NCBI RefSeq assembly: GCF_001281385.1
Contig: NZ_CP006911.1
Coordinates: forward strand, 1,054,001-1,118,000
Reading direction: 5' to 3'
DNA: 64,000 nucleotides
Source of the DNA: Candidatus Pseudothioglobus singularis PS1
GTDB taxonomy: Bacteria; Pseudomonadota; Gammaproteobacteria; PS1; Pseudothioglobaceae
The first letter of the stretch is position 1; the number at the start of each line of letters is the position of its first letter. Positions 1 to 64,000 of this stretch are shown piece by piece. Both the position numbers and the translations under genes were made by a program. The notes under the pieces are model-generated. The model saw only the letters and a program-made list of their open reading frames with translations, was not told where the DNA came from and searched no databases.

Positions 1-102
1 ATTAGAAGTGTGGGTATTGCAATTCCAATCCGCTTTATTATGTAGTTGATCATTTCAGAAATAGACCAGTAAATATTTAAAGAATTATTGTACCGTACAA
101 AC

Positions 103-147
103 AAAAAAAAGCACCACACAATAACTGTGTGGTGCTTTATTTTTTTA
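103..147. terminator. Bidirectional intrinsic terminator
   Basis: A 13-bp perfect stem (108-120 paired with 126-138) has a 5-base loop. An A-run lies on one side and a T-run on the other, so it can stop transcription on either strand. It sits just after the stop of the minus-strand OppA-type gene and most likely ends that transcript. Confidence 0.9.
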
Positions 148-157
148 GAACTAAAGG

Positions 158-1783
158 TTACTTCGCAACTTTATAAAGGTTACGAGAGTATACGTTCTGT
201 TCTACGTTGTTATAAGGCCAACCTTTAACATCAGTCTTAAGCATAAATACACCTGCATAGTGATAAATTGGAATCACTGGCATTTCATTTGCCAAGATCT
301 CTTCAACACGAGTGTAATTAGATGATGCATCATCCATAGTTCTAGCATCTAACATTAGAGCGTCTACTTCAGCATTACTGAATTTACCATCATTGTAGCC
401 AGATGGTGAAGTTAGTAGATCTAGGAATGTTGAAGCTTCGTTATAGTCACCACACCATGCGCCACGAGCTAACTCAAAACCTTGAGCACCACGTGTTTTC
501 AAGAATGTTTTCCATTCTTGATTCGCCAAAGTAACTTGAGCACCAAGCACTTCCTTCCACATTTGTTGAGCTGCAATTGCGATCTTCTTATGTCCTTCAG
601 AAGTATTGTAGATGTACTCAAAGCTCAGTGGATTATCAGCACCATAGCCTGCTTCGGCAAGAAGCTCTTTTGCTTTAGCTTCACGCTCATCTTGAGACAT
701 TTGGCCAAATGCTACAGGAGGAACTTCAAAACCAGCAGTTGCACCAGGTGTGAATGTGAACGCATTAATTTGCCCTGCTTGCAAGATTTTTTCAGTAATT
801 ACTGAACGATCAATTGCATGTGCAAGAGCTTGACGAACTCTAACATCTTTAAAAGCCTCTGGACCACTATCAGACAAGTTAAAAGTCATGTAGTAGTTAC
901 AAAGTCTTGGGAATGATGTTGCTTCATCAGGATAGTCCTGCTTCAAGCGAATGTATTGACCTGAAGGCACTGTACCTTTGTCAAGTTCATTAGCTAAATA
1001 ACGAGTAAAGTCAACATTTTCGTCATTAATCACAAGAGCGACAACCTTTTCTAGAATTGTATCATCATTATTCCAATACATTGGATTACGCTCACGAACT
1101 GAACGTTCATTAGGAATATGCTCTGTTAAAACGTAAGCACCATTAGACACAATATTTTCTGGCTTAGTCCAGTCATTTCCTGAAGTTCTAACTATCCATT
1201 CAGGTGAAGGAAAGGTAGAAGAGTGAGTCGTCATTGCTGCAAAATATGGCAATGATGAAGTCAATCTTACCTCAAGCGTGTGATTATCTAATGCAGTAAC
1301 ACCTAGAGTCTCAGGTGCAGCATCGCCCGACATTACGTCACCAACATTTTCAAGTGCCATAATTTCTGCAAACCATGAATATGGTGAAGCGGTAGCAGGA
1401 TCAGCAAGACGTCTCCAAGCATAAACAAAGTCATGTGCAGTTACAGGGTTACCATCTGACCACATCGCGTTATCACGAAGTGTAAATGTATAAACATCCT
1501 TTGCATCATTAGTTGAATAACCAGTAGCAACACCCGGAACAAGATTTCCATCAGCGTCTTGATTCATTAGACCTTCAAAAAGGTCACGAACAATGTCAGC
1601 ACCTGACACGTCTTCAACAATTTGTGGGTCTACCGAAGTAAATTCGTCCAACAAACTATAAGTAAATGTCTGGTCTTCGGCAAGAGTTTCTCCTGTTACT
1701 GGATGTGTCGCTGCAAATACTGCTGATGAAGCAAACAAAGCCAATACGAAACCCGTAGCCAAAGATTTTGGCAAATAGTTCAT
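158..1783 (-). CDS. Peptide ABC transporter substrate-binding protein, OppA/DppA family
   Basis: Periplasmic binding protein (SBP_bac_5 family) expected to capture oligopeptides for an ABC importer. The 541 residues begin with a signal peptide of about 24 residues ending in AVFA. The family's N-terminal pattern follows, with a stretch containing TSVDPQ and then LFEGL, and the conserved WSDGNPVTAHDFVYAWRR near residue 110-130. Length is typical for OppA. A good ribosome site (AAGGAG) lies 7 bases before the ATG. No permease or ATPase gene is adjacent, so it is either an orphan binding protein or the rest of the system lies beyond the left edge. Peptide specificity cannot be read from the sequence; a murein-peptide or other oligopeptide ligand is equally possible. 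Confidence 0.9.
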   Translation of the reverse strand: MNYLPKSLATGFVLALFASSAVFAATHPVTGETLAEDQTFTYSLLDEFTSVDPQIVEDVSGADIVRDLFEGLMNQDADGNLVPGVATGYSTNDAKDVYTFTLRDNAMWSDGNPVTAHDFVYAWRRLADPATASPYSWFAEIMALENVGDVMSGDAAPETLGVTALDNHTLEVRLTSSLPYFAAMTTHSSTFPSPEWIVRTSGNDWTKPENIVSNGAYVLTEHIPNERSVRERNPMYWNNDDTILEKVVALVINDENVDFTRYLANELDKGTVPSGQYIRLKQDYPDEATSFPRLCNYYMTFNLSDSGPEAFKDVRVRQALAHAIDRSVITEKILQAGQINAFTFTPGATAGFEVPPVAFGQMSQDEREAKAKELLAEAGYGADNPLSFEYIYNTSEGHKKIAIAAQQMWKEVLGAQVTLANQEWKTFLKTRGAQGFELARGAWCGDYNEASTFLDLLTSPSGYNDGKFSNAEVDALMLDARTMDDASSNYTRVEEILANEMPVIPIYHYAGVFMLKTDVKGWPYNNVEQNVYSRNLYKVAK

Positions 1784-1894
1784 ATTTCTCTCCTTAATAT
1801 TAAAAAAAACAAAAACCCTTCATATTTAAATGAGGATAAAAGAAGTTTATACTTTTTTTATAGACTAAGGTTATTTTTTGAAGAATTTCAGAGA

Positions 1895-1920
1895 CAAAAA
1901 AGCCTGAATTAGTTCAGGCC
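1895..1920 (-). terminator. Intrinsic terminator downstream of tRNA-Lys
   Basis: On the minus strand a 7-bp stem (1902-1908 with 1913-1919) with a 4-base loop is followed by six T. It lies 12 bases beyond the encoded CCA end of the tRNA and probably ends the tRNA transcript before the OppA-type gene. Confidence 0.8.
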
Positions 1921-1931
1921 TTTAAATAATA

Positions 1932-2007
1932 TGGTGGGGCGTGAGCGACTTGAACGCTCGACCAGCGGATTAAAAGTCCGATGCTCTACCAACTGAGCTA
2001 ACGCCCC
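1932..2007 (-). tRNA. tRNA-Lys (anticodon UUU)
   Basis: The 76-base cloverleaf has a 7-bp acceptor stem (GGGGCGT with ACGCCCC), the D-loop sequence TAGCTCAGTTGGTAGAGC, anticodon loop CTTTTAA with anticodon TTT at 1972-1974, and a T-arm containing GTTCAAGTC. Discriminator A and the CCA end are encoded. The loop matches bacterial tRNA-Lys. It sits between ihfB and the OppA-type gene; no attachment-site duplication or integrase was seen near it. Confidence 0.95.
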
Positions 2008-2058
2008 ATATAAAAACGAGAAATTATACTGAACTAAAGTTCATTAATCAATCGTAAA

Positions 2059-2355
2059 TTAGCCTTTATTAACTGCTTCTTTAAGTAACTTTCCAGGCTT
2101 AAAAAATGGTACAAATTTTTCAGCAACTTCCGTCTTTTGGCCAGTCTTTGGATTAATACCAAGTCTACCTTTTCTGTGTCTTTTTTGGAAACCACCAAAT
2201 CCTCGTACTTCAACACCCTTACCTGAGACAATTGCAGAGCTTATTTCTTCTAAAATAATTTCAACGGATTGTTTAGCTTCAGAACGAGTAATTTTAACTT
2301 CTTTTGAAATAGCTTCAATGAGATCGATTTTTTTCATATAAAAAGTTGCTGCCAT
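2059..2355 (-). CDS. ihfB: Integration host factor subunit beta (HU/IHF family)
   Basis: Small nucleoid protein that bends DNA as a heterodimer with IhfA. The HU/IHF signature is clear: VEVRGFGGF near residues 48-56, then NPKTGQK and KFVPFFKPGK with the intercalating proline region. Its place directly after rpsA, in the conserved cmk-rpsA-ihfB order, identifies it as the beta subunit rather than HU or IhfA. The start is uncertain. The ATG at 2355 has an AAGG too close to it. A second ATG at 2337 (MKKIDLIEAI) gives 92 residues and matches where family members begin, but lacks a ribosome site. Confidence 0.92.
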   Translation of the reverse strand: MAATFYMKKIDLIEAISKEVKITRSEAKQSVEIILEEISSAIVSGKGVEVRGFGGFQKRHRKGRLGINPKTGQKTEVAEKFVPFFKPGKLLKEAVNKG

Positions 2356-2383
2356 GCCTTAACATAGCAGCTATCGTGTTTTT

Positions 2384-4057
2384 TTATTTATCTTTGGCTT
2401 CTTTTAATAAATCACCAAGTGTTGAGCCAGAAGATTGTGATGATTGACTATTGTAGTCTTCCATAGCAGCTTTCTCTTCAACGGAGTCCTTAGCCTTCAT
2501 ACTTAGGTTTACTTTTCTTGTTCTCTTATCAATTAAAGTAATAGCAACTTCTACTTCCTCTCCTTGCTTAAGAACTGTAGAAGCATCCTCAACTCTGTCT
2601 TGTGAAATTTCAGAGGCCTTTAGATAGCCTGTAATACCCTCAGCTAAAACAATAACAGCGCCCCTTGCATCGACTTCTTGAATCGTTCCTTTTACAATCG
2701 ATCCCTTAGAATTTGCAGTTGCATATTGTGAAAAGTTATCTGACGTTAATTGCTTAATTCCTAGTGAGATTCTTTCTTTCTCAGCATCTATATTAAGAAT
2801 AACGACATCAAGTTCTTGACCTTTTGAGTATGTTGAAACGACTTGGTCAGCAGATTGCTTCTCCCAAGAGATATCAGCTAAATGGATAAGTCCATCAATT
2901 CCACCAGGAAGTCCAACAAACAGACCAAAGTCAGTAATAGATTTAACAGTAACATTAATCATATCGCCCTTATTGTGAGAAGACTCAAAAGCCTCCCAAG
3001 GGTTCTCTTTAGCTTGTTTCATACTTAATGAAATTCTATGCTTTGACTCTTGAACATCAAGAACAACAACGTCAACCTCTTGTCCAAGCTTCACAAACTT
3101 AGAAGGTCTAGCATTTGCATTAGTCCAATCCATCTCACTCACATGAACCAATCCTTCAACGCCCTCTTCGATTCTTACGAAAGCACCATAGTCAGTAAGA
3201 TTAGAAACAACACCTGAAACTTTCTTACCCATAGGTAGACGCTCAGAAATATTATCCCAAGGACTTGGCGTTAACTGCTTGAGTCCAAGCGATACTCTCA
3301 TTTTCTCTTTATCGTAACTTAGAACTTTGACAGTAATCTTGTCACCGATGGAAAGTTTTTCAGATGGATGGTTAACTCTCTGCCAAGAAATATCAGTGAT
3401 ATGAAGTAGGCCATCAACACCGCCTAGATCCACAAAAGCACCATAGTCAGCAAGGTTCTTAACAATTCCCTCAACCTCTTTACCAGTATCAAGATTCTCA
3501 ATAAGAGCCTCCCTATCTGCAGAGTTAACTTCTTGCATAACTGCTTTTCTAGAAATGACGATATTATTTCTAACTTCGTCCATTTTAATAACTAAAGCTT
3601 CAATTTCTTGCCCTAATAGGAAGTCGAAATCTTTAACAGGACGCACATCCACGAGTGAGCCAGGTAAGAAAGCTTTGATGACACCAATATCTACTGTCAT
3701 TCCACCTTTTACTGATCCTGTAACAATTCCTTTGACGACTTCTTTTGAGTTCATTGCAGCTTCAAGCTCTTGCCACATCTTAATGCGTTTTGCTTTCTCG
3801 CGTGATAGAAGCGTATGGCCTAAACCATCATCAATAGAGTCAAGGGCAACTTCAACCACATCACCTTCAGTGATTTCAAGTTCGCCTTTGGCATCTTTAA
3901 ATTCATTTAATGAAATAAAACCTTCAGACTTCAAACCAACATTGATAATCGCTTTTTCGCGATTCATGCTGACGACTGTTCCCATTAATAGGGCGCCCGG
4001 TTTTACGTTTTGTTGTATTTCGCTATTCTCAAATAGCTCTGAAAATGATTCTGACAT
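2384..4057 (-). CDS. rpsA: 30S ribosomal protein S1
   Basis: Binds mRNA and delivers it to the 30S subunit. The 557 residues hold six S1 (OB-fold) repeats, the normal number and length for gammaproteobacteria. Repeats 3-5 show the motifs DYGAFVDLGG, GLLHITDISW, DYGAFVRIEEG and DFGLFVGLPGG; repeats 1-2 are the degenerate ribosome-binding ones. It lies between cmk and ihfB. A terminator ends cmk just upstream, so rpsA probably has its own promoter in the roughly 85 bases between them. Confidence 0.98.
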   Translation of the reverse strand: MSESFSELFENSEIQQNVKPGALLMGTVVSMNREKAIINVGLKSEGFISLNEFKDAKGELEITEGDVVEVALDSIDDGLGHTLLSREKAKRIKMWQELEAAMNSKEVVKGIVTGSVKGGMTVDIGVIKAFLPGSLVDVRPVKDFDFLLGQEIEALVIKMDEVRNNIVISRKAVMQEVNSADREALIENLDTGKEVEGIVKNLADYGAFVDLGGVDGLLHITDISWQRVNHPSEKLSIGDKITVKVLSYDKEKMRVSLGLKQLTPSPWDNISERLPMGKKVSGVVSNLTDYGAFVRIEEGVEGLVHVSEMDWTNANARPSKFVKLGQEVDVVVLDVQESKHRISLSMKQAKENPWEAFESSHNKGDMINVTVKSITDFGLFVGLPGGIDGLIHLADISWEKQSADQVVSTYSKGQELDVVILNIDAEKERISLGIKQLTSDNFSQYATANSKGSIVKGTIQEVDARGAVIVLAEGITGYLKASEISQDRVEDASTVLKQGEEVEVAITLIDKRTRKVNLSMKAKDSVEEKAAMEDYNSQSSQSSGSTLGDLLKEAKDK

Positions 4058-4124
4058 ATGTTCTCGATGTTGACCGGTAAATATTAAGTTATATCGGTTT
4101 AAACTTAACTCTTATCGGGTTAAT

Positions 4125-4152
4125 TAAAAAAAGGTTTGACCGCTCAAACCTT
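4125..4152 (-). terminator. Intrinsic terminator overlapping the cmk stop codon
   Basis: On the minus strand AAGGTTTGA (4144-4152) pairs with TCAAACCTT (4131-4139) across a 4-base loop and is followed by a run of seven T. The cmk TGA stop lies inside the upstream arm of the stem. It separates cmk from rpsA transcriptionally. Confidence 0.8.
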
Positions 4153-4809
4153 AACTAGTGTCATTACTTTTGTAACGACTTCATTAATCGTCAGATTTGA
4201 TGTATCTATGATTAATGCATCTTTAGCTGGCTTAAGAGGAGAGTGTTTGCGACTTGCGTCTCTTTCATCTCTTTTCTTAACCTCATCTAAAGTGTGCGAA
4301 ATGTTACCAGCAATGCCTTTGTCTTGCAACTGTTTTAGTCGTCTTTTAGCTCTTTCCTCAACATTTGCCGTTAAAAAGACCTTAAAGGGTGCGTCTTTAA
4401 ATACAACGGTGCCCATATCCCTTCCATCAGCAACTAACCCAGGCAGTTCTTTGAACCTTTGTTGTCTGATTAGAAGTGACTCTCTAAGAGAGCCAATCAA
4501 GGCAAATTTTGAGGCCAGTTCAGCAGTTTTCTCTGTTCGCAGTTCGGATGAAACTTCGACATTATCTAGATAAACACTGAGCTTCTTATTTTCTGGATCA
4601 GATACAAACTTAAGATTTAAATTAGATGCCAAACTCAATAACGCCTTAGTATCCTTAATTGTGATGTTTCTTTTAGAGGCTGCTAAAGCGAATGCCCTAT
4701 AGATTGCTCCTGAATCTAAAAGATTCCAGTTCAACGTTGAGGCAACAATGTTTGCAACTGTCCCCTTTCCTACGCCACTCGGTCCATCTATAGTTAAGAC
4801 TGGAATCAT
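4144..4809 (-). CDS. cmk: Cytidylate kinase
   Basis: Phosphorylates CMP and dCMP to the diphosphates with ATP, in pyrimidine salvage and dCTP supply. The 221-residue length is usual. The P-loop GPSGVGKGT is at residues 9-17, the substrate region LLDSGAIYRA near 31-40 and VADGRDMGTVVF near 125-136 with the conserved arginine and aspartate. It precedes rpsA as in many gammaproteobacteria and lies 27 bases after lysS on the same strand. Confidence 0.97.
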   Translation of the reverse strand: MIPVLTIDGPSGVGKGTVANIVASTLNWNLLDSGAIYRAFALAASKRNITIKDTKALLSLASNLNLKFVSDPENKKLSVYLDNVEVSSELRTEKTAELASKFALIGSLRESLLIRQQRFKELPGLVADGRDMGTVVFKDAPFKVFLTANVEERAKRRLKQLQDKGIAGNISHTLDEVKKRDERDASRKHSPLKPAKDALIIDTSNLTINEVVTKVMTLVKV

Positions 4810-4836
4810 AATTACAAATTAACACTCGCGCCTAAA

Positions 4837-6330
4837 TCACTTTTCATACTCAGGCCTCATATGAGGAAATAGCAAGACATCTCTGATCGATGCTGAATTA
4901 GTAAACAACATAACAAGGCGATCAATGCCTATCCCCTCTCCCGCTGTTGGAGGCATTCCATACTCTAGCGCTCTAATATAGTCAGCGTCATAATGCATAG
5001 CTTCGTCATCACCCGCATCCTTCTCACTCACTTGGTCTCTGAACCTTTGGGCTTGATCCTCTGAATCGTTGAGCTCTGAGAACCCATTTGCAATTTCACG
5101 ACCACCAATAAACAATTCAAAACGATCCGTTATAAAAGGGTTGTCATCGTTCCGGCGAGCTAGTGGGGAAACTTCAGTTGGGTATTCAGTAACAAAGGTA
5201 GGCTGAATCAATTTTTCTTCAACTGTGGCCTCAAAAATTTCTATTTGAATCTTACCCAGACCCCAACTATCATTAATGTGAATACCGAGAGATTTTGCAG
5301 TCATTTTAACATTATCTTCTGATAAGTCAGAGATTGACATGGTTGGATTATATTTCAGTATTGAGTCAACCACACTAAGACGATCAAAAGGCTTTGAGAA
5401 ATCAAACTCATAACCTTGGTAATTAATAATATTCGACTTACAAACATCTGAAGCAATACCCCTTAATAACTTTTCAGTCAAATCCATATAGTCATGATAG
5501 GTAGCGTAAGCTTGATAGAATTCAGCCATTGTAAATTCAGGATTATGTCTTGGTGAGAGCCCTTCATTCCTGAAGTTACGATTAATCTCAAACACTCGAT
5601 CTAAACCGCCTACCACGAGTCTCTTAAGATAAAGCTCAGGCGCAATTCTTAGATATAAATCCATATCCAAAGCATTGTGATGTGTGATAAATGGTTTGGC
5701 CGCAGCGCCGCCAGGAATGACCTGCATCATTGGCGTCTCAACCTCCAGATAATCATGCTCAATAAAGAACTGCCTGATATAAGAGATGATTTGAGATCTA
5801 AGCTTAAAAACCCTTCTTGAGTCCTCATTCATAATTAAGTCAACGTATCGCTGACGGTAAATTGTTTCTTGGTCAGATAAGCCATGAAATTTCTCTGGTA
5901 AGGGCCTTAGAGACTTCGTTAGCAATCTTATGTCGTTGACTCTGACAGAGAGTTCGCCTGTCTGCGTTTTAAAGAGAGTACCAGAGGCGCCAACAATATC
6001 GCCAATATCCCACTTCTTAAACTGTTCATTATAAAAACCATCTTCAAGCTCATCTCGTGTAACGAAGAGTTGAATTTGACCAGAGGTATCTTGAAGCTGC
6101 ACAAAGCTTGCTTTGCCCATGATCCTCTTCAGCATGATGCGTCCAGCAATTGTCACTGATTCTTTAATATCTTGAAGCTCTTCATTAGAATTTTCATCAA
6201 ACTTAGAGTGAATATCTAAAGCTAAGTTGAGCGGCTTGAAGTCATTGACATAGGGGTTACCAGCTTCTCTCAGCAAAGCTAATTTTGATTTTCTTTCAGC
6301 TATCAATTTGTTTTCGTCTAGATCGCTCAC
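4837..6330 (-). CDS. lysS: Lysyl-tRNA synthetase, class II
   Basis: Charges tRNA-Lys with lysine. It has an N-terminal OB-fold anticodon-binding domain (about residues 45-150) and a class II catalytic core with motif 2 [14 protein letters not shown] and motif 3 [14 protein letters not shown] start it at the GTG at 6330, giving 497 residues. An AGGA lies 5 bases upstream and overlaps the stop of the preceding TPR gene, and the protein then begins close to where family members do. The open frame runs up to an ATG at 6393 inside the TPR gene, but that adds a lysine/asparagine-rich stretch foreign to the family. Confidence 0.95.
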
Positions 6331-6337
6331 ATTTATC

Positions 6338-7000
6338 CTATTGTTTTTTTGATTGTTCAATTTCTTCTTGGGCCAGTTTTTTTGCTTTAGCAAAATCTTT
6401 TTCAGATAATTTACTTTTACCTAGTCGCTTATATACTGACCCACGATTATAGTATGCCTGATAAAAATTATTATCTAAATCAATTGCAAACGTTAAATCC
6501 TTAAGTGCCAATTCATCTTTTGCTATTTTAGAGTAAGCATTACCCCTATTATAGTAAGCTGCAATATATTCTGAATCCAAAGCAATTGCCTTAGAGTAGA
6601 TTTCAATTGAATCAAAACTCTTATTGAGACGATCATAACAGTTTCCTAAGTTGTTAAGGGCGCCTGCATCCTCAGGCTTAATTTTGAGTGCAGATTCAAA
6701 AAAACTAATCGCTTCATTAAAATTTTCCTTCTCTTGCTCCATATAAGCCAAACAAAAGAATGCTTCAGAGCTATTAGGGTTTGCCTTTATGGCTTTAGCC
6801 ATACTCTCATAGGCAAGATCATTATTACCTTGTTGAAGATGCAAATTACCAAGATTGAGTTGCGCATTGGCTGATAACTCTTGTGTAACTAAGGGATGAT
6901 TTAAAAGCTCATTCCAAGATTGAATTGCAAGAGAGAGTTGCCCATCCTTTTGATTTGAATAGGCCTTTATAATTAAATCACTGATTTCATTTTCACTCAT
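6338..7000 (-). CDS. TPR-repeat protein next to ccmH
   Basis: A 220-residue soluble protein made almost entirely of tetratricopeptide repeats. About five units are visible, with patterns such as [42 protein letters not shown] and [12 protein letters not shown]. It starts 19 bases after the ccmH stop and ends 7 bases before the lysS start. In some gammaproteobacteria a TPR domain is fused to CcmH or supplied as CcmI to present apocytochrome c. This gene could serve that role, but it lacks the CcmI membrane segments and no signal peptide is visible, so a general scaffold role is equally possible. Confidence 0.8.
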
Positions 7001-7019
7001 ATAAGATTCACTTATTAAA

Positions 7020-7463
7020 CTACTTTAATAATTTTTTAGCTTTTTCAATGTCACTCTCGCTGATGGCTTCTTTATTAGACTTTTGTCGAGTTGATCGAAA
7101 CAAGTAGAATAAAGAGAGAAGCAAAGCTATAAGAGGTGCAAACCATAATAGATAGGTCTTTGGACTGACTGGAGGTTTATAGACAACAAACTCTCCGTAT
7201 CGCTCGACCATGAAAGAATAGATTTCAGAATCAGATTGATTGTCTAATATCATCTCACGCACCTTCCCCCTCAAATCTTTCGCAAGGTCTGAGTTTGAAC
7301 CCCCAATGCTCTGGCCTTGGCATACTGGGCAGCGAATATTTTCAATCAACTCAGTGTATCGACTTTCCTGTTTAGTGGTTTCAAAGTCACTGACTTCAAT
7401 ACTTTCAGCGAAAGGCGCTTGAATAAGTAAAAGTCCAATTACAAAATGAATAAAATAACGCAT
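7020..7463 (-). CDS. ccmH: Cytochrome c-type biogenesis protein CcmH (thiol-redox subunit)
   Basis: Membrane-anchored thioredoxin-like subunit that helps reduce and present the CXXCH cysteines of apocytochrome c to the haem ligase. The 147 residues have a signal peptide (about 1-20), the LIENIRCPVCQGQSI motif with redox Cys45 and Cys48, and a C-terminal membrane helix near residues 104-122 followed by a basic tail. This is the short form without a fused TPR domain; the next gene supplies TPR repeats separately. The other ccm genes are not in the window. Confidence 0.93.
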   Translation of the reverse strand: MRYFIHFVIGLLLIQAPFAESIEVSDFETTKQESRYTELIENIRCPVCQGQSIGGSNSDLAKDLRGKVREMILDNQSDSEIYSFMVERYGEFVVYKPPVSPKTYLLWFAPLIALLLSLFYLFRSTRQKSNKEAISESDIEKAKKLLK

Positions 7464-7499
7464 TAGTAAAGCTGTTATTTAAAGTTTCAATTTTAACTT

Positions 7500-9350
7500 A
7501 TGCCACTTATAACCTTAGACAATATTTCTCTTAGATTTTCTGAAAAAGTGATCCTTGATGAAATCAATGCAACCATTCATAAAGGTGACAAGATTGGTCT
7601 CATTGGTCGTAATGGCGAAGGCAAGTCTACTTTTTTAAAAGTCCTAGCTGGAATAGTGGCAGCTGATGATGGCGATCTTAAGATTCAAAATAGTACAAGA
7701 ATTAGCTATTTAGAGCAGCAGCCGCCTGAAGATAACGACAATACACTTTTCAATATTGTTGCACATGGGCTTGGAGAGAGTGGAAAAATTATTTCAAAGT
7801 ATCATAATGCTTTAAAAGATGGAAATATTTCTGAAAGTTCTCAACTACAAGAGCAAATTGAGAGTCAAGATTTGTGGCCTTATTTACATAAAATTGAAAC
7901 TGTCTTAAATCGATTTAAGCTTAGTGCAGATTCATCCCTATCAACTCTCTCAGGGGGATGGAAGAGAAGAGTAATGCTTGCAAAAGCGATTGTCCAGGAA
8001 CCAGATATTCTTTTGCTGGATGAGCCCACTAACCATATGGACATAACGGCGATTCTTGATTTGGAAAAAATGCTCAAAGATTTTCATGGAACTTTAATTT
8101 TGATCAGTCATGATCGCTCATTTGTTAAGGGAATTGTCAATAAGATCTTTGATTTAGATCGTGGCAATCTATCTATATTTGACTGTGGCTACCAAGATTA
8201 CCTTAAACGCAAAGAAAATTTGCTTAATAGTGAGGAGCTTGAAAATGCAAGGTTTAATAAAAAGCTCGCTCAAGAAGAAGCTTGGATTCGTCAAGGAATC
8301 AAAGCACGAAGAACTCGTAATGAAGGAAGAGTTAGGGCGCTTGAGGCTATGCGTAAACAATTTTTCAGTAAACGAAAACAGCAAGGAAACGTCAAAATAC
8401 ATGCGCTAGAAGATGAGAGGCGCGTTTCTAAAATAGTTTTTGAAGTTAAAAATATTGACTTCTCAATGGAAGAGCTTGAGCTTGTAAAGCATTTTTCTCT
8501 TCTCGTTTTAAAAGGTGAAAAAATTGGAATTATTGGAGGCAATGGGTCCGGTAAATCGACCTTAATAAAGTTGCTTCTTGGAGAGCTTCTTCCTAGTGAA
8601 GGAAGCATAAGGCGCTCAAAAACGATTCAGCTTGCCTACTTTGATCAAATGAGAGAGTCGCTTGATCCTAACATAAAGGCTATGGATTTTGTCTCTGGTG
8701 GTAAAGACTATATTGATATTAACGGAAAAAGTAAACATGTCATTGGCTATCTCAGACAATTCCTATTTACAGGTAAACAAGCAATGGCGCCTATCAAAAT
8801 GTTCTCTGGTGGTGAGAAAAATCGGTTAATGCTCGCGAAAATTCTGTCTCAACCAGCCAACCTTTTAGTGCTTGATGAGCCTACCAATGACTTGGATGTG
8901 GAAACGCTTGAACTTTTAGAGGAGATGCTGGTTGATTATGCAGGCACACTGATCCTAATATCACATGACAGAACCTTCTTAAATAACATCGTCAGCTCCA
9001 CCATCGTGATGGAAGGTAACGCTGTTATTGAGCAGTATTCTGGGGGCTATGATGACTACATACTTCAAAAAAATGAAAGATTAAATGATAAAGCTCCTAA
9101 ACAGTCTATTACCAAATCTAAATCCAAAAAATCTTCTCAAAAGCTCTCCTATAATGATCAGCAACTATTAAAATCTTTACCTGAGAAAATTGAAGACTTG
9201 GAAAATGAGATCACGATGGCGCAAAAAATGTTGTCAGATCCAGATTTTTATCAAAACCCAGATGCTCAAAATTTGACAATTAAACTCAGCAGTATGGAAA
9301 AAGAAATAGGTCAGCTTTATGATAAATGGAGTGAATTAGATAATGGATAA
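7500..9350 (+). CDS. uup: ABC-F family ATPase, Uup-like
   Basis: Soluble tandem ATPase without membrane domains. ABC-F proteins act on ribosomes or, for Uup, are linked to transposon excision and replication or translation fidelity. The 616 residues show Walker A GRNGEGKST (about residue 37), signature LSGGWKRRVMLAKA, Walker B LLLDEPTNHMD, the ABC-F interdomain linker, a second Walker A GGNGSGKST, second signature FSGGEKNRLMLAK and LVLDEPTNDLD. A charged coiled-coil C-terminus (about 535-616) is typical of Uup. No clear ribosome site precedes the ATG. The next gene overlaps its end by 8 bases. Confidence 0.92.
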   Translation: MPLITLDNISLRFSEKVILDEINATIHKGDKIGLIGRNGEGKSTFLKVLAGIVAADDGDLKIQNSTRISYLEQQPPEDNDNTLFNIVAHGLGESGKIISKYHNALKDGNISESSQLQEQIESQDLWPYLHKIETVLNRFKLSADSSLSTLSGGWKRRVMLAKAIVQEPDILLLDEPTNHMDITAILDLEKMLKDFHGTLILISHDRSFVKGIVNKIFDLDRGNLSIFDCGYQDYLKRKENLLNSEELENARFNKKLAQEEAWIRQGIKARRTRNEGRVRALEAMRKQFFSKRKQQGNVKIHALEDERRVSKIVFEVKNIDFSMEELELVKHFSLLVLKGEKIGIIGGNGSGKSTLIKLLLGELLPSEGSIRRSKTIQLAYFDQMRESLDPNIKAMDFVSGGKDYIDINGKSKHVIGYLRQFLFTGKQAMAPIKMFSGGEKNRLMLAKILSQPANLLVLDEPTNDLDVETLELLEEMLVDYAGTLILISHDRTFLNNIVSSTIVMEGNAVIEQYSGGYDDYILQKNERLNDKAPKQSITKSKSKKSSQKLSYNDQQLLKSLPEKIEDLENEITMAQKMLSDPDFYQNPDAQNLTIKLSSMEKEIGQLYDKWSELDNG

Positions 9351-9888
9351 TAGCAATGTGCCACTCATTGTTGATCTTGATCACACACTAATTGACACCG
9401 ATTTATTGTTTTTATCGTCATTGGGTGTCCTATCAAAGAGGCCCTGGCTGATTGGTCATTACTTATTCTGGTTATTTAAAGGGAAAGGTTTCTTAAAAGA
9501 TCAGCTTGTTAGACGATTTGAAATTAACATTCCTGAACTGCCTTATAACGAGAGCGTTATAAGCTACATTATGGAACGCAAAAAAGAGGGCTCTAAAATT
9601 TTTTTGGCAACTGCCTCACACAAAAATTATGCCTTTGCTGTTGCTAAACATCTCAAATTTTTCGATGATGTTATGGCTACTAACAAAGACTTCAATCTCT
9701 CAAGTCAAAACAAGGCAGATACGTTAGTTAATCGATTTGGTGAGAAAAACTTTGACTACATGGGAGATCATATGAGGGACCTTCCAGTATGGGAAGTGTC
9801 CAGACTATCCATTATTGTGAATGCGACAAACCGAATCATTACAAGCACAATGCATCTTAAAACCTTTGTGTTATCCAGTAAAGCTTAA
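9343..9888 (+). CDS. HAD-superfamily phosphatase, stand-alone relative of the HAD half of HAD-UbiA fusions
   Basis: Predicted phosphohydrolase. Motif I is IVDLDHTLIDTD, with the nucleophile and acid-base aspartates at residues 11 and 13. A threonine of motif II is in LATASH, a lysine lies in the region of residue 130, and the motif IV acids are in YMGDHMRDLPVW. The layout, with LPYNESV in the middle and the final ADLPVW-like block, recalls the N-terminal domain of proteins where HAD is fused to a UbiA prenyltransferase. Here the protein stops at 181 residues and no UbiA part follows. It overlaps uup by 8 bases (probably translationally coupled). The substrate is unknown. Confidence 0.82.
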   Translation: MDNSNVPLIVDLDHTLIDTDLLFLSSLGVLSKRPWLIGHYLFWLFKGKGFLKDQLVRRFEINIPELPYNESVISYIMERKKEGSKIFLATASHKNYAFAVAKHLKFFDDVMATNKDFNLSSQNKADTLVNRFGEKNFDYMGDHMRDLPVWEVSRLSIIVNATNRIITSTMHLKTFVLSSKA

Positions 9889-10064
9889 GACCCTTCTACC
9901 AAATAAGATAGTCCTGATAGAACCAAAAAAATCACAAAGGTAGCGCCAAGAACATAAGTTGCAATTTTTGATAATGAAACATTTTTTCCCATGACGCGCG
10001 TGTTGAATAACCAAATCAAATAACTAACAACGAGAGCAGCGATTAAAAGTCGGAGTATAAACAT
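9885..10064 (-). CDS. Small two-helix membrane protein downstream of uvrC
   Basis: A 59-residue ORF reading MFILRLLIAALVVSYLIWLF at its start. It has one hydrophobic helix at residues 2-20, a short polar turn (NTRVMGKN) and a second hydrophobic helix near 36-54, ending VEGS. It starts 9 bases after the uvrC stop on the same strand, which suggests cotranscription, and its stop overlaps the stop of the convergent HAD gene by 3 bases. No ribosome site is obvious. I do not recognise the family. The helix-turn-helix hydropathy and the tight spacing make it more than a chance frame. Confidence 0.65.
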   Translation of the reverse strand: MFILRLLIAALVVSYLIWLFNTRVMGKNVSLSKIATYVLGATFVIFLVLSGLSYLVEGS

Positions 10065-10073
10065 AAATTCAAT

Positions 10074-11867
10074 TTATTTCTTTAAAGATTCTAGTATTTT
10101 AGTCGCTAATTTATAATTAATGCCAACTACTTTTTGAAGCTCATCTAAGCTTGCATTTTCTATTTCTTGAATACCGCCAAAGTGATTTAATAGTGCACTT
10201 CTTTTATTTACACCAACCCCCTTGATGGACTCCAAAGAAGACTGAGTTCTTTTTTTAGCTCTTTTCTTGCGATGATTTTTGATTGCAAACCGATGTGACT
10301 CATCTCTGATATGGTTGATTAAAAGGAGAGCGGGATCAAATGGCGGAAGAGAAATTCTTTTTACTTTGTCATTTTCAACGGTGATTAAAGTCTCTAGCCC
10401 TGCTTTTCTGCCCTCGCCCTTAGCAACACCGACCAGCAGAACTGAGTCAATTCCAATAGAATTCATAACCATGATGGCTTGGTTAAGCTGACCCAGCCCG
10501 CCATCAATAAAAACAATATCTGGCATCTCCTTTTTAGAATCTAGTAGACGAGAATACCTTCTAAAGACAGCCTGATTAATCGCTGCATAGTCATCGCCAG
10601 GGGTTATATCTTTGATGTTGAACTGTCTGTACTCACTAGTCTTGGGTAATCCTTTTTCAAACACAACACAGGAGGCAGTCGTCGCCTCTCCCATGGTGTG
10701 ACTGATGTCAAAACATTCCATCACCTCAGGTAGTGAATCTAGTGCTAAGGTTTTTTGAATCCCCTCAAGCTGCTTCTTTTTTGTATACTTAAGTAAAAGG
10801 CGCTGCTTTAAATTTTCTTTAGCGTTTAGAGTTGCCGTTTCCAAAAAAAGTTTTTTATCAATCTTTGGCTTATGGATAAGCTTTGTCGATAGCCCAGACT
10901 CTAAAAGAATTTTATCCCCCAGCTTGTGGCTTATGACAATCTCCTTTGGCGTATTTTTACCTAAATAATAGAGCGGTAAAAAAGCGCTTAGGACTCTTTC
11001 ACAAGAATCTTTTTTTGCATTTTTTGGAAAGAATGTCTCGTTACCAATTTGTTTTCCTGAACGAACAAAAACAATCTCAATGCAGTGCACCTCAGCATCT
11101 TTTAAGATGCTGACAACGTCCATATCGGATGTAAATTGTGAGCTGTGCTTTTCTTGAATTGTTCTGAGGCTGATAAGCTGATCTCTGTATTTTGCAGCGG
11201 CTTCAAAATCAAGATCAGTAGAGGCAGACTTCATTTTTTTGGATACCTGATTGAGAAGCTTTGTTGACTTGCCATTTAAAAATAAAGAGACCAATTCAAC
11301 ATCCTGGTCATACCTTTCGTCAGAGATTTTTCCAACACATGGGGCGCTGCATAATCCAATTTGGTACTCGAGACAGGGGCGCGACCTTGCCCTGTAAAAA
11401 CTGTTACTGCATTGCCTTACCTTAAATATTTTTTTTAAAAGAACTAGAGCATCTCTTGCTGCATATTTAGATGGATAAGGGCCAAAGTAGTGGTAGTCTT
11501 TATTTTTCTTGCCTCTAAACATCCCTAAACGGGGATGCTTGTCGTTACTAATATAAATATAAGGGTAGCTCTTTGAGTCCTTAAGAAGAATGTTGTACTT
11601 TGGCTTAAACTGTTTAATAAGATCATTCTCTAAAAGAAGTGCTTGAGTTTCAGTTTTGGTAATGATGATTGAAAAATCATCAATATTTTTTTGGAGTAAC
11701 TGTGTTTTTTCGTCTTGGTTTGACTTTGCAAAATAATTTGAAACACGATTTTTTAGGTTTTTTGCTTTGCCAACATAGATAACTTTTCCTGATTTATCAA
11801 GCATCTTATAGACGCCAGATTTTTTTGAAAGGTTTTCTAATTTAATTTTTAAATTTTCGTTTTTCAT
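10074..11867 (-). CDS. uvrC: Excinuclease ABC subunit C
   Basis: Makes both incisions during nucleotide excision repair after UvrB has found the lesion. The 597 residues show an N-terminal GIY-YIG nuclease domain (KSGVYKM ... VIYVGKAKNLKNRV, residues 15-45), a UVR domain that contacts UvrB (DFEAAAKYRDQLISL, about 206-220), the UvrC homology/RNase H-like nuclease with CFDISHTMGE and FIDGGLGQLN, and two C-terminal helix-hairpin-helix motifs (SIKGVGVNKRSALL and VVGINYKLATKIL). All domains are present and of normal length. Confidence 0.97.
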   Translation of the reverse strand: MKNENLKIKLENLSKKSGVYKMLDKSGKVIYVGKAKNLKNRVSNYFAKSNQDEKTQLLQKNIDDFSIIITKTETQALLLENDLIKQFKPKYNILLKDSKSYPYIYISNDKHPRLGMFRGKKNKDYHYFGPYPSKYAARDALVLLKKIFKVRQCSNSFYRARSRPCLEYQIGLCSAPCVGKISDERYDQDVELVSLFLNGKSTKLLNQVSKKMKSASTDLDFEAAAKYRDQLISLRTIQEKHSSQFTSDMDVVSILKDAEVHCIEIVFVRSGKQIGNETFFPKNAKKDSCERVLSAFLPLYYLGKNTPKEIVISHKLGDKILLESGLSTKLIHKPKIDKKLFLETATLNAKENLKQRLLLKYTKKKQLEGIQKTLALDSLPEVMECFDISHTMGEATTASCVVFEKGLPKTSEYRQFNIKDITPGDDYAAINQAVFRRYSRLLDSKKEMPDIVFIDGGLGQLNQAIMVMNSIGIDSVLLVGVAKGEGRKAGLETLITVENDKVKRISLPPFDPALLLINHIRDESHRFAIKNHRKKRAKKRTQSSLESIKGVGVNKRSALLNHFGGIQEIENASLDELQKVVGINYKLATKILESLKK

Positions 11868-11905
11868 TTCAATAATTTATTTCACAGTTATAGTACAATA
11901 ACTAC

Positions 11906-12544
11906 ATGAAATTTGTCCTTAATATTTTAAAGGCATTCCTGATCAGTTTTCTCTTTATCGGGGTAACACATGCCGCAACTAACTGCCCCTCAATTTCTCC
12001 AAAATTAGCTGGTGATGGTCCAACAGAACAGGTTGAGGCTATTCTGAATGATGTTGTCTGCTCTTTTATTGAACTTCACAATCAAGACAACGAGACATTA
12101 ACATCAACCTTAAATTTAACTAAAAAGAAAATCATCCCATATATTGATCTTGAATATAGTACTGAACTTGCTCTTGACAAACACTGGAGTCTGCTTGATA
12201 AAAAACAAAAGAAAATATTTGAAAGGGATATTAAGAACTCATTAATTCAAGACTATGTGCCCTATCTTGTTGATTACCCAGATTGGGAAAATATCAATAT
12301 TGTTGTAAATGAAAACTTTAGTCAAAGAGAGAATTTTGCTAATGTTAAACTTCTAGTATCTATTGAAGATAATAGCTACCCTTTAACTATTATTTTAAAA
12401 CTTAAGAAATCTAATAGATGGAAGATTTATGATTTAGACATTCAATCAGTCAGTCTTATTGACATTTTTAAGATTGGTTATGACTCCAAAATTAAACGTC
12501 AAGGTATCGAAAGACTAGTTAATAAAATGCTCTCTAATTCCTAA
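11906..12544 (+). CDS. mlaC: Phospholipid-binding protein of the MlaC/Ttg2D family
   Basis: Periplasmic carrier that shuttles phospholipids between the outer and inner membranes in the Mla pathway. The 212 residues have a signal peptide (cleaved about after THAA, residue 24), an all-helical and sheet body, and the family's C-terminal signature RWKIYDLDIQSVSLIDIFK. It stands directly before murA, as in other gammaproteobacteria, but the mlaFED transporter genes are not adjacent. It starts 38 bases from divergent uvrC. Confidence 0.88.
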   Translation: MKFVLNILKAFLISFLFIGVTHAATNCPSISPKLAGDGPTEQVEAILNDVVCSFIELHNQDNETLTSTLNLTKKKIIPYIDLEYSTELALDKHWSLLDKKQKKIFERDIKNSLIQDYVPYLVDYPDWENINIVVNENFSQRENFANVKLLVSIEDNSYPLTIILKLKKSNRWKIYDLDIQSVSLIDIFKIGYDSKIKRQGIERLVNKMLSNS

Positions 12545-12548
12545 AGAA

Positions 12549-13808
12549 ATGTATAAATTAGTTATCAATGGAGGCACTCCCTTAAAGGGTAGTATTAAAA
12601 CCTCTGGCTCAAAAAATGCAACATTACCTATCTTTTTTTCATCGATTCTTGCTGATGAACCACTAAAACTTTCTAACACTCCTCAGCTTAGTGATGTTTC
12701 AACTACTCTGAGGCTGCTCATGGATATGGGGTCAAACTTTGTTTTGGAAGAGGATGGATCGATATTTATTGACTCTTCAGCACTCACTAATTTGACCGCT
12801 GAATACTCACTCGTTAAAACCATGAGAGCATCAATTTTAACTCTTGGACCCATGCTTGCAAAATACAAGAAAGCGAAGATATCTCTCCCTGGAGGCTGCG
12901 CTATTGGAACGCGTCCAGTCAACCTTCACCTTGATGCTTTAGAAAAAATGGGTGCAACGATTGAGGTTAAAAATGGCTATATTTATGCTTCTACTAAAGG
13001 TCTCGTTGGCGCTCAAATAAATTTTGATCTAATATCTGTAACAGCTACTGAAAATATAGTTATGGCGGCCTCTCTTGCTAAAGGCATTACTACAATTAAT
13101 AATGCTGCGCAAGAACCTGAGGTAACCGATCTTATTCGCTGCCTTAAAAAAATGGGCGCAAAAATTTCAGGTGAGAATACCTCGACTCTTGTGATTGAAG
13201 GTGTTGATATTTTAAGCGGCGTAGAATATGCTATTTGCCCAGATCGAATCGAAGCTGGCACTTACCTCGTTGCAGCGGCTATAACAGGCGGTAAAATTAC
13301 GGTCAACAATATTGAACCAGATGCCATGCGCGCTGTTATAGGTAAACTGATTGAAACTGGTGCAGATATTCAAACCAATCAAAACTCTATTAAGCTTGAT
13401 ATGAAAGGAAAAAGGCCTTATCCTGTCAATATTCGAACGAGCGCGTATCCCAACTTTCCAACCGATATGCAGGCCCAATTCATGGCGCTTAATTCAATTG
13501 CTGAGGGAAGCAGCACCATTACAGAAACGATCTTTGAAAATCGCTTTATGCACGTTCCTGAGCTAAGTCGTATGGGAGCCAACCTCAAACTAGAAGGCAA
13601 CACAGTGGTTTGTAAAGGGGTAAAATCTTTGTCTGGCGCAAATTTGATGGCTACAGACCTTAGAGCTTCTGCCAGTCTAGTATTGGCTGGACTAGCTGCT
13701 CAAGGGTCTACAACAATCGAGCGCGTCTATCATCTTGATCGTGGCTATGAGATGATTGAAGAAAAATTTAAAATGCTAGGTGCAGATATTGAACGCGTTC
13801 AGCACTAG
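12549..13808 (+). CDS. murA: UDP-N-acetylglucosamine 1-carboxyvinyltransferase
   Basis: First committed enzyme of peptidoglycan synthesis, transferring enolpyruvate from PEP to UDP-GlcNAc. The 419 residues have the usual length. KTSGSKNATLPIFFSS opens the protein (Lys22 region), and the catalytic loop LPGGCAIGTRPVNLHL carries the reactive cysteine near residue 117, so a fosfomycin-sensitive type is expected. YPNFPTDMQAQFMAL lies near 302 and the C-terminal RGYE region is present. It follows mlaC by 4 bases and precedes hisG. Confidence 0.98.
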   Translation: MYKLVINGGTPLKGSIKTSGSKNATLPIFFSSILADEPLKLSNTPQLSDVSTTLRLLMDMGSNFVLEEDGSIFIDSSALTNLTAEYSLVKTMRASILTLGPMLAKYKKAKISLPGGCAIGTRPVNLHLDALEKMGATIEVKNGYIYASTKGLVGAQINFDLISVTATENIVMAASLAKGITTINNAAQEPEVTDLIRCLKKMGAKISGENTSTLVIEGVDILSGVEYAICPDRIEAGTYLVAAAITGGKITVNNIEPDAMRAVIGKLIETGADIQTNQNSIKLDMKGKRPYPVNIRTSAYPNFPTDMQAQFMALNSIAEGSSTITETIFENRFMHVPELSRMGANLKLEGNTVVCKGVKSLSGANLMATDLRASASLVLAGLAAQGSTTIERVYHLDRGYEMIEEKFKMLGADIERVQH

Positions 13809-13834
13809 AATAACAAAACAACTAGATAATAACT

Positions 13835-14452
13835 ATGTTAACGATTGCACTATCGAAAGGTCGTATATTAGACCAAACTCTGCCTCTTCTTGAGAAGGCT
13901 GGAATCAGCATTTCAAAGAGTGAGCTGGAGAGTAGAAAATTAATTCTAGATACTAATCTTAATGACGTTAAAGTGATTGTGATTAGGGCGAGTGATGTCC
14001 CTGTTTTTGTTCAGCACGGGGCTGCTGACTTTGGTATTGCTGGAAAAGATGTCTTGTTAGAGCATGGTGCAAATGGAATTTTTGAGTTGCTAGATTTAAA
14101 TATCTCTAAATGCAGACTCATGGTTGCCTCTAAAAAAGATCAAGACTTAAATAAGAGCACTCTGAAGGTTGCGACAAAGTATGTCAAATCAGCAAAAGAG
14201 TATTTTTATAGGCAAGGCAAACAGGTTGAAGTCATTAAGCTATACGGTGCTATGGAGCTTGCGCCTATTGTTGGACTATCAGACTGCATCGTTGATCTTG
14301 TAGATACTGGAAACACTTTAAAGGCAAATAATTTAGTTCCGATTGCATTAATACAAAAAATCAGCTCTAGACTCATTGTGAACTCTGCTGCTTTCAACAC
14401 AAAACACAAAGAAATTAAGCTATGGATCCAAAAAATAAAGCAAAACTTATGA
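13835..14452 (+). CDS. hisG: ATP phosphoribosyltransferase, short form
   Basis: Catalyses the first step of histidine synthesis (ATP plus PRPP). At 205 residues it is the short form, which lacks the C-terminal regulatory domain and normally needs the HisZ subunit. Typical motifs are [15 protein letters not shown] at the start and the PRPP loop [18 protein letters not shown] near 154-171. HisZ is not in the window. It ends in a 4-base ATGA overlap with hisD. Confidence 0.95.
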
Positions 14453-15747
14453 TTAATAAGTTGTCCTCTAAGGATCAAAATTTCACTGCTCAGCTCAAAG
14501 CATTAACGTCTTGGGATCAATCTTCCAATGAAGAGATAAACAGCACAGTTAAAACAATTATTGGTGACGTTATCAAAAATGGTGACCAATCTGTTTTAGA
14601 TTACACTCAAAAGTTTGACTCTGTCTATGCGGGATCTATTTCTGAGCTCGTTATCTCAAAAGAGAGACTTAAAGAGTCCTTTGATAATTTAGATGAGGAG
14701 CAAAAAACAGCACTCTCTTTAGCAGCTGATCGCATCAGGTCTTATCACCAAAAGCAAATTCAAGAGTCATGGAGCTATACTGAAGAGGATGGAACCGTTT
14801 TAGGTCAAAAAATTATTCCATTAGAGCGAGCTGGTCTCTACGTTCCTGGAGGAAAAGCTGCCTATCCATCTTCTGTCCTTATGAACGCTATACCGGCAAA
14901 AGTAGCCGGCGTTAAAGAGCTCGTCATGGTTGTTCCAACACCCAAAGGGATTATTAATGAGCTTGTTTTAGCTGCCGCTTATGTCGCTGAGGTTGACCTT
15001 GTATTTACAATTGGAGGCGCTCAAGCCATCGCAGCACTCGCTTATGGAACTGAGACAGTACCCAAAGTAGATAAGATTGTTGGCCCGGGAAATATCTATG
15101 TGGCCTCAGCAAAGAGACACGTTTTTGGTCAGGTCGGCATTGATATGATCGCGGGCCCTTCAGAAATACTGATTATTTGTGATGGTTCAACGAACCCAGA
15201 CTGGATTGCAATGGACCTTTTCTCGCAGGCTGAGCATGATGAGGATGCTCAGGCAATCCTTCTATGTCCAGACAAAGATTTTATAAGTCAGGTTGAAGAG
15301 AGTATTAAAAAGCTTCTTCCTTCAATGGATCGAGCAGAAATCATTAGATCTTCACTGAAGAATAGAGGTGCTCTCATTCTTACTAAAGACATTGCTGAGG
15401 CGATACAAATCTCCAATAGCATAGCGCCAGAGCACCTTGAGCTTTCAGTCGAGGACCCTGAGGGTATTGTTGATCAAATCAAACATGCTGGTGCAATCTT
15501 TATGGGCCAGTACTCTTCTGAAGCACTCGGAGATTATTGCGCCGGAACAAACCATGTTCTTCCAACATCAAGTACTGCAAGATTTTCATCGCCGCTTGGA
15601 GTCTATGACTTTACAAAGAGGTCTAGCATCATTATGGTTTCAAAAGATGGTGCTAATAAACTTGGTAAGACTGCTTCAACGCTGGCTTATGGTGAAGGCC
15701 TTCAGGCGCATGCGCTATCGGCTCTTTATCGAACAGACAAAGAGTAG
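14449..15747 (+). CDS. hisD: Histidinol dehydrogenase
   Basis: Oxidises L-histidinol to histidine in two NAD-dependent steps with a zinc ion. Family motifs include [56 protein letters not shown] and the zinc/catalytic region [10 protein letters not shown] start at the ATG at 14449, which overlaps the hisG stop as ATGA and gives 432 residues. The frame extends to an ATG at 14422, but those extra 9 residues overlap hisG and are not expected. The gene ends flush against the stop of the convergent ABC ATPase gene. Confidence 0.95.
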
Positions 15748-16530
15748 CTAGCCAGGCATTGCTTGGTAATAACCGTTTTCTTTAATGACCTTGATTGGCC
15801 AGTCAAAAAGGTTGGTCAGGTTAGCATTCGTTAAAATTTCATCCTTGTTGCCATCGTCGATAATTTCACCCTCTTTTAAAAGAATGACTCTGGTTACCTC
15901 GGGCGGTATTTCATGAACATGATGCGTTACCAAGACCACTTTTTTGCCCATACTGATGAGCTCTCTTATGATTTCAAGATACTGAAAACAGGTACTCATA
16001 TCTAGGCCACTTGTAGGCTCATCGAACACTAATACGGCAGGATCATTGACTAGAGATCTTGCAAGCAAGAATTTTCGTTGCTCTCCTGTAGACATCGAAG
16101 AGAATGCTCTATCTTGCAAATCAAATATAGACAATAGATCCATCACCTCTTGGGCTCGATTTAATTTCTCATCTTCAAATTTTTGGTGCTGCCATATCCC
16201 GTCGCTCGAATAAAAACCAGAGAGAACAACATACAAACCAATTGCACACTCAGAATAACCATGCTGAAGGTGCTGGGAGACGACGCCAAGGTTTGATCTC
16301 AGGTCGTCAACATTCCACTTGTCTTTTTCAAAAATCTTAAGACTGCTCTTTGGATCTTCAACGATGTAAAGTTCTCGATTTAAGAGCTTAAGGAGGGTTG
16401 TTTTGCCAGAGCCATTTGGACCTAGAATGACAGTGCTTTGACTTTCGTCAATCGTTAAAGAGAAATTATCAAGGACCTTATTTCTTCCTTGAAATACCGT
16501 TATGTTTTGAAGATCGATAATATTCATCAA
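15748..16530 (-). CDS. Orphan ABC transporter ATP-binding protein
   Basis: A single ABC ATPase domain of 260 residues: Walker A GPNGSGKTTLLKLL at about 36-49, a Q-loop near VVSQHLQ, signature MSTGEQRKFLLARSL, Walker B VLVFDEPTSGLD and the switch histidine in LVTHHVHEIP. It resembles the YlmA/ModF-type soluble ATPases more than a defined importer subunit. No permease is adjacent, so the partner and substrate are unknown. Its TAG stop begins at the base after the hisD stop, with no terminator between the two converging genes. Confidence 0.82.
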   Translation of the reverse strand: MMNIIDLQNITVFQGRNKVLDNFSLTIDESQSTVILGPNGSGKTTLLKLLNRELYIVEDPKSSLKIFEKDKWNVDDLRSNLGVVSQHLQHGYSECAIGLYVVLSGFYSSDGIWQHQKFEDEKLNRAQEVMDLLSIFDLQDRAFSSMSTGEQRKFLLARSLVNDPAVLVFDEPTSGLDMSTCFQYLEIIRELISMGKKVVLVTHHVHEIPPEVTRVILLKEGEIIDDGNKDEILTNANLTNLFDWPIKVIKENGYYQAMPG

Positions 16531-16596
16531 TTTCCACTATTGTATTAAACACAAAGAAGCTGGCTAATCATACCATGAGAAATAGTTTTTCTTAGA

Positions 16597-17496
16597 TTAG
16601 CTTTTTTTAAGGCTTAAACGAGGCAATAACTGAGATAAGAACATTCCAGAAAGCATTAATCCACAACCGATAAGACCTTTCATTGATAGGTTTTCATCTA
16701 ATATGAGCCAGCCACCAAGAACTGCAAAAGCTCCCTCTAATCCCAATATGATAGCGGCGTGAGATGATTTAGCGTGCTGCTGAGCAACAACCTGAAGCGT
16801 ATATCCAACCCCAATTGACATAACTCCAGCATAAAGCAGTGGAATTGCAGTATCGACAATCATCTGCCAAGTGATCACTTCGATAGCAATTGCAATAAAG
16901 AAACTCAAAACGCCCGAAACAACATATTGAATCAGGGAAAGCTTTAAAGGATCCATTCTTTTAGCAACATAGCCCACGACTAAAATATGTGCAGCAAAGA
17001 AAACAGCGCATATAAGCTGAAGCAAATCACCGCGTGCAATACTAAAGTCATCATTGATACTTAGAAGATAGAGCCCTATGACTGCTATAAATGCACCCAA
17101 CCAAGTTCCAGAGCCAGTTCTTTGACCAAAAAAGATGCCAATCAGTGGTACAAAAAAAATGTACAAACCAGTTATAAAACCGGCTTTTCCAGCAGTTGTA
17201 TACTGAATTCCAACTTGCTGAAAACTTGAAGCTAAAAATAAAAATAATCCAGCAATTGTGCCTGCAATTAATAATTTCTTAGTTGATGTTTCCTTGTTTG
17301 TAGGAGTCTTATTTTTCTTTGACAGATACCAGACCAATGGAAATAAAACAGCTGAGCCTATAAAGAATCTAGCAGCATTAAAAAGAAATGGACCCATCGT
17401 CTCCATGCCTTCTCGCTGCGCAACAAATGCAAATCCCCATATTGCTGCTGCAAGAAGCATAATGAGATCGGCCCTAATTACTTTATTTTTTATCAT
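16597..17496 (-). CDS. EamA/DMT-superfamily permease (ten-helix)
   Basis: Predicted inner-membrane drug/metabolite transporter of 299 residues with two EamA repeats of about five helices each. Features include AIWGFAFVAQREGM near the start, GLYIFFVPLIGIFFGQR at the end of repeat one and the LEGAFAVLGGWLILDE motif in repeat two. It is distinct from the two permeases upstream, which are close to each other. Such proteins usually export amino acids or other small metabolites; the substrate cannot be inferred here. Confidence 0.88.
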   Translation of the reverse strand: MIKNKVIRADLIMLLAAAIWGFAFVAQREGMETMGPFLFNAARFFIGSAVLFPLVWYLSKKNKTPTNKETSTKKLLIAGTIAGLFLFLASSFQQVGIQYTTAGKAGFITGLYIFFVPLIGIFFGQRTGSGTWLGAFIAVIGLYLLSINDDFSIARGDLLQLICAVFFAAHILVVGYVAKRMDPLKLSLIQYVVSGVLSFFIAIAIEVITWQMIVDTAIPLLYAGVMSIGVGYTLQVVAQQHAKSSHAAIILGLEGAFAVLGGWLILDENLSMKGLIGCGLMLSGMFLSQLLPRLSLKKS

Positions 17497-17574
17497 TAGT
17501 CTTAGTTAAAGAATTGAATGTTAAGCAGTCATGCATTTTAGTCAAAAATAAATGACCTATCATTCTATTTATTA

Positions 17575-18429
17575 CTAACCTTTATCCAGATTATTGGAAT
17601 ACCAAGAATGTATAAATAATGTTAATAGCACTATAAAGCCACCAATTAATGCACTACTTGAAGGCTCTTCACTAATGATTAACCATCCAGCTACAATTCC
17701 AAAAATTGCCCCTAACGGCATAAACATTCCTACTTCGGTTGCCGGGATATACCTGCCCGCACTTGTAATCAAACTAAATGATAAAGCCTGCATTACGCCC
17801 ATTGCAAAAATATAGATCATAGCATCAAAGCTCAATATCACTGCTTCAATAAAAACCAAGGCAACCACCGACTGAACGAGCCCATTAATACCCATAGCAG
17901 GAATCATACTTATATTTTTATTTTTTCTTATAAGAGTAAAACCAGTCGCACCTAAAGTTACAGAAAGAAATGCCAGTAGATTTCCATAGAGATTTGAACC
18001 CTTAGTCTCTCCGCTCATCACAATATAAATTCCAATGACAACAATAACCATTGAAATCCAAGTAAAAATTCCTGACTTTTCTCTTAGAATGAGCCATGAA
18101 ATAACCGCAATCATCATTGGCATGATGCTCACAATAATGAGCGTACTGGCTATTGTAGTGTGTTGAATTGAAAACACAAATGTCACACTTCCAAGGCCTG
18201 TAAGGATGCCAATGAATATGCCGTCTTTACCTATTTGCTTAAATTCATCAACAGCTTTGGAGCCTGAAGTCATCAAAAGAATAATAAGAACGCCAATTGC
18301 GAAAAAAAAGCCACGCCAAAAAATAATTGACCAGCTGTCTGCATCAGCTAAACGAATTAAGACGCCATCAGGTGTTAATATAAAAACACCAAGAAAAGCC
18401 ATCAACATGCCTTTTAAGTGAGCAGACAT
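17575..18429 (-). CDS. EamA/DMT-superfamily permease, tandem paralogue B
   Basis: A 284-residue ten-helix metabolite transporter. It begins MSAHLKGMLMAFLGVFIL and has the motifs DSWSIIFWRGFFFAIG, FTWISMVIVVIGIYIVMSG, ATEVGMFMPLGAIFG and FIHSWYS at the end. It aligns along its whole length with the next gene upstream (shared DSW..FWRG, GIYIVMSG, LISFSLIT-type and HSWYS blocks), so the pair arose by tandem duplication. Ten bases separate the two genes, implying one transcript. Substrate unknown. Confidence 0.88.
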   Translation of the reverse strand: MSAHLKGMLMAFLGVFILTPDGVLIRLADADSWSIIFWRGFFFAIGVLIILLMTSGSKAVDEFKQIGKDGIFIGILTGLGSVTFVFSIQHTTIASTLIIVSIMPMMIAVISWLILREKSGIFTWISMVIVVIGIYIVMSGETKGSNLYGNLLAFLSVTLGATGFTLIRKNKNISMIPAMGINGLVQSVVALVFIEAVILSFDAMIYIFAMGVMQALSFSLITSAGRYIPATEVGMFMPLGAIFGIVAGWLIISEEPSSSALIGGFIVLLTLFIHSWYSNNLDKG

Positions 18430-18439
18430 CTAACAGTCC

Positions 18440-19321
18440 CTAGATTTTTTCAAGTTTATGAGCTTGCTTAGTGCTATACCAGGAATGCAAGAATAAGGTA
18501 ACAATAACGATAGAGCCTCCAATGAGAGCATTCATTGTTGGCTCCTCTTTAATGATATACCAAGCAATCAACGAACCCAGAACAGTCTCTAAAGGCATAA
18601 TCATTCCAACTTCAGCAGCAGGCATATACCTTGGCGCAATGGTAATTAAACTAAAGGAGATTGAAAGTATTACGCCCATTGCAATAATGTAAGAAACTAC
18701 TTCTTTGGGGATCGCTATTGTATTGGCCATAAAAACAGCTATTATTGCTGCAATGAGACCGCCAATGGCATTCACAGGAACCATATTGATGTCTTTATAT
18801 TTTCTAGTCAGCGTAAAGGTAAAGCCCATCATCACAGCAGTGATAAGAGCGAAAAAGTCACCCACAAGGCTCTTACCACCAACACTGCCACTCATCACAA
18901 TATAAATTCCAATAAAAACAATAACCATTGCAATCCAGGTCACCAGGCTTGACTTCTCTCTAAGCAAGACCCACGCCACAATTGCAATCATGATGGGGCC
19001 CGTACTGATAATAACGAGAGCATTTGCAATCGATGTGTAGACAATAGCAAAGACAAAGGTTCCTGTACTAATGCCTGAAAAGAAACCAATTAACAAGCCA
19101 CCCTTTCCAATATTTTTGAATTCTGATATGGTCTTGGAGCGATACTTTAAAAAGACCAGTGTCGAGACTCCAACTGCATATAAAGCGCCTCTCCAAAAAA
19201 GCACCGTCCAACTATCAACATCAGGGGATGCATCCTCGACTAATCTAATTAAAACTGAATCAGGGCTGAGGATGACTACCGCAAAGATAGTCATTAAGAG
19301 TCCTTTTAAATGATTACTCAT
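18440..19321 (-). CDS. EamA/DMT-superfamily permease, tandem paralogue A
   Basis: A 293-residue ten-helix transporter, first gene of the duplicated pair. It carries the same landmarks as its downstream copy: HLKGLLM at the N-terminus, VDSWTVLFWRGALYAVG, GIYIVMSG, PAAEVGMIMPLETVLG and LFLHSWYS. A short insertion (SPDVDSW region, residues 31-38) and a longer basic C-terminus distinguish it from the copy. Divergence between the copies suggests the duplication is old and that they may move different substrates. Confidence 0.88.
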   Translation of the reverse strand: MSNHLKGLLMTIFAVVILSPDSVLIRLVEDASPDVDSWTVLFWRGALYAVGVSTLVFLKYRSKTISEFKNIGKGGLLIGFFSGISTGTFVFAIVYTSIANALVIISTGPIMIAIVAWVLLREKSSLVTWIAMVIVFIGIYIVMSGSVGGKSLVGDFFALITAVMMGFTFTLTRKYKDINMVPVNAIGGLIAAIIAVFMANTIAIPKEVVSYIIAMGVILSISFSLITIAPRYMPAAEVGMIMPLETVLGSLIAWYIIKEEPTMNALIGGSIVIVTLFLHSWYSTKQAHKLEKI

Positions 19322-19369
19322 AGCATCAATTTGATCAATTTAAAAAATAATTGATCAAAACAAAAAACT

Positions 19370-19960
19370 TTAATTAAAAATTAAAGAATCTTTCTGATTG
19401 AAAATTTGCAAATTTGAGTAGTTACGCAAAGCCAAGTAAGATCCAAAAATTGCGCCTGACCAGATGAGATCTCCAGCAATTGTGTTTTGGAAAAAAGGAA
19501 TCGCCATCGTATAGCAAAGAACTAAGCCTTCAAATGTTTTTGCGTACATCGGAGAGAACGCCCAAACTGCAAAATTGGTTGCTATAAAGAACACGCTTGA
19601 GCTCGCAAGAGCCGCACCCGCTATTCTTAAGACACCTAGCTTTTTTTGAAGAAAGCTCTTAAATACAATTGGAAACAGTAATGCCAAATAAACAACAAAC
19701 ATGGACTTAGAGCCAAACCATTCTGCAGACAATGTTCCAAAGGCAAAGTAATCACATAGAAGCATTGTTACCACTACAGCAACAACGGCCATATATCTCT
19801 TAACGAAAATGAAGCCTGCAAAAAGTGCAATCGCCGCCATTGGCGTAAAGTTTGGTGGATGCGGAAGCAGTCTTCCTGCAACACCTAGGGCAATTAAGAC
19901 TGCCAAAATAACTAAATAACTAAAACCTGAGTTAAGTTTATAATCTTGATTGTCCATCAT
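19370..19960 (-). CDS. DUF6580-type integral membrane protein
   Basis: A 196-residue protein with about five or six hydrophobic helices and the family hallmark GRLLPHPPNFTPMAAIALFAG near residues 25-45, followed by CDYFAFG. The fold is thought to resemble the substrate-binding (S) components of ECF-type vitamin transporters, though the function is not established. It lies 31 bases downstream of a DUF4430-like secreted protein on the same strand, a pairing that supports a joint role in uptake. The call rests on the HPPNFTP motif and hydropathy. Confidence 0.75.
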   Translation of the reverse strand: MMDNQDYKLNSGFSYLVILAVLIALGVAGRLLPHPPNFTPMAAIALFAGFIFVKRYMAVVAVVVTMLLCDYFAFGTLSAEWFGSKSMFVVYLALLFPIVFKSFLQKKLGVLRIAGAALASSSVFFIATNFAVWAFSPMYAKTFEGLVLCYTMAIPFFQNTIAGDLIWSGAIFGSYLALRNYSNLQIFNQKDSLIFN

Positions 19961-19991
19961 TTCTCTCCATTAAATTTGAAACAATAATATC

Positions 19992-20366
19992 TTAAAAGTC
20001 TTCCATATTCAAGCGAATAAATGTGTCGTCTAAAAGAATCACATCTTGCGCTCCAACCATCGACATCGAGCCGTTCACATATAAAGCCCAATAGGTATTT
20101 TCAATAGCCTCAACTCCGCCCATAGACATGATTTGTGGACCATAGCTTGTATCTTTCACTCCTACAACAACTAACTGCTTAATAGCTTCATAAGCATTCA
20201 AACCTTTTTCAACCATCTTGACAGCTGTTAAATTGATCCTGTCATCTGCAGTAACTGCCAAGGTAAGCTGGACCGATTCAGGCGACTCGTCGGCATAAGA
20301 TACCGAAGAGAACATTGAAAAGAGGCCTATCAATAGAAATGTTAAGATTCTGAGATTTAGTTTCAT
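19992..20366 (-). CDS. Secreted DUF4430-like protein
   Basis: A 124-residue protein with a signal peptide (about residues 1-25, ending VSYA) and a single small domain. It has the DUF4430 hallmarks: LNAYEAIKQL mid-domain and TYWALYVNGSMSMVGAQDVILLDD near the C-terminus. This beta-grasp-like domain also occurs at the C-terminus of transcobalamin-type proteins, so binding of a vitamin-like ligand is possible. It is cotranscribed with the DUF6580 membrane protein. No cobalamin riboswitch was recognised upstream, so B12 is only a guess. Confidence 0.7.
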   Translation of the reverse strand: MKLNLRILTFLLIGLFSMFSSVSYADESPESVQLTLAVTADDRINLTAVKMVEKGLNAYEAIKQLVVVGVKDTSYGPQIMSMGGVEAIENTYWALYVNGSMSMVGAQDVILLDDTFIRLNMEDF

Positions 20367-20485
20367 CGATTCACTAGGCTAAACAATTTGTCGAATTTTA
20401 TATCAAAAACGATAAACTACAAGATGCATCAACAAAAATAATTCTAGCCTTACCCTTGATTTCTTAATAGTTCAGTATTTGTTTT

Positions 20486-20854
20486 CTATTCTTTTTCTTC
20501 TTTTTCTAAATGCCAAACCTTTGAAACAATCTTCCAGCCATTCTGACCTTTAACAAATGCTAAATGATCAACAAAAACATTCTTGTGTGTTTGGATTCTA
20601 ATTTTCACTGAAGAACTAATAGGAGATAAGTAATCAATCATTAGTACTTCTGATTTCATGATTTGTCCAACACTTGCCGGCGAAGTTCTCATTGAAAGAT
20701 CTTCTAAAAAACTATCAATTGTTTCTACAAAAATATTTCCATTATCTGCATCAAAAAGACTTGATTCAGGGTGAAAAACTTCTTTCAATTTAGATACATC
20801 ACACTCATGAATTCCTTCAAAATACAAATGAACTGCTTCTAATAAATCTTTCAT
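20486..20854 (-). CDS. NTF2-like protein, putative lumazine-binding (SnoaL-like) family
   Basis: A 122-residue soluble protein of the cone-shaped NTF2 fold: an N-terminal helical pair with YFEGIHECDVSKLKEVFHPES, then strands ending in HLAFVKGQNGWKIVSKVWH. The HPES and the C-terminal GWKIVSKVWH patterns match the lumazine-binding-2 group. Members are often small-ligand binders or enzymes of unknown substrate. It lies between the DUF4430 gene and ffh on the same strand. No catalytic assignment can be supported. Confidence 0.75.
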   Translation of the reverse strand: MKDLLEAVHLYFEGIHECDVSKLKEVFHPESSLFDADNGNIFVETIDSFLEDLSMRTSPASVGQIMKSEVLMIDYLSPISSSVKIRIQTHKNVFVDHLAFVKGQNGWKIVSKVWHLEKEEKE

Positions 20855-20896
20855 TTTCTATTCTCTATGCGCTCTTATTTTCAGAATAAATTTGAG

Positions 20897-22300
20897 CTAG
20901 AAAGGAAATTTCTTATTACCAAAGCCAGGCATCTTTGACATATCAGGCATACCGCCCTGCCCCTGCATATCGCCCATCTGCTGCATCATCTTTTTCATCT
21001 TACCGCCCTTCATCTTTTTCATTGTTTTTTGCATCTTTTCGAACTGCTTCAATAATTTATTGACATGCTGAACATCGGTCCCAGAGCCATTCGCAATTCT
21101 CTTTTTGCGGGAACCTTTAATTAAATTGACGTGGTTTCTTTCTTTAGGCGTCATTGAATTAATAATAGCAATCATTCTGGAGCTCTCAGAGTCACCAATC
21201 ACCTGATTTTTAACGCTTTGCGGAATTTGCCCCATTCCAGGAAGTTTATCCATCAAAGCGCCCATTCCGCCCATCTCCTGCATCTGCATCAACTGATCTC
21301 TCATATCATCAAGATCAAATCGGCCTTTTGCCATTTTTTGGACATTTTTTTGGGCTTTCTTGTGATCAACCTTCTTAGAAATTTCATCAACAAGAGAAAG
21401 GACATCTCCCATTCCAAGTATTCGAGAAACAATCCTATCTGGATGAAAAGGTTCTAGAGCATCCGTTTTCTCACCCACACCCATAAATTTAATAGGCTTG
21501 CCGGTGATGTGTCTCACTGAAAGCGCCGCACCACCTCTGGCATCACCATCCGTCTTCGTGAGGATGACGCCCGTCAATGGGAGTTTATCTGAGAATGCTT
21601 TTGCAGTATGAGCAGCATCTTGACCGGTCATTGAATCAACAACGAATAGTGTTTCAATCGGATTGACTTTCTTTTGAAGTAATTGGATCTCTGACATCAT
21701 CTGCTCATCAATCGCAAGTCTGCCTGCGGTATCGACTAAGAGTACATCGTGAAACTGAGATTGGGCTTGCTTTTTAGCATCACTGACTATTTTTTCAGGC
21801 TTGTCATCAATCGTTGATGGGAAAAAATCAACATCGATCTGCTCTGCAAGAACTTTCAACTGTTCTATCGCTGCAGGCCTGTAGACATCTGCACTTACAA
21901 CAAGTACTTTCTTTTTTTGCTCCTCTTTAAGGAACCTAGCAAGCTTTGCAATGGACGTTGTCTTACCAGAACCCTGAAGACCCGCAACCATGACTACGGC
22001 TGGTGGCTGAGTTGAGAGGTTTAAGGATTCGGTTTGACCACCAATAACATCAGTTAACTCCGACTCGACTAGCTTGACAAAGGCTTGGGATGGGCTGAGT
22101 CCTTCACCTACCTTAAGACCCACCGCTTTGGTTTGAACACGTTCAATGAAATACTTAATGACATCAAGCGCTACATCGGCCTCAAGAAGGGATCGTCTGA
22201 CTTCACGAATAGCCTCTTTAATGTTGCCTTCAGATAATTTATTTTTGCCTTGAAGGGCCTTAAAACTATTGGATAGACGATCTGTTAAATTATCAAACAT
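20897..22300 (-). CDS. ffh: Signal recognition particle protein Ffh
   Basis: GTPase that binds signal peptides of nascent membrane proteins together with 4.5S RNA and docks with FtsY. The 467 residues show an N-domain four-helix bundle, G1 GLQGSGKTT at about 106-114, G3 DTAGR, G4 TKTDG and the closing GVGEK block. The M domain is rich in methionine (MRDQLMQMQEMGGMGALM and the MKKMKGGKMKKMMQQMG tail), which forms the signal-peptide groove. It is divergent from ypjD, as in E. coli. Confidence 0.98.
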   Translation of the reverse strand: MFDNLTDRLSNSFKALQGKNKLSEGNIKEAIREVRRSLLEADVALDVIKYFIERVQTKAVGLKVGEGLSPSQAFVKLVESELTDVIGGQTESLNLSTQPPAVVMVAGLQGSGKTTSIAKLARFLKEEQKKKVLVVSADVYRPAAIEQLKVLAEQIDVDFFPSTIDDKPEKIVSDAKKQAQSQFHDVLLVDTAGRLAIDEQMMSEIQLLQKKVNPIETLFVVDSMTGQDAAHTAKAFSDKLPLTGVILTKTDGDARGGAALSVRHITGKPIKFMGVGEKTDALEPFHPDRIVSRILGMGDVLSLVDEISKKVDHKKAQKNVQKMAKGRFDLDDMRDQLMQMQEMGGMGALMDKLPGMGQIPQSVKNQVIGDSESSRMIAIINSMTPKERNHVNLIKGSRKKRIANGSGTDVQHVNKLLKQFEKMQKTMKKMKGGKMKKMMQQMGDMQGQGGMPDMSKMPGFGNKKFPF

Positions 22301-22359
22301 TGCTTTCTAGCTCTTTGAAATATCGTATTATATAATCTTTTGCAAAGACAAAGCTAGAG

Positions 22360-23148
22360 ATGCCTTTACTACACACTCTACCATTTATTGCTTATTTGCT
22401 CGCTGGGCTTCTTCTGACTCGCTATTTTCTGCTAGACACAGTGACAAGCCAACATCGATTAGTCGTCAATTTAATGCTCTTAGTCGCTGTCTCCTCGCAC
22501 GGATACATACTGTTTGAAATGTGGCAACATAACGGCGTTTTTTTTGGGCTCACTGTGAGTGTTTCTTTTGTAGCATGGGTTGTAGCAACGTTATTGTTTC
22601 TAACATCCTTCACAAAACCGATTCACTCTTTGGGAATGCTGGTATACCCACTCAGCGCTATAGCTGTGATTGTCTCCTTTTTGCTTCCTGGAAGTGAAGG
22701 AAAGCTCCTTTCTATTTCGATTGCTGCGCATGTTTTTTTATCAATCGGAGCCTATGCCCTTCTAGCTCTTGCGGTTGGTCAATCAATCCTTTTGAGTATT
22801 CAGGAGCGCCTGCTGCACGAACATAACTTCAACACCTTTGTAGACAAACTTCCAGCACTTCAAACCATGGAAGACTTTCTCTATCAGACGCTAAAGATGG
22901 GTTTTTTACTGCTTACACTCTCATTAATATCGGGTTACCTTTATATTTCTGATTTCTTCACCCAGCAGCTGACCTACAAAACAATCTTATCAGTCATGGC
23001 TTGGATCGGTTTTGCTGTCATTTTATTTGGCCACATGATCTTTGGATGGAGAGGAAAGCTCATTGTCTTATCGACCCAGGTTGCCTTCGCGGTTCTCGTC
23101 TTATCTTATTTTGGTACGAAGTTCTTTATAGAGTTTTTAGCAGCATAA
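22360..23148 (+). CDS. ypjD: YpjD-type inner-membrane protein of the cytochrome c assembly (CcsA/HemX) fold
   Basis: A 262-residue protein with about eight membrane helices, beginning with LPFIAYLLAGLLLTRYFLL. The family's conserved histidines are present in SHGYILFEMW and in AAHVFLSIGAYALLALA, and GHMIFGWRGKL closes the core. Its position divergent from ffh is the conserved gammaproteobacterial arrangement. In E. coli the YpjD/CorB pair has been tied to magnesium resistance, whereas the fold resembles haem-handling proteins. I make no firm functional claim. Confidence 0.85.
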   Translation: MPLLHTLPFIAYLLAGLLLTRYFLLDTVTSQHRLVVNLMLLVAVSSHGYILFEMWQHNGVFFGLTVSVSFVAWVVATLLFLTSFTKPIHSLGMLVYPLSAIAVIVSFLLPGSEGKLLSISIAAHVFLSIGAYALLALAVGQSILLSIQERLLHEHNFNTFVDKLPALQTMEDFLYQTLKMGFLLLTLSLISGYLYISDFFTQQLTYKTILSVMAWIGFAVILFGHMIFGWRGKLIVLSTQVAFAVLVLSYFGTKFFIEFLAA

Positions 23149-23158
23149 TGTTAGCCTT

Positions 23159-23551
23159 ATGAAAACGCACAAAACATTAAAGGGTGAGTGTCTATGTGGT
23201 GAGGTCTCCTGGCAGCTATCAGGTCCCTACGAATTTTTTGGCATGTGTCAGTGCTCACGCTGCAGAAAGGCAACTGGCGCAGCATTTGCGACCAATTTGT
23301 TTGTGAAGGCTGAGCAGTTTAAATGGCTTTCGGGCAAAGAGATGGTGCATGAGTATGTGATGGAAAAGCCCAATACTTTTGGAAACGCCTTTTGTAAAAA
23401 GTGTGGCTCAAGGTCGCCAAGATTCTCTCCTGCAAGGGGCTGGATGATGGCGCCTCTTGGAAGCACTATGGAAACTCCTGAAATCGAGCCAACACTCGTC
23501 TGCGCAAAAAATCACACTGACTGGTTCAAAAAGCTGGAGGAGATTCTTTAG
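23159..23551 (+). CDS. GFA/CENP-V-fold zinc protein
   Basis: A 130-residue protein of the glutathione-dependent formaldehyde-activating (GFA) family. The zinc-binding cysteines are seen in [10 protein letters not shown] (residues 9-18), [16 protein letters not shown] (about 29-44) and [12 protein letters not shown] (about 79-90). The family is named after Gfa, but most members have unknown roles and direct formaldehyde handling should not be assumed, although formaldehyde is a by-product of the demethylation enzymes elsewhere in this window. It follows ypjD by 10 bases and its last 4 bases overlap the 3' end of lepA. Confidence 0.85.
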
Positions 23552-25335
23552 TCGATATGAAGGACGGCAAGAAACGCTTCTTGCGGAATATCTACCCTTC
23601 CAATTGAGCGCATTCTCTTCTTACCTTTCTTCTGCTTTTCAAGTAGCTTTCTTTTTCGGGTGATGTCACCGCCGTAACACTTAGCAGTCACATTTTTTCT
23701 GAGCGCTTTGACATTGGTTCTAGAGATGATCTTAACACCAATACAAGCCTGAATGGCGACGTCAAACATCTGTCTTGGAATAAGCTCTTTCATTTTTTCA
23801 GCAATCTCACGGCCTTTATAGACCGAGTTGTCTCTGTGGATAATGAGCGCTAAGGCGTCAACGCCTTCATTATTAATAAGAATATCAAGGCGAATTAAGT
23901 CAGAGGCTTGGTAGCGCTCAAATTGGTAGTCCATCGAGGCAAATCCGCGTGAGACTGATTTCAGCTTATCAAAAAAATCTAGAACGACCTCATTCAGAGG
24001 TAACTCATAGACAATCGAGACTTGCCTTCCCATATAGTTGATGCTCTTTTGTACGCCTCTTTTTTCTACACAGAGACTGATGACAGGCCCAACATACTCA
24101 TTCGTTACCAGTATATTTGCTGTGATGATTGGCTCCCTGAACTCAGCAATGGTTTGCGGTGGTGGCAGCTTTGAAGGACTATCAATTCTAGAAACGTTCC
24201 CCTTGGTATCTAGAATCTCATAGATTACAGTCGGAGCAGTCGTAATTAGATCGAGGTCATATTCACGTTCAAGTCTCTCTTGAACAATCTCCATATGAAG
24301 AAGGCCCAAGAAACCAATTCTAAATCCAAATCCGAGGGCATCAGAGTTTTCTGGCTCGTACTGAAGTGCTGCGTCATTCAATCGCAGTTTTGCTAGCGCA
24401 TCTCTGAATTTTTCATAGTCCTCACCCGAGGTCGGAAATAAGCCGGCAAAGACTCTTGGTTGAACCGGTTTAAATCCCTCAAGAGGAACATCAACAGGAT
24501 TCTTGCTTCCTGTTATTGTATCGCCTACTGGAGCGCCATCAATGTTTTTGATGCTCGCAATTAAGAAGCCAACTTCACCAGCCTTTAAGCTTTCCGTTTT
24601 TGTTCTCTTAGGGGTAAAAATACCAACTTCGTCTACGAGATGCTCGTTCTTGTTTGAGAAGATTTTAATTTTTGTTTTGGGTTTTATCTCTCCGTCAATG
24701 ACTCTTACTAAGGAGACAACGCCAAGATAATTATCAAACCATGAATCAATAATGAGCGCCTTAATTGGGGCATCTAGATCACCCTCTGGCGCAGGAATTT
24801 TCTCTACTATCTGCTCAAGGATTTCCTCTATACCGATGCCAGATTTGGCGCTCGCGTGAACCGCGTCGTGCGCCTCAACGCCGACCACATCTTCAATCTC
24901 ATCAACCACTCTCTCTGGCTCAGCAGCAGGAAGATCAATCTTATTGAGAACGGCCAATACTTCTAAGCCCTGATCCATCGCCGTATAACAATTGGCAACG
25001 GTTTGCGCTTCTACCCCCTGAGAGGCATCGACGATGAGTAAAGCACCCTCACAGGCAGATAACGACCTTGAAACCTCGTAAGAAAAATCAACGTGCCCCG
25101 GAGTATCAATAAAGTTAAGATGATAGGTTTCTCCATCCTTTGAGTTAAAGTCAAGGGATACACTCTGTGACTTAATCGTGATGCCTCTCTCTTTCTCAAT
25201 ATCCATAGAATCAAGAACCTGAGAAGACATCTCCCGATCACTAAGTCCGCCGCAAAATTGAATGAAGCGATCGGCAATGGTTGACTTGCCATGATCGATG
25301 TGCGCAATGATAGAAAAATTTCGGATTTTTTGCAT
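23548..25335 (-). CDS. lepA: Elongation factor 4 (LepA)
   Basis: Ribosome-associated GTPase involved in initiation and back-translocation. At 595 residues it has the standard length. G1 AHIDHGKST is at residues 11-19, with RGITIKSQ switch [13 protein letters not shown] and NKIDLP; the LepA-specific C-terminus ends [23 protein letters not shown]. Its start lies 50 bases from divergent bcp, and its 3' end overlaps the GFA gene by 4 bases. Confidence 0.98.
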
Positions 25336-25385
25336 ATCAATGATAAAATGACTGCTTTTATTAAAACCATGAGATTATATCGTAT

Positions 25386-25835
25386 ATGAATAAAGTAAAC
25401 CCTACTACATGTGTCGCAACAAGTGATCTAAATGTAAACATTCCTGATGACCAAGGAAGAAATATTGTTCTCTACTTTTATCCGAAGGATGACACCCCTG
25501 GGTGCACCATTGAAGGCAACGACTTTACAAGGCTGAATGAAGACTTTGCTGCAAATAATTCAGTGATCTATGGCGTCTCTAGAGACTCAATTGCATCGCA
25601 CGATAAATTCATCAAGAAGTTCAACTACACAATCGACCTAATCTCAGACGAGGATGAGTCTTTGTGTAAGCAGTTTGATGTTTTAAAGCTTAAAAAAATG
25701 TACGGAAAAGAGCACATCGGTATTGTCAGATCGACTTTCGTTATTAGTCCAGATGGAGACATTCTCAAGCAGTGGGATAAAGTCAAGGTGGATGGCCACG
25801 CTGAAGAAGTACTCGACTTTATAAAGGCGCTATGA
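25386..25835 (+). CDS. bcp: Peroxiredoxin, BCP/PrxQ type
   Basis: Thiol peroxidase that reduces hydroperoxides. The 149 residues contain the motif YFYPKDDTPGCTIEGNDF with the peroxidatic cysteine near residue 40. The resolving cysteine that many PrxQ proteins have five residues later is absent (glycine/asparagine there), so the enzyme is of the one-cysteine type or uses the cysteine in DESLCKQF. The ubiG gene starts within its stop codon (ATGA). Confidence 0.92.
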   Translation: MNKVNPTTCVATSDLNVNIPDDQGRNIVLYFYPKDDTPGCTIEGNDFTRLNEDFAANNSVIYGVSRDSIASHDKFIKKFNYTIDLISDEDESLCKQFDVLKLKKMYGKEHIGIVRSTFVISPDGDILKQWDKVKVDGHAEEVLDFIKAL

Positions 25836-26536
25836 ATTCAAACGTTGACCACGAAGAGGTAAATAAATTTGCAGCCCTAGCAGCGCGCTGGTGGGATAGA
25901 AATTCAGAGTTTAAACCGCTTCATGATATTAATCCGCTTCGACTTAACTATATTAAAGAGCAGTGCGGGGGCACTCTCGAAGGTAAGCGCATTCTAGATG
26001 TCGGTTGCGGCGGCGGAATACTCAGTGAGTCTCTAGCACTCGAAGGCGCTACTGTTGTTGGAATTGATCTCGCTGAAGCAGGACTTGAAGTGGCTAAACT
26101 TCACCTCCTCGAGTCTGGTCTGGATATTGATTACCAGTCCATATCAGCCGAGGATTTAACTGAAAAAGAAACTGAATCTTTTGATGTCATCGCGTGCCTT
26201 GAAATGTTAGAGCATGTTCCTGACCCATCACTGGTGATCGAGGCCTGCTCAAAATTAGTGAAGCCACAAGGCCAAGTCTTCTTCTCAACGATTAACAGGA
26301 ACCCCAAGTCATACTTCTTTGCCATTGTTGGCGCTGAATATGTCCTGAATCTCCTGCCGAAAGGGACCCACAACTATGAGAAGTTTATTCGTCCAAGCGA
26401 GATTGATGAGTGGGCTAGGTCATCTGAGTTATCCATCAGCTCGATGATTGGAATGACCTACAACCCAATTACAAAAAAGTATAAGTTGGGTGACGATGTC
26501 AGTGTGAATTATATGGTCCACTACGAAAAAAAATAG
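25832..26536 (+). CDS. ubiG: Ubiquinone biosynthesis O-methyltransferase
   Basis: SAM-dependent enzyme that carries out both O-methylations in ubiquinone synthesis. The 234 residues begin NVDHEEVNKFAALAARWWD, the UbiG hallmark. The SAM motif ILDVGCGGGILSESLA is near residue 54-69, and SFDVIACLEMLEHVPDP and FFSTINRNPKSY follow. Start and stop of bcp overlap it by 4 bases, so the two are probably translated together. Presence of UbiG supports a respiratory, ubiquinone-using proteobacterium. Confidence 0.95.
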   Translation: MNSNVDHEEVNKFAALAARWWDRNSEFKPLHDINPLRLNYIKEQCGGTLEGKRILDVGCGGGILSESLALEGATVVGIDLAEAGLEVAKLHLLESGLDIDYQSISAEDLTEKETESFDVIACLEMLEHVPDPSLVIEACSKLVKPQGQVFFSTINRNPKSYFFAIVGAEYVLNLLPKGTHNYEKFIRPSEIDEWARSSELSISSMIGMTYNPITKKYKLGDDVSVNYMVHYEKK

Positions 26537-26561
26537 TCATCAATCAGTCGTGCACTCCCAG

Positions 26562-26602
26562 ATCAAATGAAGTTTTGACTTTGCTCTAAGTTGACTTATA
26601 AT
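26562..26602 (+). promoter_or_regulatory. Repeated promoter element, copy A (ligase promoter)
   Basis: The block ATCAAATGAAGTTTTGACTT opens the element. Its TTGACT (26575-26580) serves as -35 and TATAAT (26597-26602) as -10, 16 bases apart. The same block and spacing recur at 33697 and 34346, and a longer variant at 31187. The ATCAAANGAA part lies just upstream of the -35 and is the likely binding site of a common activator. Expected transcription start is about 26609, about 40 bases before the ligase ATG. Confidence 0.7.
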
Positions 26603-26649
26603 TACATTTATTGTGTATCAAAATACACTGGCTATCTAAAGGCTCACCT

Positions 26650-28185
26650 ATGCCACTCAGAATTACACTAGGAAACCTTTTACATGAATGTGCTGAAAAA
26701 TTTGCCGAACGACAATTCTTAGTCATTGCTGAAACTGGTGAGTCATTGACTTACAATGAGTTTGAAGTTCTTACCAATCGAATTACTAACGGTTTGTTGG
26801 AACAATTCCCTGAAAAAATAAAATATGTTAATATTTTTCTTGAAAATAGCTCTCAATATCTCGCATTAACTTATGCTCTAAAAAAAGCGAACGCGATAGA
26901 GGTATCGATAAACCCAGCTATGCGTGGTGAATCTCTTGCTAGAATGATTAATCAAACAGGGTCAAAATTATTATTTACCTCAGGAATTCAACTTGAAGCT
27001 TTAGATCAAATTCGAGACTCAATAACAAACATTGAAAGTTTAATTATGTTGGATTCAGTTGATCAGGCGCAAAAATTATTCCCAGAACTTCAAATCATTT
27101 TTTTTGAAGATTTACTTTCAAATTGCCAAGACCATATTGATTCACTTGCAAAAGATACCGACATTGCAACAATTCTTTTTACATCAGGCACGACTGGAGT
27201 GTCAAAAGGATGCCTGTTATCTCATCGATACGCTGTTAGAACTGCAGAAAACTTAATTGAACCCAATAAGATTACAATAAAAGATTCTGTATATACATTT
27301 TATCCTTTGTCTCATATTGGTCCTGCCTACTATGACATTCTTCCAACCATTATGACGGGGGGTCGAGTAATACTGCGTCAGCGTTTTAGTGTTTCAAATT
27401 TTTGGTTAGAAGCCAAAAAATATGGAGCTACTTGGTTCATGATGCTAGGCTCTGTTCAGCAGCTTTTATGGGCACATCCAAGCTGCCCAGAGGAAAAAGA
27501 TCACAAAGTAACTCGGTGCTGGGGTACTCCAGCACCCGTTCCAAAAAAAGATTTTGATGCGCGGTTTAATTTGCATTTAGTTCCTGGTGGTGGTTACGGA
27601 TCTACAGATGCTGGATGGGTAGTTGCACCTCAATGGGATCACCCTGGTGGGATAGTTTTACCTCATTTTGAAGTGGCCATTCACGATGAAAATGATGACC
27701 CATTACCTCCCAATACGCCAGGAGAAATGGTAGTTCGACCTTTAGAGCCTGGAGTCATGAGTAGCGGGTATTTTGGCATGCCAGAGAGAACTCTTAAAAG
27801 TTGGAGGAATCTTTGGTTTCATACAGGCGATATTGGACGAATGGATGATGAGGGTAGGTTCTATTTCATGCATAGAATCAGTGAGCGTATACGCGTCAAA
27901 GGTGAAATGGTTTCAGCTTATGAGATCGAAGAAGGCGTGTTGTTGCACCCAGATGTAAAGGACTGTGCTGTTATTGGAGTAGCAGGTGAAATGACTGAGG
28001 AAGATATTAAATTATTTGTCATTAAAAAAGATAATGCCCAGCTTACAAGTGAAGATTTAATTATGCATTGCAAAGAGCGTATGGCACGCTTTATGGTTCC
28101 AAAGCATATCGTCTTCCTTGATGAAATACCAAGAACATCAACTGGAAAACCAGAAAAAGGCAAACTAGCAACGCTAAATTTTTAG
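26650..28185 (+). CDS. Acyl-CoA synthetase / AMP-forming ligase, CaiC-like
   Basis: Activates a carboxylic acid as adenylate and then CoA thioester. The 511 residues show the P-loop-like ILFTSGTTGVSKGCLLSHR near residue 180, the hinge and ADP-binding region with WFHTGDIGRMDDEGRFYF, IRVKGEMVSAYEIEE, and the catalytic lysine in TSTGKPEKGKL at the end. Overall layout and length resemble crotonobetaine/carnitine-CoA ligases, and the betaine-related neighbours fit, but the substrate is not proven. I start at the ATG at 26650, which has AAAGG upstream. The frame opens at a TTG at 26611, which would sit on the predicted transcription start. Confidence 0.8.
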   Translation: MPLRITLGNLLHECAEKFAERQFLVIAETGESLTYNEFEVLTNRITNGLLEQFPEKIKYVNIFLENSSQYLALTYALKKANAIEVSINPAMRGESLARMINQTGSKLLFTSGIQLEALDQIRDSITNIESLIMLDSVDQAQKLFPELQIIFFEDLLSNCQDHIDSLAKDTDIATILFTSGTTGVSKGCLLSHRYAVRTAENLIEPNKITIKDSVYTFYPLSHIGPAYYDILPTIMTGGRVILRQRFSVSNFWLEAKKYGATWFMMLGSVQQLLWAHPSCPEEKDHKVTRCWGTPAPVPKKDFDARFNLHLVPGGGYGSTDAGWVVAPQWDHPGGIVLPHFEVAIHDENDDPLPPNTPGEMVVRPLEPGVMSSGYFGMPERTLKSWRNLWFHTGDIGRMDDEGRFYFMHRISERIRVKGEMVSAYEIEEGVLLHPDVKDCAVIGVAGEMTEEDIKLFVIKKDNAQLTSEDLIMHCKERMARFMVPKHIVFLDEIPRTSTGKPEKGKLATLNF

Positions 28186-28216
28186 ACAGTTCAATCTTAG
28201 TATGAAAAATAACAGG

Positions 28217-29848
28217 CTAGTCATTAAAAGCAAAAGACGCTTTTATAGGACTAAGTTGCTCCTTCCCTAAAATCATATCTGCAGCGCGAGCAGCTATCAT
28301 TTGGGTAGGTGCATTTAAATTGCCTGATATAATTTGAGGCATCACTGACGCATCAACCACACGAAGATTCTTAACTCCATGAACCTTCATCTGCTCATCA
28401 ACCACCGCCATCTTGCTATTTCCCATCACACATGAGCAGCTTGGGTGATAGTCTGTCTCCGCAACATCTCTAATAAACTTCACCAAGTCATCATCTGATT
28501 CAACCTCAGGGCCAGGTATTAACTCCTCTCCCCGATACTCATCAAATGCCTGCTGCGAGATAAGCTCACGCGCCTTTTTGACGCCGCATAACATTTCGGC
28601 CAAGTCTTCTGGATGTTGCAAGTAATTAAAGGTCATTAATGGTTTTTCGAGCGGGTCTGCCGATTTCAGAGTGACCTCTCCCCTACTCCTCGGCCTGAGC
28701 TGATCAACATGAATGGCAAAGGCTTGTAATAAAGAGATTTTATTGTCTTCATATTCAAAGCCTACTGGGCCAAAGTGATACTGAATATCGGGGTATGCCA
28801 CCTTTGAGCTACTTCTGATAAGTCCGCCAGCCTCCCATATATTTGAAGCTCCAATCCCCTTTTTCGTAAAGACCCACTTAATTCCTGTTGCTAACTTTCG
28901 ATGCGGCTGATTGACCTTGTGAATTGGAAAACTTTTTTTACAGGCGTATTGAAGTATGACGCAAGAATGGTCTTGGAGGTTTTGACCGACACCAGGCAGA
29001 TCAACATTGACATCAATACCGTGCTCTTTGAGGTGTTTTTCTGGACCAATACCAGAGAGCATCAGTAGGTGAGGTGAGTTAATAGCGCCGCCCGAGAGTA
29101 TGACCTCTTTATTGGCCTTAATTGAGCGTGTCTCTCCTCTGTGCTTAAAGGTCACTCCGCTTACTGAGTTATTGGTCATATTAATTTTGAGAACCTGAGA
29201 TTTGGTAAGAAGCGTTACGTTCCCCCTTGCAAGGGCAGGCCTGAGATGCGCCACAGCAGCGCTGCATCTTCTTCCGTGCTTTCTTGTGGCGTCAAGCCTT
29301 GCGATGCCCTCAGGGTTATAACCATTAAGGTCCTCAGAGTAGCCCTGTCCAGACTGACGCCCAGCCTCCTCAAACGCCTCAAATAGTGGGTTTTCAAAAG
29401 AGCCCTTCGAGACGCCAAGATTACCGCTACCCCCTCGCCACTGATCTTCACCACGATCCGAACTCTCGCCCTCTTTGAAATAAGGAAGGCACTGATCATA
29501 AGACCACTCTTTTAATCCGCACTCCGATTGCCATCGGTCATAATCGAGCGGGTGACCGCGCATGTAAACCATTGAGTTGATTGAGGATGACCCGCCAACC
29601 ACCTTACCTCTTGGCATTGGAACCTTTCGATTAAAGAGCTCTGGCTCATTCTCCGTTAAGTAGTTCCAGTTGGTCTTTGGGTTTCGATAAGCCTTATAGA
29701 CGCCAGCGGGTATATGGATCATTAGGTTGGAGTCCATTGGTCCTGCTTCCAAGACTAAGATTCGATGCCCCTTGTCTTCGCCAAGCTTATTGGCAAGAAC
29801 GCACCCTGCAGAGCCAGCGCCAACGATGACATAATCATAACTGTCCAT
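28217..29848 (-). CDS. GMC-family flavoprotein oxidoreductase, choline-dehydrogenase-like
   Basis: FAD-dependent alcohol oxidase or dehydrogenase. The 543 residues start with the Rossmann motif YDYVIVGAGSAGCVLANKL. GMC signature 1 is in GKVVGGSSSINSMVYMRG, signature 2 in GAINSPHLLMLSGIG, and the active-site pair appears as TDYHPSCSCVMG (histidine) and SGNLNAPTQM (asparagine). It is most like BetA, which converts choline to betaine aldehyde. No betaine aldehyde dehydrogenase (betB) accompanies it, so another primary alcohol is possible. I start at the ATG at 29848; the frame reaches a TTG at 29863. Confidence 0.85.
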   Translation of the reverse strand: MDSYDYVIVGAGSAGCVLANKLGEDKGHRILVLEAGPMDSNLMIHIPAGVYKAYRNPKTNWNYLTENEPELFNRKVPMPRGKVVGGSSSINSMVYMRGHPLDYDRWQSECGLKEWSYDQCLPYFKEGESSDRGEDQWRGGSGNLGVSKGSFENPLFEAFEEAGRQSGQGYSEDLNGYNPEGIARLDATRKHGRRCSAAVAHLRPALARGNVTLLTKSQVLKINMTNNSVSGVTFKHRGETRSIKANKEVILSGGAINSPHLLMLSGIGPEKHLKEHGIDVNVDLPGVGQNLQDHSCVILQYACKKSFPIHKVNQPHRKLATGIKWVFTKKGIGASNIWEAGGLIRSSSKVAYPDIQYHFGPVGFEYEDNKISLLQAFAIHVDQLRPRSRGEVTLKSADPLEKPLMTFNYLQHPEDLAEMLCGVKKARELISQQAFDEYRGEELIPGPEVESDDDLVKFIRDVAETDYHPSCSCVMGNSKMAVVDEQMKVHGVKNLRVVDASVMPQIISGNLNAPTQMIAARAADMILGKEQLSPIKASFAFND

Positions 29849-29904
29849 AAAACTAACACTCAATATTCATTAAGCATTAGTTTATATTGAAATATAATTT
29901 GATT

Positions 29905-30288
29905 ATGAAAATTGATATAAAAAATGAAATAGAAACGCACCGCTATGAGTCCGGACAGAAGCTATCTGAAGGCCTTTGGATGAATGGCAAGAAGGAAGGC
30001 GTCTGGACGGAGTGGCATGAGAACGGTCAGATTAAAAGCCAGGAGTCATACAAAGAGAATATATGGCACGGAAAACATAATTACTGGTACGAGAATGGTC
30101 AGAAGATGAAAGAGAGTATTGATATAAATGGCCTATATGAGGGCCTATGGGTTACTTGGCATGAAAATGGTCAGAAATGGGAAGAAGGCAACTATAGAAA
30201 AGAGAAGAAAGAAGGCCTCTGGACGAAGTGGGATGAAAATGGTCAGATTATTGCTCAAGAAAACTTCAAGGATGGAAAGCTAGTCTAG
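29905..30288 (+). CDS. MORN-repeat protein, YwqK antitoxin-like (first copy)
   Basis: A 127-residue protein built of about five MORN-2-type repeats with the unit G-x-W-x-x-W-H/Y-E-N-G-Q, seen as WTEWHENGQ, NYWYENGQK, WVTWHENGQK and WTKWDENGQ. Proteins with this repeat are named YwqK-family antitoxins after the Bacillus YwqJ-YwqK pair, but many have no proven toxin partner. It is divergent from the GMC gene. I start at the ATG at 29905; an in-frame TTG at 29887 is less likely. The tiny membrane ORF at 30298 begins 9 bases after its stop, so the four ORFs to 30970 may be one transcript. Confidence 0.75.
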   Translation: MKIDIKNEIETHRYESGQKLSEGLWMNGKKEGVWTEWHENGQIKSQESYKENIWHGKHNYWYENGQKMKESIDINGLYEGLWVTWHENGQKWEEGNYRKEKKEGLWTKWDENGQIIAQENFKDGKLV

Positions 30289-30297
30289 ACTTACAAA

Positions 30298-30381
30298 ATG
30301 AAGATCAATAAAAAATTTGTCATTTGGATACTCTTTAATATCTTAGCAAGTGTGATCTTTCTAGCCTTTGTGCATAACTAA
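30298..30381 (+). CDS. 27-residue single-helix membrane peptide
   Basis: A short ORF starting MKINKKF, followed by one hydrophobic helix (VIWILFNILASVIFLAFV) and ending HN. A positively charged N-terminus plus one helix is the shape of small inner-membrane peptides and of type I toxin peptides. Its TAA stop shares its last base with the ATG of the next ORF, which argues for coupled translation and against a chance frame. No ribosome site is seen. Function unknown. Confidence 0.5.
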   Translation: MKINKKFVIWILFNILASVIFLAFVHN

Positions 30382-30572
30382 TGGTCTGGCTTTTATCAAT
30401 AGTGGACTCTATTGTCACAACTGTTTTTAGTTTCTTTCTTTGGATAGTAATGCTCTGGACAATCACAATGTCATCTATGTTTGGAACTGAAAATGGACAG
30501 CAGCTTTATTGCGACAATGCTGATGCTGGAGTCGAGCTCTGTCAAAAGAAAGAATGGAGTATAGTAACCTGA
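30381..30572 (+). CDS. 63-residue small membrane protein
   Basis: The first 30 residues are strongly hydrophobic (MVWLLSIVDSIVTTVFSFFL then WIVMLWTITM). A polar tail follows with two cysteines in YCDNADAGVELCQKK. The start codon overlaps the stop of the 27-residue ORF and the stop overlaps the ATG of the following MORN gene (TGATG), so it is the middle of a three-gene translationally coupled chain. The tail cysteines could form a disulfide if it faces the periplasm. I do not recognise the family. Confidence 0.6.
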   Translation: MVWLLSIVDSIVTTVFSFFLWIVMLWTITMSSMFGTENGQQLYCDNADAGVELCQKKEWSIVT

Positions 30573-30970
30573 TGAAAGACGTAGAACACACACAGAAGCT
30601 CTTCAATGACATGAAGCAGGTGACAACCTATAGAGACGGCAAAAAGCATGGTAAGGAAACGTATTGGTATCCGATAGGGCAGAAAGCCTCAGAATGCTTC
30701 TATATAGATAACAAACTTGAAGGTGAACTGACTGCTTGGACTGAGTTTGGGCTCGTGATTCAACAGGACAATTACAAGAGTGGTCTACTTCATGGGCTAT
30801 CTAGAGTTTGGAATGAGGAGGGACAACTTGAATCAGAAATTATGTTCAAGCATGGAAAGCCTTCAGGAAAATTTACCTTCTATGAGAATGGTGTTAAAGT
30901 CAAAGAAGGAGTTGCAGATTACAGTAACGATGACTCACCCTACAACTTTGATAACGAAACTGTTAATTAA
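30572..30970 (+). CDS. MORN-repeat protein, YwqK antitoxin-like (second copy)
   Basis: A 132-residue protein with four or five diverged MORN-2 repeats: YWYPIGQKASECFY, LTAWTEFGLVIQQDNY, SRVWNEEGQLESE and FTFYENGVKVKEG. It is less regular than the copy at 29905. I start at the ATG at 30572, which overlaps the stop of the 63-residue membrane gene; an earlier in-frame ATG at 30554 is inside that gene. Coupling to a membrane gene suggests the two products act together. Function is unproven; the antitoxin label is by family name only. Confidence 0.7.
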   Translation: MKDVEHTQKLFNDMKQVTTYRDGKKHGKETYWYPIGQKASECFYIDNKLEGELTAWTEFGLVIQQDNYKSGLLHGLSRVWNEEGQLESEIMFKHGKPSGKFTFYENGVKVKEGVADYSNDDSPYNFDNETVN

Positions 30971-31073
30971 CGAATACGAGAATGGGATTCGCATAAAGCT
31001 CTGTAACCCCATATATCATAGGATTTAATAAATTATCATTAAAATTCTACTCATATTTCTACTCACAAATAAG

Positions 31074-31101
31074 TAGTTATTTAATAGGAAATAAATAACT
31101 A
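31074..31101. repeat. Inverted repeat in the 268-base gap before the DMGDH-like gene
   Basis: A perfect 10-bp inverted repeat, TAGTTATTTA with TAAATAACTA, has an 8-base centre. No T-run follows, so it is not a standard terminator and could be an operator or a cruciform-prone site. The rest of 30971-31186 holds no gene. It contains a degenerate stretch with CCCTCGC and TTTTGACTTTGA (31103-31127) that resembles a decayed copy of the promoter element at 31187. Confidence 0.5.
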
Positions 31102-31186
31102 TCCCTCGCATATTTATTTTGACTTTGAAGGTACAGGGGGAGCCCCTCTCGACATCATAGATAGATATATACACCTTCCCTCACAC

Positions 31187-31232
31187 ATCAAACGAAGTTT
31201 GGACTTTGACTAGGTTTTGATTAACTTATAAT
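31187..31232 (+). promoter_or_regulatory. Repeated promoter element, copy B (DMGDH-like gene promoter)
   Basis: Carries ATCAAACGAAGTTTGGACTT as in the other copies, then TATAAT at 31227-31232. The distance from the ACTTT block to the -10 is 5 bases longer than in copies A, C and D, so a different -35 (TTGACT at 31206-31211, spacing 15) may be used. Only 6 bases separate the -10 from the ATG of the flavoprotein gene, which points to a leaderless or nearly leaderless mRNA. Confidence 0.65.
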
Positions 31233-31238
31233 ATTAAA

Positions 31239-33674
31239 ATGAAAAAAAATGCACGTGTTGTAGTTATAGGTGGAGGCATTGCCGGGTGTTCTACCTTGTA
31301 TCATCTAACTCAAGAAGGCTGGTCCGATGTTGTTCTTTTAGAGCGCAATGATCTTACGAGCGGAACAACATGGCACTCAGCGGCTCAGGTAACTAATTTT
31401 GGTATGAACCAAACAATGGTTGGTCTAAAGACTCATTCAATAAACCTATACAAAGAATTAGCTAATGACCCTGATCACCCAATCAACTATAACCATTCAG
31501 ATGGTGGAATACGCCTAGCAAATACTGAAGAACAAATGCAGGGTTATCGACACTTTGCCTCGATGGCTAAAGGTATGGGTGTTGATTTTGAGGTAATAGA
31601 TGCTAAAGAGTGCCAACGACGCCATCCATTAATATCAACTAAAAATTTAATTGGTGGTCTCTGGGACCCTCATGATGGAGACATTGACCCATATCAATTG
31701 TGTCATTCCTTGGTTCGAAAAGCGCGTGAAGCTGGTGCGAAAGTTTATACAGATACGCCTGTAACTGCTCTCGAGCAATATAAAGATAACACCTGGAAGG
31801 TATCCACTGAACATGGTGATATTGACTGTGAGATTATTGTTAATGCTTGTGGCTACAGGGTTAATGAAGTTGGAGCAATGATGGGTGTTCACCACCCTGT
31901 AGCGTCAATGGAGCATCAATATTTTTTAACTGAAGATATTCCTGAAATTGCACAGGCAGGTCACCGTATGCCTCTACTTCGCTGTCCAATATCTGACTAT
32001 TATTGCCGACAAGATAAGGGTGGGCTTTTGATTGGTTTTTATGAGCAAAATTGTAAGACATGGGGGATGGACGGGATTGATCCAAACTTTGTTAACGCGC
32101 TCTGCCCTGATGATTTAGAGAGAGTAGCTGATGTTTTGGATGGAGCATTTGAGCGGATGCCAGCACTCATGAATGCTGGAATTCGGAGTATTGTTAATGG
32201 CCCAATTACATACACAATTGATGGGGCGCCACTAGTTGGAAAAATCCCAGGCAAGGAAAACGCTTTTTGTATTATCGGTTTACGCGCAGGATTAGGTGAG
32301 GGTGGAGGACATGGTTGGCTTCTTGCTCAACAGATTGTTAATGGCGAGGCATGTTATGATACTTGGTGTCTTGACCCTCGAAGATTTACCGCACATGCTA
32401 ATGTTGAGATGACCTCTTTAAAAGCTATTGAGGACTATCAAAACGAGTTTCGATTTCATTTTCCCCATGAACATCGCCCAGCTGCTCGTAAAGCAAAAAC
32501 CACTTCACTTACTCCTATCATGGCTGCAGAAAATGCGGCATTTACAGTTATTAACGGGTGGGAGCGTGTTGAATATATTAAGCCTTCTGAGGACTTCTAT
32601 CCTTCGCTTTCATTTCATTTTGATGAAACATTTGACATAGTTGCTAAAGAAATTATAAATATTCGTGATAACGTTGGTCTTTGTGAGGTTAATGGCTTTA
32701 ATCGCTTTGAAATAACTGGCTTAGACGCTGAGAATTTTATAGATCGTATGTTTTGTGGGAACATCACACATAAACCTGGTCGCGTAGGATTAGGTTATCT
32801 TCTTAATGATTTTGGAATGGTAAAAAGTGAAGCGACTATTGCTAATATCCCAGCCTCAGATAGGGGTTCTACTAGAATTTGGTATGGCTCAGCTGCGGCA
32901 TCAGAGTTCCATGATATGGATTGGCTAACACAACACATTAATGCTGATGAAGATGTTCACATTAAAAGCCTAACGAATGATCAAACTATTCTCATTATTG
33001 CTGGTCCAAAAGCTCGAAAAGTCTTGTCAGCATGTAGTCGTGACGACTGGAGTAAAGAGGTATTTCCATGGCTGAGCGTAAGAGAGTGCTTTATTGGATT
33101 CACAGCTGCTACTGTAATGTCAGTCAGTTTTTCAGGAGAACTTGCCTATGAAGTTCATGTTCCAAACTCTTCACTCTATGCAGCCTACCTTACCCTCTCA
33201 GAAGCTGGTAAAGAATTTGGAATGAAGCTCTTCGGATCCAGGGCTGTCGAATCCATGAGAATGGAGAAAGGATTTTTGTCATGGAAGTCTGATTTATTAA
33301 CTGAATTTGATCCTTTTGAAACTGGTCTTGATCGTTTTGTAAATCTAAAAAAAGATAACTTTATTGGTAAAACTGCGTTACAAAAACGCGTTAAAGATGG
33401 CCCAAAACAGAGGCTTGTTTGCCTTGATGTTGATTGTAAACATGCGCCTTCTCATAGTGGAGCCTCTTTAATTGAAAATGGTAAAGTTGTAGGGACAATA
33501 ACTTCTGGTGAATGGGGACATAGAGTGAATCAAAACTTAGCATATGCATTCGTAAATCCAGACAAATCTAAAGAAGGAACTAAGTTGATGATGGATTTAC
33601 TGGGAGAAATGATTTCAGTACAAGTGATTCCATTTGGAGCCTATGATAGAAGCTATAGTAGATTATTAGCATAA
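31239..33674 (+). CDS. FAD- and folate-dependent dimethylglycine/sarcosine dehydrogenase-like protein (DAO-GcvT fusion)
   Basis: Expected to oxidise an N-methyl group and pass the C1 unit to tetrahydrofolate. The 811 residues match dimethylglycine dehydrogenase in size and order. The FAD Rossmann motif VVVIGGGIAGCSTLYHL starts at residue 7, then SGTTWHSAAQ with the histidine (His46) used for covalent flavin attachment in this family. The DAO and FAO-M regions extend to about 430, followed by a GcvT aminomethyltransferase domain (about 450-710) with SGELAYEVHVP and a GcvT C-terminal barrel. Dimethylglycine is the favoured substrate because a sarcosine-oxidase complex is encoded nearby. No ribosome site precedes the ATG. 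Confidence 0.88.
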   Translation: MKKNARVVVIGGGIAGCSTLYHLTQEGWSDVVLLERNDLTSGTTWHSAAQVTNFGMNQTMVGLKTHSINLYKELANDPDHPINYNHSDGGIRLANTEEQMQGYRHFASMAKGMGVDFEVIDAKECQRRHPLISTKNLIGGLWDPHDGDIDPYQLCHSLVRKAREAGAKVYTDTPVTALEQYKDNTWKVSTEHGDIDCEIIVNACGYRVNEVGAMMGVHHPVASMEHQYFLTEDIPEIAQAGHRMPLLRCPISDYYCRQDKGGLLIGFYEQNCKTWGMDGIDPNFVNALCPDDLERVADVLDGAFERMPALMNAGIRSIVNGPITYTIDGAPLVGKIPGKENAFCIIGLRAGLGEGGGHGWLLAQQIVNGEACYDTWCLDPRRFTAHANVEMTSLKAIEDYQNEFRFHFPHEHRPAARKAKTTSLTPIMAAENAAFTVINGWERVEYIKPSEDFYPSLSFHFDETFDIVAKEIINIRDNVGLCEVNGFNRFEITGLDAENFIDRMFCGNITHKPGRVGLGYLLNDFGMVKSEATIANIPASDRGSTRIWYGSAAASEFHDMDWLTQHINADEDVHIKSLTNDQTILIIAGPKARKVLSACSRDDWSKEVFPWLSVRECFIGFTAATVMSVSFSGELAYEVHVPNSSLYAAYLTLSEAGKEFGMKLFGSRAVESMRMEKGFLSWKSDLLTEFDPFETGLDRFVNLKKDNFIGKTALQKRVKDGPKQRLVCLDVDCKHAPSHSGASLIENGKVVGTITSGEWGHRVNQNLAYAFVNPDKSKEGTKLMMDLLGEMISVQVIPFGAYDRSYSRLLA

Positions 33675-33696
33675 AGAAGGAGGTCCTCCCTCATAC

Positions 33697-33737
33697 ATCA
33701 AAAGAAATTTAAACTTTAGTTCTAATTGACATATAAT
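33697..33737 (+). promoter_or_regulatory. Repeated promoter element, copy C
   Basis: Contains ATCAAAAGAAATTTAAACTT and TATAAT (33732-33737) with the same block-to--10 spacing as copies A and D. The -35 is weaker here (TAAACT in place of TTGACT), which suggests activator dependence. The predicted start is near 33744, giving a leader of about 90 bases before the 134-residue gene. A short GGAGG/CCTCC palindrome (33678-33688) lies just upstream. Confidence 0.65.
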
Positions 33738-33834
33738 TAATTTACAGTCTTATAGCTTATGACTGTATATAAAATCTGCCAAAGTTTAATCTAAGGCATT
33801 AATAAATATTATCAAAATCAAAGGAGAAAATGAT

Positions 33835-34239
33835 ATGTTGGGAGAAAAGATTGGTTCAATTTCTGGACCTGCAACAAATAAAGTGTTGTCAGCTGAAGGT
33901 TCTTTACCTAAGTTCAGCACCTCTACAGAAGGTGTTGGAACACTTGCTGGAGCAGAAGTCCAAAGTATGGCAACTTATAGTTCCAGTATGAGAGCAGATG
34001 GCACACTTTATGGCGAGTGCCCTAATCAAGGTGTAATAATGACACAGGATGGAGTAGCCACATTCAGGGCAACAGGAATGGGTACTTTTACAGCTGATGG
34101 AGGGTCAAACTTTAGAGGGGCGTGTTATTTTCAAGCAACTGCACCATCACTTTCGAGTCTTAATGGTGTTTGTTGTGTTTACCATTTTGATGTTGATGCA
34201 GAAGGAAACGCTACTTGGGACATTTGGGAGTGGAACTAG
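33835..34239 (+). CDS. Unknown small beta-rich protein under the shared promoter element
   Basis: A 134-residue soluble protein without signal peptide or membrane segment. It is rich in glycine, threonine and serine with alternating hydrophobic residues, suggesting a beta-barrel (calycin-like) fold. Recognisable blocks are GVGTLAGAEVQSMATY, RADGTLYGECPNQGV, GTFTADGGSNFRGACYFQ and the acidic end WDIWEWN; there are five cysteines, two adjacent in NGVCCVYHF. An excellent ribosome site (AAAGGAG) precedes the ATG. The shared promoter element links it to the DMGDH-like gene and the ligase. I do not recognise the family well enough to name a function. Confidence 0.8.
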   Translation: MLGEKIGSISGPATNKVLSAEGSLPKFSTSTEGVGTLAGAEVQSMATYSSSMRADGTLYGECPNQGVIMTQDGVATFRATGMGTFTADGGSNFRGACYFQATAPSLSSLNGVCCVYHFDVDAEGNATWDIWEWN

Positions 34240-34298
34240 TTTAAGGTAATCTTTTTAATTGTTAGATAGAAATATAATATTCATAAAGAATCTAAAAA

Positions 34299-34330
34299 AT
34301 AAAGCCCTTATACAGGGTTTTATTTTTTTT
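34299..34330 (+). terminator. Intrinsic terminator of the 134-residue gene
   Basis: AAAGCCCT pairs with AGGGTTTT (one G-T pair) around TTATAC-type loop bases and is followed by a run of eight T at 34323-34330. It lies about 60 bases after the stop of the gene at 33835. Confidence 0.8.
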
Positions 34331-34345
34331 AACCCTCGCTTACAC

Positions 34346-34386
34346 ATCAAAGGAAATTTGGACTTTAGCTCAAGTTGATATACAAT
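34346..34386 (+). promoter_or_regulatory. Repeated promoter element, copy D (orphan)
   Basis: Carries ATCAAAGGAAATTTGGACTT and a -10 TACAAT (34381-34386) with the standard block-to--10 spacing. Seven bases after the -10 comes an ATG, but the frame ends after five codons (MKNLP). The next gene is on the opposite strand. The copy therefore appears to have lost its gene. Confidence 0.55.
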
Positions 34387-34435
34387 CGATATTATGAAAA
34401 ATCTACCATAATAAAGAGGTTATACAGACTTTTAT

Positions 34436-35005
34436 TTAAAGAACGTTCTCTGCAGACACTTCAATCGCGTGAAGCATAGAGCGGCCAAATGAACGCATTG
34501 TTAAAAGAACATAGGAGTCATCGCCATCCCTAAAGATGATGGTTCCTATATGCTCCATGATTGTCCTAGATACGCTGCCTACAGGAAACGCTTCTACACT
34601 TATATCGACTGGGCAGATTCTCTCGAGCACATCCCTACTTCTCTGACCACTAACCCTAATCATAGCCCAGGTATCGGACTGATCCGTATAGTATGCTGGC
34701 GCAGATAACCGTCTAGATAAGTGAGCTTCTGCGTCATTACCCTCATAAGTAAAGTACGCTAAAACTTGGTTCTTTTGCAGACGCCAGAGCATAATCGAAG
34801 AATCCTTTGAAAGGGTTGATCGCTCCATTTCTGGGAGCTTAAGACCGCAAGACTTATCGATTGAAGACTCAACCTCACTAAAATTTTCTCTTGGAAGTGC
34901 AACCATCACGAGAGACTTGTCAGTCACCTCAGTAATATTGAAGCCATCCATCTCTATCTCGACGCCACCTAGCGGTGACTCTGGCAATAATTCGTAATCA
35001 GACAC
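34436..35005 (-). CDS. soxG: Sarcosine oxidase gamma subunit family protein
   Basis: Small structural subunit of the heterotetrameric oxidase, related to the GcvT fold. I start it at the GTG at 35005 (189 residues). That codon has a perfect AAGGAGG 8 bases upstream and gives the family's usual beginning (VSDYELLPESPLGG), overlapping the soxA stop by 8 bases. The frame opens further back at an ATG at 35053 inside soxA. Later landmarks are LWRLQKNQVLAYF and WAMIRVSGQRSRDVLERICPVD. It is the last gene of the operon. The related N-methylglutamate dehydrogenase subunit MgdD is an alternative name. Confidence 0.85.
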   Translation of the reverse strand: MSDYELLPESPLGGVEIEMDGFNITEVTDKSLVMVALPRENFSEVESSIDKSCGLKLPEMERSTLSKDSSIMLWRLQKNQVLAYFTYEGNDAEAHLSRRLSAPAYYTDQSDTWAMIRVSGQRSRDVLERICPVDISVEAFPVGSVSRTIMEHIGTIIFRDGDDSYVLLTMRSFGRSMLHAIEVSAENVL

Positions 35006-37961
35006 GTAGACGCCCTCCTTCAGGATCATAGAAGTGTGGACTACAAATCTCAACCTCTATATCACTATTTCTAACTAAATCAACGGCACGAACGAACTCA
35101 CCCTTTCTATTCAGTCCATCTTTAATAAATCCGAGGCCAATATAACAGCCCAGCATCGGGGAGTAGATCGACGAAGAAATCCAGCCCTGGTCATTATGCG
35201 TTGTCGCCTCTTCTCTGAGTCCGAGGAGATGCGCACCAGCCATTGAGTGGCCTTTATCAACTAAAGCATTTTTGTTCACCGGCTTGAAACCAACCATCTG
35301 CATACGATCATTCCTGAGTAGCTCTTCTCTTTGACCTAACTTGTAACCGATAAAGTCTTTTTTGCCTGAGACCATACCGCCCATTCCAAGATCATAAGCA
35401 CTCGTCTGACCGTTGAGTTCTGGTCCCGCTGCGTGCCCCTTTTCAATTCTCATAACGCCAAGCGCCTCAGTTCCATAAGGAACGACATCGAACTCTTCAC
35501 CTGCATGCATCATTGCTCTCATGAGAGCATCACCGTAACGCGTTGGAACCGCAATTTCGTAGGCCAGTTCGCCCGAGAAAGAGATCCTAAAAAGTCTTGC
35601 AGGGATGCCGCCACAAACTGTGATTGCGCCTGCCCCCATGAAAGGGAACGCTTCATTTGAAATGTCGTGTTCAGGATCAACAATCTTTTGCAATAGGTTA
35701 CGAGAGTTAGGTCCTGCGACTGCGTACTGAGCGTACTGCTCGGTCACTGAAATCATGTGGACATCGAGATCAGGCCATAGCACCTGGTGACAGAACTGAA
35801 GGTGACGATAAACGCTGACCGCGTTAGCAGTCGTCGTTGTCATCACGAAGTGATCTTCAGCGAGTCTTGCCGTTGTACCATCATCCATCGCCATGCTGTC
35901 TTCTCTAAGCATCAGGCCGTACCGTGTCTTTCCGACCGGCAGCTTCGCAAAAGCGTTGACGTAAACCTTGTTCAAGAATTCAGAGACGTCTGATCCTTTA
36001 ATATCAATTTTTCCAAGTGTTGTGACATCACAGATGCCGACAGAAGCGCGCGTCTTAATGACCTCACGATCAACGGACTGACGCCAGTGCGTCTCACCCG
36101 GCTGAGGGAACCACTGCGAGCGATACCACATCCCAACCTCAACGAACACAGCGCCCTGCTCTTCAGACCACTTGTGGCTCGGCGTGTACCTTGTTGGATA
36201 GAACTCCATCCCTCTTCTTCTTCCAGCAAATGCACCAACTGCAACAGGAGAGTATGGCGGCCTGAAAATGGTTGTTCCAGTCTCCTCCATAGTCTGACCC
36301 ATGTTCTCAGCCATGATGCCGATACCTAAAACGTTAGCGGTTTTGCCTTGGTCCGTTGCCATGCCTAGCGTTGTGTAGCGCTTGACGTGCTCAACCGACT
36401 TAAATCCTTCTTGGTTCGCTAAGCGAACATCTTTCGCGGTGACATCATTCTGGAAGTCAACCCAAGCGCGATTTTTGCCACTTTCAACGCCCCAGTTAGC
36501 GACCACATTGTAGGCAACCGCTGGCGTTGATGCAGCCTTAAGGTCTGCAGATTTGTAGCCTAATTCTAAGGCAACACTAGAACCTAAATCGTGACCCTCT
36601 TTCATTGCATCAGAGAGAACCATGGTTCCTTTTGCTCTACCCGCAACGCTCATCCCAGGAGGCGTCGCCTCATCTGGAATAAAAGAGGCAATCTCTTCAT
36701 TCCATTTCGGAATCCCTCTGTGGTGACAGGTTAAATGTAGGTTGGGATTCCAGCCACCCGAAACAGCTAGTGAGTCGGTGTCAAGAGTCTTGCCATTTGA
36801 AAGCGTAATGGACTTCAGTGCCCTTCTGCCTTTAGTATCGACAACATCCGTACCCATAAAGATTTCAGCGCCTTGAATCGGCATCACTGGGCTGATAGAG
36901 CGCGAATCAATGACCGCAACAATATTAACACCCTTAGACCTTAAATCTTTAGCTGTTTGCCAGCCGTCATCATTGTTTGTGTAGACCGTGACTTTATTCC
37001 CCGTTGCAACCGCAAATCGATTCATATAAGCCCTCACCGCACCTGCAAGCATAATGCCTGGGCGATCATTGTTTCCAAAGGCGATTGAGCGCTCAATGGC
37101 GCCCGCACATAGAATTGATTTTTTCGCATAAATTCGCCAGTTGACCTGTCTCGGTTTATTGCTATCCGCTCTAGACTCTGACGATCTGTTTTCTAGTGCA
37201 CCGTATATTCCGTGGTCGTAGACACCAAAGATGGTCGTATCTGACATCAAGGTGACGTTCTCCATCGCGCTGAGTTTTTCAACGGCGCTTTTTGCCCACT
37301 CGCTACCTTTGATATTATCAATCTTAGCTGTTTCAGTATTTAAGCGGCCTCCCATCAGGAAGTCCTCATCAGCCAGTATTACTTTAGCGCCTGAGCTTGC
37401 AGCTGTCAGAGCAGCAGACAGGCCAGTTGCACCGGCTCCAATAATTAATATATCGCAGTAACGAAACCCTTTGTCATAGGTGTCAGGATCTGGCTCTTTA
37501 GAAAGCGTTCCGAGACCGGCTGAATTACGAATAGCTGGCTCATAGATCTTTTCCCAAAAAGCCTTAGGCCACATAAATGTTTTGTAGTAGAAGCCAGCTC
37601 CAAGCAGCGGCGATAAAAAGTCGGTGATCGCCATTAAATCGAAACCGAGAGGTCCTCTATGATTTTGGCTATTCGCCTCTAAACCGTTATAAAGCTGAGT
37701 CACAGTTGCGCGCGTGTTGGGCTCCTTGTGAGCACCGCTTCCGATCTCCATGATAGCATTCGGCTCTTCAGAGCCAACCGTCACGATTCCGCGTGGACGG
37801 TGATACTTAAAGGACCTTCCAACCAAGTGCTTGTTATTAGCAAGCAGTGCGGATGCTAGAGTGTCTCCCTCGTAGCCTCTTAAGATTTGACCGTTAAAGG
37901 TAAAGGTTAGCGTTTTCTTTTGGTCTATGAGACCGCCGTCTTGTCTATGTGTTTGACTCAT
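34998..37961 (-). CDS. soxA: Sarcosine oxidase alpha subunit family protein
   Basis: Large subunit that binds NAD and carries the folate-dependent GcvT half, receiving the imino intermediate made by the beta subunit. The 987 residues run as follows: an N-terminal ferredoxin-like domain (RQDGGLIDQKKTLTFTFNG then GDTLASALLANN), a Rossmann domain with IGAGATGLSAALTAASSGAK near 173-192, a second oxidoreductase part with LCAGAIERSIAFGNNDRPG, and a GcvT domain from about residue 600 ending DPEGGRLRV. Order B-D-A-G with 4- and 8-base overlaps is canonical. MgdC of N-methylglutamate dehydrogenase has the same architecture, so the substrate is not certain. Confidence 0.9.
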   Translation of the reverse strand: MSQTHRQDGGLIDQKKTLTFTFNGQILRGYEGDTLASALLANNKHLVGRSFKYHRPRGIVTVGSEEPNAIMEIGSGAHKEPNTRATVTQLYNGLEANSQNHRGPLGFDLMAITDFLSPLLGAGFYYKTFMWPKAFWEKIYEPAIRNSAGLGTLSKEPDPDTYDKGFRYCDILIIGAGATGLSAALTAASSGAKVILADEDFLMGGRLNTETAKIDNIKGSEWAKSAVEKLSAMENVTLMSDTTIFGVYDHGIYGALENRSSESRADSNKPRQVNWRIYAKKSILCAGAIERSIAFGNNDRPGIMLAGAVRAYMNRFAVATGNKVTVYTNNDDGWQTAKDLRSKGVNIVAVIDSRSISPVMPIQGAEIFMGTDVVDTKGRRALKSITLSNGKTLDTDSLAVSGGWNPNLHLTCHHRGIPKWNEEIASFIPDEATPPGMSVAGRAKGTMVLSDAMKEGHDLGSSVALELGYKSADLKAASTPAVAYNVVANWGVESGKNRAWVDFQNDVTAKDVRLANQEGFKSVEHVKRYTTLGMATDQGKTANVLGIGIMAENMGQTMEETGTTIFRPPYSPVAVGAFAGRRRGMEFYPTRYTPSHKWSEEQGAVFVEVGMWYRSQWFPQPGETHWRQSVDREVIKTRASVGICDVTTLGKIDIKGSDVSEFLNKVYVNAFAKLPVGKTRYGLMLREDSMAMDDGTTARLAEDHFVMTTTTANAVSVYRHLQFCHQVLWPDLDVHMISVTEQYAQYAVAGPNSRNLLQKIVDPEHDISNEAFPFMGAGAITVCGGIPARLFRISFSGELAYEIAVPTRYGDALMRAMMHAGEEFDVVPYGTEALGVMRIEKGHAAGPELNGQTSAYDLGMGGMVSGKKDFIGYKLGQREELLRNDRMQMVGFKPVNKNALVDKGHSMAGAHLLGLREEATTHNDQGWISSSIYSPMLGCYIGLGFIKDGLNRKGEFVRAVDLVRNSDIEVEICSPHFYDPEGGRLRV

Positions 37962-38248
37962 TTTCCGCGTCCCATTGATCTTGAGACATCTTGAGCAAGC
38001 TCAACCTTTGTGATCTCATGTGATAAAGTGTTCCTAGTTACAACCAGCCAAGACTGATCGCCCTGCTCGTGATACCAAAGCTCTTGATGATCACCAGCGA
38101 TATTTTCTCTGATGTACTGATACTGATAGAAGTCCTCAGCTGAGGCTTCGTCTTCCCAATTAGTGGGCCTATTAATAAGGTCAGTCGACCCCAGGTAGAC
38201 AAATTCTTCTGAATCTCGAGGACCTAGTAATGGATGATTAATGATCAT
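37958..38248 (-). CDS. soxD: Sarcosine oxidase delta subunit family protein lacking the zinc cysteines
   Basis: A 96-residue accessory subunit. The usual family start has CPYCGPRD, giving two zinc cysteines. Here it reads NHPLLGPRDSEEF, with histidine and leucine in place of the cysteines. The second zinc pair, normally histidine and cysteine in a HxxGC block, reads HEQGDQSW with the cysteine changed to aspartate. The protein has no cysteine at all. The remaining pattern (RENIAGDHQELWYH, VVTRNTLSHEI) is typical. It sits between soxB and soxA with an ATGA overlap to soxA. Confidence 0.88.
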   Translation of the reverse strand: MIINHPLLGPRDSEEFVYLGSTDLINRPTNWEDEASAEDFYQYQYIRENIAGDHQELWYHEQGDQSWLVVTRNTLSHEITKVELAQDVSRSMGRGK

Positions 38249-38260
38249 GTTACGTCCCCC

Positions 38261-39523
38261 TTAGTGTAAGTTTGGTTGAGCGCCAACACCCTTCTCATCG
38301 ATAATAGCGCCGCGCCTAAATCGATCCAGTTTGTAAGCTGTAGCAACCTCGTGTGACTCGTTCGTTGCCAATAAGTGGGCATAACAGAATCCGCTCGCAG
38401 GTGTCGCCTTAAAGCCGCCATAACACCAGCCGCCATTAAAAAACAACTCTTCAACCTCTGTGTTATCAATGAATGGAGATCCATCCATAGACATGTCCAT
38501 GATTCCGCCCCACATTCTAAGAAGCCTGGCTCGACCAATCGATGGCATAATCGCCATACCGCCAGAACAGACATCCTCAACAACCGGTAAATTTCCTCTC
38601 TGCGCATAGGTGTTGTAGCCATCTATATCGCCGCCGAATACAAGACCTCCCTTGTCAGACTGTGAGCAGTAGAAGTGACCTGCACCAAAAGTGATGACGT
38701 TATCCATAACTGGCTTTAAGCCCTCTGTTACAAATGCCTGAAGTACGTGACTTTCAATCGGCAATTTAATACCTGCTTTTGCCATCACTCTTCCAGATGA
38801 GCCTGCAACACAAACGCCAACTCTGCCAGCTTTAATGTCACCTTTAGTCGTCTTAACACCTAAACACTTTCCATTCTCAATATTAAAGCCTGTGACCTCA
38901 CAGTTTTGAATAATATCAACACCAAGGTCGCTCGCCCCTCTCGCGTATCCCCATGCAACCGCATCATGCCTTACTGTTCCGCCGCGAGGCTGAGCAAGTG
39001 CTGCTTTAATTGGGAATCTAGGGTTATCCATATCTAAGAATGGGTATCTCTCTTTAACTTCTTTCGCTTCAATAAATTCACAGCCCGCATCTGCAAAAAG
39101 CATCGCGTTACCCCTCCTAATGAAAGCGTCTCTCTGAGCGTCAGAGTGAATAAGGTTCATGATGCCACGCTGAGAGACCATCGCGTTGTAGTTCAAGTCT
39201 TGTTCTAGGTTTTCCCAGAGCTGCATAGACAATTCATAAAAGGGTTCGTTACCTGGAAGCAAATAATTTGAGCGAATAATGGTTGTATTTCTTCCAACAT
39301 TACCGCCACCAATCCAGCCCTTCTCAATGACAGCTACGTTAGTTATTCCGTGATTTTTTGCAAGATAATAGGCAGTCGCCAATCCATGGCCACCTCCGCC
39401 AACAATAACAACGTCATAGCCTTCAGCCTTTGGTTCAGCATCTCGCCAGGTCGGCTCCCAGCCTTTATGGCCCGTTAATGCTTCTTTTAATACTTTGAAG
39501 GCAGAATATTTTGTCTTGCTCAC
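38261..39523 (-). CDS. soxB: Sarcosine oxidase beta subunit family protein
   Basis: Catalytic flavoprotein subunit that oxidises the N-methyl group. The 420 residues show the FAD motif DVVIVGGGGHGLATAYYLAKNHG near 37-60, GRNTTIIRSNYL near 78, and RGGTVRHDAVAWGYARG, whose histidine (about 186) corresponds to the covalent FMN attachment site of known four-subunit sarcosine oxidases. It is followed by soxD after 12 bases and preceded by another flavoprotein gene 3 bases upstream. MgdA of N-methylglutamate dehydrogenase is the main alternative. Confidence 0.92.
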   Translation of the reverse strand: MSKTKYSAFKVLKEALTGHKGWEPTWRDAEPKAEGYDVVIVGGGGHGLATAYYLAKNHGITNVAVIEKGWIGGGNVGRNTTIIRSNYLLPGNEPFYELSMQLWENLEQDLNYNAMVSQRGIMNLIHSDAQRDAFIRRGNAMLFADAGCEFIEAKEVKERYPFLDMDNPRFPIKAALAQPRGGTVRHDAVAWGYARGASDLGVDIIQNCEVTGFNIENGKCLGVKTTKGDIKAGRVGVCVAGSSGRVMAKAGIKLPIESHVLQAFVTEGLKPVMDNVITFGAGHFYCSQSDKGGLVFGGDIDGYNTYAQRGNLPVVEDVCSGGMAIMPSIGRARLLRMWGGIMDMSMDGSPFIDNTEVEELFFNGGWCYGGFKATPASGFCYAHLLATNESHEVATAYKLDRFRRGAIIDEKGVGAQPNLH

Positions 39524-39526
39524 AGT

Positions 39527-40873
39527 TTAACTCCAAGGATAAGGACTATTCGATACTGGGTGAAGTTTACCTTCTTTGAAGCGGCTAAATCTAAATGGCT
39601 CTAGAAGCTCTTGCTTTTCTCCTAATAGCTCTTCAGCAACTAGGCATCCAACGCCCAACATCTTGTAACCGTGGTTACTGTCCGCAATGATCGTGACGTT
39701 ATTATTAAAGGTATCAATAACTGGGAAACTGTCTGGCGTAAAGCATCCAATGCCGCCTGAAGGCTCCTTGTGATAGTGAGGCATCATGCCTTCAAATCTT
39801 TTGTGACAGTGTGCAAGAGCTGAGACCCACATTTCAGGGAAATCTTTACTGGCAGTGAACTCTTTGCTTTCTGGTCCATAAGGGTCAATAGCCACTTCAT
39901 TTACTGGCGTATCAACAGTGTAAGGTGAAGCTCCGCCCTGGATACCACCAAAACCCCAGTCAGGTTTATAATAAATACCCCACATTTGATCGGTGATGAG
40001 TGAACCATCTACCGTTGAATATAAAGGCGCATCTGTATCAACGTGAAGAACGGGTGGAATCTTTCCATCGTTCGTTGTTAACGTCTCTGGTGGAATCTCT
40101 AAAACACCCTCCTCTAACTGCCAAAAGCGCCACATGTCGATGTTTTCGTGAAGCTCTCCATTTAAATCTTTCAGCTCGATTTGAGAAGGAAGGCCAATCA
40201 TATTCCAAAAATCACGGACCCATGGCCCAGCGCCTACGATTAAGTTATCGCACTGAATGGTTCCCTTGTCAGTATTAACAGCAGTAACACTTTGCCCTGA
40301 ACCCTCTGTCTCAAAACCTGTAATTTCAGTGTTAAGGACAACAGTGACTCCAAGGTCTAAAACTTTCTTTGAGAGTCCTTCCATTGCTTTAACATTGTTC
40401 GCATAACCGCCCGGCTTTTCATGAAGTACTGAGGTAATGCCTTCAGCTTGCCAGTCATCAAAAAGATTCAGCATGTATTCTCGTGACTCTTCTTCGCCTT
40501 CGATAAAGACGCTTTCATATCCAATTGCCGCTTGCTCAGTGTGAATCTGTCTGACGTCATCTCTCATTTTTTCGCATGAGATTTGCATATAGCCATTTGC
40601 ATGATAACTAAATGCCTCTGGATCGCTTTCCCAGATGCTGACCGAGTGAGCCATCAGCTTGCGCATAGCAGGTTGAAAATAGTTATTACGAACAACGCCG
40701 CATGCGATACCCGTTGCACCTGCCGCAATTCTGTCTGCCTTATCAATGATCACAATACGACCATCGATGCCTTCTCCCTTCTCGGTTAAGCGTTCAGCTA
40801 GCCTCCATGCAGTTGATAATCCGTGAATTCCTGCGCCAGCTATAACGTATTCGGCTTGATTTGGTAAAGACAT
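39527..40873 (-). CDS. FAD-dependent oxidoreductase, DAO family, first gene of the sox operon
   Basis: A 448-residue flavoenzyme starting SLPNQAEYVIAGAGIHGLST (FAD Rossmann motif). It then has GVVRNNYFQPAMRKLMAHSV, similar to the SoxB block around its RSNY motif, and a closing HGYKMLGVGCLVAEELLG. It is not a standard subunit of sarcosine oxidase. Three bases separate it from soxB and a good ribosome site (AAGGAG) precedes it, so it heads the operon. It may oxidise another N-methylated or N-alkyl amino acid, such as dimethylglycine or a methylated proline or alanine; nothing in the sequence fixes the substrate. Confidence 0.85.
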   Translation of the reverse strand: MSLPNQAEYVIAGAGIHGLSTAWRLAERLTEKGEGIDGRIVIIDKADRIAAGATGIACGVVRNNYFQPAMRKLMAHSVSIWESDPEAFSYHANGYMQISCEKMRDDVRQIHTEQAAIGYESVFIEGEEESREYMLNLFDDWQAEGITSVLHEKPGGYANNVKAMEGLSKKVLDLGVTVVLNTEITGFETEGSGQSVTAVNTDKGTIQCDNLIVGAGPWVRDFWNMIGLPSQIELKDLNGELHENIDMWRFWQLEEGVLEIPPETLTTNDGKIPPVLHVDTDAPLYSTVDGSLITDQMWGIYYKPDWGFGGIQGGASPYTVDTPVNEVAIDPYGPESKEFTASKDFPEMWVSALAHCHKRFEGMMPHYHKEPSGGIGCFTPDSFPVIDTFNNNVTIIADSNHGYKMLGVGCLVAEELLGEKQELLEPFRFSRFKEGKLHPVSNSPYPWS

Positions 40874-41227
40874 ATTAATCTCCTTGTGATTTTAGTGTTT
40901 TTGAAATATTAAACAAACATATAAATGATTTTTTCAGTAAACATAATTATCAATATTTTGAAAGGCATGTCAGGTTAAAAAATTCAAATCGAATTGAAAA
41001 TAATTCTATATACTTGAAAAAATTATATATAGACTCTATTCACACACTATGAAAGGGGTTTCAGTTGAGTTGTTTTTTTTATTAAATCTCTATTTTCAAA
41101 GCTATTAAAGCATATAGCGCATATGCGCTCTAAATTTTTAGCAGCTTCATTGATAGATAAAAAGGCTCAACATGAACATAAAATATAAAAAGTAAGTATA
41201 CTTATATTCAACATTAGGGGAATATTT
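40874..41227. promoter_or_regulatory. Divergent control region between the sox operon and its LysR regulator
   Basis: A 354-base AT-rich gap without a gene. Three symmetric sites stand out: TTCAA-N6-TTGAA (40983-40998), a 14-bp perfect palindrome AGCGCATATGCGCT (41116-41129) and a 12-bp palindrome TAAGTATACTTA (41193-41204) that overlaps a likely -10 for the LysR gene. LysR-type proteins usually bind such divided palindromes between divergent genes, so these are candidate operators for the neighbouring regulator. Confidence 0.55.
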
Positions 41228-42118
41228 ATGTCACGTAGATATTACAAATTACCGCCGTTAACTTCACTAGCGACATTCGAGACAGCTGCTCGTCATAGAA
41301 GTTTTAAAGGTGCAGCAGAAGAGCTTGGAGTTACTCCAGGCGCGGTCAGTCACCAAATAAAGTTTTTAGAAACTGAACTTGGACTCTCTCTATTTGATAG
41401 AAAGCACCACGGTAATAATTTAACGGATCATGGTGAATCTTTGTTTGCTGTTCTTCAGAGTAGTTTTACTGCGGTATCGTCAACTCTTGCAAATCTTAGA
41501 CGCTCTGCCAGTGACAAAGAAGTTATTATTAGCGGAACAACAGCGGTTTCATTTATGTGGCTCCCGCCTCGCTTAGCTGAATTCTGGAAGCAGCATCCAG
41601 AAATTCCGGTGAATCAGCATGTAACTGACAATCCTGACTCACAAGGTGTTGCTGTTGACCTAAAGATTTGTTACGGGTTTGTTGAAAACGAATCGACTCA
41701 AAAACATACGCTATTTCAAGATGAATTGGTTCCTTTGTGTAGCCCTTCATTTGCAAAAGAATTTCCATATACCTCTATCGAAGATTTAGCGCAAGCCCCT
41801 TTAATTCATCTCAGGGCTAAGGATAAGAACTGGTCGAATTGGTTTTCATGGTTTAATGCTTTAGGCTACAAAGGGAAAATAGCGCCAGGTACCCATGTTA
41901 ATAACTACATGATTGGGCTTCAAGTTGCCGGTGACGGTATGGGAATTGTTCTAGGATGGAAACATCTTTGTAAACCTAAGATTGATAGTGGTGAACTTTT
42001 AATCTATGGAGATACATCGATTCCTGCGCCTTCTGCGCTCTACATCATGAGTGAAAAAGAAGAGTTGCTTCCGGAAAATGTCAAAATACTAAGAGACTTC
42101 TTAATCGCTAAACCCTAG
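41228..42118 (+). CDS. LysR-family transcriptional regulator, GcvA-like
   Basis: A 296-residue DNA-binding regulator. The winged helix lies at residues 8-66 (LTSLATFETAARHRSFKGAA, then GVTPGAVSHQIKFLE and LFDRKHHG), followed by a periplasmic-binding-protein-like effector domain with MWLPPRLAEFW and VAGDGMGIVLGWKHL. The KLPPLTSLATFE opening is typical of the GcvA group. It is divergent from the sox operon and precedes the Rieske oxygenase gene, so it probably controls one or both. The inducer may be betaine, dimethylglycine, sarcosine or glycine. Confidence 0.92.
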   Translation: MSRRYYKLPPLTSLATFETAARHRSFKGAAEELGVTPGAVSHQIKFLETELGLSLFDRKHHGNNLTDHGESLFAVLQSSFTAVSSTLANLRRSASDKEVIISGTTAVSFMWLPPRLAEFWKQHPEIPVNQHVTDNPDSQGVAVDLKICYGFVENESTQKHTLFQDELVPLCSPSFAKEFPYTSIEDLAQAPLIHLRAKDKNWSNWFSWFNALGYKGKIAPGTHVNNYMIGLQVAGDGMGIVLGWKHLCKPKIDSGELLIYGDTSIPAPSALYIMSEKEELLPENVKILRDFLIAKP

Positions 42119-42142
42119 TTTAATTTCAAGCTAATGAAATAT

Positions 42143-42169
42143 ATTCAATTTTTTATTTGAATTTTATTG
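42143..42169 (+). terminator. Possible weak terminator after the LysR gene
   Basis: ATTCAA pairs with TTGAAT (6 bp, all but two pairs A-T) across an 8-base loop and is followed by TTTATTGT. The stem is weak, so read-through into the oxygenase gene is possible. Confidence 0.35.
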
Positions 42170-42226
42170 TCTTTCATTTATTCTGCTCGATAGTATCATA
42201 TCGTTTTTTGAGTTATTTTTTTTATA

Positions 42227-43390
42227 ATGTCTTCCATTCCACATAGTAACTTAGATTCTGTTCTCACTTCAACTGATAAGGCGAAGGGACTTCCTAACGA
42301 GCATTACGTCAGCGAGGCAGTTTTTGAAGAAGAAAAGAAAGCCATTCTTTTTGATAACTGGTCAGCCATTGGAACGGGTAAAGATATACCTAATATAGGT
42401 GATGTCAAACCGCTCCATTTTGTTGGCATGCCGCTCATCATGGTTCGTGATGAAAACAATCAGATTAATGTCTTTCAAAATACGTGTCGGCACAGGGGAA
42501 TGATACTCATTGAAGAGCCTACCAACATTAGCGGCATTATTCGCTGCCCATACCACAGCTGGTGCTACAACCTTAAAGGTGATCTCTGCGCAACGCCAAT
42601 GGTTGGAGGCATCGATACTAATTCTCATGACTCTATAAAGAATAAAGAGCTGGGCTTATTTGAAATAAGATCTAACGTTTGGCAAGACATTATTTTTGTC
42701 AATATTTCAGGAACGGCGCCTGCGTTTAAAGAATACGCATCCAAGGTCATTGAGAGGTGGTCTGAATTTGAAAAGCCAATTTATCATGGCGGTAAAACAT
42801 CGTCTTTCTCTCTGGCCTTAGAGACGAACTGGAAGCTTGCCGTTGAAAACTACTGTGAGAGCTACCATTTGCCATGGGTACACCCTGAGCTCAACGTCAC
42901 ATCAAGTATTGAAGATCACTACCATATCGAAGAAATAGGCGCTTTCTCAGGACAAGGCTCCCATGTCTACAATCAAATTAAAAATGAAGATGGAAAAGTG
43001 TTCCCAGATTTTGATGGACTCTCAAACAAATGGGATAAGACGAGTGAATACATTGCTCTTTATCCGAACGTCCTTTTAGGGGTTCACAGAGACCACTTTT
43101 TTTCCATCATTATTGAGCCGATTGCGACCAACAAGACAATCGAGCATATCTCTCTTTACTACTCAAAGAATCCTTCGGAGATGCCGCAGTTAAATAGCCT
43201 CATCGATGAGAATGCCTCATTCTGGAAGACTGTATTTCAGGAAGATATTGGCGTTGTTGAAGGCATGCAGCGCGGCAGGAATGGCCTTATGTTTGATGGT
43301 GGTAAGTTCTCACCCATTATGGATAGTGCAACCCACTGCTTTCATCGCTGGATCGCGCAAACCCTTAAAGACTTTAGGTCTGACTTATAG
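42227..43390 (+). CDS. Rieske non-haem iron oxygenase, glycine betaine monooxygenase (GbcA)-like
   Basis: Terminal oxygenase of the ring-hydroxylating superfamily. The 387 residues hold a Rieske [2Fe-2S] centre with CRHRG (residues 86-90) and CPYHSW (about 107-112), and a mononuclear iron site in the block ENYCESYHLPWVHPE. In this branch enzymes demethylate quaternary ammonium compounds: GbcA turns betaine into dimethylglycine, CntA cleaves carnitine. The dimethylglycine and sarcosine genes nearby favour betaine. The reductase partner (GbcB) is not in the window. Its last 6 bases overlap the convergent folD gene. Confidence 0.85.
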   Translation: MSSIPHSNLDSVLTSTDKAKGLPNEHYVSEAVFEEEKKAILFDNWSAIGTGKDIPNIGDVKPLHFVGMPLIMVRDENNQINVFQNTCRHRGMILIEEPTNISGIIRCPYHSWCYNLKGDLCATPMVGGIDTNSHDSIKNKELGLFEIRSNVWQDIIFVNISGTAPAFKEYASKVIERWSEFEKPIYHGGKTSSFSLALETNWKLAVENYCESYHLPWVHPELNVTSSIEDHYHIEEIGAFSGQGSHVYNQIKNEDGKVFPDFDGLSNKWDKTSEYIALYPNVLLGVHRDHFFSIIIEPIATNKTIEHISLYYSKNPSEMPQLNSLIDENASFWKTVFQEDIGVVEGMQRGRNGLMFDGGKFSPIMDSATHCFHRWIAQTLKDFRSDL

Positions 43391-44218
43391 CTTGGCTTGG
43401 TAGGCCGTTAAAGTATTCTCAAGAAGGACCGCAATCGTCATCGGTCCAACGCCTCCAGGAACTGGAGAGATAGCTGAGACAGTATCCTTAACATCGTCAA
43501 AATCAACGTCACCCGTCATCGACCCATCCTCAAGTCGATTGATGCCAACATCAATAATGACCGCGCCCTCTTTAACCCACTCACTGTTAACAAGGTTAGC
43601 CACGCCAGCAGCAGCGACAATAATGTCGGCTGACTTCGTTTTTTGTTTAATGTCCTTAGTTTCTTTATGACACACCTGGACAGTCGCTCCCGCATTAAGG
43701 AACTCCATCGCCATCGGTCTTCCAACAATATTGGATGCACCAATAATGACGCAGTCTTTTCCTCTCAGATCGCACTTGATAGAGTCTAGCATTTTAATAA
43801 CGCCCTTAGGCGTACAAGGACTAATAAAAGGTTTATTTAAACTGAGCTTACCAACATTTTCACTGCTGAATCCGTCTACATCCTTTTCAGGAATAATAGC
43901 CTCAATAATCTCGTTGGCATCAATGTGAGAAGGCAAAGGAAGCTGCACCAAAATACCATCAATGTTATTATTTTCATTCAGCCTTTGAACTTCTGACAAC
44001 AGCTCCTCTTGAGTAATGTTTGCTGATTTATGGATTTGATCGGAATAAAAACCAACCTCAACACATGCTCTCGATTTATTTCTAACATAGACTTGTGAAG
44101 CTTGATCATCGCCCACGAGTAAAACCGCCAAACCAGGAGGCCTTGAGTACTGCTTCACTTCGTTAGCAATATTTTTTCTGAGATTTTCAGCAAGTGTCTT
44201 GCCGTCAATAATCTTCAT
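43385..44218 (-). CDS. folD: Bifunctional methylenetetrahydrofolate dehydrogenase/cyclohydrolase
   Basis: Converts 5,10-methylene-THF to 10-formyl-THF. The 277 residues contain VGDDQASQVYVRNKSRACVE (catalytic lysine and tyrosine), DGILVQLPLPSHID, KDVDGFSSENVGKLSL, PCTPKGVIKML and the NADP motif GASNIVGRPMAMEF. Its place beside betaine- and sarcosine-demethylating genes suggests it processes the methylene-THF they generate, although folD is also a housekeeping gene. Ribosome site AGGGG precedes the ATG. Confidence 0.97.
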   Translation of the reverse strand: MKIIDGKTLAENLRKNIANEVKQYSRPPGLAVLLVGDDQASQVYVRNKSRACVEVGFYSDQIHKSANITQEELLSEVQRLNENNNIDGILVQLPLPSHIDANEIIEAIIPEKDVDGFSSENVGKLSLNKPFISPCTPKGVIKMLDSIKCDLRGKDCVIIGASNIVGRPMAMEFLNAGATVQVCHKETKDIKQKTKSADIIVAAAGVANLVNSEWVKEGAVIIDVGINRLEDGSMTGDVDFDDVKDTVSAISPVPGGVGPMTIAVLLENTLTAYQAKL

Positions 44219-44338
44219 TTGGCGTACCCCTAATTAATAATCTATGGTTAGATATTATCAACAGAATGATTCATGAAATTGGTAATTAATTTCACTTAGA
44301 TTTGAATTTAAAAGGGTTCTATTAGAAATGGATAGAAT

Positions 44339-46774
44339 CTAGTCAATACCCAGCAACTTTCTTCTCTTCGTTGCCCAGGTCTGGATTAAATGATCCACTG
44401 TAAGACCGATAAACGCCACGCATAAACCAAGCATTAGACCACTTCCAATATTGCCTCCAGAAAAAAGTTGTTGCATTATTTCTTGACCTAAATCTTCAGT
44501 GCCAATAAACGCACCTATAATAACCATAAACAATGCAAAAACAACGCACTGATTGACGCCCAGCATAATATGTGGGAAAGCTAATGGGAACTCGATTTTA
44601 ACCAAACGTTGAAGTTTTGTTGTGCCCGACATATCCGCCGCATCAAGCAGAGATTCTGGCACATTTCTCAGGCCTTCTACGGTGTAGCGAGTAGGCGGAA
44701 TAACAGCGTAGACAATGACCGCAATTAACACTGAAGTGTCAGTCACACCAAAGAGCATAATCACCGGAATAAGATAAATGAACGACGGAAAAGTTTGAAA
44801 AGTGTCACAAACCAAAAGAATGAATTTGGCTGCCCTCTTATTTTGCACACAGATTGCACCAACAATCGTACCAATAAAAACAGAAACAATGACTGCAAAC
44901 GTCAGCATATACATAGTGATTAAGGCTCTTTCCCACCAGGGTGTTAGAGCAATAAACAACATAAACGAACCAACCACAATCGCAGAACGAATGCCACCGA
45001 TAATGTAACCAACGCCCATCGTTAGAACAAAAGTTGCTATTGCTGGCATGGCCAGATAAGATGCTTTCATTGGCATCAACACTTCCACCAGCAACCACAC
45101 GTTAAATATTTTAATATCCGCTCTCCAATTTGAAACCATGTAGTCAACGCCTGCCTGCCAAAATGGCTCAGTGGTAATACCTTTGTTGTGAGGAATCAAA
45201 TAAAAATAATTAATACCTTTTGTAGTATCAGCAAACACCCAGTTTCCAAACCAAGCAAACAAAAGAGCGGCAAAGAAAACTGCAACAAACAAAAGCGCTG
45301 TTTTATTTCTCTCAACAAAAGAAAGGTCGGCAAAGTAGTCGGTTTGCTTATCGGCCCAAGCTAAAGATAATTTATCTAACACTACAGCAATCAGGACAAT
45401 ACATATTCCTAATTCTAGCGCTTGACCTACCCTTAGTTGGTTTAGAGCGAGTAATAAGTTAAAACCCAGGCCCATAGCTCCAATAAAAGACGCAATCACT
45501 GCCATAGCCAAGCACTGCATAATTACCTGGTTGACGCCAATTAAAATGTCGCGCCTTGCAGTAGGTATCAAAACTTTAAACATCAGTTGATAATTACGGC
45601 AACCACTCATCCTGCCTGCATCTAAAACCTCTGGAGAGACTCTTTTTAGACCTAGCAAGGTGAGTCGAATCATCGGAGGTGTTGCAAAAATTATTGTTGC
45701 AATCGCACCCGCATGGTCACCAATACCAAAGAAGACGATTATTGGTACCAAATACGCGAAATGTGGAAACGTTTGTGCAACGAGGAGCAATGGCGTTATT
45801 ACTCTCTCAACCGTTCTGCTCTTGTAGGCAAGCACACCCCAGATAACACCAAATAAAACAGAGACCGGCGCAGCAACCAACACAAAAGAGAGTGTCTGCA
45901 TTGCGGGTTCCCATTGGCCGAATACAGCCAAGTAAATACAACTCAAACCAGCCAATATAGAAAGACCCACACCTTTAAGTTTATAACCCAAAATAAAAGC
46001 ACCAGCAGTTAATACTGTCCAAGGAATAGCAGGGACACTGGAGTACCACTTATCCTTATTTTCATTCAACCAATCCCAGCCGGATTGATCACTAAAAATA
46101 TTGGCAAGTGAAACGACTGTCTCAAAACCACCAATCAATAATTCCCGAACTAAATTAATTAAAAACAATAAGGTAGCGCCAATAGATCGGGTAAATAATC
46201 GAACTCGACCATAGTCTTCATAGTCTTCAATTTCTGGGTCGTAAACTGGTGTCTGCCAAAATTCAAATATGAGGTACTGAGAAAAATCTTGCAACATTGA
46301 TGGTATTTCCCAAAACGTACTTCTTGTAACCTCACCAAAAAACCAGTTATACAAAGTAGGTATAAACAGAAGACCCACAATAATGCCAACAAATCCCTTG
46401 CTAATAATTTGAAACCAATTGACACGTAACCAATTTGATTTATTGACGCTCTCTGCAAAGCTTTTGTATAAGAGCCCAGCAGTTACCATTAAAGCTATTA
46501 GAACATAGGTGGCGGAAGTGTTAATAACAGGGTGATAAAAAGTCAGCTCAGGAATTCTAACGAGTTGAGGAGGAAGTTGCCAATTCAAAATCATTGACAT
46601 GGATTCAGCAAAACCAACCGAAGATTGTATTTCTCCCTTAACAACAGACTTGGCAAATAGATGACGCTCTACTATCAAATCATGGTAGAGCCCTGTCATT
46701 GACATCAGGATGAAAAAGCCAACAAGCACGACGGCGAGCTGAACTAGTGGTTTGTTCTTAGTTAAAAATTCCAT
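44339..46774 (-). CDS. Glycine betaine/proline ABC permease, two ProW-like domains fused
   Basis: Membrane component of a quaternary-amine importer. The 811 residues hold two complete permease domains in one chain. Each has an EAA-type loop: GLKRVSPEVLDAGRMSGCRN in the first half and GLRNVPESLLDAADMSGTTK in the second. Each is also followed by a GVNQ.. then FIGA block. Most relatives are single-domain and act as homodimers; here the dimer is covalent. It lies 3 bases after the ATPase gene in the order binding protein, ATPase, permease. Betaine is the likely substrate given the neighbourhood; choline, carnitine or proline betaine are possible. Confidence 0.92.
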   Translation of the reverse strand: MEFLTKNKPLVQLAVVLVGFFILMSMTGLYHDLIVERHLFAKSVVKGEIQSSVGFAESMSMILNWQLPPQLVRIPELTFYHPVINTSATYVLIALMVTAGLLYKSFAESVNKSNWLRVNWFQIISKGFVGIIVGLLFIPTLYNWFFGEVTRSTFWEIPSMLQDFSQYLIFEFWQTPVYDPEIEDYEDYGRVRLFTRSIGATLLFLINLVRELLIGGFETVVSLANIFSDQSGWDWLNENKDKWYSSVPAIPWTVLTAGAFILGYKLKGVGLSILAGLSCIYLAVFGQWEPAMQTLSFVLVAAPVSVLFGVIWGVLAYKSRTVERVITPLLLVAQTFPHFAYLVPIIVFFGIGDHAGAIATIIFATPPMIRLTLLGLKRVSPEVLDAGRMSGCRNYQLMFKVLIPTARRDILIGVNQVIMQCLAMAVIASFIGAMGLGFNLLLALNQLRVGQALELGICIVLIAVVLDKLSLAWADKQTDYFADLSFVERNKTALLFVAVFFAALLFAWFGNWVFADTTKGINYFYLIPHNKGITTEPFWQAGVDYMVSNWRADIKIFNVWLLVEVLMPMKASYLAMPAIATFVLTMGVGYIIGGIRSAIVVGSFMLFIALTPWWERALITMYMLTFAVIVSVFIGTIVGAICVQNKRAAKFILLVCDTFQTFPSFIYLIPVIMLFGVTDTSVLIAVIVYAVIPPTRYTVEGLRNVPESLLDAADMSGTTKLQRLVKIEFPLAFPHIMLGVNQCVVFALFMVIIGAFIGTEDLGQEIMQQLFSGGNIGSGLMLGLCVAFIGLTVDHLIQTWATKRRKLLGID

Positions 46775-46777
46775 AAT

Positions 46778-47827
46778 CTAGTCTTTCTTTTGAGTACCAG
46801 AGCGATCACCAAATAGTATGTGAAGAATGGTTGAACAGTTCAATAATCCTATCGTATTACCATCATCATCAAGAACCGCTACAGGCTTTTGTTGACCTAA
46901 CACCTCTTCAGCCACAGTCTCAATAATGGCGTCTTTTGAAACTTGAAGGTCACTCAACTCGGCTTTTTCATCAACAGGATCCATCACAGATTCAATTTTA
47001 AGAACCTTCTCCCTTGGAACATCCTCTGTAAACTTGCGAACGTATTCTGTTGCTGGATTAAGAACGATATTTGCCGGTGTATCCAATTGCTCGATAATGC
47101 CATCTTTCATGATTGCAATTCGATCGGCAAGCCTTAATGCTTCATCAAAGTCATGAGTAACGAACAGAATGGTCTTATTTAGCACACCCTGAAGTCTTAG
47201 AAACTCATCTTGCATCTCTTTACGAATTAACGGATCTAATGCTGAGAAGGGCTCATCTAAGAACCAAATGTCGGGCTCAACTGCTAACGATCTAGCGATA
47301 CCAACGCGCTGCTGCTGACCTCCAGATAACTCTCTTGGAAAGTAATTCTCACGACCAGTTAAGCCAACAAGGTCAACCATTTCTTTGGCTCTTTGTATGC
47401 TGTCTTTTGTGCTATTGCCTTTCACTTGCAATGGAAAGGCAATATTTTCTAATACGGTTTTATGGGGTAATAATGCAAAACTCTGAAACACCATGCCCAT
47501 CTTGTTGCGACGAAGTTCTATCAACTCCTTATCACTCATTGAGGTTAGATCTTCACCCTCAATATAAATATTCCCTGCAGTGGCATCGGTTAGTCTTGAA
47601 ATACAACGAAGCAAGGTCGACTTGCCTGAGCCTGAAAGACCCATAACCACAAGCATCTCACCCTTGTTAACCTCGAAGGAGGCATTATTAACACCGACCA
47701 CACAGCCAGCTTTTTGAAATTCTTCAGCAACAACCTTGCCATTGGCATTTTGAAGCATTTTTTCGGCATTTTCGCCAAATATTTTATAAACGGAATCGCA
47801 TTTAATTACAGGTTGCTGATCAGACAT
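46778..47827 (-). CDS. Glycine betaine ABC transporter ATPase, ProV/OpuAA type
   Basis: Energises the betaine importer. The 349 residues begin with the ProV-type helix (KCDSVYKIFGENAEKML). Walker A is GLSGSGKSTLLRC near residue 68, the signature LSGGQQQRVGIARSL near 168, Walker B WFLDEPFSALDP, and the switch histidine lies in LFVTHDFDEALRLAD. After about residue 270 there is one CBS-like segment (VAVLDDDGNTIGLLN), where OpuA ATPases sense ionic strength. The usual tandem CBS pair looks incomplete, so osmotic gating may be altered. Confidence 0.93.
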   Translation of the reverse strand: MSDQQPVIKCDSVYKIFGENAEKMLQNANGKVVAEEFQKAGCVVGVNNASFEVNKGEMLVVMGLSGSGKSTLLRCISRLTDATAGNIYIEGEDLTSMSDKELIELRRNKMGMVFQSFALLPHKTVLENIAFPLQVKGNSTKDSIQRAKEMVDLVGLTGRENYFPRELSGGQQQRVGIARSLAVEPDIWFLDEPFSALDPLIRKEMQDEFLRLQGVLNKTILFVTHDFDEALRLADRIAIMKDGIIEQLDTPANIVLNPATEYVRKFTEDVPREKVLKIESVMDPVDEKAELSDLQVSKDAIIETVAEEVLGQQKPVAVLDDDGNTIGLLNCSTILHILFGDRSGTQKKD

Positions 47828-47876
47828 AATATCTTCCTAAATTCTTTGAAACAAATAACACACTACCAGTATATAT

Positions 47877-47920
47877 AAAAATACCCCTACCCCCTCATAA
47901 TAAATTTGAGGGCAAGGGTA
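47877..47920 (-). terminator. Hairpin with T-run between the binding-protein and ATPase genes
   Basis: On the minus strand TACCCTTGCCCTC (47908-47920) pairs with GAGGGGGTAGGGGTA (47882-47896), with a small bulge, around an 11-base loop. TTTTTAT follows. Sitting inside the operon after the binding-protein gene, it probably acts as a partial terminator that keeps that protein in excess over ATPase and permease. Confidence 0.7.
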
Positions 47921-47973
47921 CTTAACAAACACCCCTTATTCTATTTGAATGAAGAGTGCTCTAGATTAAAGGA

Positions 47974-48927
47974 TTATTTGGTGAAAGCCATCCAAACATC
48001 CTCGTTATCCGCAAGCCACTTAGCTGCAGCATCTTCATGAGACATCTTATCAATATCAACTAGAGCAGCCATCTGACCGATCATGCCAGTCGTGAAGTCT
48101 ATCTTAGTGTATGCCTTATACGCCATTGGATGAGTCTTAGGGAACTTATAATTCGCCGCTTTCTTCAACCAACCTCTAGGAGATCCACAAGCCCCGTCAC
48201 CACCTTCTGTTTCACGGCAACCAAAGAAGTATGGAGGAAACTCTATGAAGTAAAAACCATCACTATCCGTAAAGTTAGGTGTCCAGTTAAATATAATTAT
48301 GCCTTCTCCAGCAGCTTCTGCAGAATCAATAGCGGCCCAAAGGGCGTCTGCACTACCAGTTTGTTTATAAGTATATTCATCATCTAAACCAAGAGCTCCA
48401 ATACGATCTTCAAATAGATTCTTTCCGGTTTCAGCATCAACGTGCCAAGGACCGTCTAAGAAAACACCTTTACCACCAGAATCGGCAGTGGCAAAAACTG
48501 ATCCACAACCTTTAAGAGCTTCCCAATTTGGAAGTCCAGGACATAGATTTTGTTCTATTACGAAGTTAGGAACGCCCATATCTTCAATAGTCAAGGCAGA
48601 ATGGGTACCAGCTTCTATTAGGCCGCCCTTCTCCATGGCTGTATAGTAAGCGTTGCCAAAGGCTCCTTCCCAAACTTCGTGAGATATAGTAACGTCTCCA
48701 AGACGAATCGATTCATATACACCTGACGAGTCAGCAGGAACGTAAGATACGTTGTTACCCATAGACTCAAAAATACCACCAATAACGTAGGACATAACCA
48801 CTTGGCTTGACCAGTTATGAATTGGTATAACGATTGGCTTTGAAGAGTCTGCAACAGCTTGAACTGAAACAGAAGCTAAAGACATCGTTAAAGCAGCTGC
48901 AGCTACTTTACTTGTAAACTTATTCAT
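47974..48927 (-). CDS. Glycine betaine ABC transporter substrate-binding protein, ProX/OpuAC type
   Basis: Periplasmic receptor of the importer. The 317 residues have a signal peptide of about 27 residues (ending VQAVA). Tryptophan- and tyrosine-containing blocks can form the aromatic cage for a quaternary ammonium: IHNWSSQVVMSYVIGGIFE, SHEVWEGAFGNAYYTAME and IIFNWTPNFTDSDGFYF. It is the first gene of the transporter operon, with a good ribosome site (AAGGAG). Cysteine pairs in NLCPGLPNWEALKGCG and FFGCRETEGGDGACG suggest disulfides. Confidence 0.93.
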   Translation of the reverse strand: MNKFTSKVAAAALTMSLASVSVQAVADSSKPIVIPIHNWSSQVVMSYVIGGIFESMGNNVSYVPADSSGVYESIRLGDVTISHEVWEGAFGNAYYTAMEKGGLIEAGTHSALTIEDMGVPNFVIEQNLCPGLPNWEALKGCGSVFATADSGGKGVFLDGPWHVDAETGKNLFEDRIGALGLDDEYTYKQTGSADALWAAIDSAEAAGEGIIIFNWTPNFTDSDGFYFIEFPPYFFGCRETEGGDGACGSPRGWLKKAANYKFPKTHPMAYKAYTKIDFTTGMIGQMAALVDIDKMSHEDAAAKWLADNEDVWMAFTK

Positions 48928-49088
48928 TTATTTCTCCTTTATTTAATTAATTAAATATTTTTAAGAACAATATAAAAACCTTAAAAAATCTAACAAAAAT
49001 GACTTTTATAACAAATATAGTCCTAAAAATCACACTTACAATCTCAGATATAATTACAAATCCAAGATTTTCTTTTGCCTGAAAATAA

Positions 49089-51389
49089 CTACATTCTTAC
49101 TCGAGTTTTTTCAGGATCATAAAATGGAAAGCGGACCACCTTTGCAGATAAACGCTTATGGTGTCCATCGAGCTTTCCTACTTCAACTTCATTGTCAATC
49201 TCTGACGCTGAAACTGAAATTCGACATAATGCAATGTTCTTTTTAAGTATCGGCGAACGTGTTGCACTTGTAATAATTCCAACTTGTTGTTTTCCAATAT
49301 ACACCCCATCACCATGGAGCGCAACTTCATTAGTATCTAATTCTAACCCAACAAGGACTCTTTGTGGTGAATTCTTACGAAGAATTAAAGATTCTTTTCC
49401 AGAAAAATCATCCTCTTTTGTCTTAAGAGGTACCGTGAATGCTATGCCAGCTTCAAACGGGTCCGTCTGATCGCAAAACTCATAGCCAGCAAAGATTAAT
49501 CCTGCTTCAATGCGAAGCATATCAAGTGCATTCAGTCCTAATGGACAAATGTCAAACTCTTCACCTGCCTCTGCAATTGCATCCCAAACTGCCTCACAGT
49601 CTTTTGGATGAGCAAAAACCTCATAACCTAACTCGCCTGAATAGCCGGTTCTTGAAACCATGACTGGAATACCAAATTCTCCACCAATCCTTCCAATCGT
49701 AAATCGGAACCATTTAAGGTCTTCGATCGTCGTTTGTAATTTAGGTATCCAAATAATTTTAGAGAGTGTCTCGCGACTCTTAGGGCCCTGAACCGCAACA
49801 TTATGAAGCTGGTCTGTTGAGGATTTCACCCGAACATCTAGTCCACGATCTTCAGCAATTTTTCTGAGATGCTTACCGCCATCATCAGAACCACCAATCC
49901 ATCGAAAATTATTATCATCAAGACGGAATAGCGTTCCATCGTCAATCATGCACCCGTTGTCATAGCACATAGCTGAATAAACAACCTGGCCAATTGCGAG
50001 TTTGCGAACATCTTTGGTGATCGCATATTGCATGAGAACCTCTGAGTCTTGGCCATAAATCTCAAACTTTCTGAGCGGAGCCAGATCAATCATGACTACC
50101 CCCTCTCTGGCTTGCCAGTATTCCTTAATAGCACCTAAATTGGTGTATTCGAGTGGCAGCCAATAGCCGTTATAGTTATCGAAGTTTTTGGTTAGTTTCG
50201 ATGTGTTTTTATGAAAACCAGTTTCTTTTGTCATAGTCGGTATGGATTGTGGATCAGGCCTAAAGGCCGTTGCCGATGAAAAATTATTCGATTTATCGTA
50301 AATCCTGACATGTATATCAGTAGGATTCCAGCCATTAGAGGATGTTGTGTCGTCAGGACATGCTGAGGAAACACAGACCAAATCATCAACAGCCCTTAAT
50401 AAAACGTAATCTCCTGGTCTTGACCATGAGACGTCTGAGCTGAGTGAGTGGCACTCTTCAATCGCTGTATTAAAAAAGAGATTGACGGCTGCCCAGTTTC
50501 TTCTTGGAGCTACGCCGAACTCCGCTAGAGATGAGTTAAAGTTATCAGTACAACTTATATGTCCAGGGAAGCCGCGATCTTCATAATATTTAGCATTACA
50601 GGCCAATCCAAATGTATCGTGCCTACACACTGTATCCTGAATGACCTCAACTAGAGGGACTGAGTTTTGATTATAAAATTTATCATGAGTTCCAGGTGCT
50701 GGATAACTCGCTAACATCTGTGAGCGAGTCACAGTTGGATCCAGGCAGAGTTCCAAGTTATTATTAAGATCTTCCTCTAAAAATGCCTGAAAATCTGAGC
50801 ACTGTTGGCCCTCGACATCAATGATTTGAATGTACTCACCCGCCTTCACTTTATAGGCCACTGCAGAGCTATCTTTAACCCGAATCTCTTTTGTTGGTTT
50901 TGCTAATGGTTCAGGTAAACGCTCAGAAGGAATCGTTGGATTTGAACGAGAGACATTGATTAAAATTTCTGTAGGTGAATTTTGTTGATCAACCAGCATT
51001 GGACCGCCCTCTGCATCAAAGACGCACAAGAGGTCATTATTAGTATTAAAGGATTGTCGCGTATCTGCAGGACTGGACTCAGAAAAAAGCTCGGTAGCTT
51101 GAAACTCTTTTGATTTTATTTTCTTACCATTAAGGATTGCTTTCAGCATTTCAGAGCAATCACCTGAGGAGATTTTATTTGAATTATTTTTTGGCTTTGT
51201 GTTCCAGTTAAGGGAAGATAAGGCGGATGACTTTTTAGAATCAAATGCAAGAACGCTGCACTTTTGATCACCCTCAACGTCAACTATTTCAACTGAATCA
51301 CCACTTTTTAAATCAATTGAGATTGCCTCACCGCCCAGTATTTGGTAGGTTTCACAATCACCGTTATATCTAATATTTGAAACTCTCAC
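49089..51389 (-). CDS. DUF1989 (urea-carboxylase-associated) domain fused to a GcvT-type aminomethyltransferase
   Basis: A 766-residue fusion. Residues about 165-390 form a DUF1989/UCA domain with IDVEGQQCSDFQAF, SYPAPGTHDKFYN and WSRPGDYVLLRA. Residues about 410-766 are a GcvT folate-dependent aminomethyltransferase domain with MIDLAPLRKFEIYG, YSAMCYDNGCMIDDG and SRTGYSGELGYEVFAHP. The first 160 residues look like a degenerate copy of the DUF1989 start, repeating VDVEGDQKCSVLAF (residues 36-49). The GcvT part implies transfer of a C1 unit from a methylated amine to folate. It lies between the betaine transporter and the MgsABC-like cluster. Confidence 0.85.
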   Translation of the reverse strand: MRVSNIRYNGDCETYQILGGEAISIDLKSGDSVEIVDVEGDQKCSVLAFDSKKSSALSSLNWNTKPKNNSNKISSGDCSEMLKAILNGKKIKSKEFQATELFSESSPADTRQSFNTNNDLLCVFDAEGGPMLVDQQNSPTEILINVSRSNPTIPSERLPEPLAKPTKEIRVKDSSAVAYKVKAGEYIQIIDVEGQQCSDFQAFLEEDLNNNLELCLDPTVTRSQMLASYPAPGTHDKFYNQNSVPLVEVIQDTVCRHDTFGLACNAKYYEDRGFPGHISCTDNFNSSLAEFGVAPRRNWAAVNLFFNTAIEECHSLSSDVSWSRPGDYVLLRAVDDLVCVSSACPDDTTSSNGWNPTDIHVRIYDKSNNFSSATAFRPDPQSIPTMTKETGFHKNTSKLTKNFDNYNGYWLPLEYTNLGAIKEYWQAREGVVMIDLAPLRKFEIYGQDSEVLMQYAITKDVRKLAIGQVVYSAMCYDNGCMIDDGTLFRLDDNNFRWIGGSDDGGKHLRKIAEDRGLDVRVKSSTDQLHNVAVQGPKSRETLSKIIWIPKLQTTIEDLKWFRFTIGRIGGEFGIPVMVSRTGYSGELGYEVFAHPKDCEAVWDAIAEAGEEFDICPLGLNALDMLRIEAGLIFAGYEFCDQTDPFEAGIAFTVPLKTKEDDFSGKESLILRKNSPQRVLVGLELDTNEVALHGDGVYIGKQQVGIITSATRSPILKKNIALCRISVSASEIDNEVEVGKLDGHHKRLSAKVVRFPFYDPEKTRVRM

Positions 51390-51499
51390 TTACTAAAAAC
51401 CCCACGTAATAATAATCGAGTATACATAGAATATAGAAAATCTCAATTTCAAAAATCTCATCAGGAGATGAAATAGATTCTATATCTCTATCAAAATTC

Positions 51500-51541
51500 T
51501 AGTTTATTCAGCACCTCAGGGGGTGAGGTGCCGATAAACTA
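51500..51541. repeat. Long interrupted inverted repeat in the gap before the DUF1989-GcvT gene
   Basis: TAGTTTAT pairs with ATAAACTA, and inside it GCACCTCA pairs with TGAGGTGC, separated by a small internal loop and a five-base G loop. Sixteen pairs form a strong hairpin on either strand, but no T-run follows directly. It sits 59 bases after the stop of the small gene at 51601 and about 110 bases before the DUF1989-GcvT start, so it may be an RNA-end or attenuation structure. The rest of 51390-51600 holds no gene. Confidence 0.6.
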
Positions 51542-51600
51542 AGGAGAGGAAAAAGAAACAAGGTCTCTTAATGCCCCCCCTTTTAAATCACTTACAGTAA

Positions 51601-51987
51601 TTAGAACTTACGGTAAGCGTTATTGAGATCAACCATTGGATGGTTTTCAGACATTTGAAACTTAATCAAAAGTTCACGCGCAATCATGTCACGCTCTTGT
51701 TGATTATTTGGCAGTTTTATATTATCTGGAATCGTAACCCAACCATTAATATTTCTATCAAAAACAGCGGCCTGATCTCCCTCATACCCCATATGGATGT
51801 CCTCTAACCAGTTAAGATCTTTCCAGCCCATTTTGTCAATGTACTTCTGCAAAAAAGGTGTAATAAACTTAAGATCAGGAACAAGGTTAACATCATATCG
51901 ATAACCGATATGTTGTCCAATCATTTGCTCACGATCGGTATCTAAGCCGTCAGCTCCAACTACAAATTCTTCTTCTTTAGTGCTCAT
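51601..51987 (-). CDS. Unknown small protein at the end of the MgsABC-like operon
   Basis: A 128-residue soluble acidic protein (starts MSTKEEEFVVGADGLDTDRE, ends VDLNNAYRKF) with aromatic-rich stretches such as GWKDLNWLEDIHMGYEGD and INGWVTIPDNI. There is no signal peptide, membrane helix or cysteine. I start at the ATG at 51987, which has AGGAG 6 bases upstream and lies 14 bases after the glutamate-synthase-like gene; the frame runs back into that gene to 52068. Same strand, tight spacing and good ribosome site make it part of the operon. I do not recognise the family; a dedicated extra subunit is the simplest guess. Confidence 0.82.
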   Translation of the reverse strand: MSTKEEEFVVGADGLDTDREQMIGQHIGYRYDVNLVPDLKFITPFLQKYIDKMGWKDLNWLEDIHMGYEGDQAAVFDRNINGWVTIPDNIKLPNNQQERDMIARELLIKFQMSENHPMVDLNNAYRKF

Positions 51988-52001
51988 AATTTCTCCTATC
52001 C

Positions 52002-53339
52002 TTAAAAGCGTGTCAAATCTGGACGACCAACGGTGTGCTGAGAACCTGCAATAGGAACCTGAGCACATGCTGATGCTTCCATAGTCAAAGCAGCTAAATC
52101 TTCTGGCTCTAGAGAGTGAATATTTGTCTTACCACAGGCACGAGCCATCATTTGGCACTCGATTGCTAGTGTATGTAAGAAGTTATAAACTCTTTCTGAA
52201 GCAGCATCAGGATCTAGACGTTGTCTAAGAACTGGGTCTTGAGTCGCAACACCCACTGGGCATCGACCTGTATGACAGTGATAACATTCACCTGCGTTGA
52301 CACCCATTTCTTTTGGATAATCAGCTTCAGGAGTATCTCTGTTACAGTTAAGCGCCATAAGCGCAGAGTGTCCAATTGCAACTGCGTCTGCACCAAGTGC
52401 TACCGCTTTAGCAACGTCACCACCATTTCGAATACCACCAGCATAGACGAGTGAAATTCTGCCTGTCATGCCAACGTCATCGATTGCTCTTCGTGCTTGA
52501 CGAATGGCAGCAATACCAGGAACGCCCGTTTCTTCTGTTGCAATATGAGGTCCAGCAGCAGTACCACCTTCCATTCCATCGATGTAAATACTGTCACAAC
52601 CGGTTTTAGCAGCCATACGAACGTCATCGTATACGCGAGCAGCACCTAGTTTCAATTGAATAGGAATCTGACCATCTGTCGCTTCACGAATCTCTTCGAT
52701 TTTAAGCGCCAAATCATCGGGTCCTAGCCAGTCTGGATGCCTTGCTGGAGAGCGCTGATCAATACCCGCTGGCAGTGAACGCATCTCAGCAACCTGATCG
52801 GTTACTTTTTGACCCATCAAGTGGCCACCTAATCCAACCTTACAACCTTGTCCAATAAAGAACTCGACACTATCTGCTAAACGCAAATGTTGTGGGTTAA
52901 AGCCATAACGTGACTGAATACACTGATAAAACCACTTACTGGAGTAGCGTCTTTCATCTGGAATCATTCCACCTTCGCCAGAACAAGTTGCTGTTCCAGC
53001 CATCGTAGCGCCCCTAGCCAAAGCTGTTTTAGCTTCATAACTCAAAGCACCAAAGCTCATTCCCGTAATGTAGATTGGAATATCAAGCTCTAACGGTCTT
53101 GGCGCCTCTGGCCCAATAATCGTTTTCGTTAAACACTTTTCTCTGTAACCCTCAATAACAAATCGAGTTAATGTTCCAGGCATAAAAGTTAAGTCATCCC
53201 AAGTTGGAATCTTTTTAAATAGAGAGAACCCTCTCATTCTGTATCGTCCCAAATCAGATTTGATATGAATATCATCCATCACACCTTTAGGGAAGATAAA
53301 ACTTTTACCTAGTCTGCTTTTTTCATCTATATCGCTCAT
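52002..53339 (-). CDS. FMN-binding glutamate-synthase-like subunit (MgsC/GlxD type)
   Basis: Corresponds to the central FMN/iron-sulfur part of glutamate synthase. The 445 residues include the FMN barrel motifs GEGGMIPDERRYSSKWFYQC, SPARHPDWLGPDDLALKI, DSIYIDGMEGGTAAGP, LVYAGGIRNGGDVAKAVALG and the cysteine block ECYHCHTGRCPVGVATQDP, which fits the 3Fe-4S site. With the two genes upstream it makes a three-piece enzyme as in N-methylglutamate synthase (MgsABC), which joins methylamine and glutamate chemistry, or the Rhizobium GlxBCD set. The split form and the adjoining glutamine-synthetase-like gene favour those over ordinary GltB. Confidence 0.87.
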   Translation of the reverse strand: MSDIDEKSRLGKSFIFPKGVMDDIHIKSDLGRYRMRGFSLFKKIPTWDDLTFMPGTLTRFVIEGYREKCLTKTIIGPEAPRPLELDIPIYITGMSFGALSYEAKTALARGATMAGTATCSGEGGMIPDERRYSSKWFYQCIQSRYGFNPQHLRLADSVEFFIGQGCKVGLGGHLMGQKVTDQVAEMRSLPAGIDQRSPARHPDWLGPDDLALKIEEIREATDGQIPIQLKLGAARVYDDVRMAAKTGCDSIYIDGMEGGTAAGPHIATEETGVPGIAAIRQARRAIDDVGMTGRISLVYAGGIRNGGDVAKAVALGADAVAIGHSALMALNCNRDTPEADYPKEMGVNAGECYHCHTGRCPVGVATQDPVLRQRLDPDAASERVYNFLHTLAIECQMMARACGKTNIHSLEPEDLAALTMEASACAQVPIAGSQHTVGRPDLTRF

Positions 53340-53374
53340 AATATTTCCTTTAGTTTAATTTGATAAAAATCCGA

Positions 53375-54217
53375 TTAAAGAATTAGTTTTTTCTCGGCAG
53401 GCTCTAAATTGTCGTAGTTCCATAACGTCTTACCTGAAACATACTTCTGCATTTTTTCTACCCCTTTTGGTGATTTCATGCCATAAAGTGCTAATTTCTC
53501 TGTCAAGTATCTCACATCGAGTTCAGTCATTTCTCCTGGTACACAGTCCACTCCAAGCTCCTCAACTTCGCCGCCGACATAGATTGTGCCGTCATACATT
53601 GAGTCACCCAAGTTCATTCCTGCATCACCACAGATAATCATGCGACCACGCTGCATCATGAAGCCAGAGAACGCGCCTGTTTTACCGCCAACAAGAATCG
53701 TGCCACCTTTCTGGTCAATTCCTGTACGGGCACCAACACTTCCCTTACAAACAAGATCACCGCCACGAATAGCTGCGCCAAATGTTGATCCAGCATTTCC
53801 ATCAATCACAACCGTTCCAGACATCATGTTTTCAGCACAAGACCAACCTACGCGCCCTTTAATGTGTACGTTAGGTCCATCAATTAAGCCGCAACCAAAA
53901 TAACCTAGGCTGTCTGAAAAAGTTAAGTTAAGACGGTTCAAGATACCAACTCCAACGCCATGTCTTGACATTGGGTTGTCAACAGTAATGTCACCAACTC
54001 CACTTTCCATCAATGCTCTGATCTCGCGATTGATCTCTCTTGGAGTCATATCCAGTGCGTCAATTGTAGCGCTCTTGTTAGTGTCGACTTCAAATGAATG
54101 AAAATAAGTTAAATTCTCACTCTCATCAATAGAGAAAAAACGTTGTTGAGTTCTTCCTTTTAACTGCTCTTCGTGAAGTCCCATCTCATGAGACGACTCT
54201 TTTCTTAGTTCTGCCAT
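53375..54217 (-). CDS. GXGXG-domain glutamate-synthase-like subunit (MgsB/GlxC type)
   Basis: Equivalent to the C-terminal beta-helix domain of glutamate synthase, a structural part of the ammonia channel. The 280 residues show the repeated glycine pattern: GYFGCGLIDGPNVHIKGRVG, GTVVIDGNAGSTFGAAIRGG, GGTILVGGKTGAFSGFM and GDAGMNLGDSMYDGTIYVGG. The start at 54217 has GGAGAGG upstream and overlaps the previous gene by 13 bases. The N-terminal 70 residues (ESSHEMGLHEEQLK, then SIDESENLTYFHSFEVD) are extra relative to the core domain. Confidence 0.87.
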   Translation of the reverse strand: MAELRKESSHEMGLHEEQLKGRTQQRFFSIDESENLTYFHSFEVDTNKSATIDALDMTPREINREIRALMESGVGDITVDNPMSRHGVGVGILNRLNLTFSDSLGYFGCGLIDGPNVHIKGRVGWSCAENMMSGTVVIDGNAGSTFGAAIRGGDLVCKGSVGARTGIDQKGGTILVGGKTGAFSGFMMQRGRMIICGDAGMNLGDSMYDGTIYVGGEVEELGVDCVPGEMTELDVRYLTEKLALYGMKSPKGVEKMQKYVSGKTLWNYDNLEPAEKKLIL

Positions 54218-55143
54218 ACTTTTACCTCTCCGTGATATGGGTCAAATGTTTCAATACGGTGATCAAATAATGTTCTAATTGCAACTTCTTCAGAAGCTAG
54301 AGCAATCATGTCATCACCCTCGTAAACTACCATTGGTTTAGCGGCCATTACATCCTTAGCCATTCCAAGTTGATCTTTAGTAGCAACCAGATATGTAAAT
54401 ACACCATCAAGATATTCAACAGAGTCTTTCATAGCTGTCTCTAAATCTTTTCCTTGGCTCATTCTTTCTGCAATATAAACTGCGATAAGTTCTGAGTCAC
54501 AGTTTGAAGAAAAACGATGCCCTTTCAGTTCAAGCGCGCGCCTATTTGTCCAGTAATTCGTTAACTGGCCGTTGTGGACTACCGCAACGTCACTGAATGG
54601 GTATGCCCAGTATGGGTGAGCAGAACGAATATCTACGTCTGACTCAGTCGCCATTCTTGTGTGCCCAATGCCATGAGTGCCATTGAATTGATTCAAGCCA
54701 TACTGTTCAGATACGACTGATGCATCGCCAAGATCTTTAATTAACTCAAGAGAGTTACCAATTGATAAAATTTCAACGCCTTCAATATCCTCAACAAAGT
54801 CAGCTAACTTTTTCATATCGCCAGAGAATTGAATCTCGTAACGATGAGCATATTCCGTTGCACTGTCCTCTTTAACAACTTTTGCACCTAAATCTTTAAG
54901 TCTGGATTTAACCATTGCAATTCTTGATTCAATTTGAGCATGTATATCAAAACTGCCTTCAAGATCAGCTGCTTCAGCAACCTTAAACCTAACGACTTGA
55001 TTTCCATTATCATCGCCATACATAGCATAACCAGTTGAATCTGGCCCTCTATGTTTTAAAGCTTGAAGCATTGATGTCATTTGCTCACCAATGTTTACAT
55101 CTTTGCCAGCATTCTTATGAATGATTCCTGCTATTCCGCACAT
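54205..55143 (-). CDS. Class II glutamine amidotransferase-like subunit (MgsA/GlxB type)
   Basis: Equivalent to the glutaminase domain of glutamate synthase. The 312 residues start MCGIAGII, leaving Cys2 as the N-terminal nucleophile, then LKHRGPDSTGYAMYG, GIGHTRMATESDVDIRSAHP and VVHNGQLTNYWTNRRALE. In N-methylglutamate synthase this subunit hydrolyses the amide of gamma-glutamylmethylamide; in ordinary use it would take glutamine. It lies directly after the glutamine-synthetase-like gene (70 bases) with ribosome site GGGAG. Confidence 0.87.
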   Translation of the reverse strand: MCGIAGIIHKNAGKDVNIGEQMTSMLQALKHRGPDSTGYAMYGDDNGNQVVRFKVAEAADLEGSFDIHAQIESRIAMVKSRLKDLGAKVVKEDSATEYAHRYEIQFSGDMKKLADFVEDIEGVEILSIGNSLELIKDLGDASVVSEQYGLNQFNGTHGIGHTRMATESDVDIRSAHPYWAYPFSDVAVVHNGQLTNYWTNRRALELKGHRFSSNCDSELIAVYIAERMSQGKDLETAMKDSVEYLDGVFTYLVATKDQLGMAKDVMAAKPMVVYEGDDMIALASEEVAIRTLFDHRIETFDPYHGEVKVWQN

Positions 55144-55213
55144 ATAATCTCCCTTTCCCTAAAAATTGCCCACCGCTAGGTGGGCACTCCAAATAAAACC
55201 TAAAGAAGCTAGC

Positions 55214-56692
55214 CTATGGCAAGCAGTCTATATAAGTCTCCAAATCCCAGTCCGTAACAGTGTGGTTGAATCTCTCCCACTCATCTGTCTTGTAATGGTT
55301 ATATACTGTATACATTTCATCTGGCATAGCAGATTTAATGACTTCATCATTTGCAAGTTCATTCATCGCATCACCCAGTGACATTGGAAGCTTGGTAACG
55401 TCTTTACCCGCCTCCATTGCTGCATAGATATTTCTTTCTTCTGGCTCACCTGCATCAATATTATTATCAATACCGTCACCCATAGCTTTTAATAGAGCTG
55501 AGCCCATTAAGTAAGGATTTACCATAGAGTCAACCGAGCGGTACTCAAAACGACCCGGCGCTGAAACGCGGAGCGCACAAGTACGGTTTTGGTAACCCCA
55601 GTCAGCGAAGATTGGTGCCCAAAAACCTGTATCCCAGAGACGGCGATAAGAGTTAACCGTTGATGAACCAATTGATGTTAGTGCAGGTAAGTGCTTAATC
55701 ACACCACCAATTGAGTTCAAACCAATTGGACCTGGCATCTTCTCGTCGATAGATGGGTCTGGCATAAATGTATTCTCACCACCTTCTTTATACATAAAGC
55801 AACCAGGCATTCCTGGAAGTTCGCCATCACCAGTAGCTATTTCTGGATGAAAGACATCCTTTCCGCCCTTCCAAAGAGACATATTATGGTGGCAACCTGA
55901 GGCCGAAACGCCCATAAAAGGTTTACTCATAAAGCAAGCAATCAGACCAAATTCACGCGCTACTTGAGCACAAATCTGACGATATGTTGTTAAACGGTCT
56001 GCGTTTCTTAAAACGTCATCAAACTGAGTGTTAAGTTCTAGCTGACCTGGAGCATCCTCATGGTCACCTTGAATAATATCAAGACCCATTTGCTCTGAAT
56101 ATTCAATCACCTTCATGAACACTGGTCGAAGCTCTTCAAACTGATCGATGTGGTAACAATTTGGCTTCGTAACTCCACCATTAGGACCACCATCCTCACC
56201 ACGCTTAAGCCACATCATTTCTGGCTCAGTGCCGCAGCGCATATCTAAACCATATTGGTCTTGAAATTCTTTGTGTTGTCTATGCAGGTTTCCACGACAA
56301 TCAGACGTTAATGCTGCACCTGGGTTTTCACGCTCTTCACGGTTTCTATAAAGTCTACAGAATACGCGCGCTACTCTTTTATCCCAAGGAAGTTGACAAA
56401 AAGTTTCTGGATCTGGAATACCAACAAGCTCTGATGACTCTGGACCATAACCGATATAGTCTCCATGTCTATCCACAAACAAGTTAGCAGTTGAACCATA
56501 AACCAGTTGGAATCCTTTTTCAGCTAATCTCTCCCAGTGTCTTGCTGGAATACCTTTACCGACAATACGTCCGGTAACAGATACAAATTGATAATATACA
56601 TATGTAACACCCAAAGCGTCGATTTTAGCTTTAACTTCTTTTACAAGTTTGTCGCGTCCAGGCTCGTTAACGTGTTGTTCTAAATCTGTCAT
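55214..56692 (-). CDS. Glutamine-synthetase-family ligase (GlnT/GmaS-like)
   Basis: ATP-dependent gamma-glutamyl-amide ligase. The 492 residues have the beta-grasp N-terminus (YQFVSVTGRIVGKGIPARHW) and the catalytic core with CGTEPEMMWL, HEDAPGQLELNTQFDD, GVSASGCHHNMSLW and the C-terminal GYQNRTCALRVSAPGRFEYR, then MVNPYLMGSALLKAMGDGI. It differs clearly from GlnA. Heading an MgsABC-like operon, it may be gamma-glutamylmethylamide synthetase (methylamine plus glutamate); GlnT of the Rhizobium glx cluster is the alternative. Ribosome site GGAGAG precedes the ATG and the mRNA leader is about 185 bases. Confidence 0.85.
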   Translation of the reverse strand: MTDLEQHVNEPGRDKLVKEVKAKIDALGVTYVYYQFVSVTGRIVGKGIPARHWERLAEKGFQLVYGSTANLFVDRHGDYIGYGPESSELVGIPDPETFCQLPWDKRVARVFCRLYRNREERENPGAALTSDCRGNLHRQHKEFQDQYGLDMRCGTEPEMMWLKRGEDGGPNGGVTKPNCYHIDQFEELRPVFMKVIEYSEQMGLDIIQGDHEDAPGQLELNTQFDDVLRNADRLTTYRQICAQVAREFGLIACFMSKPFMGVSASGCHHNMSLWKGGKDVFHPEIATGDGELPGMPGCFMYKEGGENTFMPDPSIDEKMPGPIGLNSIGGVIKHLPALTSIGSSTVNSYRRLWDTGFWAPIFADWGYQNRTCALRVSAPGRFEYRSVDSMVNPYLMGSALLKAMGDGIDNNIDAGEPEERNIYAAMEAGKDVTKLPMSLGDAMNELANDEVIKSAMPDEMYTVYNHYKTDEWERFNHTVTDWDLETYIDCLP

Positions 56693-56716
56693 TTAATCTC
56701 TCCGAAAAAATAAAAA

Positions 56717-56736
56717 AAATCTTTAAATAAAGATTT
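56717..56736 (-). promoter_or_regulatory. Hairpin with T-run in the leader of the GlnT/GmaS-like gene
   Basis: On the minus strand AAATCTTTA pairs with TAAAGATTT and is followed by T-rich sequence running into the ribosome site. It has the form of an A-T-rich attenuator. Two further hairpins lie upstream in the leader: ATAGATAC with GTATCTAT (56807-56828) and CACTCA with TGAGTG (56847-56863). Confidence 0.4.
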
Positions 56737-56881
56737 GCCCCCTAGTAGATTTTATTTAGATTCGTAAAATAAACCCAAATAAAAACCAGATTAATTTACT
56801 AACTATATAGATACAGATAAGTATCTATTTGTGTAACTCAAATATCCACTCAAAAAATGAGTGTTTCAGTAAATTATGCAT

Positions 56882-56913
56882 GGAGTATACTCCTAATGAT
56901 AATCCATTGTCAA
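56882..56913 (-). promoter_or_regulatory. Sigma-70 promoter with palindromic operator for the GlnT/GmaS-like operon
   Basis: On the minus strand TTGACA (56908-56913) and TATACT (56884-56889) are 18 bases apart. The -10 is embedded in a perfect 12-bp palindrome GGAGTATACTCC (56882-56893), a natural repressor site. Transcription should start near 56877. The XRE-cupin regulator encoded next door is the obvious candidate to bind it. The remaining gap 56914-57065 is AT-rich and holds no gene that I can see. Confidence 0.65.
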
Positions 56914-57065
56914 GAAATTTTTTTTATTTTAAAGAAATTTAATAAAGTGTTGTTTTTCTTCTAAAAATGTTTAAAAAAACATGAAAAAAAACTGATTTGA
57001 GAGCTTGCTTGAGGAAGTTAATGATGAGCAAAAAAAAATTACTCATTTGTTCTTAGTAATTATTG

Positions 57066-57716
57066 TTAATCAGAGTTATTCGTGCAAATAATGGTCAGAA
57101 ACTGGCACTCATCGCTGATTATTTTTTTAGGCCCATGAGGCTTATCAGAATCAAAATATAAAGAGTCGCCTTTTTTAAAGTGGTAGATCTTAGTTCCATA
57201 ATAATAATCCATCTGACCTTTAAGCATATAAATGAACTCTACGCCCTTGTGTTGAAATTCAGGAAATTCATAGTCTCTTGAAGTAATCGTAATTAAGCAA
57301 GGCTCGACGTTTAACGAACCTCCAACCGTGTGGCCTAGTAATTGGTAATGACGACTCTCATCTGAACCCGCTCTCTCGATCGTTAGGCCGTCACCTGATT
57401 TAATAAAGGTGGGCTCAACATCTTTATCATGTTGCTTGAATAGTGAAGTAATTGAAATGTTGAGTGCATGGCAGATGAGCTGGATTGTTTTGAGCGACGC
57501 ACTGATTTGGCCATTTTCAATTTTAGAGAGCATACTGGCAGACAAAAGCGATTGCTTTGATAGCTGCTGCAATGTGACGCCAGCATTTTTTCTAGCAATA
57601 CGAACCTGTTTACCTATTGAAGCCTCAAGCTGTTTATCACTCCCAAAAGAAGGAAGATTTTTGTCAATGATGGAAACACCTTTCTCTTTAGGCGGCGGGT
57701 TTTTTGTAGAAGCCAC
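57066..57716 (-). CDS. XRE-family regulator with C-terminal cupin domain
   Basis: A 216-residue transcription factor. The helix-turn-helix lies at about residues 34-88 (IGKQVRIARKNAGVTLQQLS, then SMLSKIENGQISASLKTIQL) and a cupin sensor domain at about 140-212 (FQHKGVEFIYMLKGQMDYYY, FKKGDSLYFDSDKPHG). Such regulators often respond to amines or polyamines and repress adjacent catabolic operons (PuuR-like layout). It lies just upstream of, and on the same strand as, the GlnT/GmaS-like operon, with its own transcript likely. The N-terminal 30 residues are basic and disordered-looking. Confidence 0.92.
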   Translation of the reverse strand: MASTKNPPPKEKGVSIIDKNLPSFGSDKQLEASIGKQVRIARKNAGVTLQQLSKQSLLSASMLSKIENGQISASLKTIQLICHALNISITSLFKQHDKDVEPTFIKSGDGLTIERAGSDESRHYQLLGHTVGGSLNVEPCLITITSRDYEFPEFQHKGVEFIYMLKGQMDYYYGTKIYHFKKGDSLYFDSDKPHGPKKIISDECQFLTIICTNNSD

Positions 57717-57806
57717 AACAAAATAATTTACTTAGAATAAAAAAAATTATACTACAAGGAAAATTATTTAATGAACCAATTCGAATTTAAAATTAAATAT
57801 TGGGCC

Positions 57807-58823
57807 TTAAGACCTTGAGCGGCGGCTCCTTCTCTGCTTCACTGGCTTTGAATCATCGCCCTTAAAGATCGATCTTGAGCCCTCAGACATTTGCCCTACC
57901 TTCTCTTCAATTTCTTCGAGGGTTGGCGCTGAAGTGACAATGTGTTCGTCCATTGCTTTCCTCATTGCTCTGACATGATCAAAAGTGGTCCCACAACAAC
58001 CACCAATAATGTTGGCGCCTGAATTCATGGCAATTTTTACATACTCAGACATGAGCTCTTCGGTTCCAGAATAAACGATACTACCATCGACAAACTCCGG
58101 AATGCCGCAGTTCGCTTTAGAGATAACCACTGTCTCAGGCTCAACACTCTTCGAGATGTCATTGATTGTTGCCAATAGGTCAGGCGCACCAATACCGCAA
58201 TTGGCACCAAAACCCATTAAATTTAAATCTTTAGATCTTTTGGCAAGATTTGAAGGTGTAATCCCCATCATTGTTTTGCCAGCGGTATCAAAACTCATTG
58301 TCGCGCAGACAGGGAGCCCAATATCTTTGACCGCATCTATTGCTGCCTCGAGCTCCTCCATCGCATACATAGTCTCAAGCCAAAGCACATCTACTCCGCC
58401 CTCAGCCAGGCCCTCTGCTTGAGCCCTAAAAGCAGCTGTCGCTTCGCTAGGCGTCATCAGTCCATGAGGCTCAATCATTTCTCCGGTTGGCCCCATTGCC
58501 CCTGCAACAATGACTAGGCGATCAGCATTATCAGCAACCTCCCTAGCTACAACTCCAGCAGCTTTGTTAAGCTCAAAGACTTGATTCTCAAGATTATGTA
58601 ACTTCAGTCTAAAGGATGTTCCGCCAAAACTGTTTGTTAAAAACAAATCAGAACCCGCATCAACAAAACCTTGATGCAAGGAGCGGATTCTGTCCTTATG
58701 CTCAAGGTTCCAAGGTTCAGGAGGATCGCCTGTCTCTAAACCCATTCCAAACAAATTGGTTCCTGTAGCGCCATCAGCCAAAATATGACTTTTGTCTTTA
58801 AGTATTTTTAAGAAATTGTTCAT
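57807..58823 (-). CDS. Betaine-homocysteine S-methyltransferase-like enzyme
   Basis: Zinc-dependent methyltransferase that makes methionine from homocysteine. The 338 residues have DGATGTNLFGMGL at the start, TNSFGGTSFRLKLH, and zinc cysteines in GFGANCGIG (about residue 207) and IGGCCGTTFDH (about 273-283). Among S-methyl-trans proteins the layout matches bacterial BHMT-like enzymes, which use betaine and yield dimethylglycine; this fits the betaine genes nearby. S-methylmethionine is another possible donor. The last 12 residues (KPVKQRRSRRSRS) form an unusual basic tail. Confidence 0.85.
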   Translation of the reverse strand: MNNFLKILKDKSHILADGATGTNLFGMGLETGDPPEPWNLEHKDRIRSLHQGFVDAGSDLFLTNSFGGTSFRLKLHNLENQVFELNKAAGVVAREVADNADRLVIVAGAMGPTGEMIEPHGLMTPSEATAAFRAQAEGLAEGGVDVLWLETMYAMEELEAAIDAVKDIGLPVCATMSFDTAGKTMMGITPSNLAKRSKDLNLMGFGANCGIGAPDLLATINDISKSVEPETVVISKANCGIPEFVDGSIVYSGTEELMSEYVKIAMNSGANIIGGCCGTTFDHVRAMRKAMDEHIVTSAPTLEEIEEKVGQMSEGSRSIFKGDDSKPVKQRRSRRSRS

Positions 58824-59197
58824 GAAGCGATTAAGTGCTGAGGGTAAGGTAAATACAATTTTGAAGTTTACGGATAATTATACTGGACGCTGAATTATTA
58901 GTAATTTAATATATTCAATCTATGCTTAATAATATTCATAAAATAATATTCTATAAATCACAACTAGAATAAAAAAATTACCCTACAATTTGTAATGCAA
59001 ATTTTTAAATAATTATGCGATGAGACTGCCTAATCTCTATATAATTTGATTTAAAAAAATAAACTCACAAATTGTGACTATTTTAACTTTACAGCAAGCA
59101 CAAAATAGCATGCTCATTAACGGCATGATTGGTAAATCTTACCTGCACCCAGTATTTATAAATTCAAGCCACCCTTCCCCCATAAATTACAGGAATA
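58824..59197. promoter_or_regulatory. Divergent intergenic region before sucA
   Basis: A 374-base AT-rich gap with no gene. It contains two related symmetric sites, TACAATTTGTA (58984-58994) and TCACAAATTGTGA (59065-59077), sharing the core ACAA-N-TTGT. These could be regulator sites for sucAB or the methyltransferase gene. An AGGA ribosome site precedes the sucA ATG. No standard -35/-10 pair could be chosen with confidence. Confidence 0.4.
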
Positions 59198-61894
59198 ATG
59201 AACAATAATTCTAACTCGCATGAAGATGTGATCAGTCGCTTTATTAATTATGGCGAATCTAATTTTGAATCCAATACTGCTCCAAATAGCCCCACTCAAA
59301 GCGCTGCCCAGCTTGGTGTTCTCAGGCTCATCTATGCCTTTCGATTTTCGGGACACTTAAGGGCCACCTTAGATCCACTCAAGAGACCAAGACACCACTC
59401 AACGCCGCCATTTACGCTTGAAGAGTTTGGTTTGAGTGAAGCGGATTTAGATACCACGTTTGATATGGGCTCTTACCAGGGACCCAACTGCAACACACTA
59501 AGAGAGCTTTTTGAGTCACTCAACAAAACTTATTGCTCTAGCCTTGGTGTCGAGTATATGCACATCCCTAATCTTGAAGAGAGGAAGTGGATCCAAACAA
59601 AGATTGAAACGATGTCTTTGGAGCAAAATGAATCACCTGAATATAAAAAATGGCTCCTTCAAAGGATCACCGCTGCCGAAGTTTTTGAGAAATTTCTTCA
59701 TAATAAGTATGTCGGTCAAAAACGCTTTTCTCTCGAAGGGAGTGACACCCTCATTCCCTTATTAAATGTATTAATTGAGCACTCAGGCGAATACCTGATG
59801 AATAGAATATGCCTCGGCATGGCCCATAGAGGCCGCTTAAACGTTCTCATTAATATTATGGGGAAGAGGGCTGAAAAACTCTTCAAAGAGTTTGCTGGAG
59901 ATCTTGGCTTAAGTAAAAAACAGACGGGTGATGTCAAATATCATCAAGGCTTTTCATCAGATATTAAAACTAGTAAAAAAGATGTTCACCTTGCCTTAAT
60001 GTTTAATCCTTCTCATCTTGAACTAGTCAACCCTGTCATTGAAGGATACGCCAGGTATCACCAAGATAAAAATAATGAATCAGATCGACAAAAGATACTT
60101 CCTGTTCTAATCCATGGTGATGCCGCCTTTTCAGGCCAAGGCATTGTGATGGAGACCTTAAATATGTCTCAATCACGAGGCTATAGAACGATGGGCACTG
60201 TTCACATTATTATTAACAATCAGATTGGCTTTACGACCTCAAAACAAACGGATGCCAGGTCAACGGATTACTGTACTGACGTTGTAAAAATGATTAATGC
60301 GCCAGTCTTTCATGTCAACGCAGAAGACCCAGAAATGGTTAGTTTTATAACTAAGCTCGCACTTGACTATCGCATGCGCTACAAGAAAGATGTGGTTATT
60401 GACCTCATGTGCTATAGAAGACACGGTCACAATGAGGCTGACGAACCAGCTGTCACTCAGCCGTTAATGTATGAGGCCATCAGAAAACTTCCGACGACGC
60501 GTGCAAACTATGCCAATACATTAATGAAACAAGGTGTCATTGATCAATCAGAGGTTGACGCGATGATTGCTGACTATCGACAAGAACTGAAAGACGGCAA
60601 CAGAGTAGCCTACAACATCCTAGAGCCAAAAAATAAAAGGGCTTGGGAATTACTTTGGGAAGATTATTTTGACTCAACTTGGCATGATCCCTATAAATCT
60701 GCAATCAGCAAAAAACATATCAAGGATCTCAACAAAAAACTGCAGCATGTCCCAGATGGATTCGAAGTTCATCCACGCGTTAAAAAGATGATGTCAGAGA
60801 GAAACAAAATGGCTAATGACAAAATTAATGCTGACTGGGGATTTGCTGAAACGCTTGCTTTTGCCAGTTTAACTGAAGTTGGGGTTCCCATTAGACTCAC
60901 TGGACAAGACTGCGGCAGAGGAACTTTTTTTCATAGGAATGCAGTCTTACATAATCAGCTCGCTAATGAAGATTACACCCCACTTATGAACATTAATGAG
61001 AATCAAGGCAGAGTTCAAATATTTGACTCAATCCTCTCTGAGGAGGCAGCGCTTGGATTTGAATATGGTTACGCCACTGCAAACCCAGAGTCCCTCGTTA
61101 TATGGGAAGCTCAGTTTGGAGACTTTGTGAATGGCGCTCAAGCAATTATTGATCAATTTATAGCCTCGGGAGAAGCTAAATGGGGCCGCCTATCAAACCT
61201 CGTTATGCTTCTACCTCATGGCCTTGAAGGTCAAGGACCTGAGCACTCCTCAGGAAGACTAGAGCGCTTTCTTCAGCTTTGTGCAAGTCATAATATGCAG
61301 GTTTGTGTTCCATCAACGGCCTCACAAATTTTCCATCTACTTAGGCGTCAAGTCCTCAGAAAGTTTAGGGCACCACTGATTATTATGTCTCCTAAAAGCT
61401 TGCTTAGAAACCCTCTTGCAGCCTCTCCTTTATTTAAGTTTACTGAGGGTAAATTTAGAGATGTTTATGAAGAACAATATGACAACATTAAACCTAAAAA
61501 GGTTGATCGAGTCGTAATGTGCAGTGGAAAAGTTTTTTATGAGTTACTAACGCGTCGTCAAGATGATCAAATAAATAATGTTGCTATTCTTAGACTAGAG
61601 CAGCTCTACCCTTTTCCTGATGAAGCGCTTCAATCTGAGTTAGCTAAATTTACGGGGGCCAAGGATATAGTTTGGTGTCAAGAAGAGCCCATCAATCAAG
61701 GCGCTTGGTATACCTCAAGACATAACTTTATGGAAAGCATTAAAAAGGGACAAACTCTTCATGTAGTAGCGCGTGAGCTTTATGCTGCTCCTGCAGAAGG
61801 CAGTGTTAGAATGCATAATATTAATCAAAGTCACATTATTGAAAAAGGACTAGGCATTCAGCCTATTAATAAAGCTAGGAGCATTAAGAAATGA
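59198..61894 (+). CDS. sucA: 2-Oxoglutarate dehydrogenase E1 component
   Basis: Thiamine-diphosphate enzyme that decarboxylates 2-oxoglutarate in the TCA cycle. The 898 residues include AYRFSGH-like [15 protein letters not shown] (about 48-62), [39 protein letters not shown] and [12 protein letters not shown], and the transketolase half has [14 protein letters not shown]. It is about 35 residues shorter than E. coli SucA: the N-terminal helix with the DPxSVDxxW pattern, which tethers E1 to E2, is missing. An in-frame stop lies 15 bases upstream of the ATG, so no longer start exists. Confidence 0.97.
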
Positions 61895-63015
61895 AAGAAG
61901 TAAAAGTACCTGTTTTGCCAGAATCGATTAACGAGGCAACCGTTGCTGCATGGCATAAAAAACCTGGAGACTCTGTAGAGGTTGATGATGTTATCGTCGA
62001 AATTGAGACAGATAAAGTCGTTCTTGAAGTTCCTGCAGAAGAGTCTGGCATCCTCACTGAAATTCTAGCTGAAGAGGGAGAAACCGTTAATGAGCAGCAA
62101 GTTCTTGGTCTTTTAGATGATTCGGCAGATGCTTCAAATGATGATACTCCTCAAGAGGAGCATGTCGCCCAAGAAGAGCCTGTAAAAGCTACCCAGGTAA
62201 GCCCTGAAGAAGCTCCAAAAGAAGAGGTCAAAAAAGAGCCAGTTGCTGCGCCTGAAATTTCTAGAGAAGAGCCAGCCGCTGCCCCAGTTTCGCAACCTTC
62301 TCAACCGAGCAGTAACCGAATGGAGGAGAGAGTCCCAATGACTCGAATCCGTAAAACGATTGCAAATAGGCTTCATTCGGCGACTCAAAACACTGCCATG
62401 CTGACAACCTTTAATGAAGTTGATATGAGTGAAATCTTGGCAATGAGAGCGAGCTATAAAGAGGCCTTCGAGAGGAAGTACTCTGTGAAATTAGGATTCA
62501 TGTCTTTCTTTGTGAAAGCAGCCGTCGAGTCACTCAAAAAATTCCCAACAGTCAATGCCTATTTAGATGGTGACGATATTGTTTATCATGCCTTCTGTGA
62601 CGTTTCTGTTGCTGTTTCTTCTGATAGAGGTCTCGTTGTTCCCGTTCTTCGTGATGCCCACAAAATGGGGATGCATGATATTGAGAAAGGGATTATGGAT
62701 TATGCTGGTAGAGCTCAAGATGGGACGCTTGGGATTGAAGAGATGAGTGGTGGCACCTTTACGATTTCTAATGGCGGCGTCTTTGGCTCACTACTTTCAA
62801 CGCCCATCCTTAATTCACCTCAGAGCGCTATCTTGGGAATGCATAAGACGCAAGAGCGTCCTATTGCAGTGAATGGTGAAGTCGTTATAAAACCCATGAT
62901 GTACCTGGCTCTATCTTATGATCATCGCATTATTGATGGCAAAGAGGCGGTTCAATTTTTGATCTCAATTAAAGAGGCTTTAGAAGATCCAGCGAGACTA
63001 TTACTTAAAGTTTAA
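61891..63015 (+). CDS. sucB: 2-Oxoglutarate dehydrogenase E2 component (dihydrolipoyl succinyltransferase)
   Basis: Core subunit that transfers the succinyl group from lipoate to CoA. The 374 residues hold a lipoyl domain (1-75; lipoylated lysine in [13 protein letters not shown]), a linker rich in alanine, proline and glutamate (about 78-145) and the catalytic domain from about 148 with [29 protein letters not shown] and [17 protein letters not shown] (active-site histidine). The peripheral E3-binding domain normally found in the linker (GTG..GRI..D pattern) is not there, which accounts for the short length. It overlaps sucA by 4 bases (ATGA). Confidence 0.95.
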
Positions 63016-63030
63016 CGGATTCAATCTTAC

Positions 63031-63068
63031 AAAAAAAAGGGCGGTATTTTCATACCGCCCTTTTTCGT
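63031..63068. terminator. Bidirectional intrinsic terminator between sucB and the amt-linked gene
   Basis: AAAAAGGGCGGTAT (63034-63047) pairs with ATACCGCCCTTTTT (63052-63065) around TTTC. A-runs and T-runs on both sides allow it to stop both sucAB and the convergent amt transcript. Confidence 0.92.
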
Positions 63069-63085
63069 TTTATTGCTTTTTACAG

Positions 63086-63262
63086 TTATTTATAGTGCTC
63101 TTGCTCGTCAGCATTGCCTTTAGCTAAAACCGCTATCAACATTACTGATGCAATCACCGTCCACCATCCAGGCGCAGATGAGCCTGATCCGATGTACATG
63201 CCCATGTCAATCCAACCATCGGCATTATAAAGTTCTGCAAAAGATTCAGCAAAATATCCCAT
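63086..63262 (-). CDS. 58-residue membrane protein linked to the ammonium transporter
   Basis: A small ORF too short for usual cut-offs. It reads MGYFAESFAELYNADGWIDM and then GMYIGSGSSAPGWW, has one hydrophobic helix (TVIASVMLIAVLA, about 35-47) and ends KGNADEQEHYK. A very good ribosome site (AAGGAG, 7 bases before the ATG) and a position 14 bases after the amt stop support a real gene in the same transcript; the terminator at 63031 follows it. I do not recognise the family. It could be a regulator or partner of the transporter. Confidence 0.8.
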   Translation of the reverse strand: MGYFAESFAELYNADGWIDMGMYIGSGSSAPGWWTVIASVMLIAVLAKGNADEQEHYK

Positions 63263-63276
63263 ATTATTTCTCCTTA

Positions 63277-64000
63277 TTAAGAATCAGACTCAGGACTAAC
63301 CATTGACTCAGGGTATGCCTGAGCAGGAACCTTGACAGCGTCAAGACCTTTGATTTGAACTGATTCTGGGATACGCAACATACCTGCTTTATGGACTAAC
63401 CAAGATACGATGTATCCCGGAACAAATCCTAGCAAGAACATGACTACTGCACCAACGACTTGGCCAAACAGGCTGATTGCAACTGTATCTTCTGGCGCAA
63501 AAGCACCCAGTCCTGGCGCACCAGAACCCAAGACACCAAGCATCACAACGCCGAAGAGACCAATCGTTCCGTGAACCGTAACACAGCCAACAGCATCATC
63601 AATACCAAAACCCTCTAACCAGTCTGCACAAGGCTTCAAGATCATACCGGCAACCATTGCAATAACTATTACAGTAGAGCCAAAGTATATATCAAGGCCC
63701 GAGGCAACAGAAATAATACCTGCAAGACAGCCAGACATCATCCAGAACGGATCTTTGGTTATGATCCAGGCACCAATAATACCGCCCGAAGCAGCCAAAC
63801 ATACGTTGAATGCTAGAGCAGAAAGCGTCATCGGCGTACCATAAATGGTTGTACCTTGGTCCGCGTACCAACTCCAGCCTTCACCAGGCAGAATGATACA
63901 GGCCATTAGGAATCCGAAGAAACCAACAATAATCAGCATTAAGCCGGTTACTGTGAGCGGCATGTTGTGACCAGCGATGTGGTTAGCAGAGCCATCAGCG
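63277..64000 (-). CDS. amt: Ammonium transporter, C-terminal part (cut by the window edge)
   Basis: Membrane channel protein of the Amt/Mep/Rh family. About 240 codons are present and the frame is open to the end of the window (NHIAGHNMPLTVTG at the upstream side), so the ATG at 63963 is internal and not the start. Visible landmarks are GFFGFLMACI, the pore histidine block DDAVGCVTVHGTIGLFG, and the final helix LVHKAGMLRIPE, then a C-terminal tail DAVKVPAQAYPESMVSPESDS. Ammonium is the expected substrate, with methylammonium possible. No glnK is seen downstream; instead a 58-residue membrane gene follows. Confidence 0.93.
   Translation of the reverse strand, partial: ADGSANHIAGHNMPLTVTGLMLIIVGFFGFLMACIILPGEGWSWYADQGTTIYGTPMTLSALAFNVCLAASGGIIGAWIITKDPFWMMSGCLAGIISVASGLDIYFGSTVIVIAMVAGMILKPCADWLEGFGIDDAVGCVTVHGTIGLFGVVMLGVLGSGAPGLGAFAPEDTVAISLFGQVVGAVVMFLLGFVPGYIVSWLVHKAGMLRIPESVQIKGLDAVKVPAQAYPESMVSPESDS

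Follow-up and report, generated by a model that had tools for sequence, protein, structure and literature searches.

Two very short open reading frames lie between two MORN-repeat genes in the genome of Candidatus Pseudothioglobus singularis PS1, and one-base overlaps of stop and start codons tie them to each other and to the second of these genes. Are they genes at all? And if so, do the four form one functional module, or did they come together from different sources? The window discussed here is the whole stretch of DNA analysed, 64,000 nucleotides long (positions 1,054,001 to 1,118,000 of contig NZ_CP006911.1). Coordinates refer to the window unless kilobases of a genome are given; relatives carry genome numbers, PS1 itself being G000.

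All four reading frames are on the plus strand. The unit begins with MORN1 (29905–30288), which encodes a MORN_2 protein of 127 residues and matches Pfam PF07661 with 67.6 bits (gathering cut-off 29.6). A gap of 9 nt separates its stop from the ATG of ORF A (30298–30381), the gene of a predicted single-span membrane microprotein of 27 residues. The ORF A stop is TAA (30379–30381), and its last A is the first base of the ORF B start (ATG, 30381–30383), which makes the overlap TAATG at 30379–30383. ORF B (30381–30572) codes for 63 residues, with one predicted helix (residues 2–37) and a two-cysteine tail. Its end repeats the arrangement: the last A of TGA (30570–30572) opens the ATG of MORN3 (30572–30574), the overlap being TGATG at 30570–30574. 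MORN3 (30572–30970) encodes another MORN_2 protein, of 132 residues. An in-frame ATG at 30554 would extend it to 138 residues; we place the start at 30572, because a homolog in G028, 73% identical, begins at that methionine. The PF07661 match of MORN3, 37.9 bits (cut-off 29.6), was scored on the 138-residue reading from 30554. An earlier note on this DNA had described the one-base overlaps at 30381 and 30572, two hydrophobic products of 27 and 63 residues, a MORN-repeat protein as the third product and a second MORN gene directly upstream. The coordinates and the Pfam matches bear this out, as do the best 19-residue Kyte-Doolittle means of 2.72 for ORF A and 2.15 for ORF B; the former value is reached by 2 of the 273 window ORFs of 25–35 residues, ORF A included.

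The double overlap as such is weak evidence: when the window was simulated 100 times with a second-order Markov model, 16 of the copies contained a chain of two one-base overlaps among ORFs of at least 25 residues. Conservation is the stronger argument against chance. Intact homologs of ORF A were found in 7 of the other 28 genomes when 29 genomes of the genus were searched with the 27-residue query (45–78% identity, E-values from 8.9e-10 to 0.04). A profile run against 83 genomes of the family recovered eight intact copies and a ninth with an internal stop (G023), all from the same genus; some match at E ≤ 1 is present in 46 of the 83, and everything from the next match (E 0.0026) upwards was dropped as chance. 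Against 369 genomes of the class the profile found, apart from the PS1 copy, four marginal matches only, each within a long frame; these account for four of the five genomes listed and were rejected as chance (E 0.007–0.01, frames of 286–1082 residues). A match in G026 from the search of the genus (E 0.59, inside a frame of 924 residues) was rejected likewise. The interrupted copy (G023:C37:14252-14341) reflects either loss of the microprotein or an assembly error.

The family libraries searched lack these proteins: at E ≤ 0.1, neither ORF A nor ORF B is matched by any entry of Pfam, NCBIfam, PADLOC and PHROGs, and the eight ORF A copies yielded nothing in NCBIfam at E ≤ 1. DUF5316 of Pfam, hit by one ORF A family member at E 0.18, and the best PDB match of the ORF A profile, E 0.24 over 7 positions, were taken as chance.

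How ORF A has changed is more telling. The alignment of the eight copies, one of which starts with GTG (G006), has 11 invariant columns: M1, K2, N4, W10, L12, F13, N14, S18, F21, L22 and A23. Those inside the helix form a pattern, W10, L12-F13-N14, S18 and F21-L22-A23, that is kept in all eight. At the nucleotide level ORF A is 75–79% identical to its counterparts in G025, G003 and G006, as against 25–29% for the ungapped 80-nt flanks. The differences fall on the three codon positions as 4/1/13, 4/1/12 and 5/1/14, respectively, an excess at third positions with p = 0.0009, 0.002 and 0.0009. The corresponding pN/pS values of 0.09/0.77, 0.10/0.68 and 0.12/0.76 give rough ratios, because synonymous change is near saturation, and in several comparisons it is near or past it. 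In a second subtype of ORF A (G028, G002, G024, G009) the constraint is weaker: dN/dS is 0.41–0.44 in three of six pairs, the remaining three being saturated at synonymous sites. Judged by these comparisons, ORF A is a real gene under purifying selection.

Its company varies. Here and below, the gene names in relatives (lipocalin-like, sarcosine oxidase-like, integrase-like, Sel1-like, ubiG-like) were read from translations. ORF A lies 142 nt after the stop of a lipocalin-like gene in G025 and G003 and overlaps such a gene by 4 nt in G006; in all three it faces a convergent sarcosine oxidase gamma-like gene. A 30-residue form in G002, G024, G009 and G028 overlaps an ORF of 53–54 residues, by 17 nt in the first three and by 23 nt in G028 when counted from ATG, and by 8 and 14 nt when counted from an internal GTG or TTG. 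At six of the eight intact loci ORF A stands 9 nt behind, or overlaps, an upstream ORF; the coupling is not constant, because of the 142-nt gap in G025 and G003. Near full-length MORN1 orthologs, 58–66% identical, occur in G003, G025 and G028 (matches below 55% identity were excluded as orthologs), and the distance to ORF A on the shared contig is about 6.5 kb, 2.1 kb and, on opposite strands, 13 nt, respectively. MORN1 and ORF A are thus near each other in all four genomes with a near full-length MORN1, PS1 included. G013 shows roughly 83 nt from the beginning of a MORN1 ortholog at a contig edge, next to GMC; this genome, which is 74% complete, has no ORF A match. Three genomes, G003, G025 and PS1, have MORN1, ORF A and sarcosine oxidase-like genes in one neighbourhood. 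In PS1, ORF A follows MORN1 and is separated from the sarcosine oxidase-like pair (34436–37961) by the segment ORF B-MORN3-DAO. Of the four genes, MORN1 and ORF A are the one pair with a tendency to be close.

ORF B is rarer. Full-length homologs are found in G025 (54%) and G028 (43%), and G024 holds a partial copy; the other 79 of 83 family genomes show no credible match. In the first homolog search all matches beyond G000, G025, G028 and G024 were dropped as chance. The search of the family gave matches at E 0.0086 or worse in another 12 genomes, and one more of this kind in G025, which were discarded as well. A pattern scan of the genome contigs confirmed 1 of 57 matching stretches. Compared with the G025 copy, dN/dS is 0.26 in frame and 1.8 and 1.7 in two shifted frames, and the differences by codon position are 18/13/33, a third-position excess with p = 0.002. 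The substitution pattern marks ORF B, too, as a real gene under purifying selection, and its history is separate from that of ORF A. Each of the three full-length copies lies behind a different gene, with the ORF B start −1, 0 and 0 nt, respectively, from the stop of that gene; the partial copy in G024 does not abut any upstream stop. AlphaFold2, run on three sequences, predicts one helix at residues 2–37 and a low-confidence tail for ORF B (mean pLDDT 70.8).

In G028 and G025, ORF B lies about 9.4 kb and about 15 kb, respectively, from an integrase-like gene, among Sel1-like genes and small membrane ORFs. PS1 has a similar island at 874–890 kb, which lacks ORF B. The islands of PS1 (874.0–893.9 kb), G028 and G025 all combine integrase-like, Sel1-like and MORN genes with many small membrane ORFs, and several of their small proteins end in a two-cysteine tail.

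The MORN genes belong to a spread-out repeat family, as six MORN_2 matches at E ≤ 0.001 in four frames of the PS1 genome indicate. MORN3 has matches at E ≤ 0.01 in 27 of 58 genomes including PS1, which is no surprise in such a family. The closest other one, at 73% identity in G028, stands without an adjacent ORF A or ORF B, and MORN homologs of about 50% identity in other relatives have a ubiG-like or nucleoside phosphorylase-like gene next to them. G028 also has large MORN_2 arrays at C1:584592-587054, with open frames of 596 and 307 residues.

The unit as a whole is flanked by a GMC oxidoreductase gene and a DAO/GcvT-type oxidoreductase gene. No MORN/small-ORF block appears in the ORF lists at the closest GMC loci of 9 relatives and the closest DAO loci of 10, with flanks of at most 1.5 kb, some of them cut by contig ends, in a sample of 40 genomes that leaves out G025 to G036; a tenth GMC match (83%, G004) is partial, yields no locus and falls outside this comparison. 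In fragmentary metagenome-assembled genomes, such absence is weak evidence. The order MORN1-ORF A-ORF B-MORN3 was seen in the PS1 genome only, among the relatives compared, so that conservation of the ORF order, which the earlier note had proposed to look for, was not found. The unit is not a conserved module, since its genes have separate histories. A viral origin was considered and rejected: scans of viral contigs matched 8 stretches for ORF B, 2 for MORN3 and 100 for the ORF A alignment, and no relative was confirmed among them.

Two further features of the neighbourhood deserve mention. An ORF of 134 residues without a Pfam match lies at 33835–34239 (+), between the DAO/GcvT and the sarcosine oxidase-like genes. 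A dispersed 22-bp element, CATCAAACGAARTTTGGACTTT, occurs on the plus strand at 26561–26582, 31186–31207, 33696–33717 and 34345–34366, i.e., four window copies at up to 3 mismatches against 0.00 expected; the whole genome has 10 copies and one of the reversed pattern. Relatives carry the element as well, ahead of some of their MORN and secreted-type ORFs. The 3' part is usable as a −35 box, and the element may be a mobile promoter element or the site of a regulator.

How might the four frames be expressed? A TATAAT at 29893–29898 (+), 6 nt before the MORN1 ATG, is likely the −10 box of a leaderless-type promoter. It precedes the MORN1 orthologs of G003 and G025 at the same distance, i.e., three of four orthologs with PS1 included; the G028 ortholog lacks it, which counts against the operon promoter reading. 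Boxes of this type 4–8 nt before the first ATG were seen in 5 of 53 window ORFs of at least 100 residues, as compared to 2.6% of random positions. The DAO/GcvT gene at 31239 likewise has a TATAAT 6 nt upstream; this gene is therefore probably read from a start of its own, which would make MORN3 the last gene of the unit. As judged by eye, neither ORF A nor ORF B is preceded by a Shine-Dalgarno sequence. As to coupling, 13 of 14 overlapping gene pairs tested were reported to be strictly coupled (PMC6728339), and translational coupling is described as all but disappearing once the gap reaches about 20 nt (PMC10666635).

Any explanation has to accommodate the four ORFs, their overlaps, selection on both small ones and the separate histories of the pieces. 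We are slightly inclined to believe in a composite accessory operon, transcribed as one mRNA from the MORN1 promoter, whose membrane microproteins are made by termination and reinitiation. MORN1, ORF A, ORF B and MORN3 would have been assembled in the PS1 lineage between the GMC and DAO/GcvT-type oxidoreductase genes. The single mRNA would begin at MORN1, driven by the TATAAT 6 nt before its ATG, and ribosomes that end MORN1 (9 nt gap), ORF A (−1) and ORF B (−1) would reinitiate on the next frame; we infer reinitiation because no Shine-Dalgarno sequence was seen before the small ORFs. ORF A would be a single-span microprotein of the inner membrane, most likely an accessory helix that packs on a larger membrane protein, a role suggested by the conserved pattern inside the helix and by the precedent of CydX and AcrZ. 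ORF B, unrelated to it, would be another single-span protein, perhaps with a disulfide in its tail. The two MORN genes would encode soluble MORN_2 scaffolds, which the small proteins perhaps tether to the membrane; this is the weakest step of the scheme. MORN repeats are described as protein-protein interaction modules in a report that found no membrane binding by a trypanosome MORN protein (PMC7725318); a scaffold role is thereby permitted, not demonstrated.

The earlier note had compared the locus to a toxin-antitoxin or membrane-sensing module, in which the small hydrophobic peptides are coupled to an antitoxin-family protein. We take MORN_2 to be the family of YwqK, a protein known to many as an "antitoxin", and it is from this name that the reading of the MORN genes as an antitoxin family derives. 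The idea that small membrane toxins are neutralised by a YwqK-like MORN protein could draw on this kinship, on the designation of ywqJ-ywqK as a putative toxin-antitoxin pair (PMC8321402) and on the closeness of MORN1 and ORF A in four of four genomes. We give it hardly any chance. The YwqJ deaminase domain PF14431 has no match in the PS1 genome (the control search did find it in Bacillus subtilis), PADLOC models match none of the four proteins, and the neighbouring genes with a Pfam match encode oxidoreductases, an AMP-binding enzyme and a methyltransferase. As to an LXG domain, none was reported among the nine window proteins searched against Pfam. Partners of a toxin-antitoxin system should remain paired across relatives; ORF A, ORF B and MORN3 sit at separate loci. 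Even MORN1 and ORF A are 2–6.5 kb apart in two genomes and on opposite strands in one, and G013 (74% complete) has the MORN1 start yet no ORF A match. MORN3 matches are present in 26 of 57 other genomes, of which three also hold an ORF B copy (G025, G028 and, partial, G024), and these copies are at least 7 kb from a MORN match or on another contig. The passage of PMC3482391 that deals with YwqJ deaminases lists them with Imm6 and does not mention YwqK. Of the two observations that the earlier note had considered fatal to its own proposal, MORN genes kept by relatives without the small ORFs and small ORFs that lack translation or purifying selection, the former is indeed what we see; as to the latter, both ORFs are under selection.

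A solitary type I-like hydrophobic toxin that acts on the cell's own membrane and is silenced by an RNA or by coupling would agree with the size and hydrophobicity of ORF A, with its confinement to one genus (83 family and 369 class genomes searched) and with the interrupted copy in G023. It is nevertheless improbable: ORF A lies behind or overlaps ordinary genes at most loci and would be made constantly, and the conservation inside its helix is residue-specific. A consensus promoter on the minus strand of 30298–30570 is absent, which is weak evidence against a silencing RNA; Rfam at its gathering score recognises one tRNA in the whole window and nothing else. Very improbable, too, is a role as leader peptide, with translation of ORF A regulating ORF B and MORN3 in cis. 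ORF A is short and runs straight into ORF B through the one-base overlap; in G025, G003 and G006, though, it is followed by a convergent gene, which leaves nothing downstream to control, and the amino-acid sequence is conserved, not merely its reading. That both small ORFs are chance frames is scarcely credible in view of the homologs at other loci, the third-position-biased change and the unrelated flanks, although such overlap chains do arise randomly. Unlikely, to a far lesser degree, is that the genes share an mRNA and little else, the overlaps reflecting the tight packing of a streamlined genome, the small ORFs being initiated independently and the proteins having no common task. This would be in line with double overlaps in 16 of 100 simulated windows, with a gene order seen nowhere else and with the 142 nt between ORF A and the upstream gene in two relatives, but less so with the lack, as judged by eye, of a Shine-Dalgarno sequence ahead of ORF A and ORF B, with an ORF B that abuts or overlaps the upstream stop in three of three full-length copies, and with an ORF A that overlaps the upstream ORF, or follows it at 9 nt, at six of eight intact loci.

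Compared with known systems, the composite operon that we favour is a mixture. MORN1 and MORN3 resemble the MORN_2 family (PF07661) in that they score above its cut-off; the difference from MORN_2/YwqK is a PS1 genome without a YwqJ toxin. The LXG/YwqJ-YwqK operons of Bacillus subtilis (PMC8321402) likewise have a YwqK-like (MORN_2) gene beside small genes, whereas PS1 has neither a YwqJ deaminase domain nor a conserved pairing. Like CydX and AcrZ, which are single-helix small membrane proteins, ORF A and ORF B have fewer than 65 residues and one hydrophobic helix, and ORF A shows residue-specific conservation inside it; what sets them apart is that they have no match in the four libraries at E ≤ 0.1. 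Both fit single-helix small membrane proteins under purifying selection, their membrane location being predicted. The one-base stop/start overlaps recall the termination-reinitiation pairs of PMC6728339 and PMC10666635; the PS1 unit, whose coupling is putative, differs by two consecutive junctions with very short ORFs. A literature search revealed nothing that joins Thioglobus with a small membrane protein, and MORN repeat together with YwqK yielded a table entry only; PMC10903887 does not name Thioglobus in its pertinent part on small membrane proteins.

A more general idea is doubtful, if conceivable: ORF A and ORF B may represent a class of portable membrane microgenes without evident initiation signals of their own, which attach to the stop of any upstream gene. 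The spacings of ORF A, 9 nt behind MORN1, a 4-nt overlap in G006 and overlaps of 17–23 nt (from the ATG) in G002, G009, G024 and G028, would be in favour, and so would the stops of three different genes that ORF B abuts or overlaps. Against it stand the 142 nt that separate ORF A from its neighbour in both G025 and G003, as well as the G024 copy of ORF B, which is partial and away from any stop.

What does the locus teach? The operon is a patchwork of genes, and "antitoxin" should not be read from the name YwqK. ORF A is the part worth attention: there is evidence that its 27 codons, in a marine lineage of the SUP05 clade, specify a protein under selection, though it is missing from the family libraries searched. 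If the idea of portable microgenes holds true, small membrane genes that attach to stops would be one way, open to testing, for microproteins to spread through streamlined genomes, as coupled add-ons that annotation misses.
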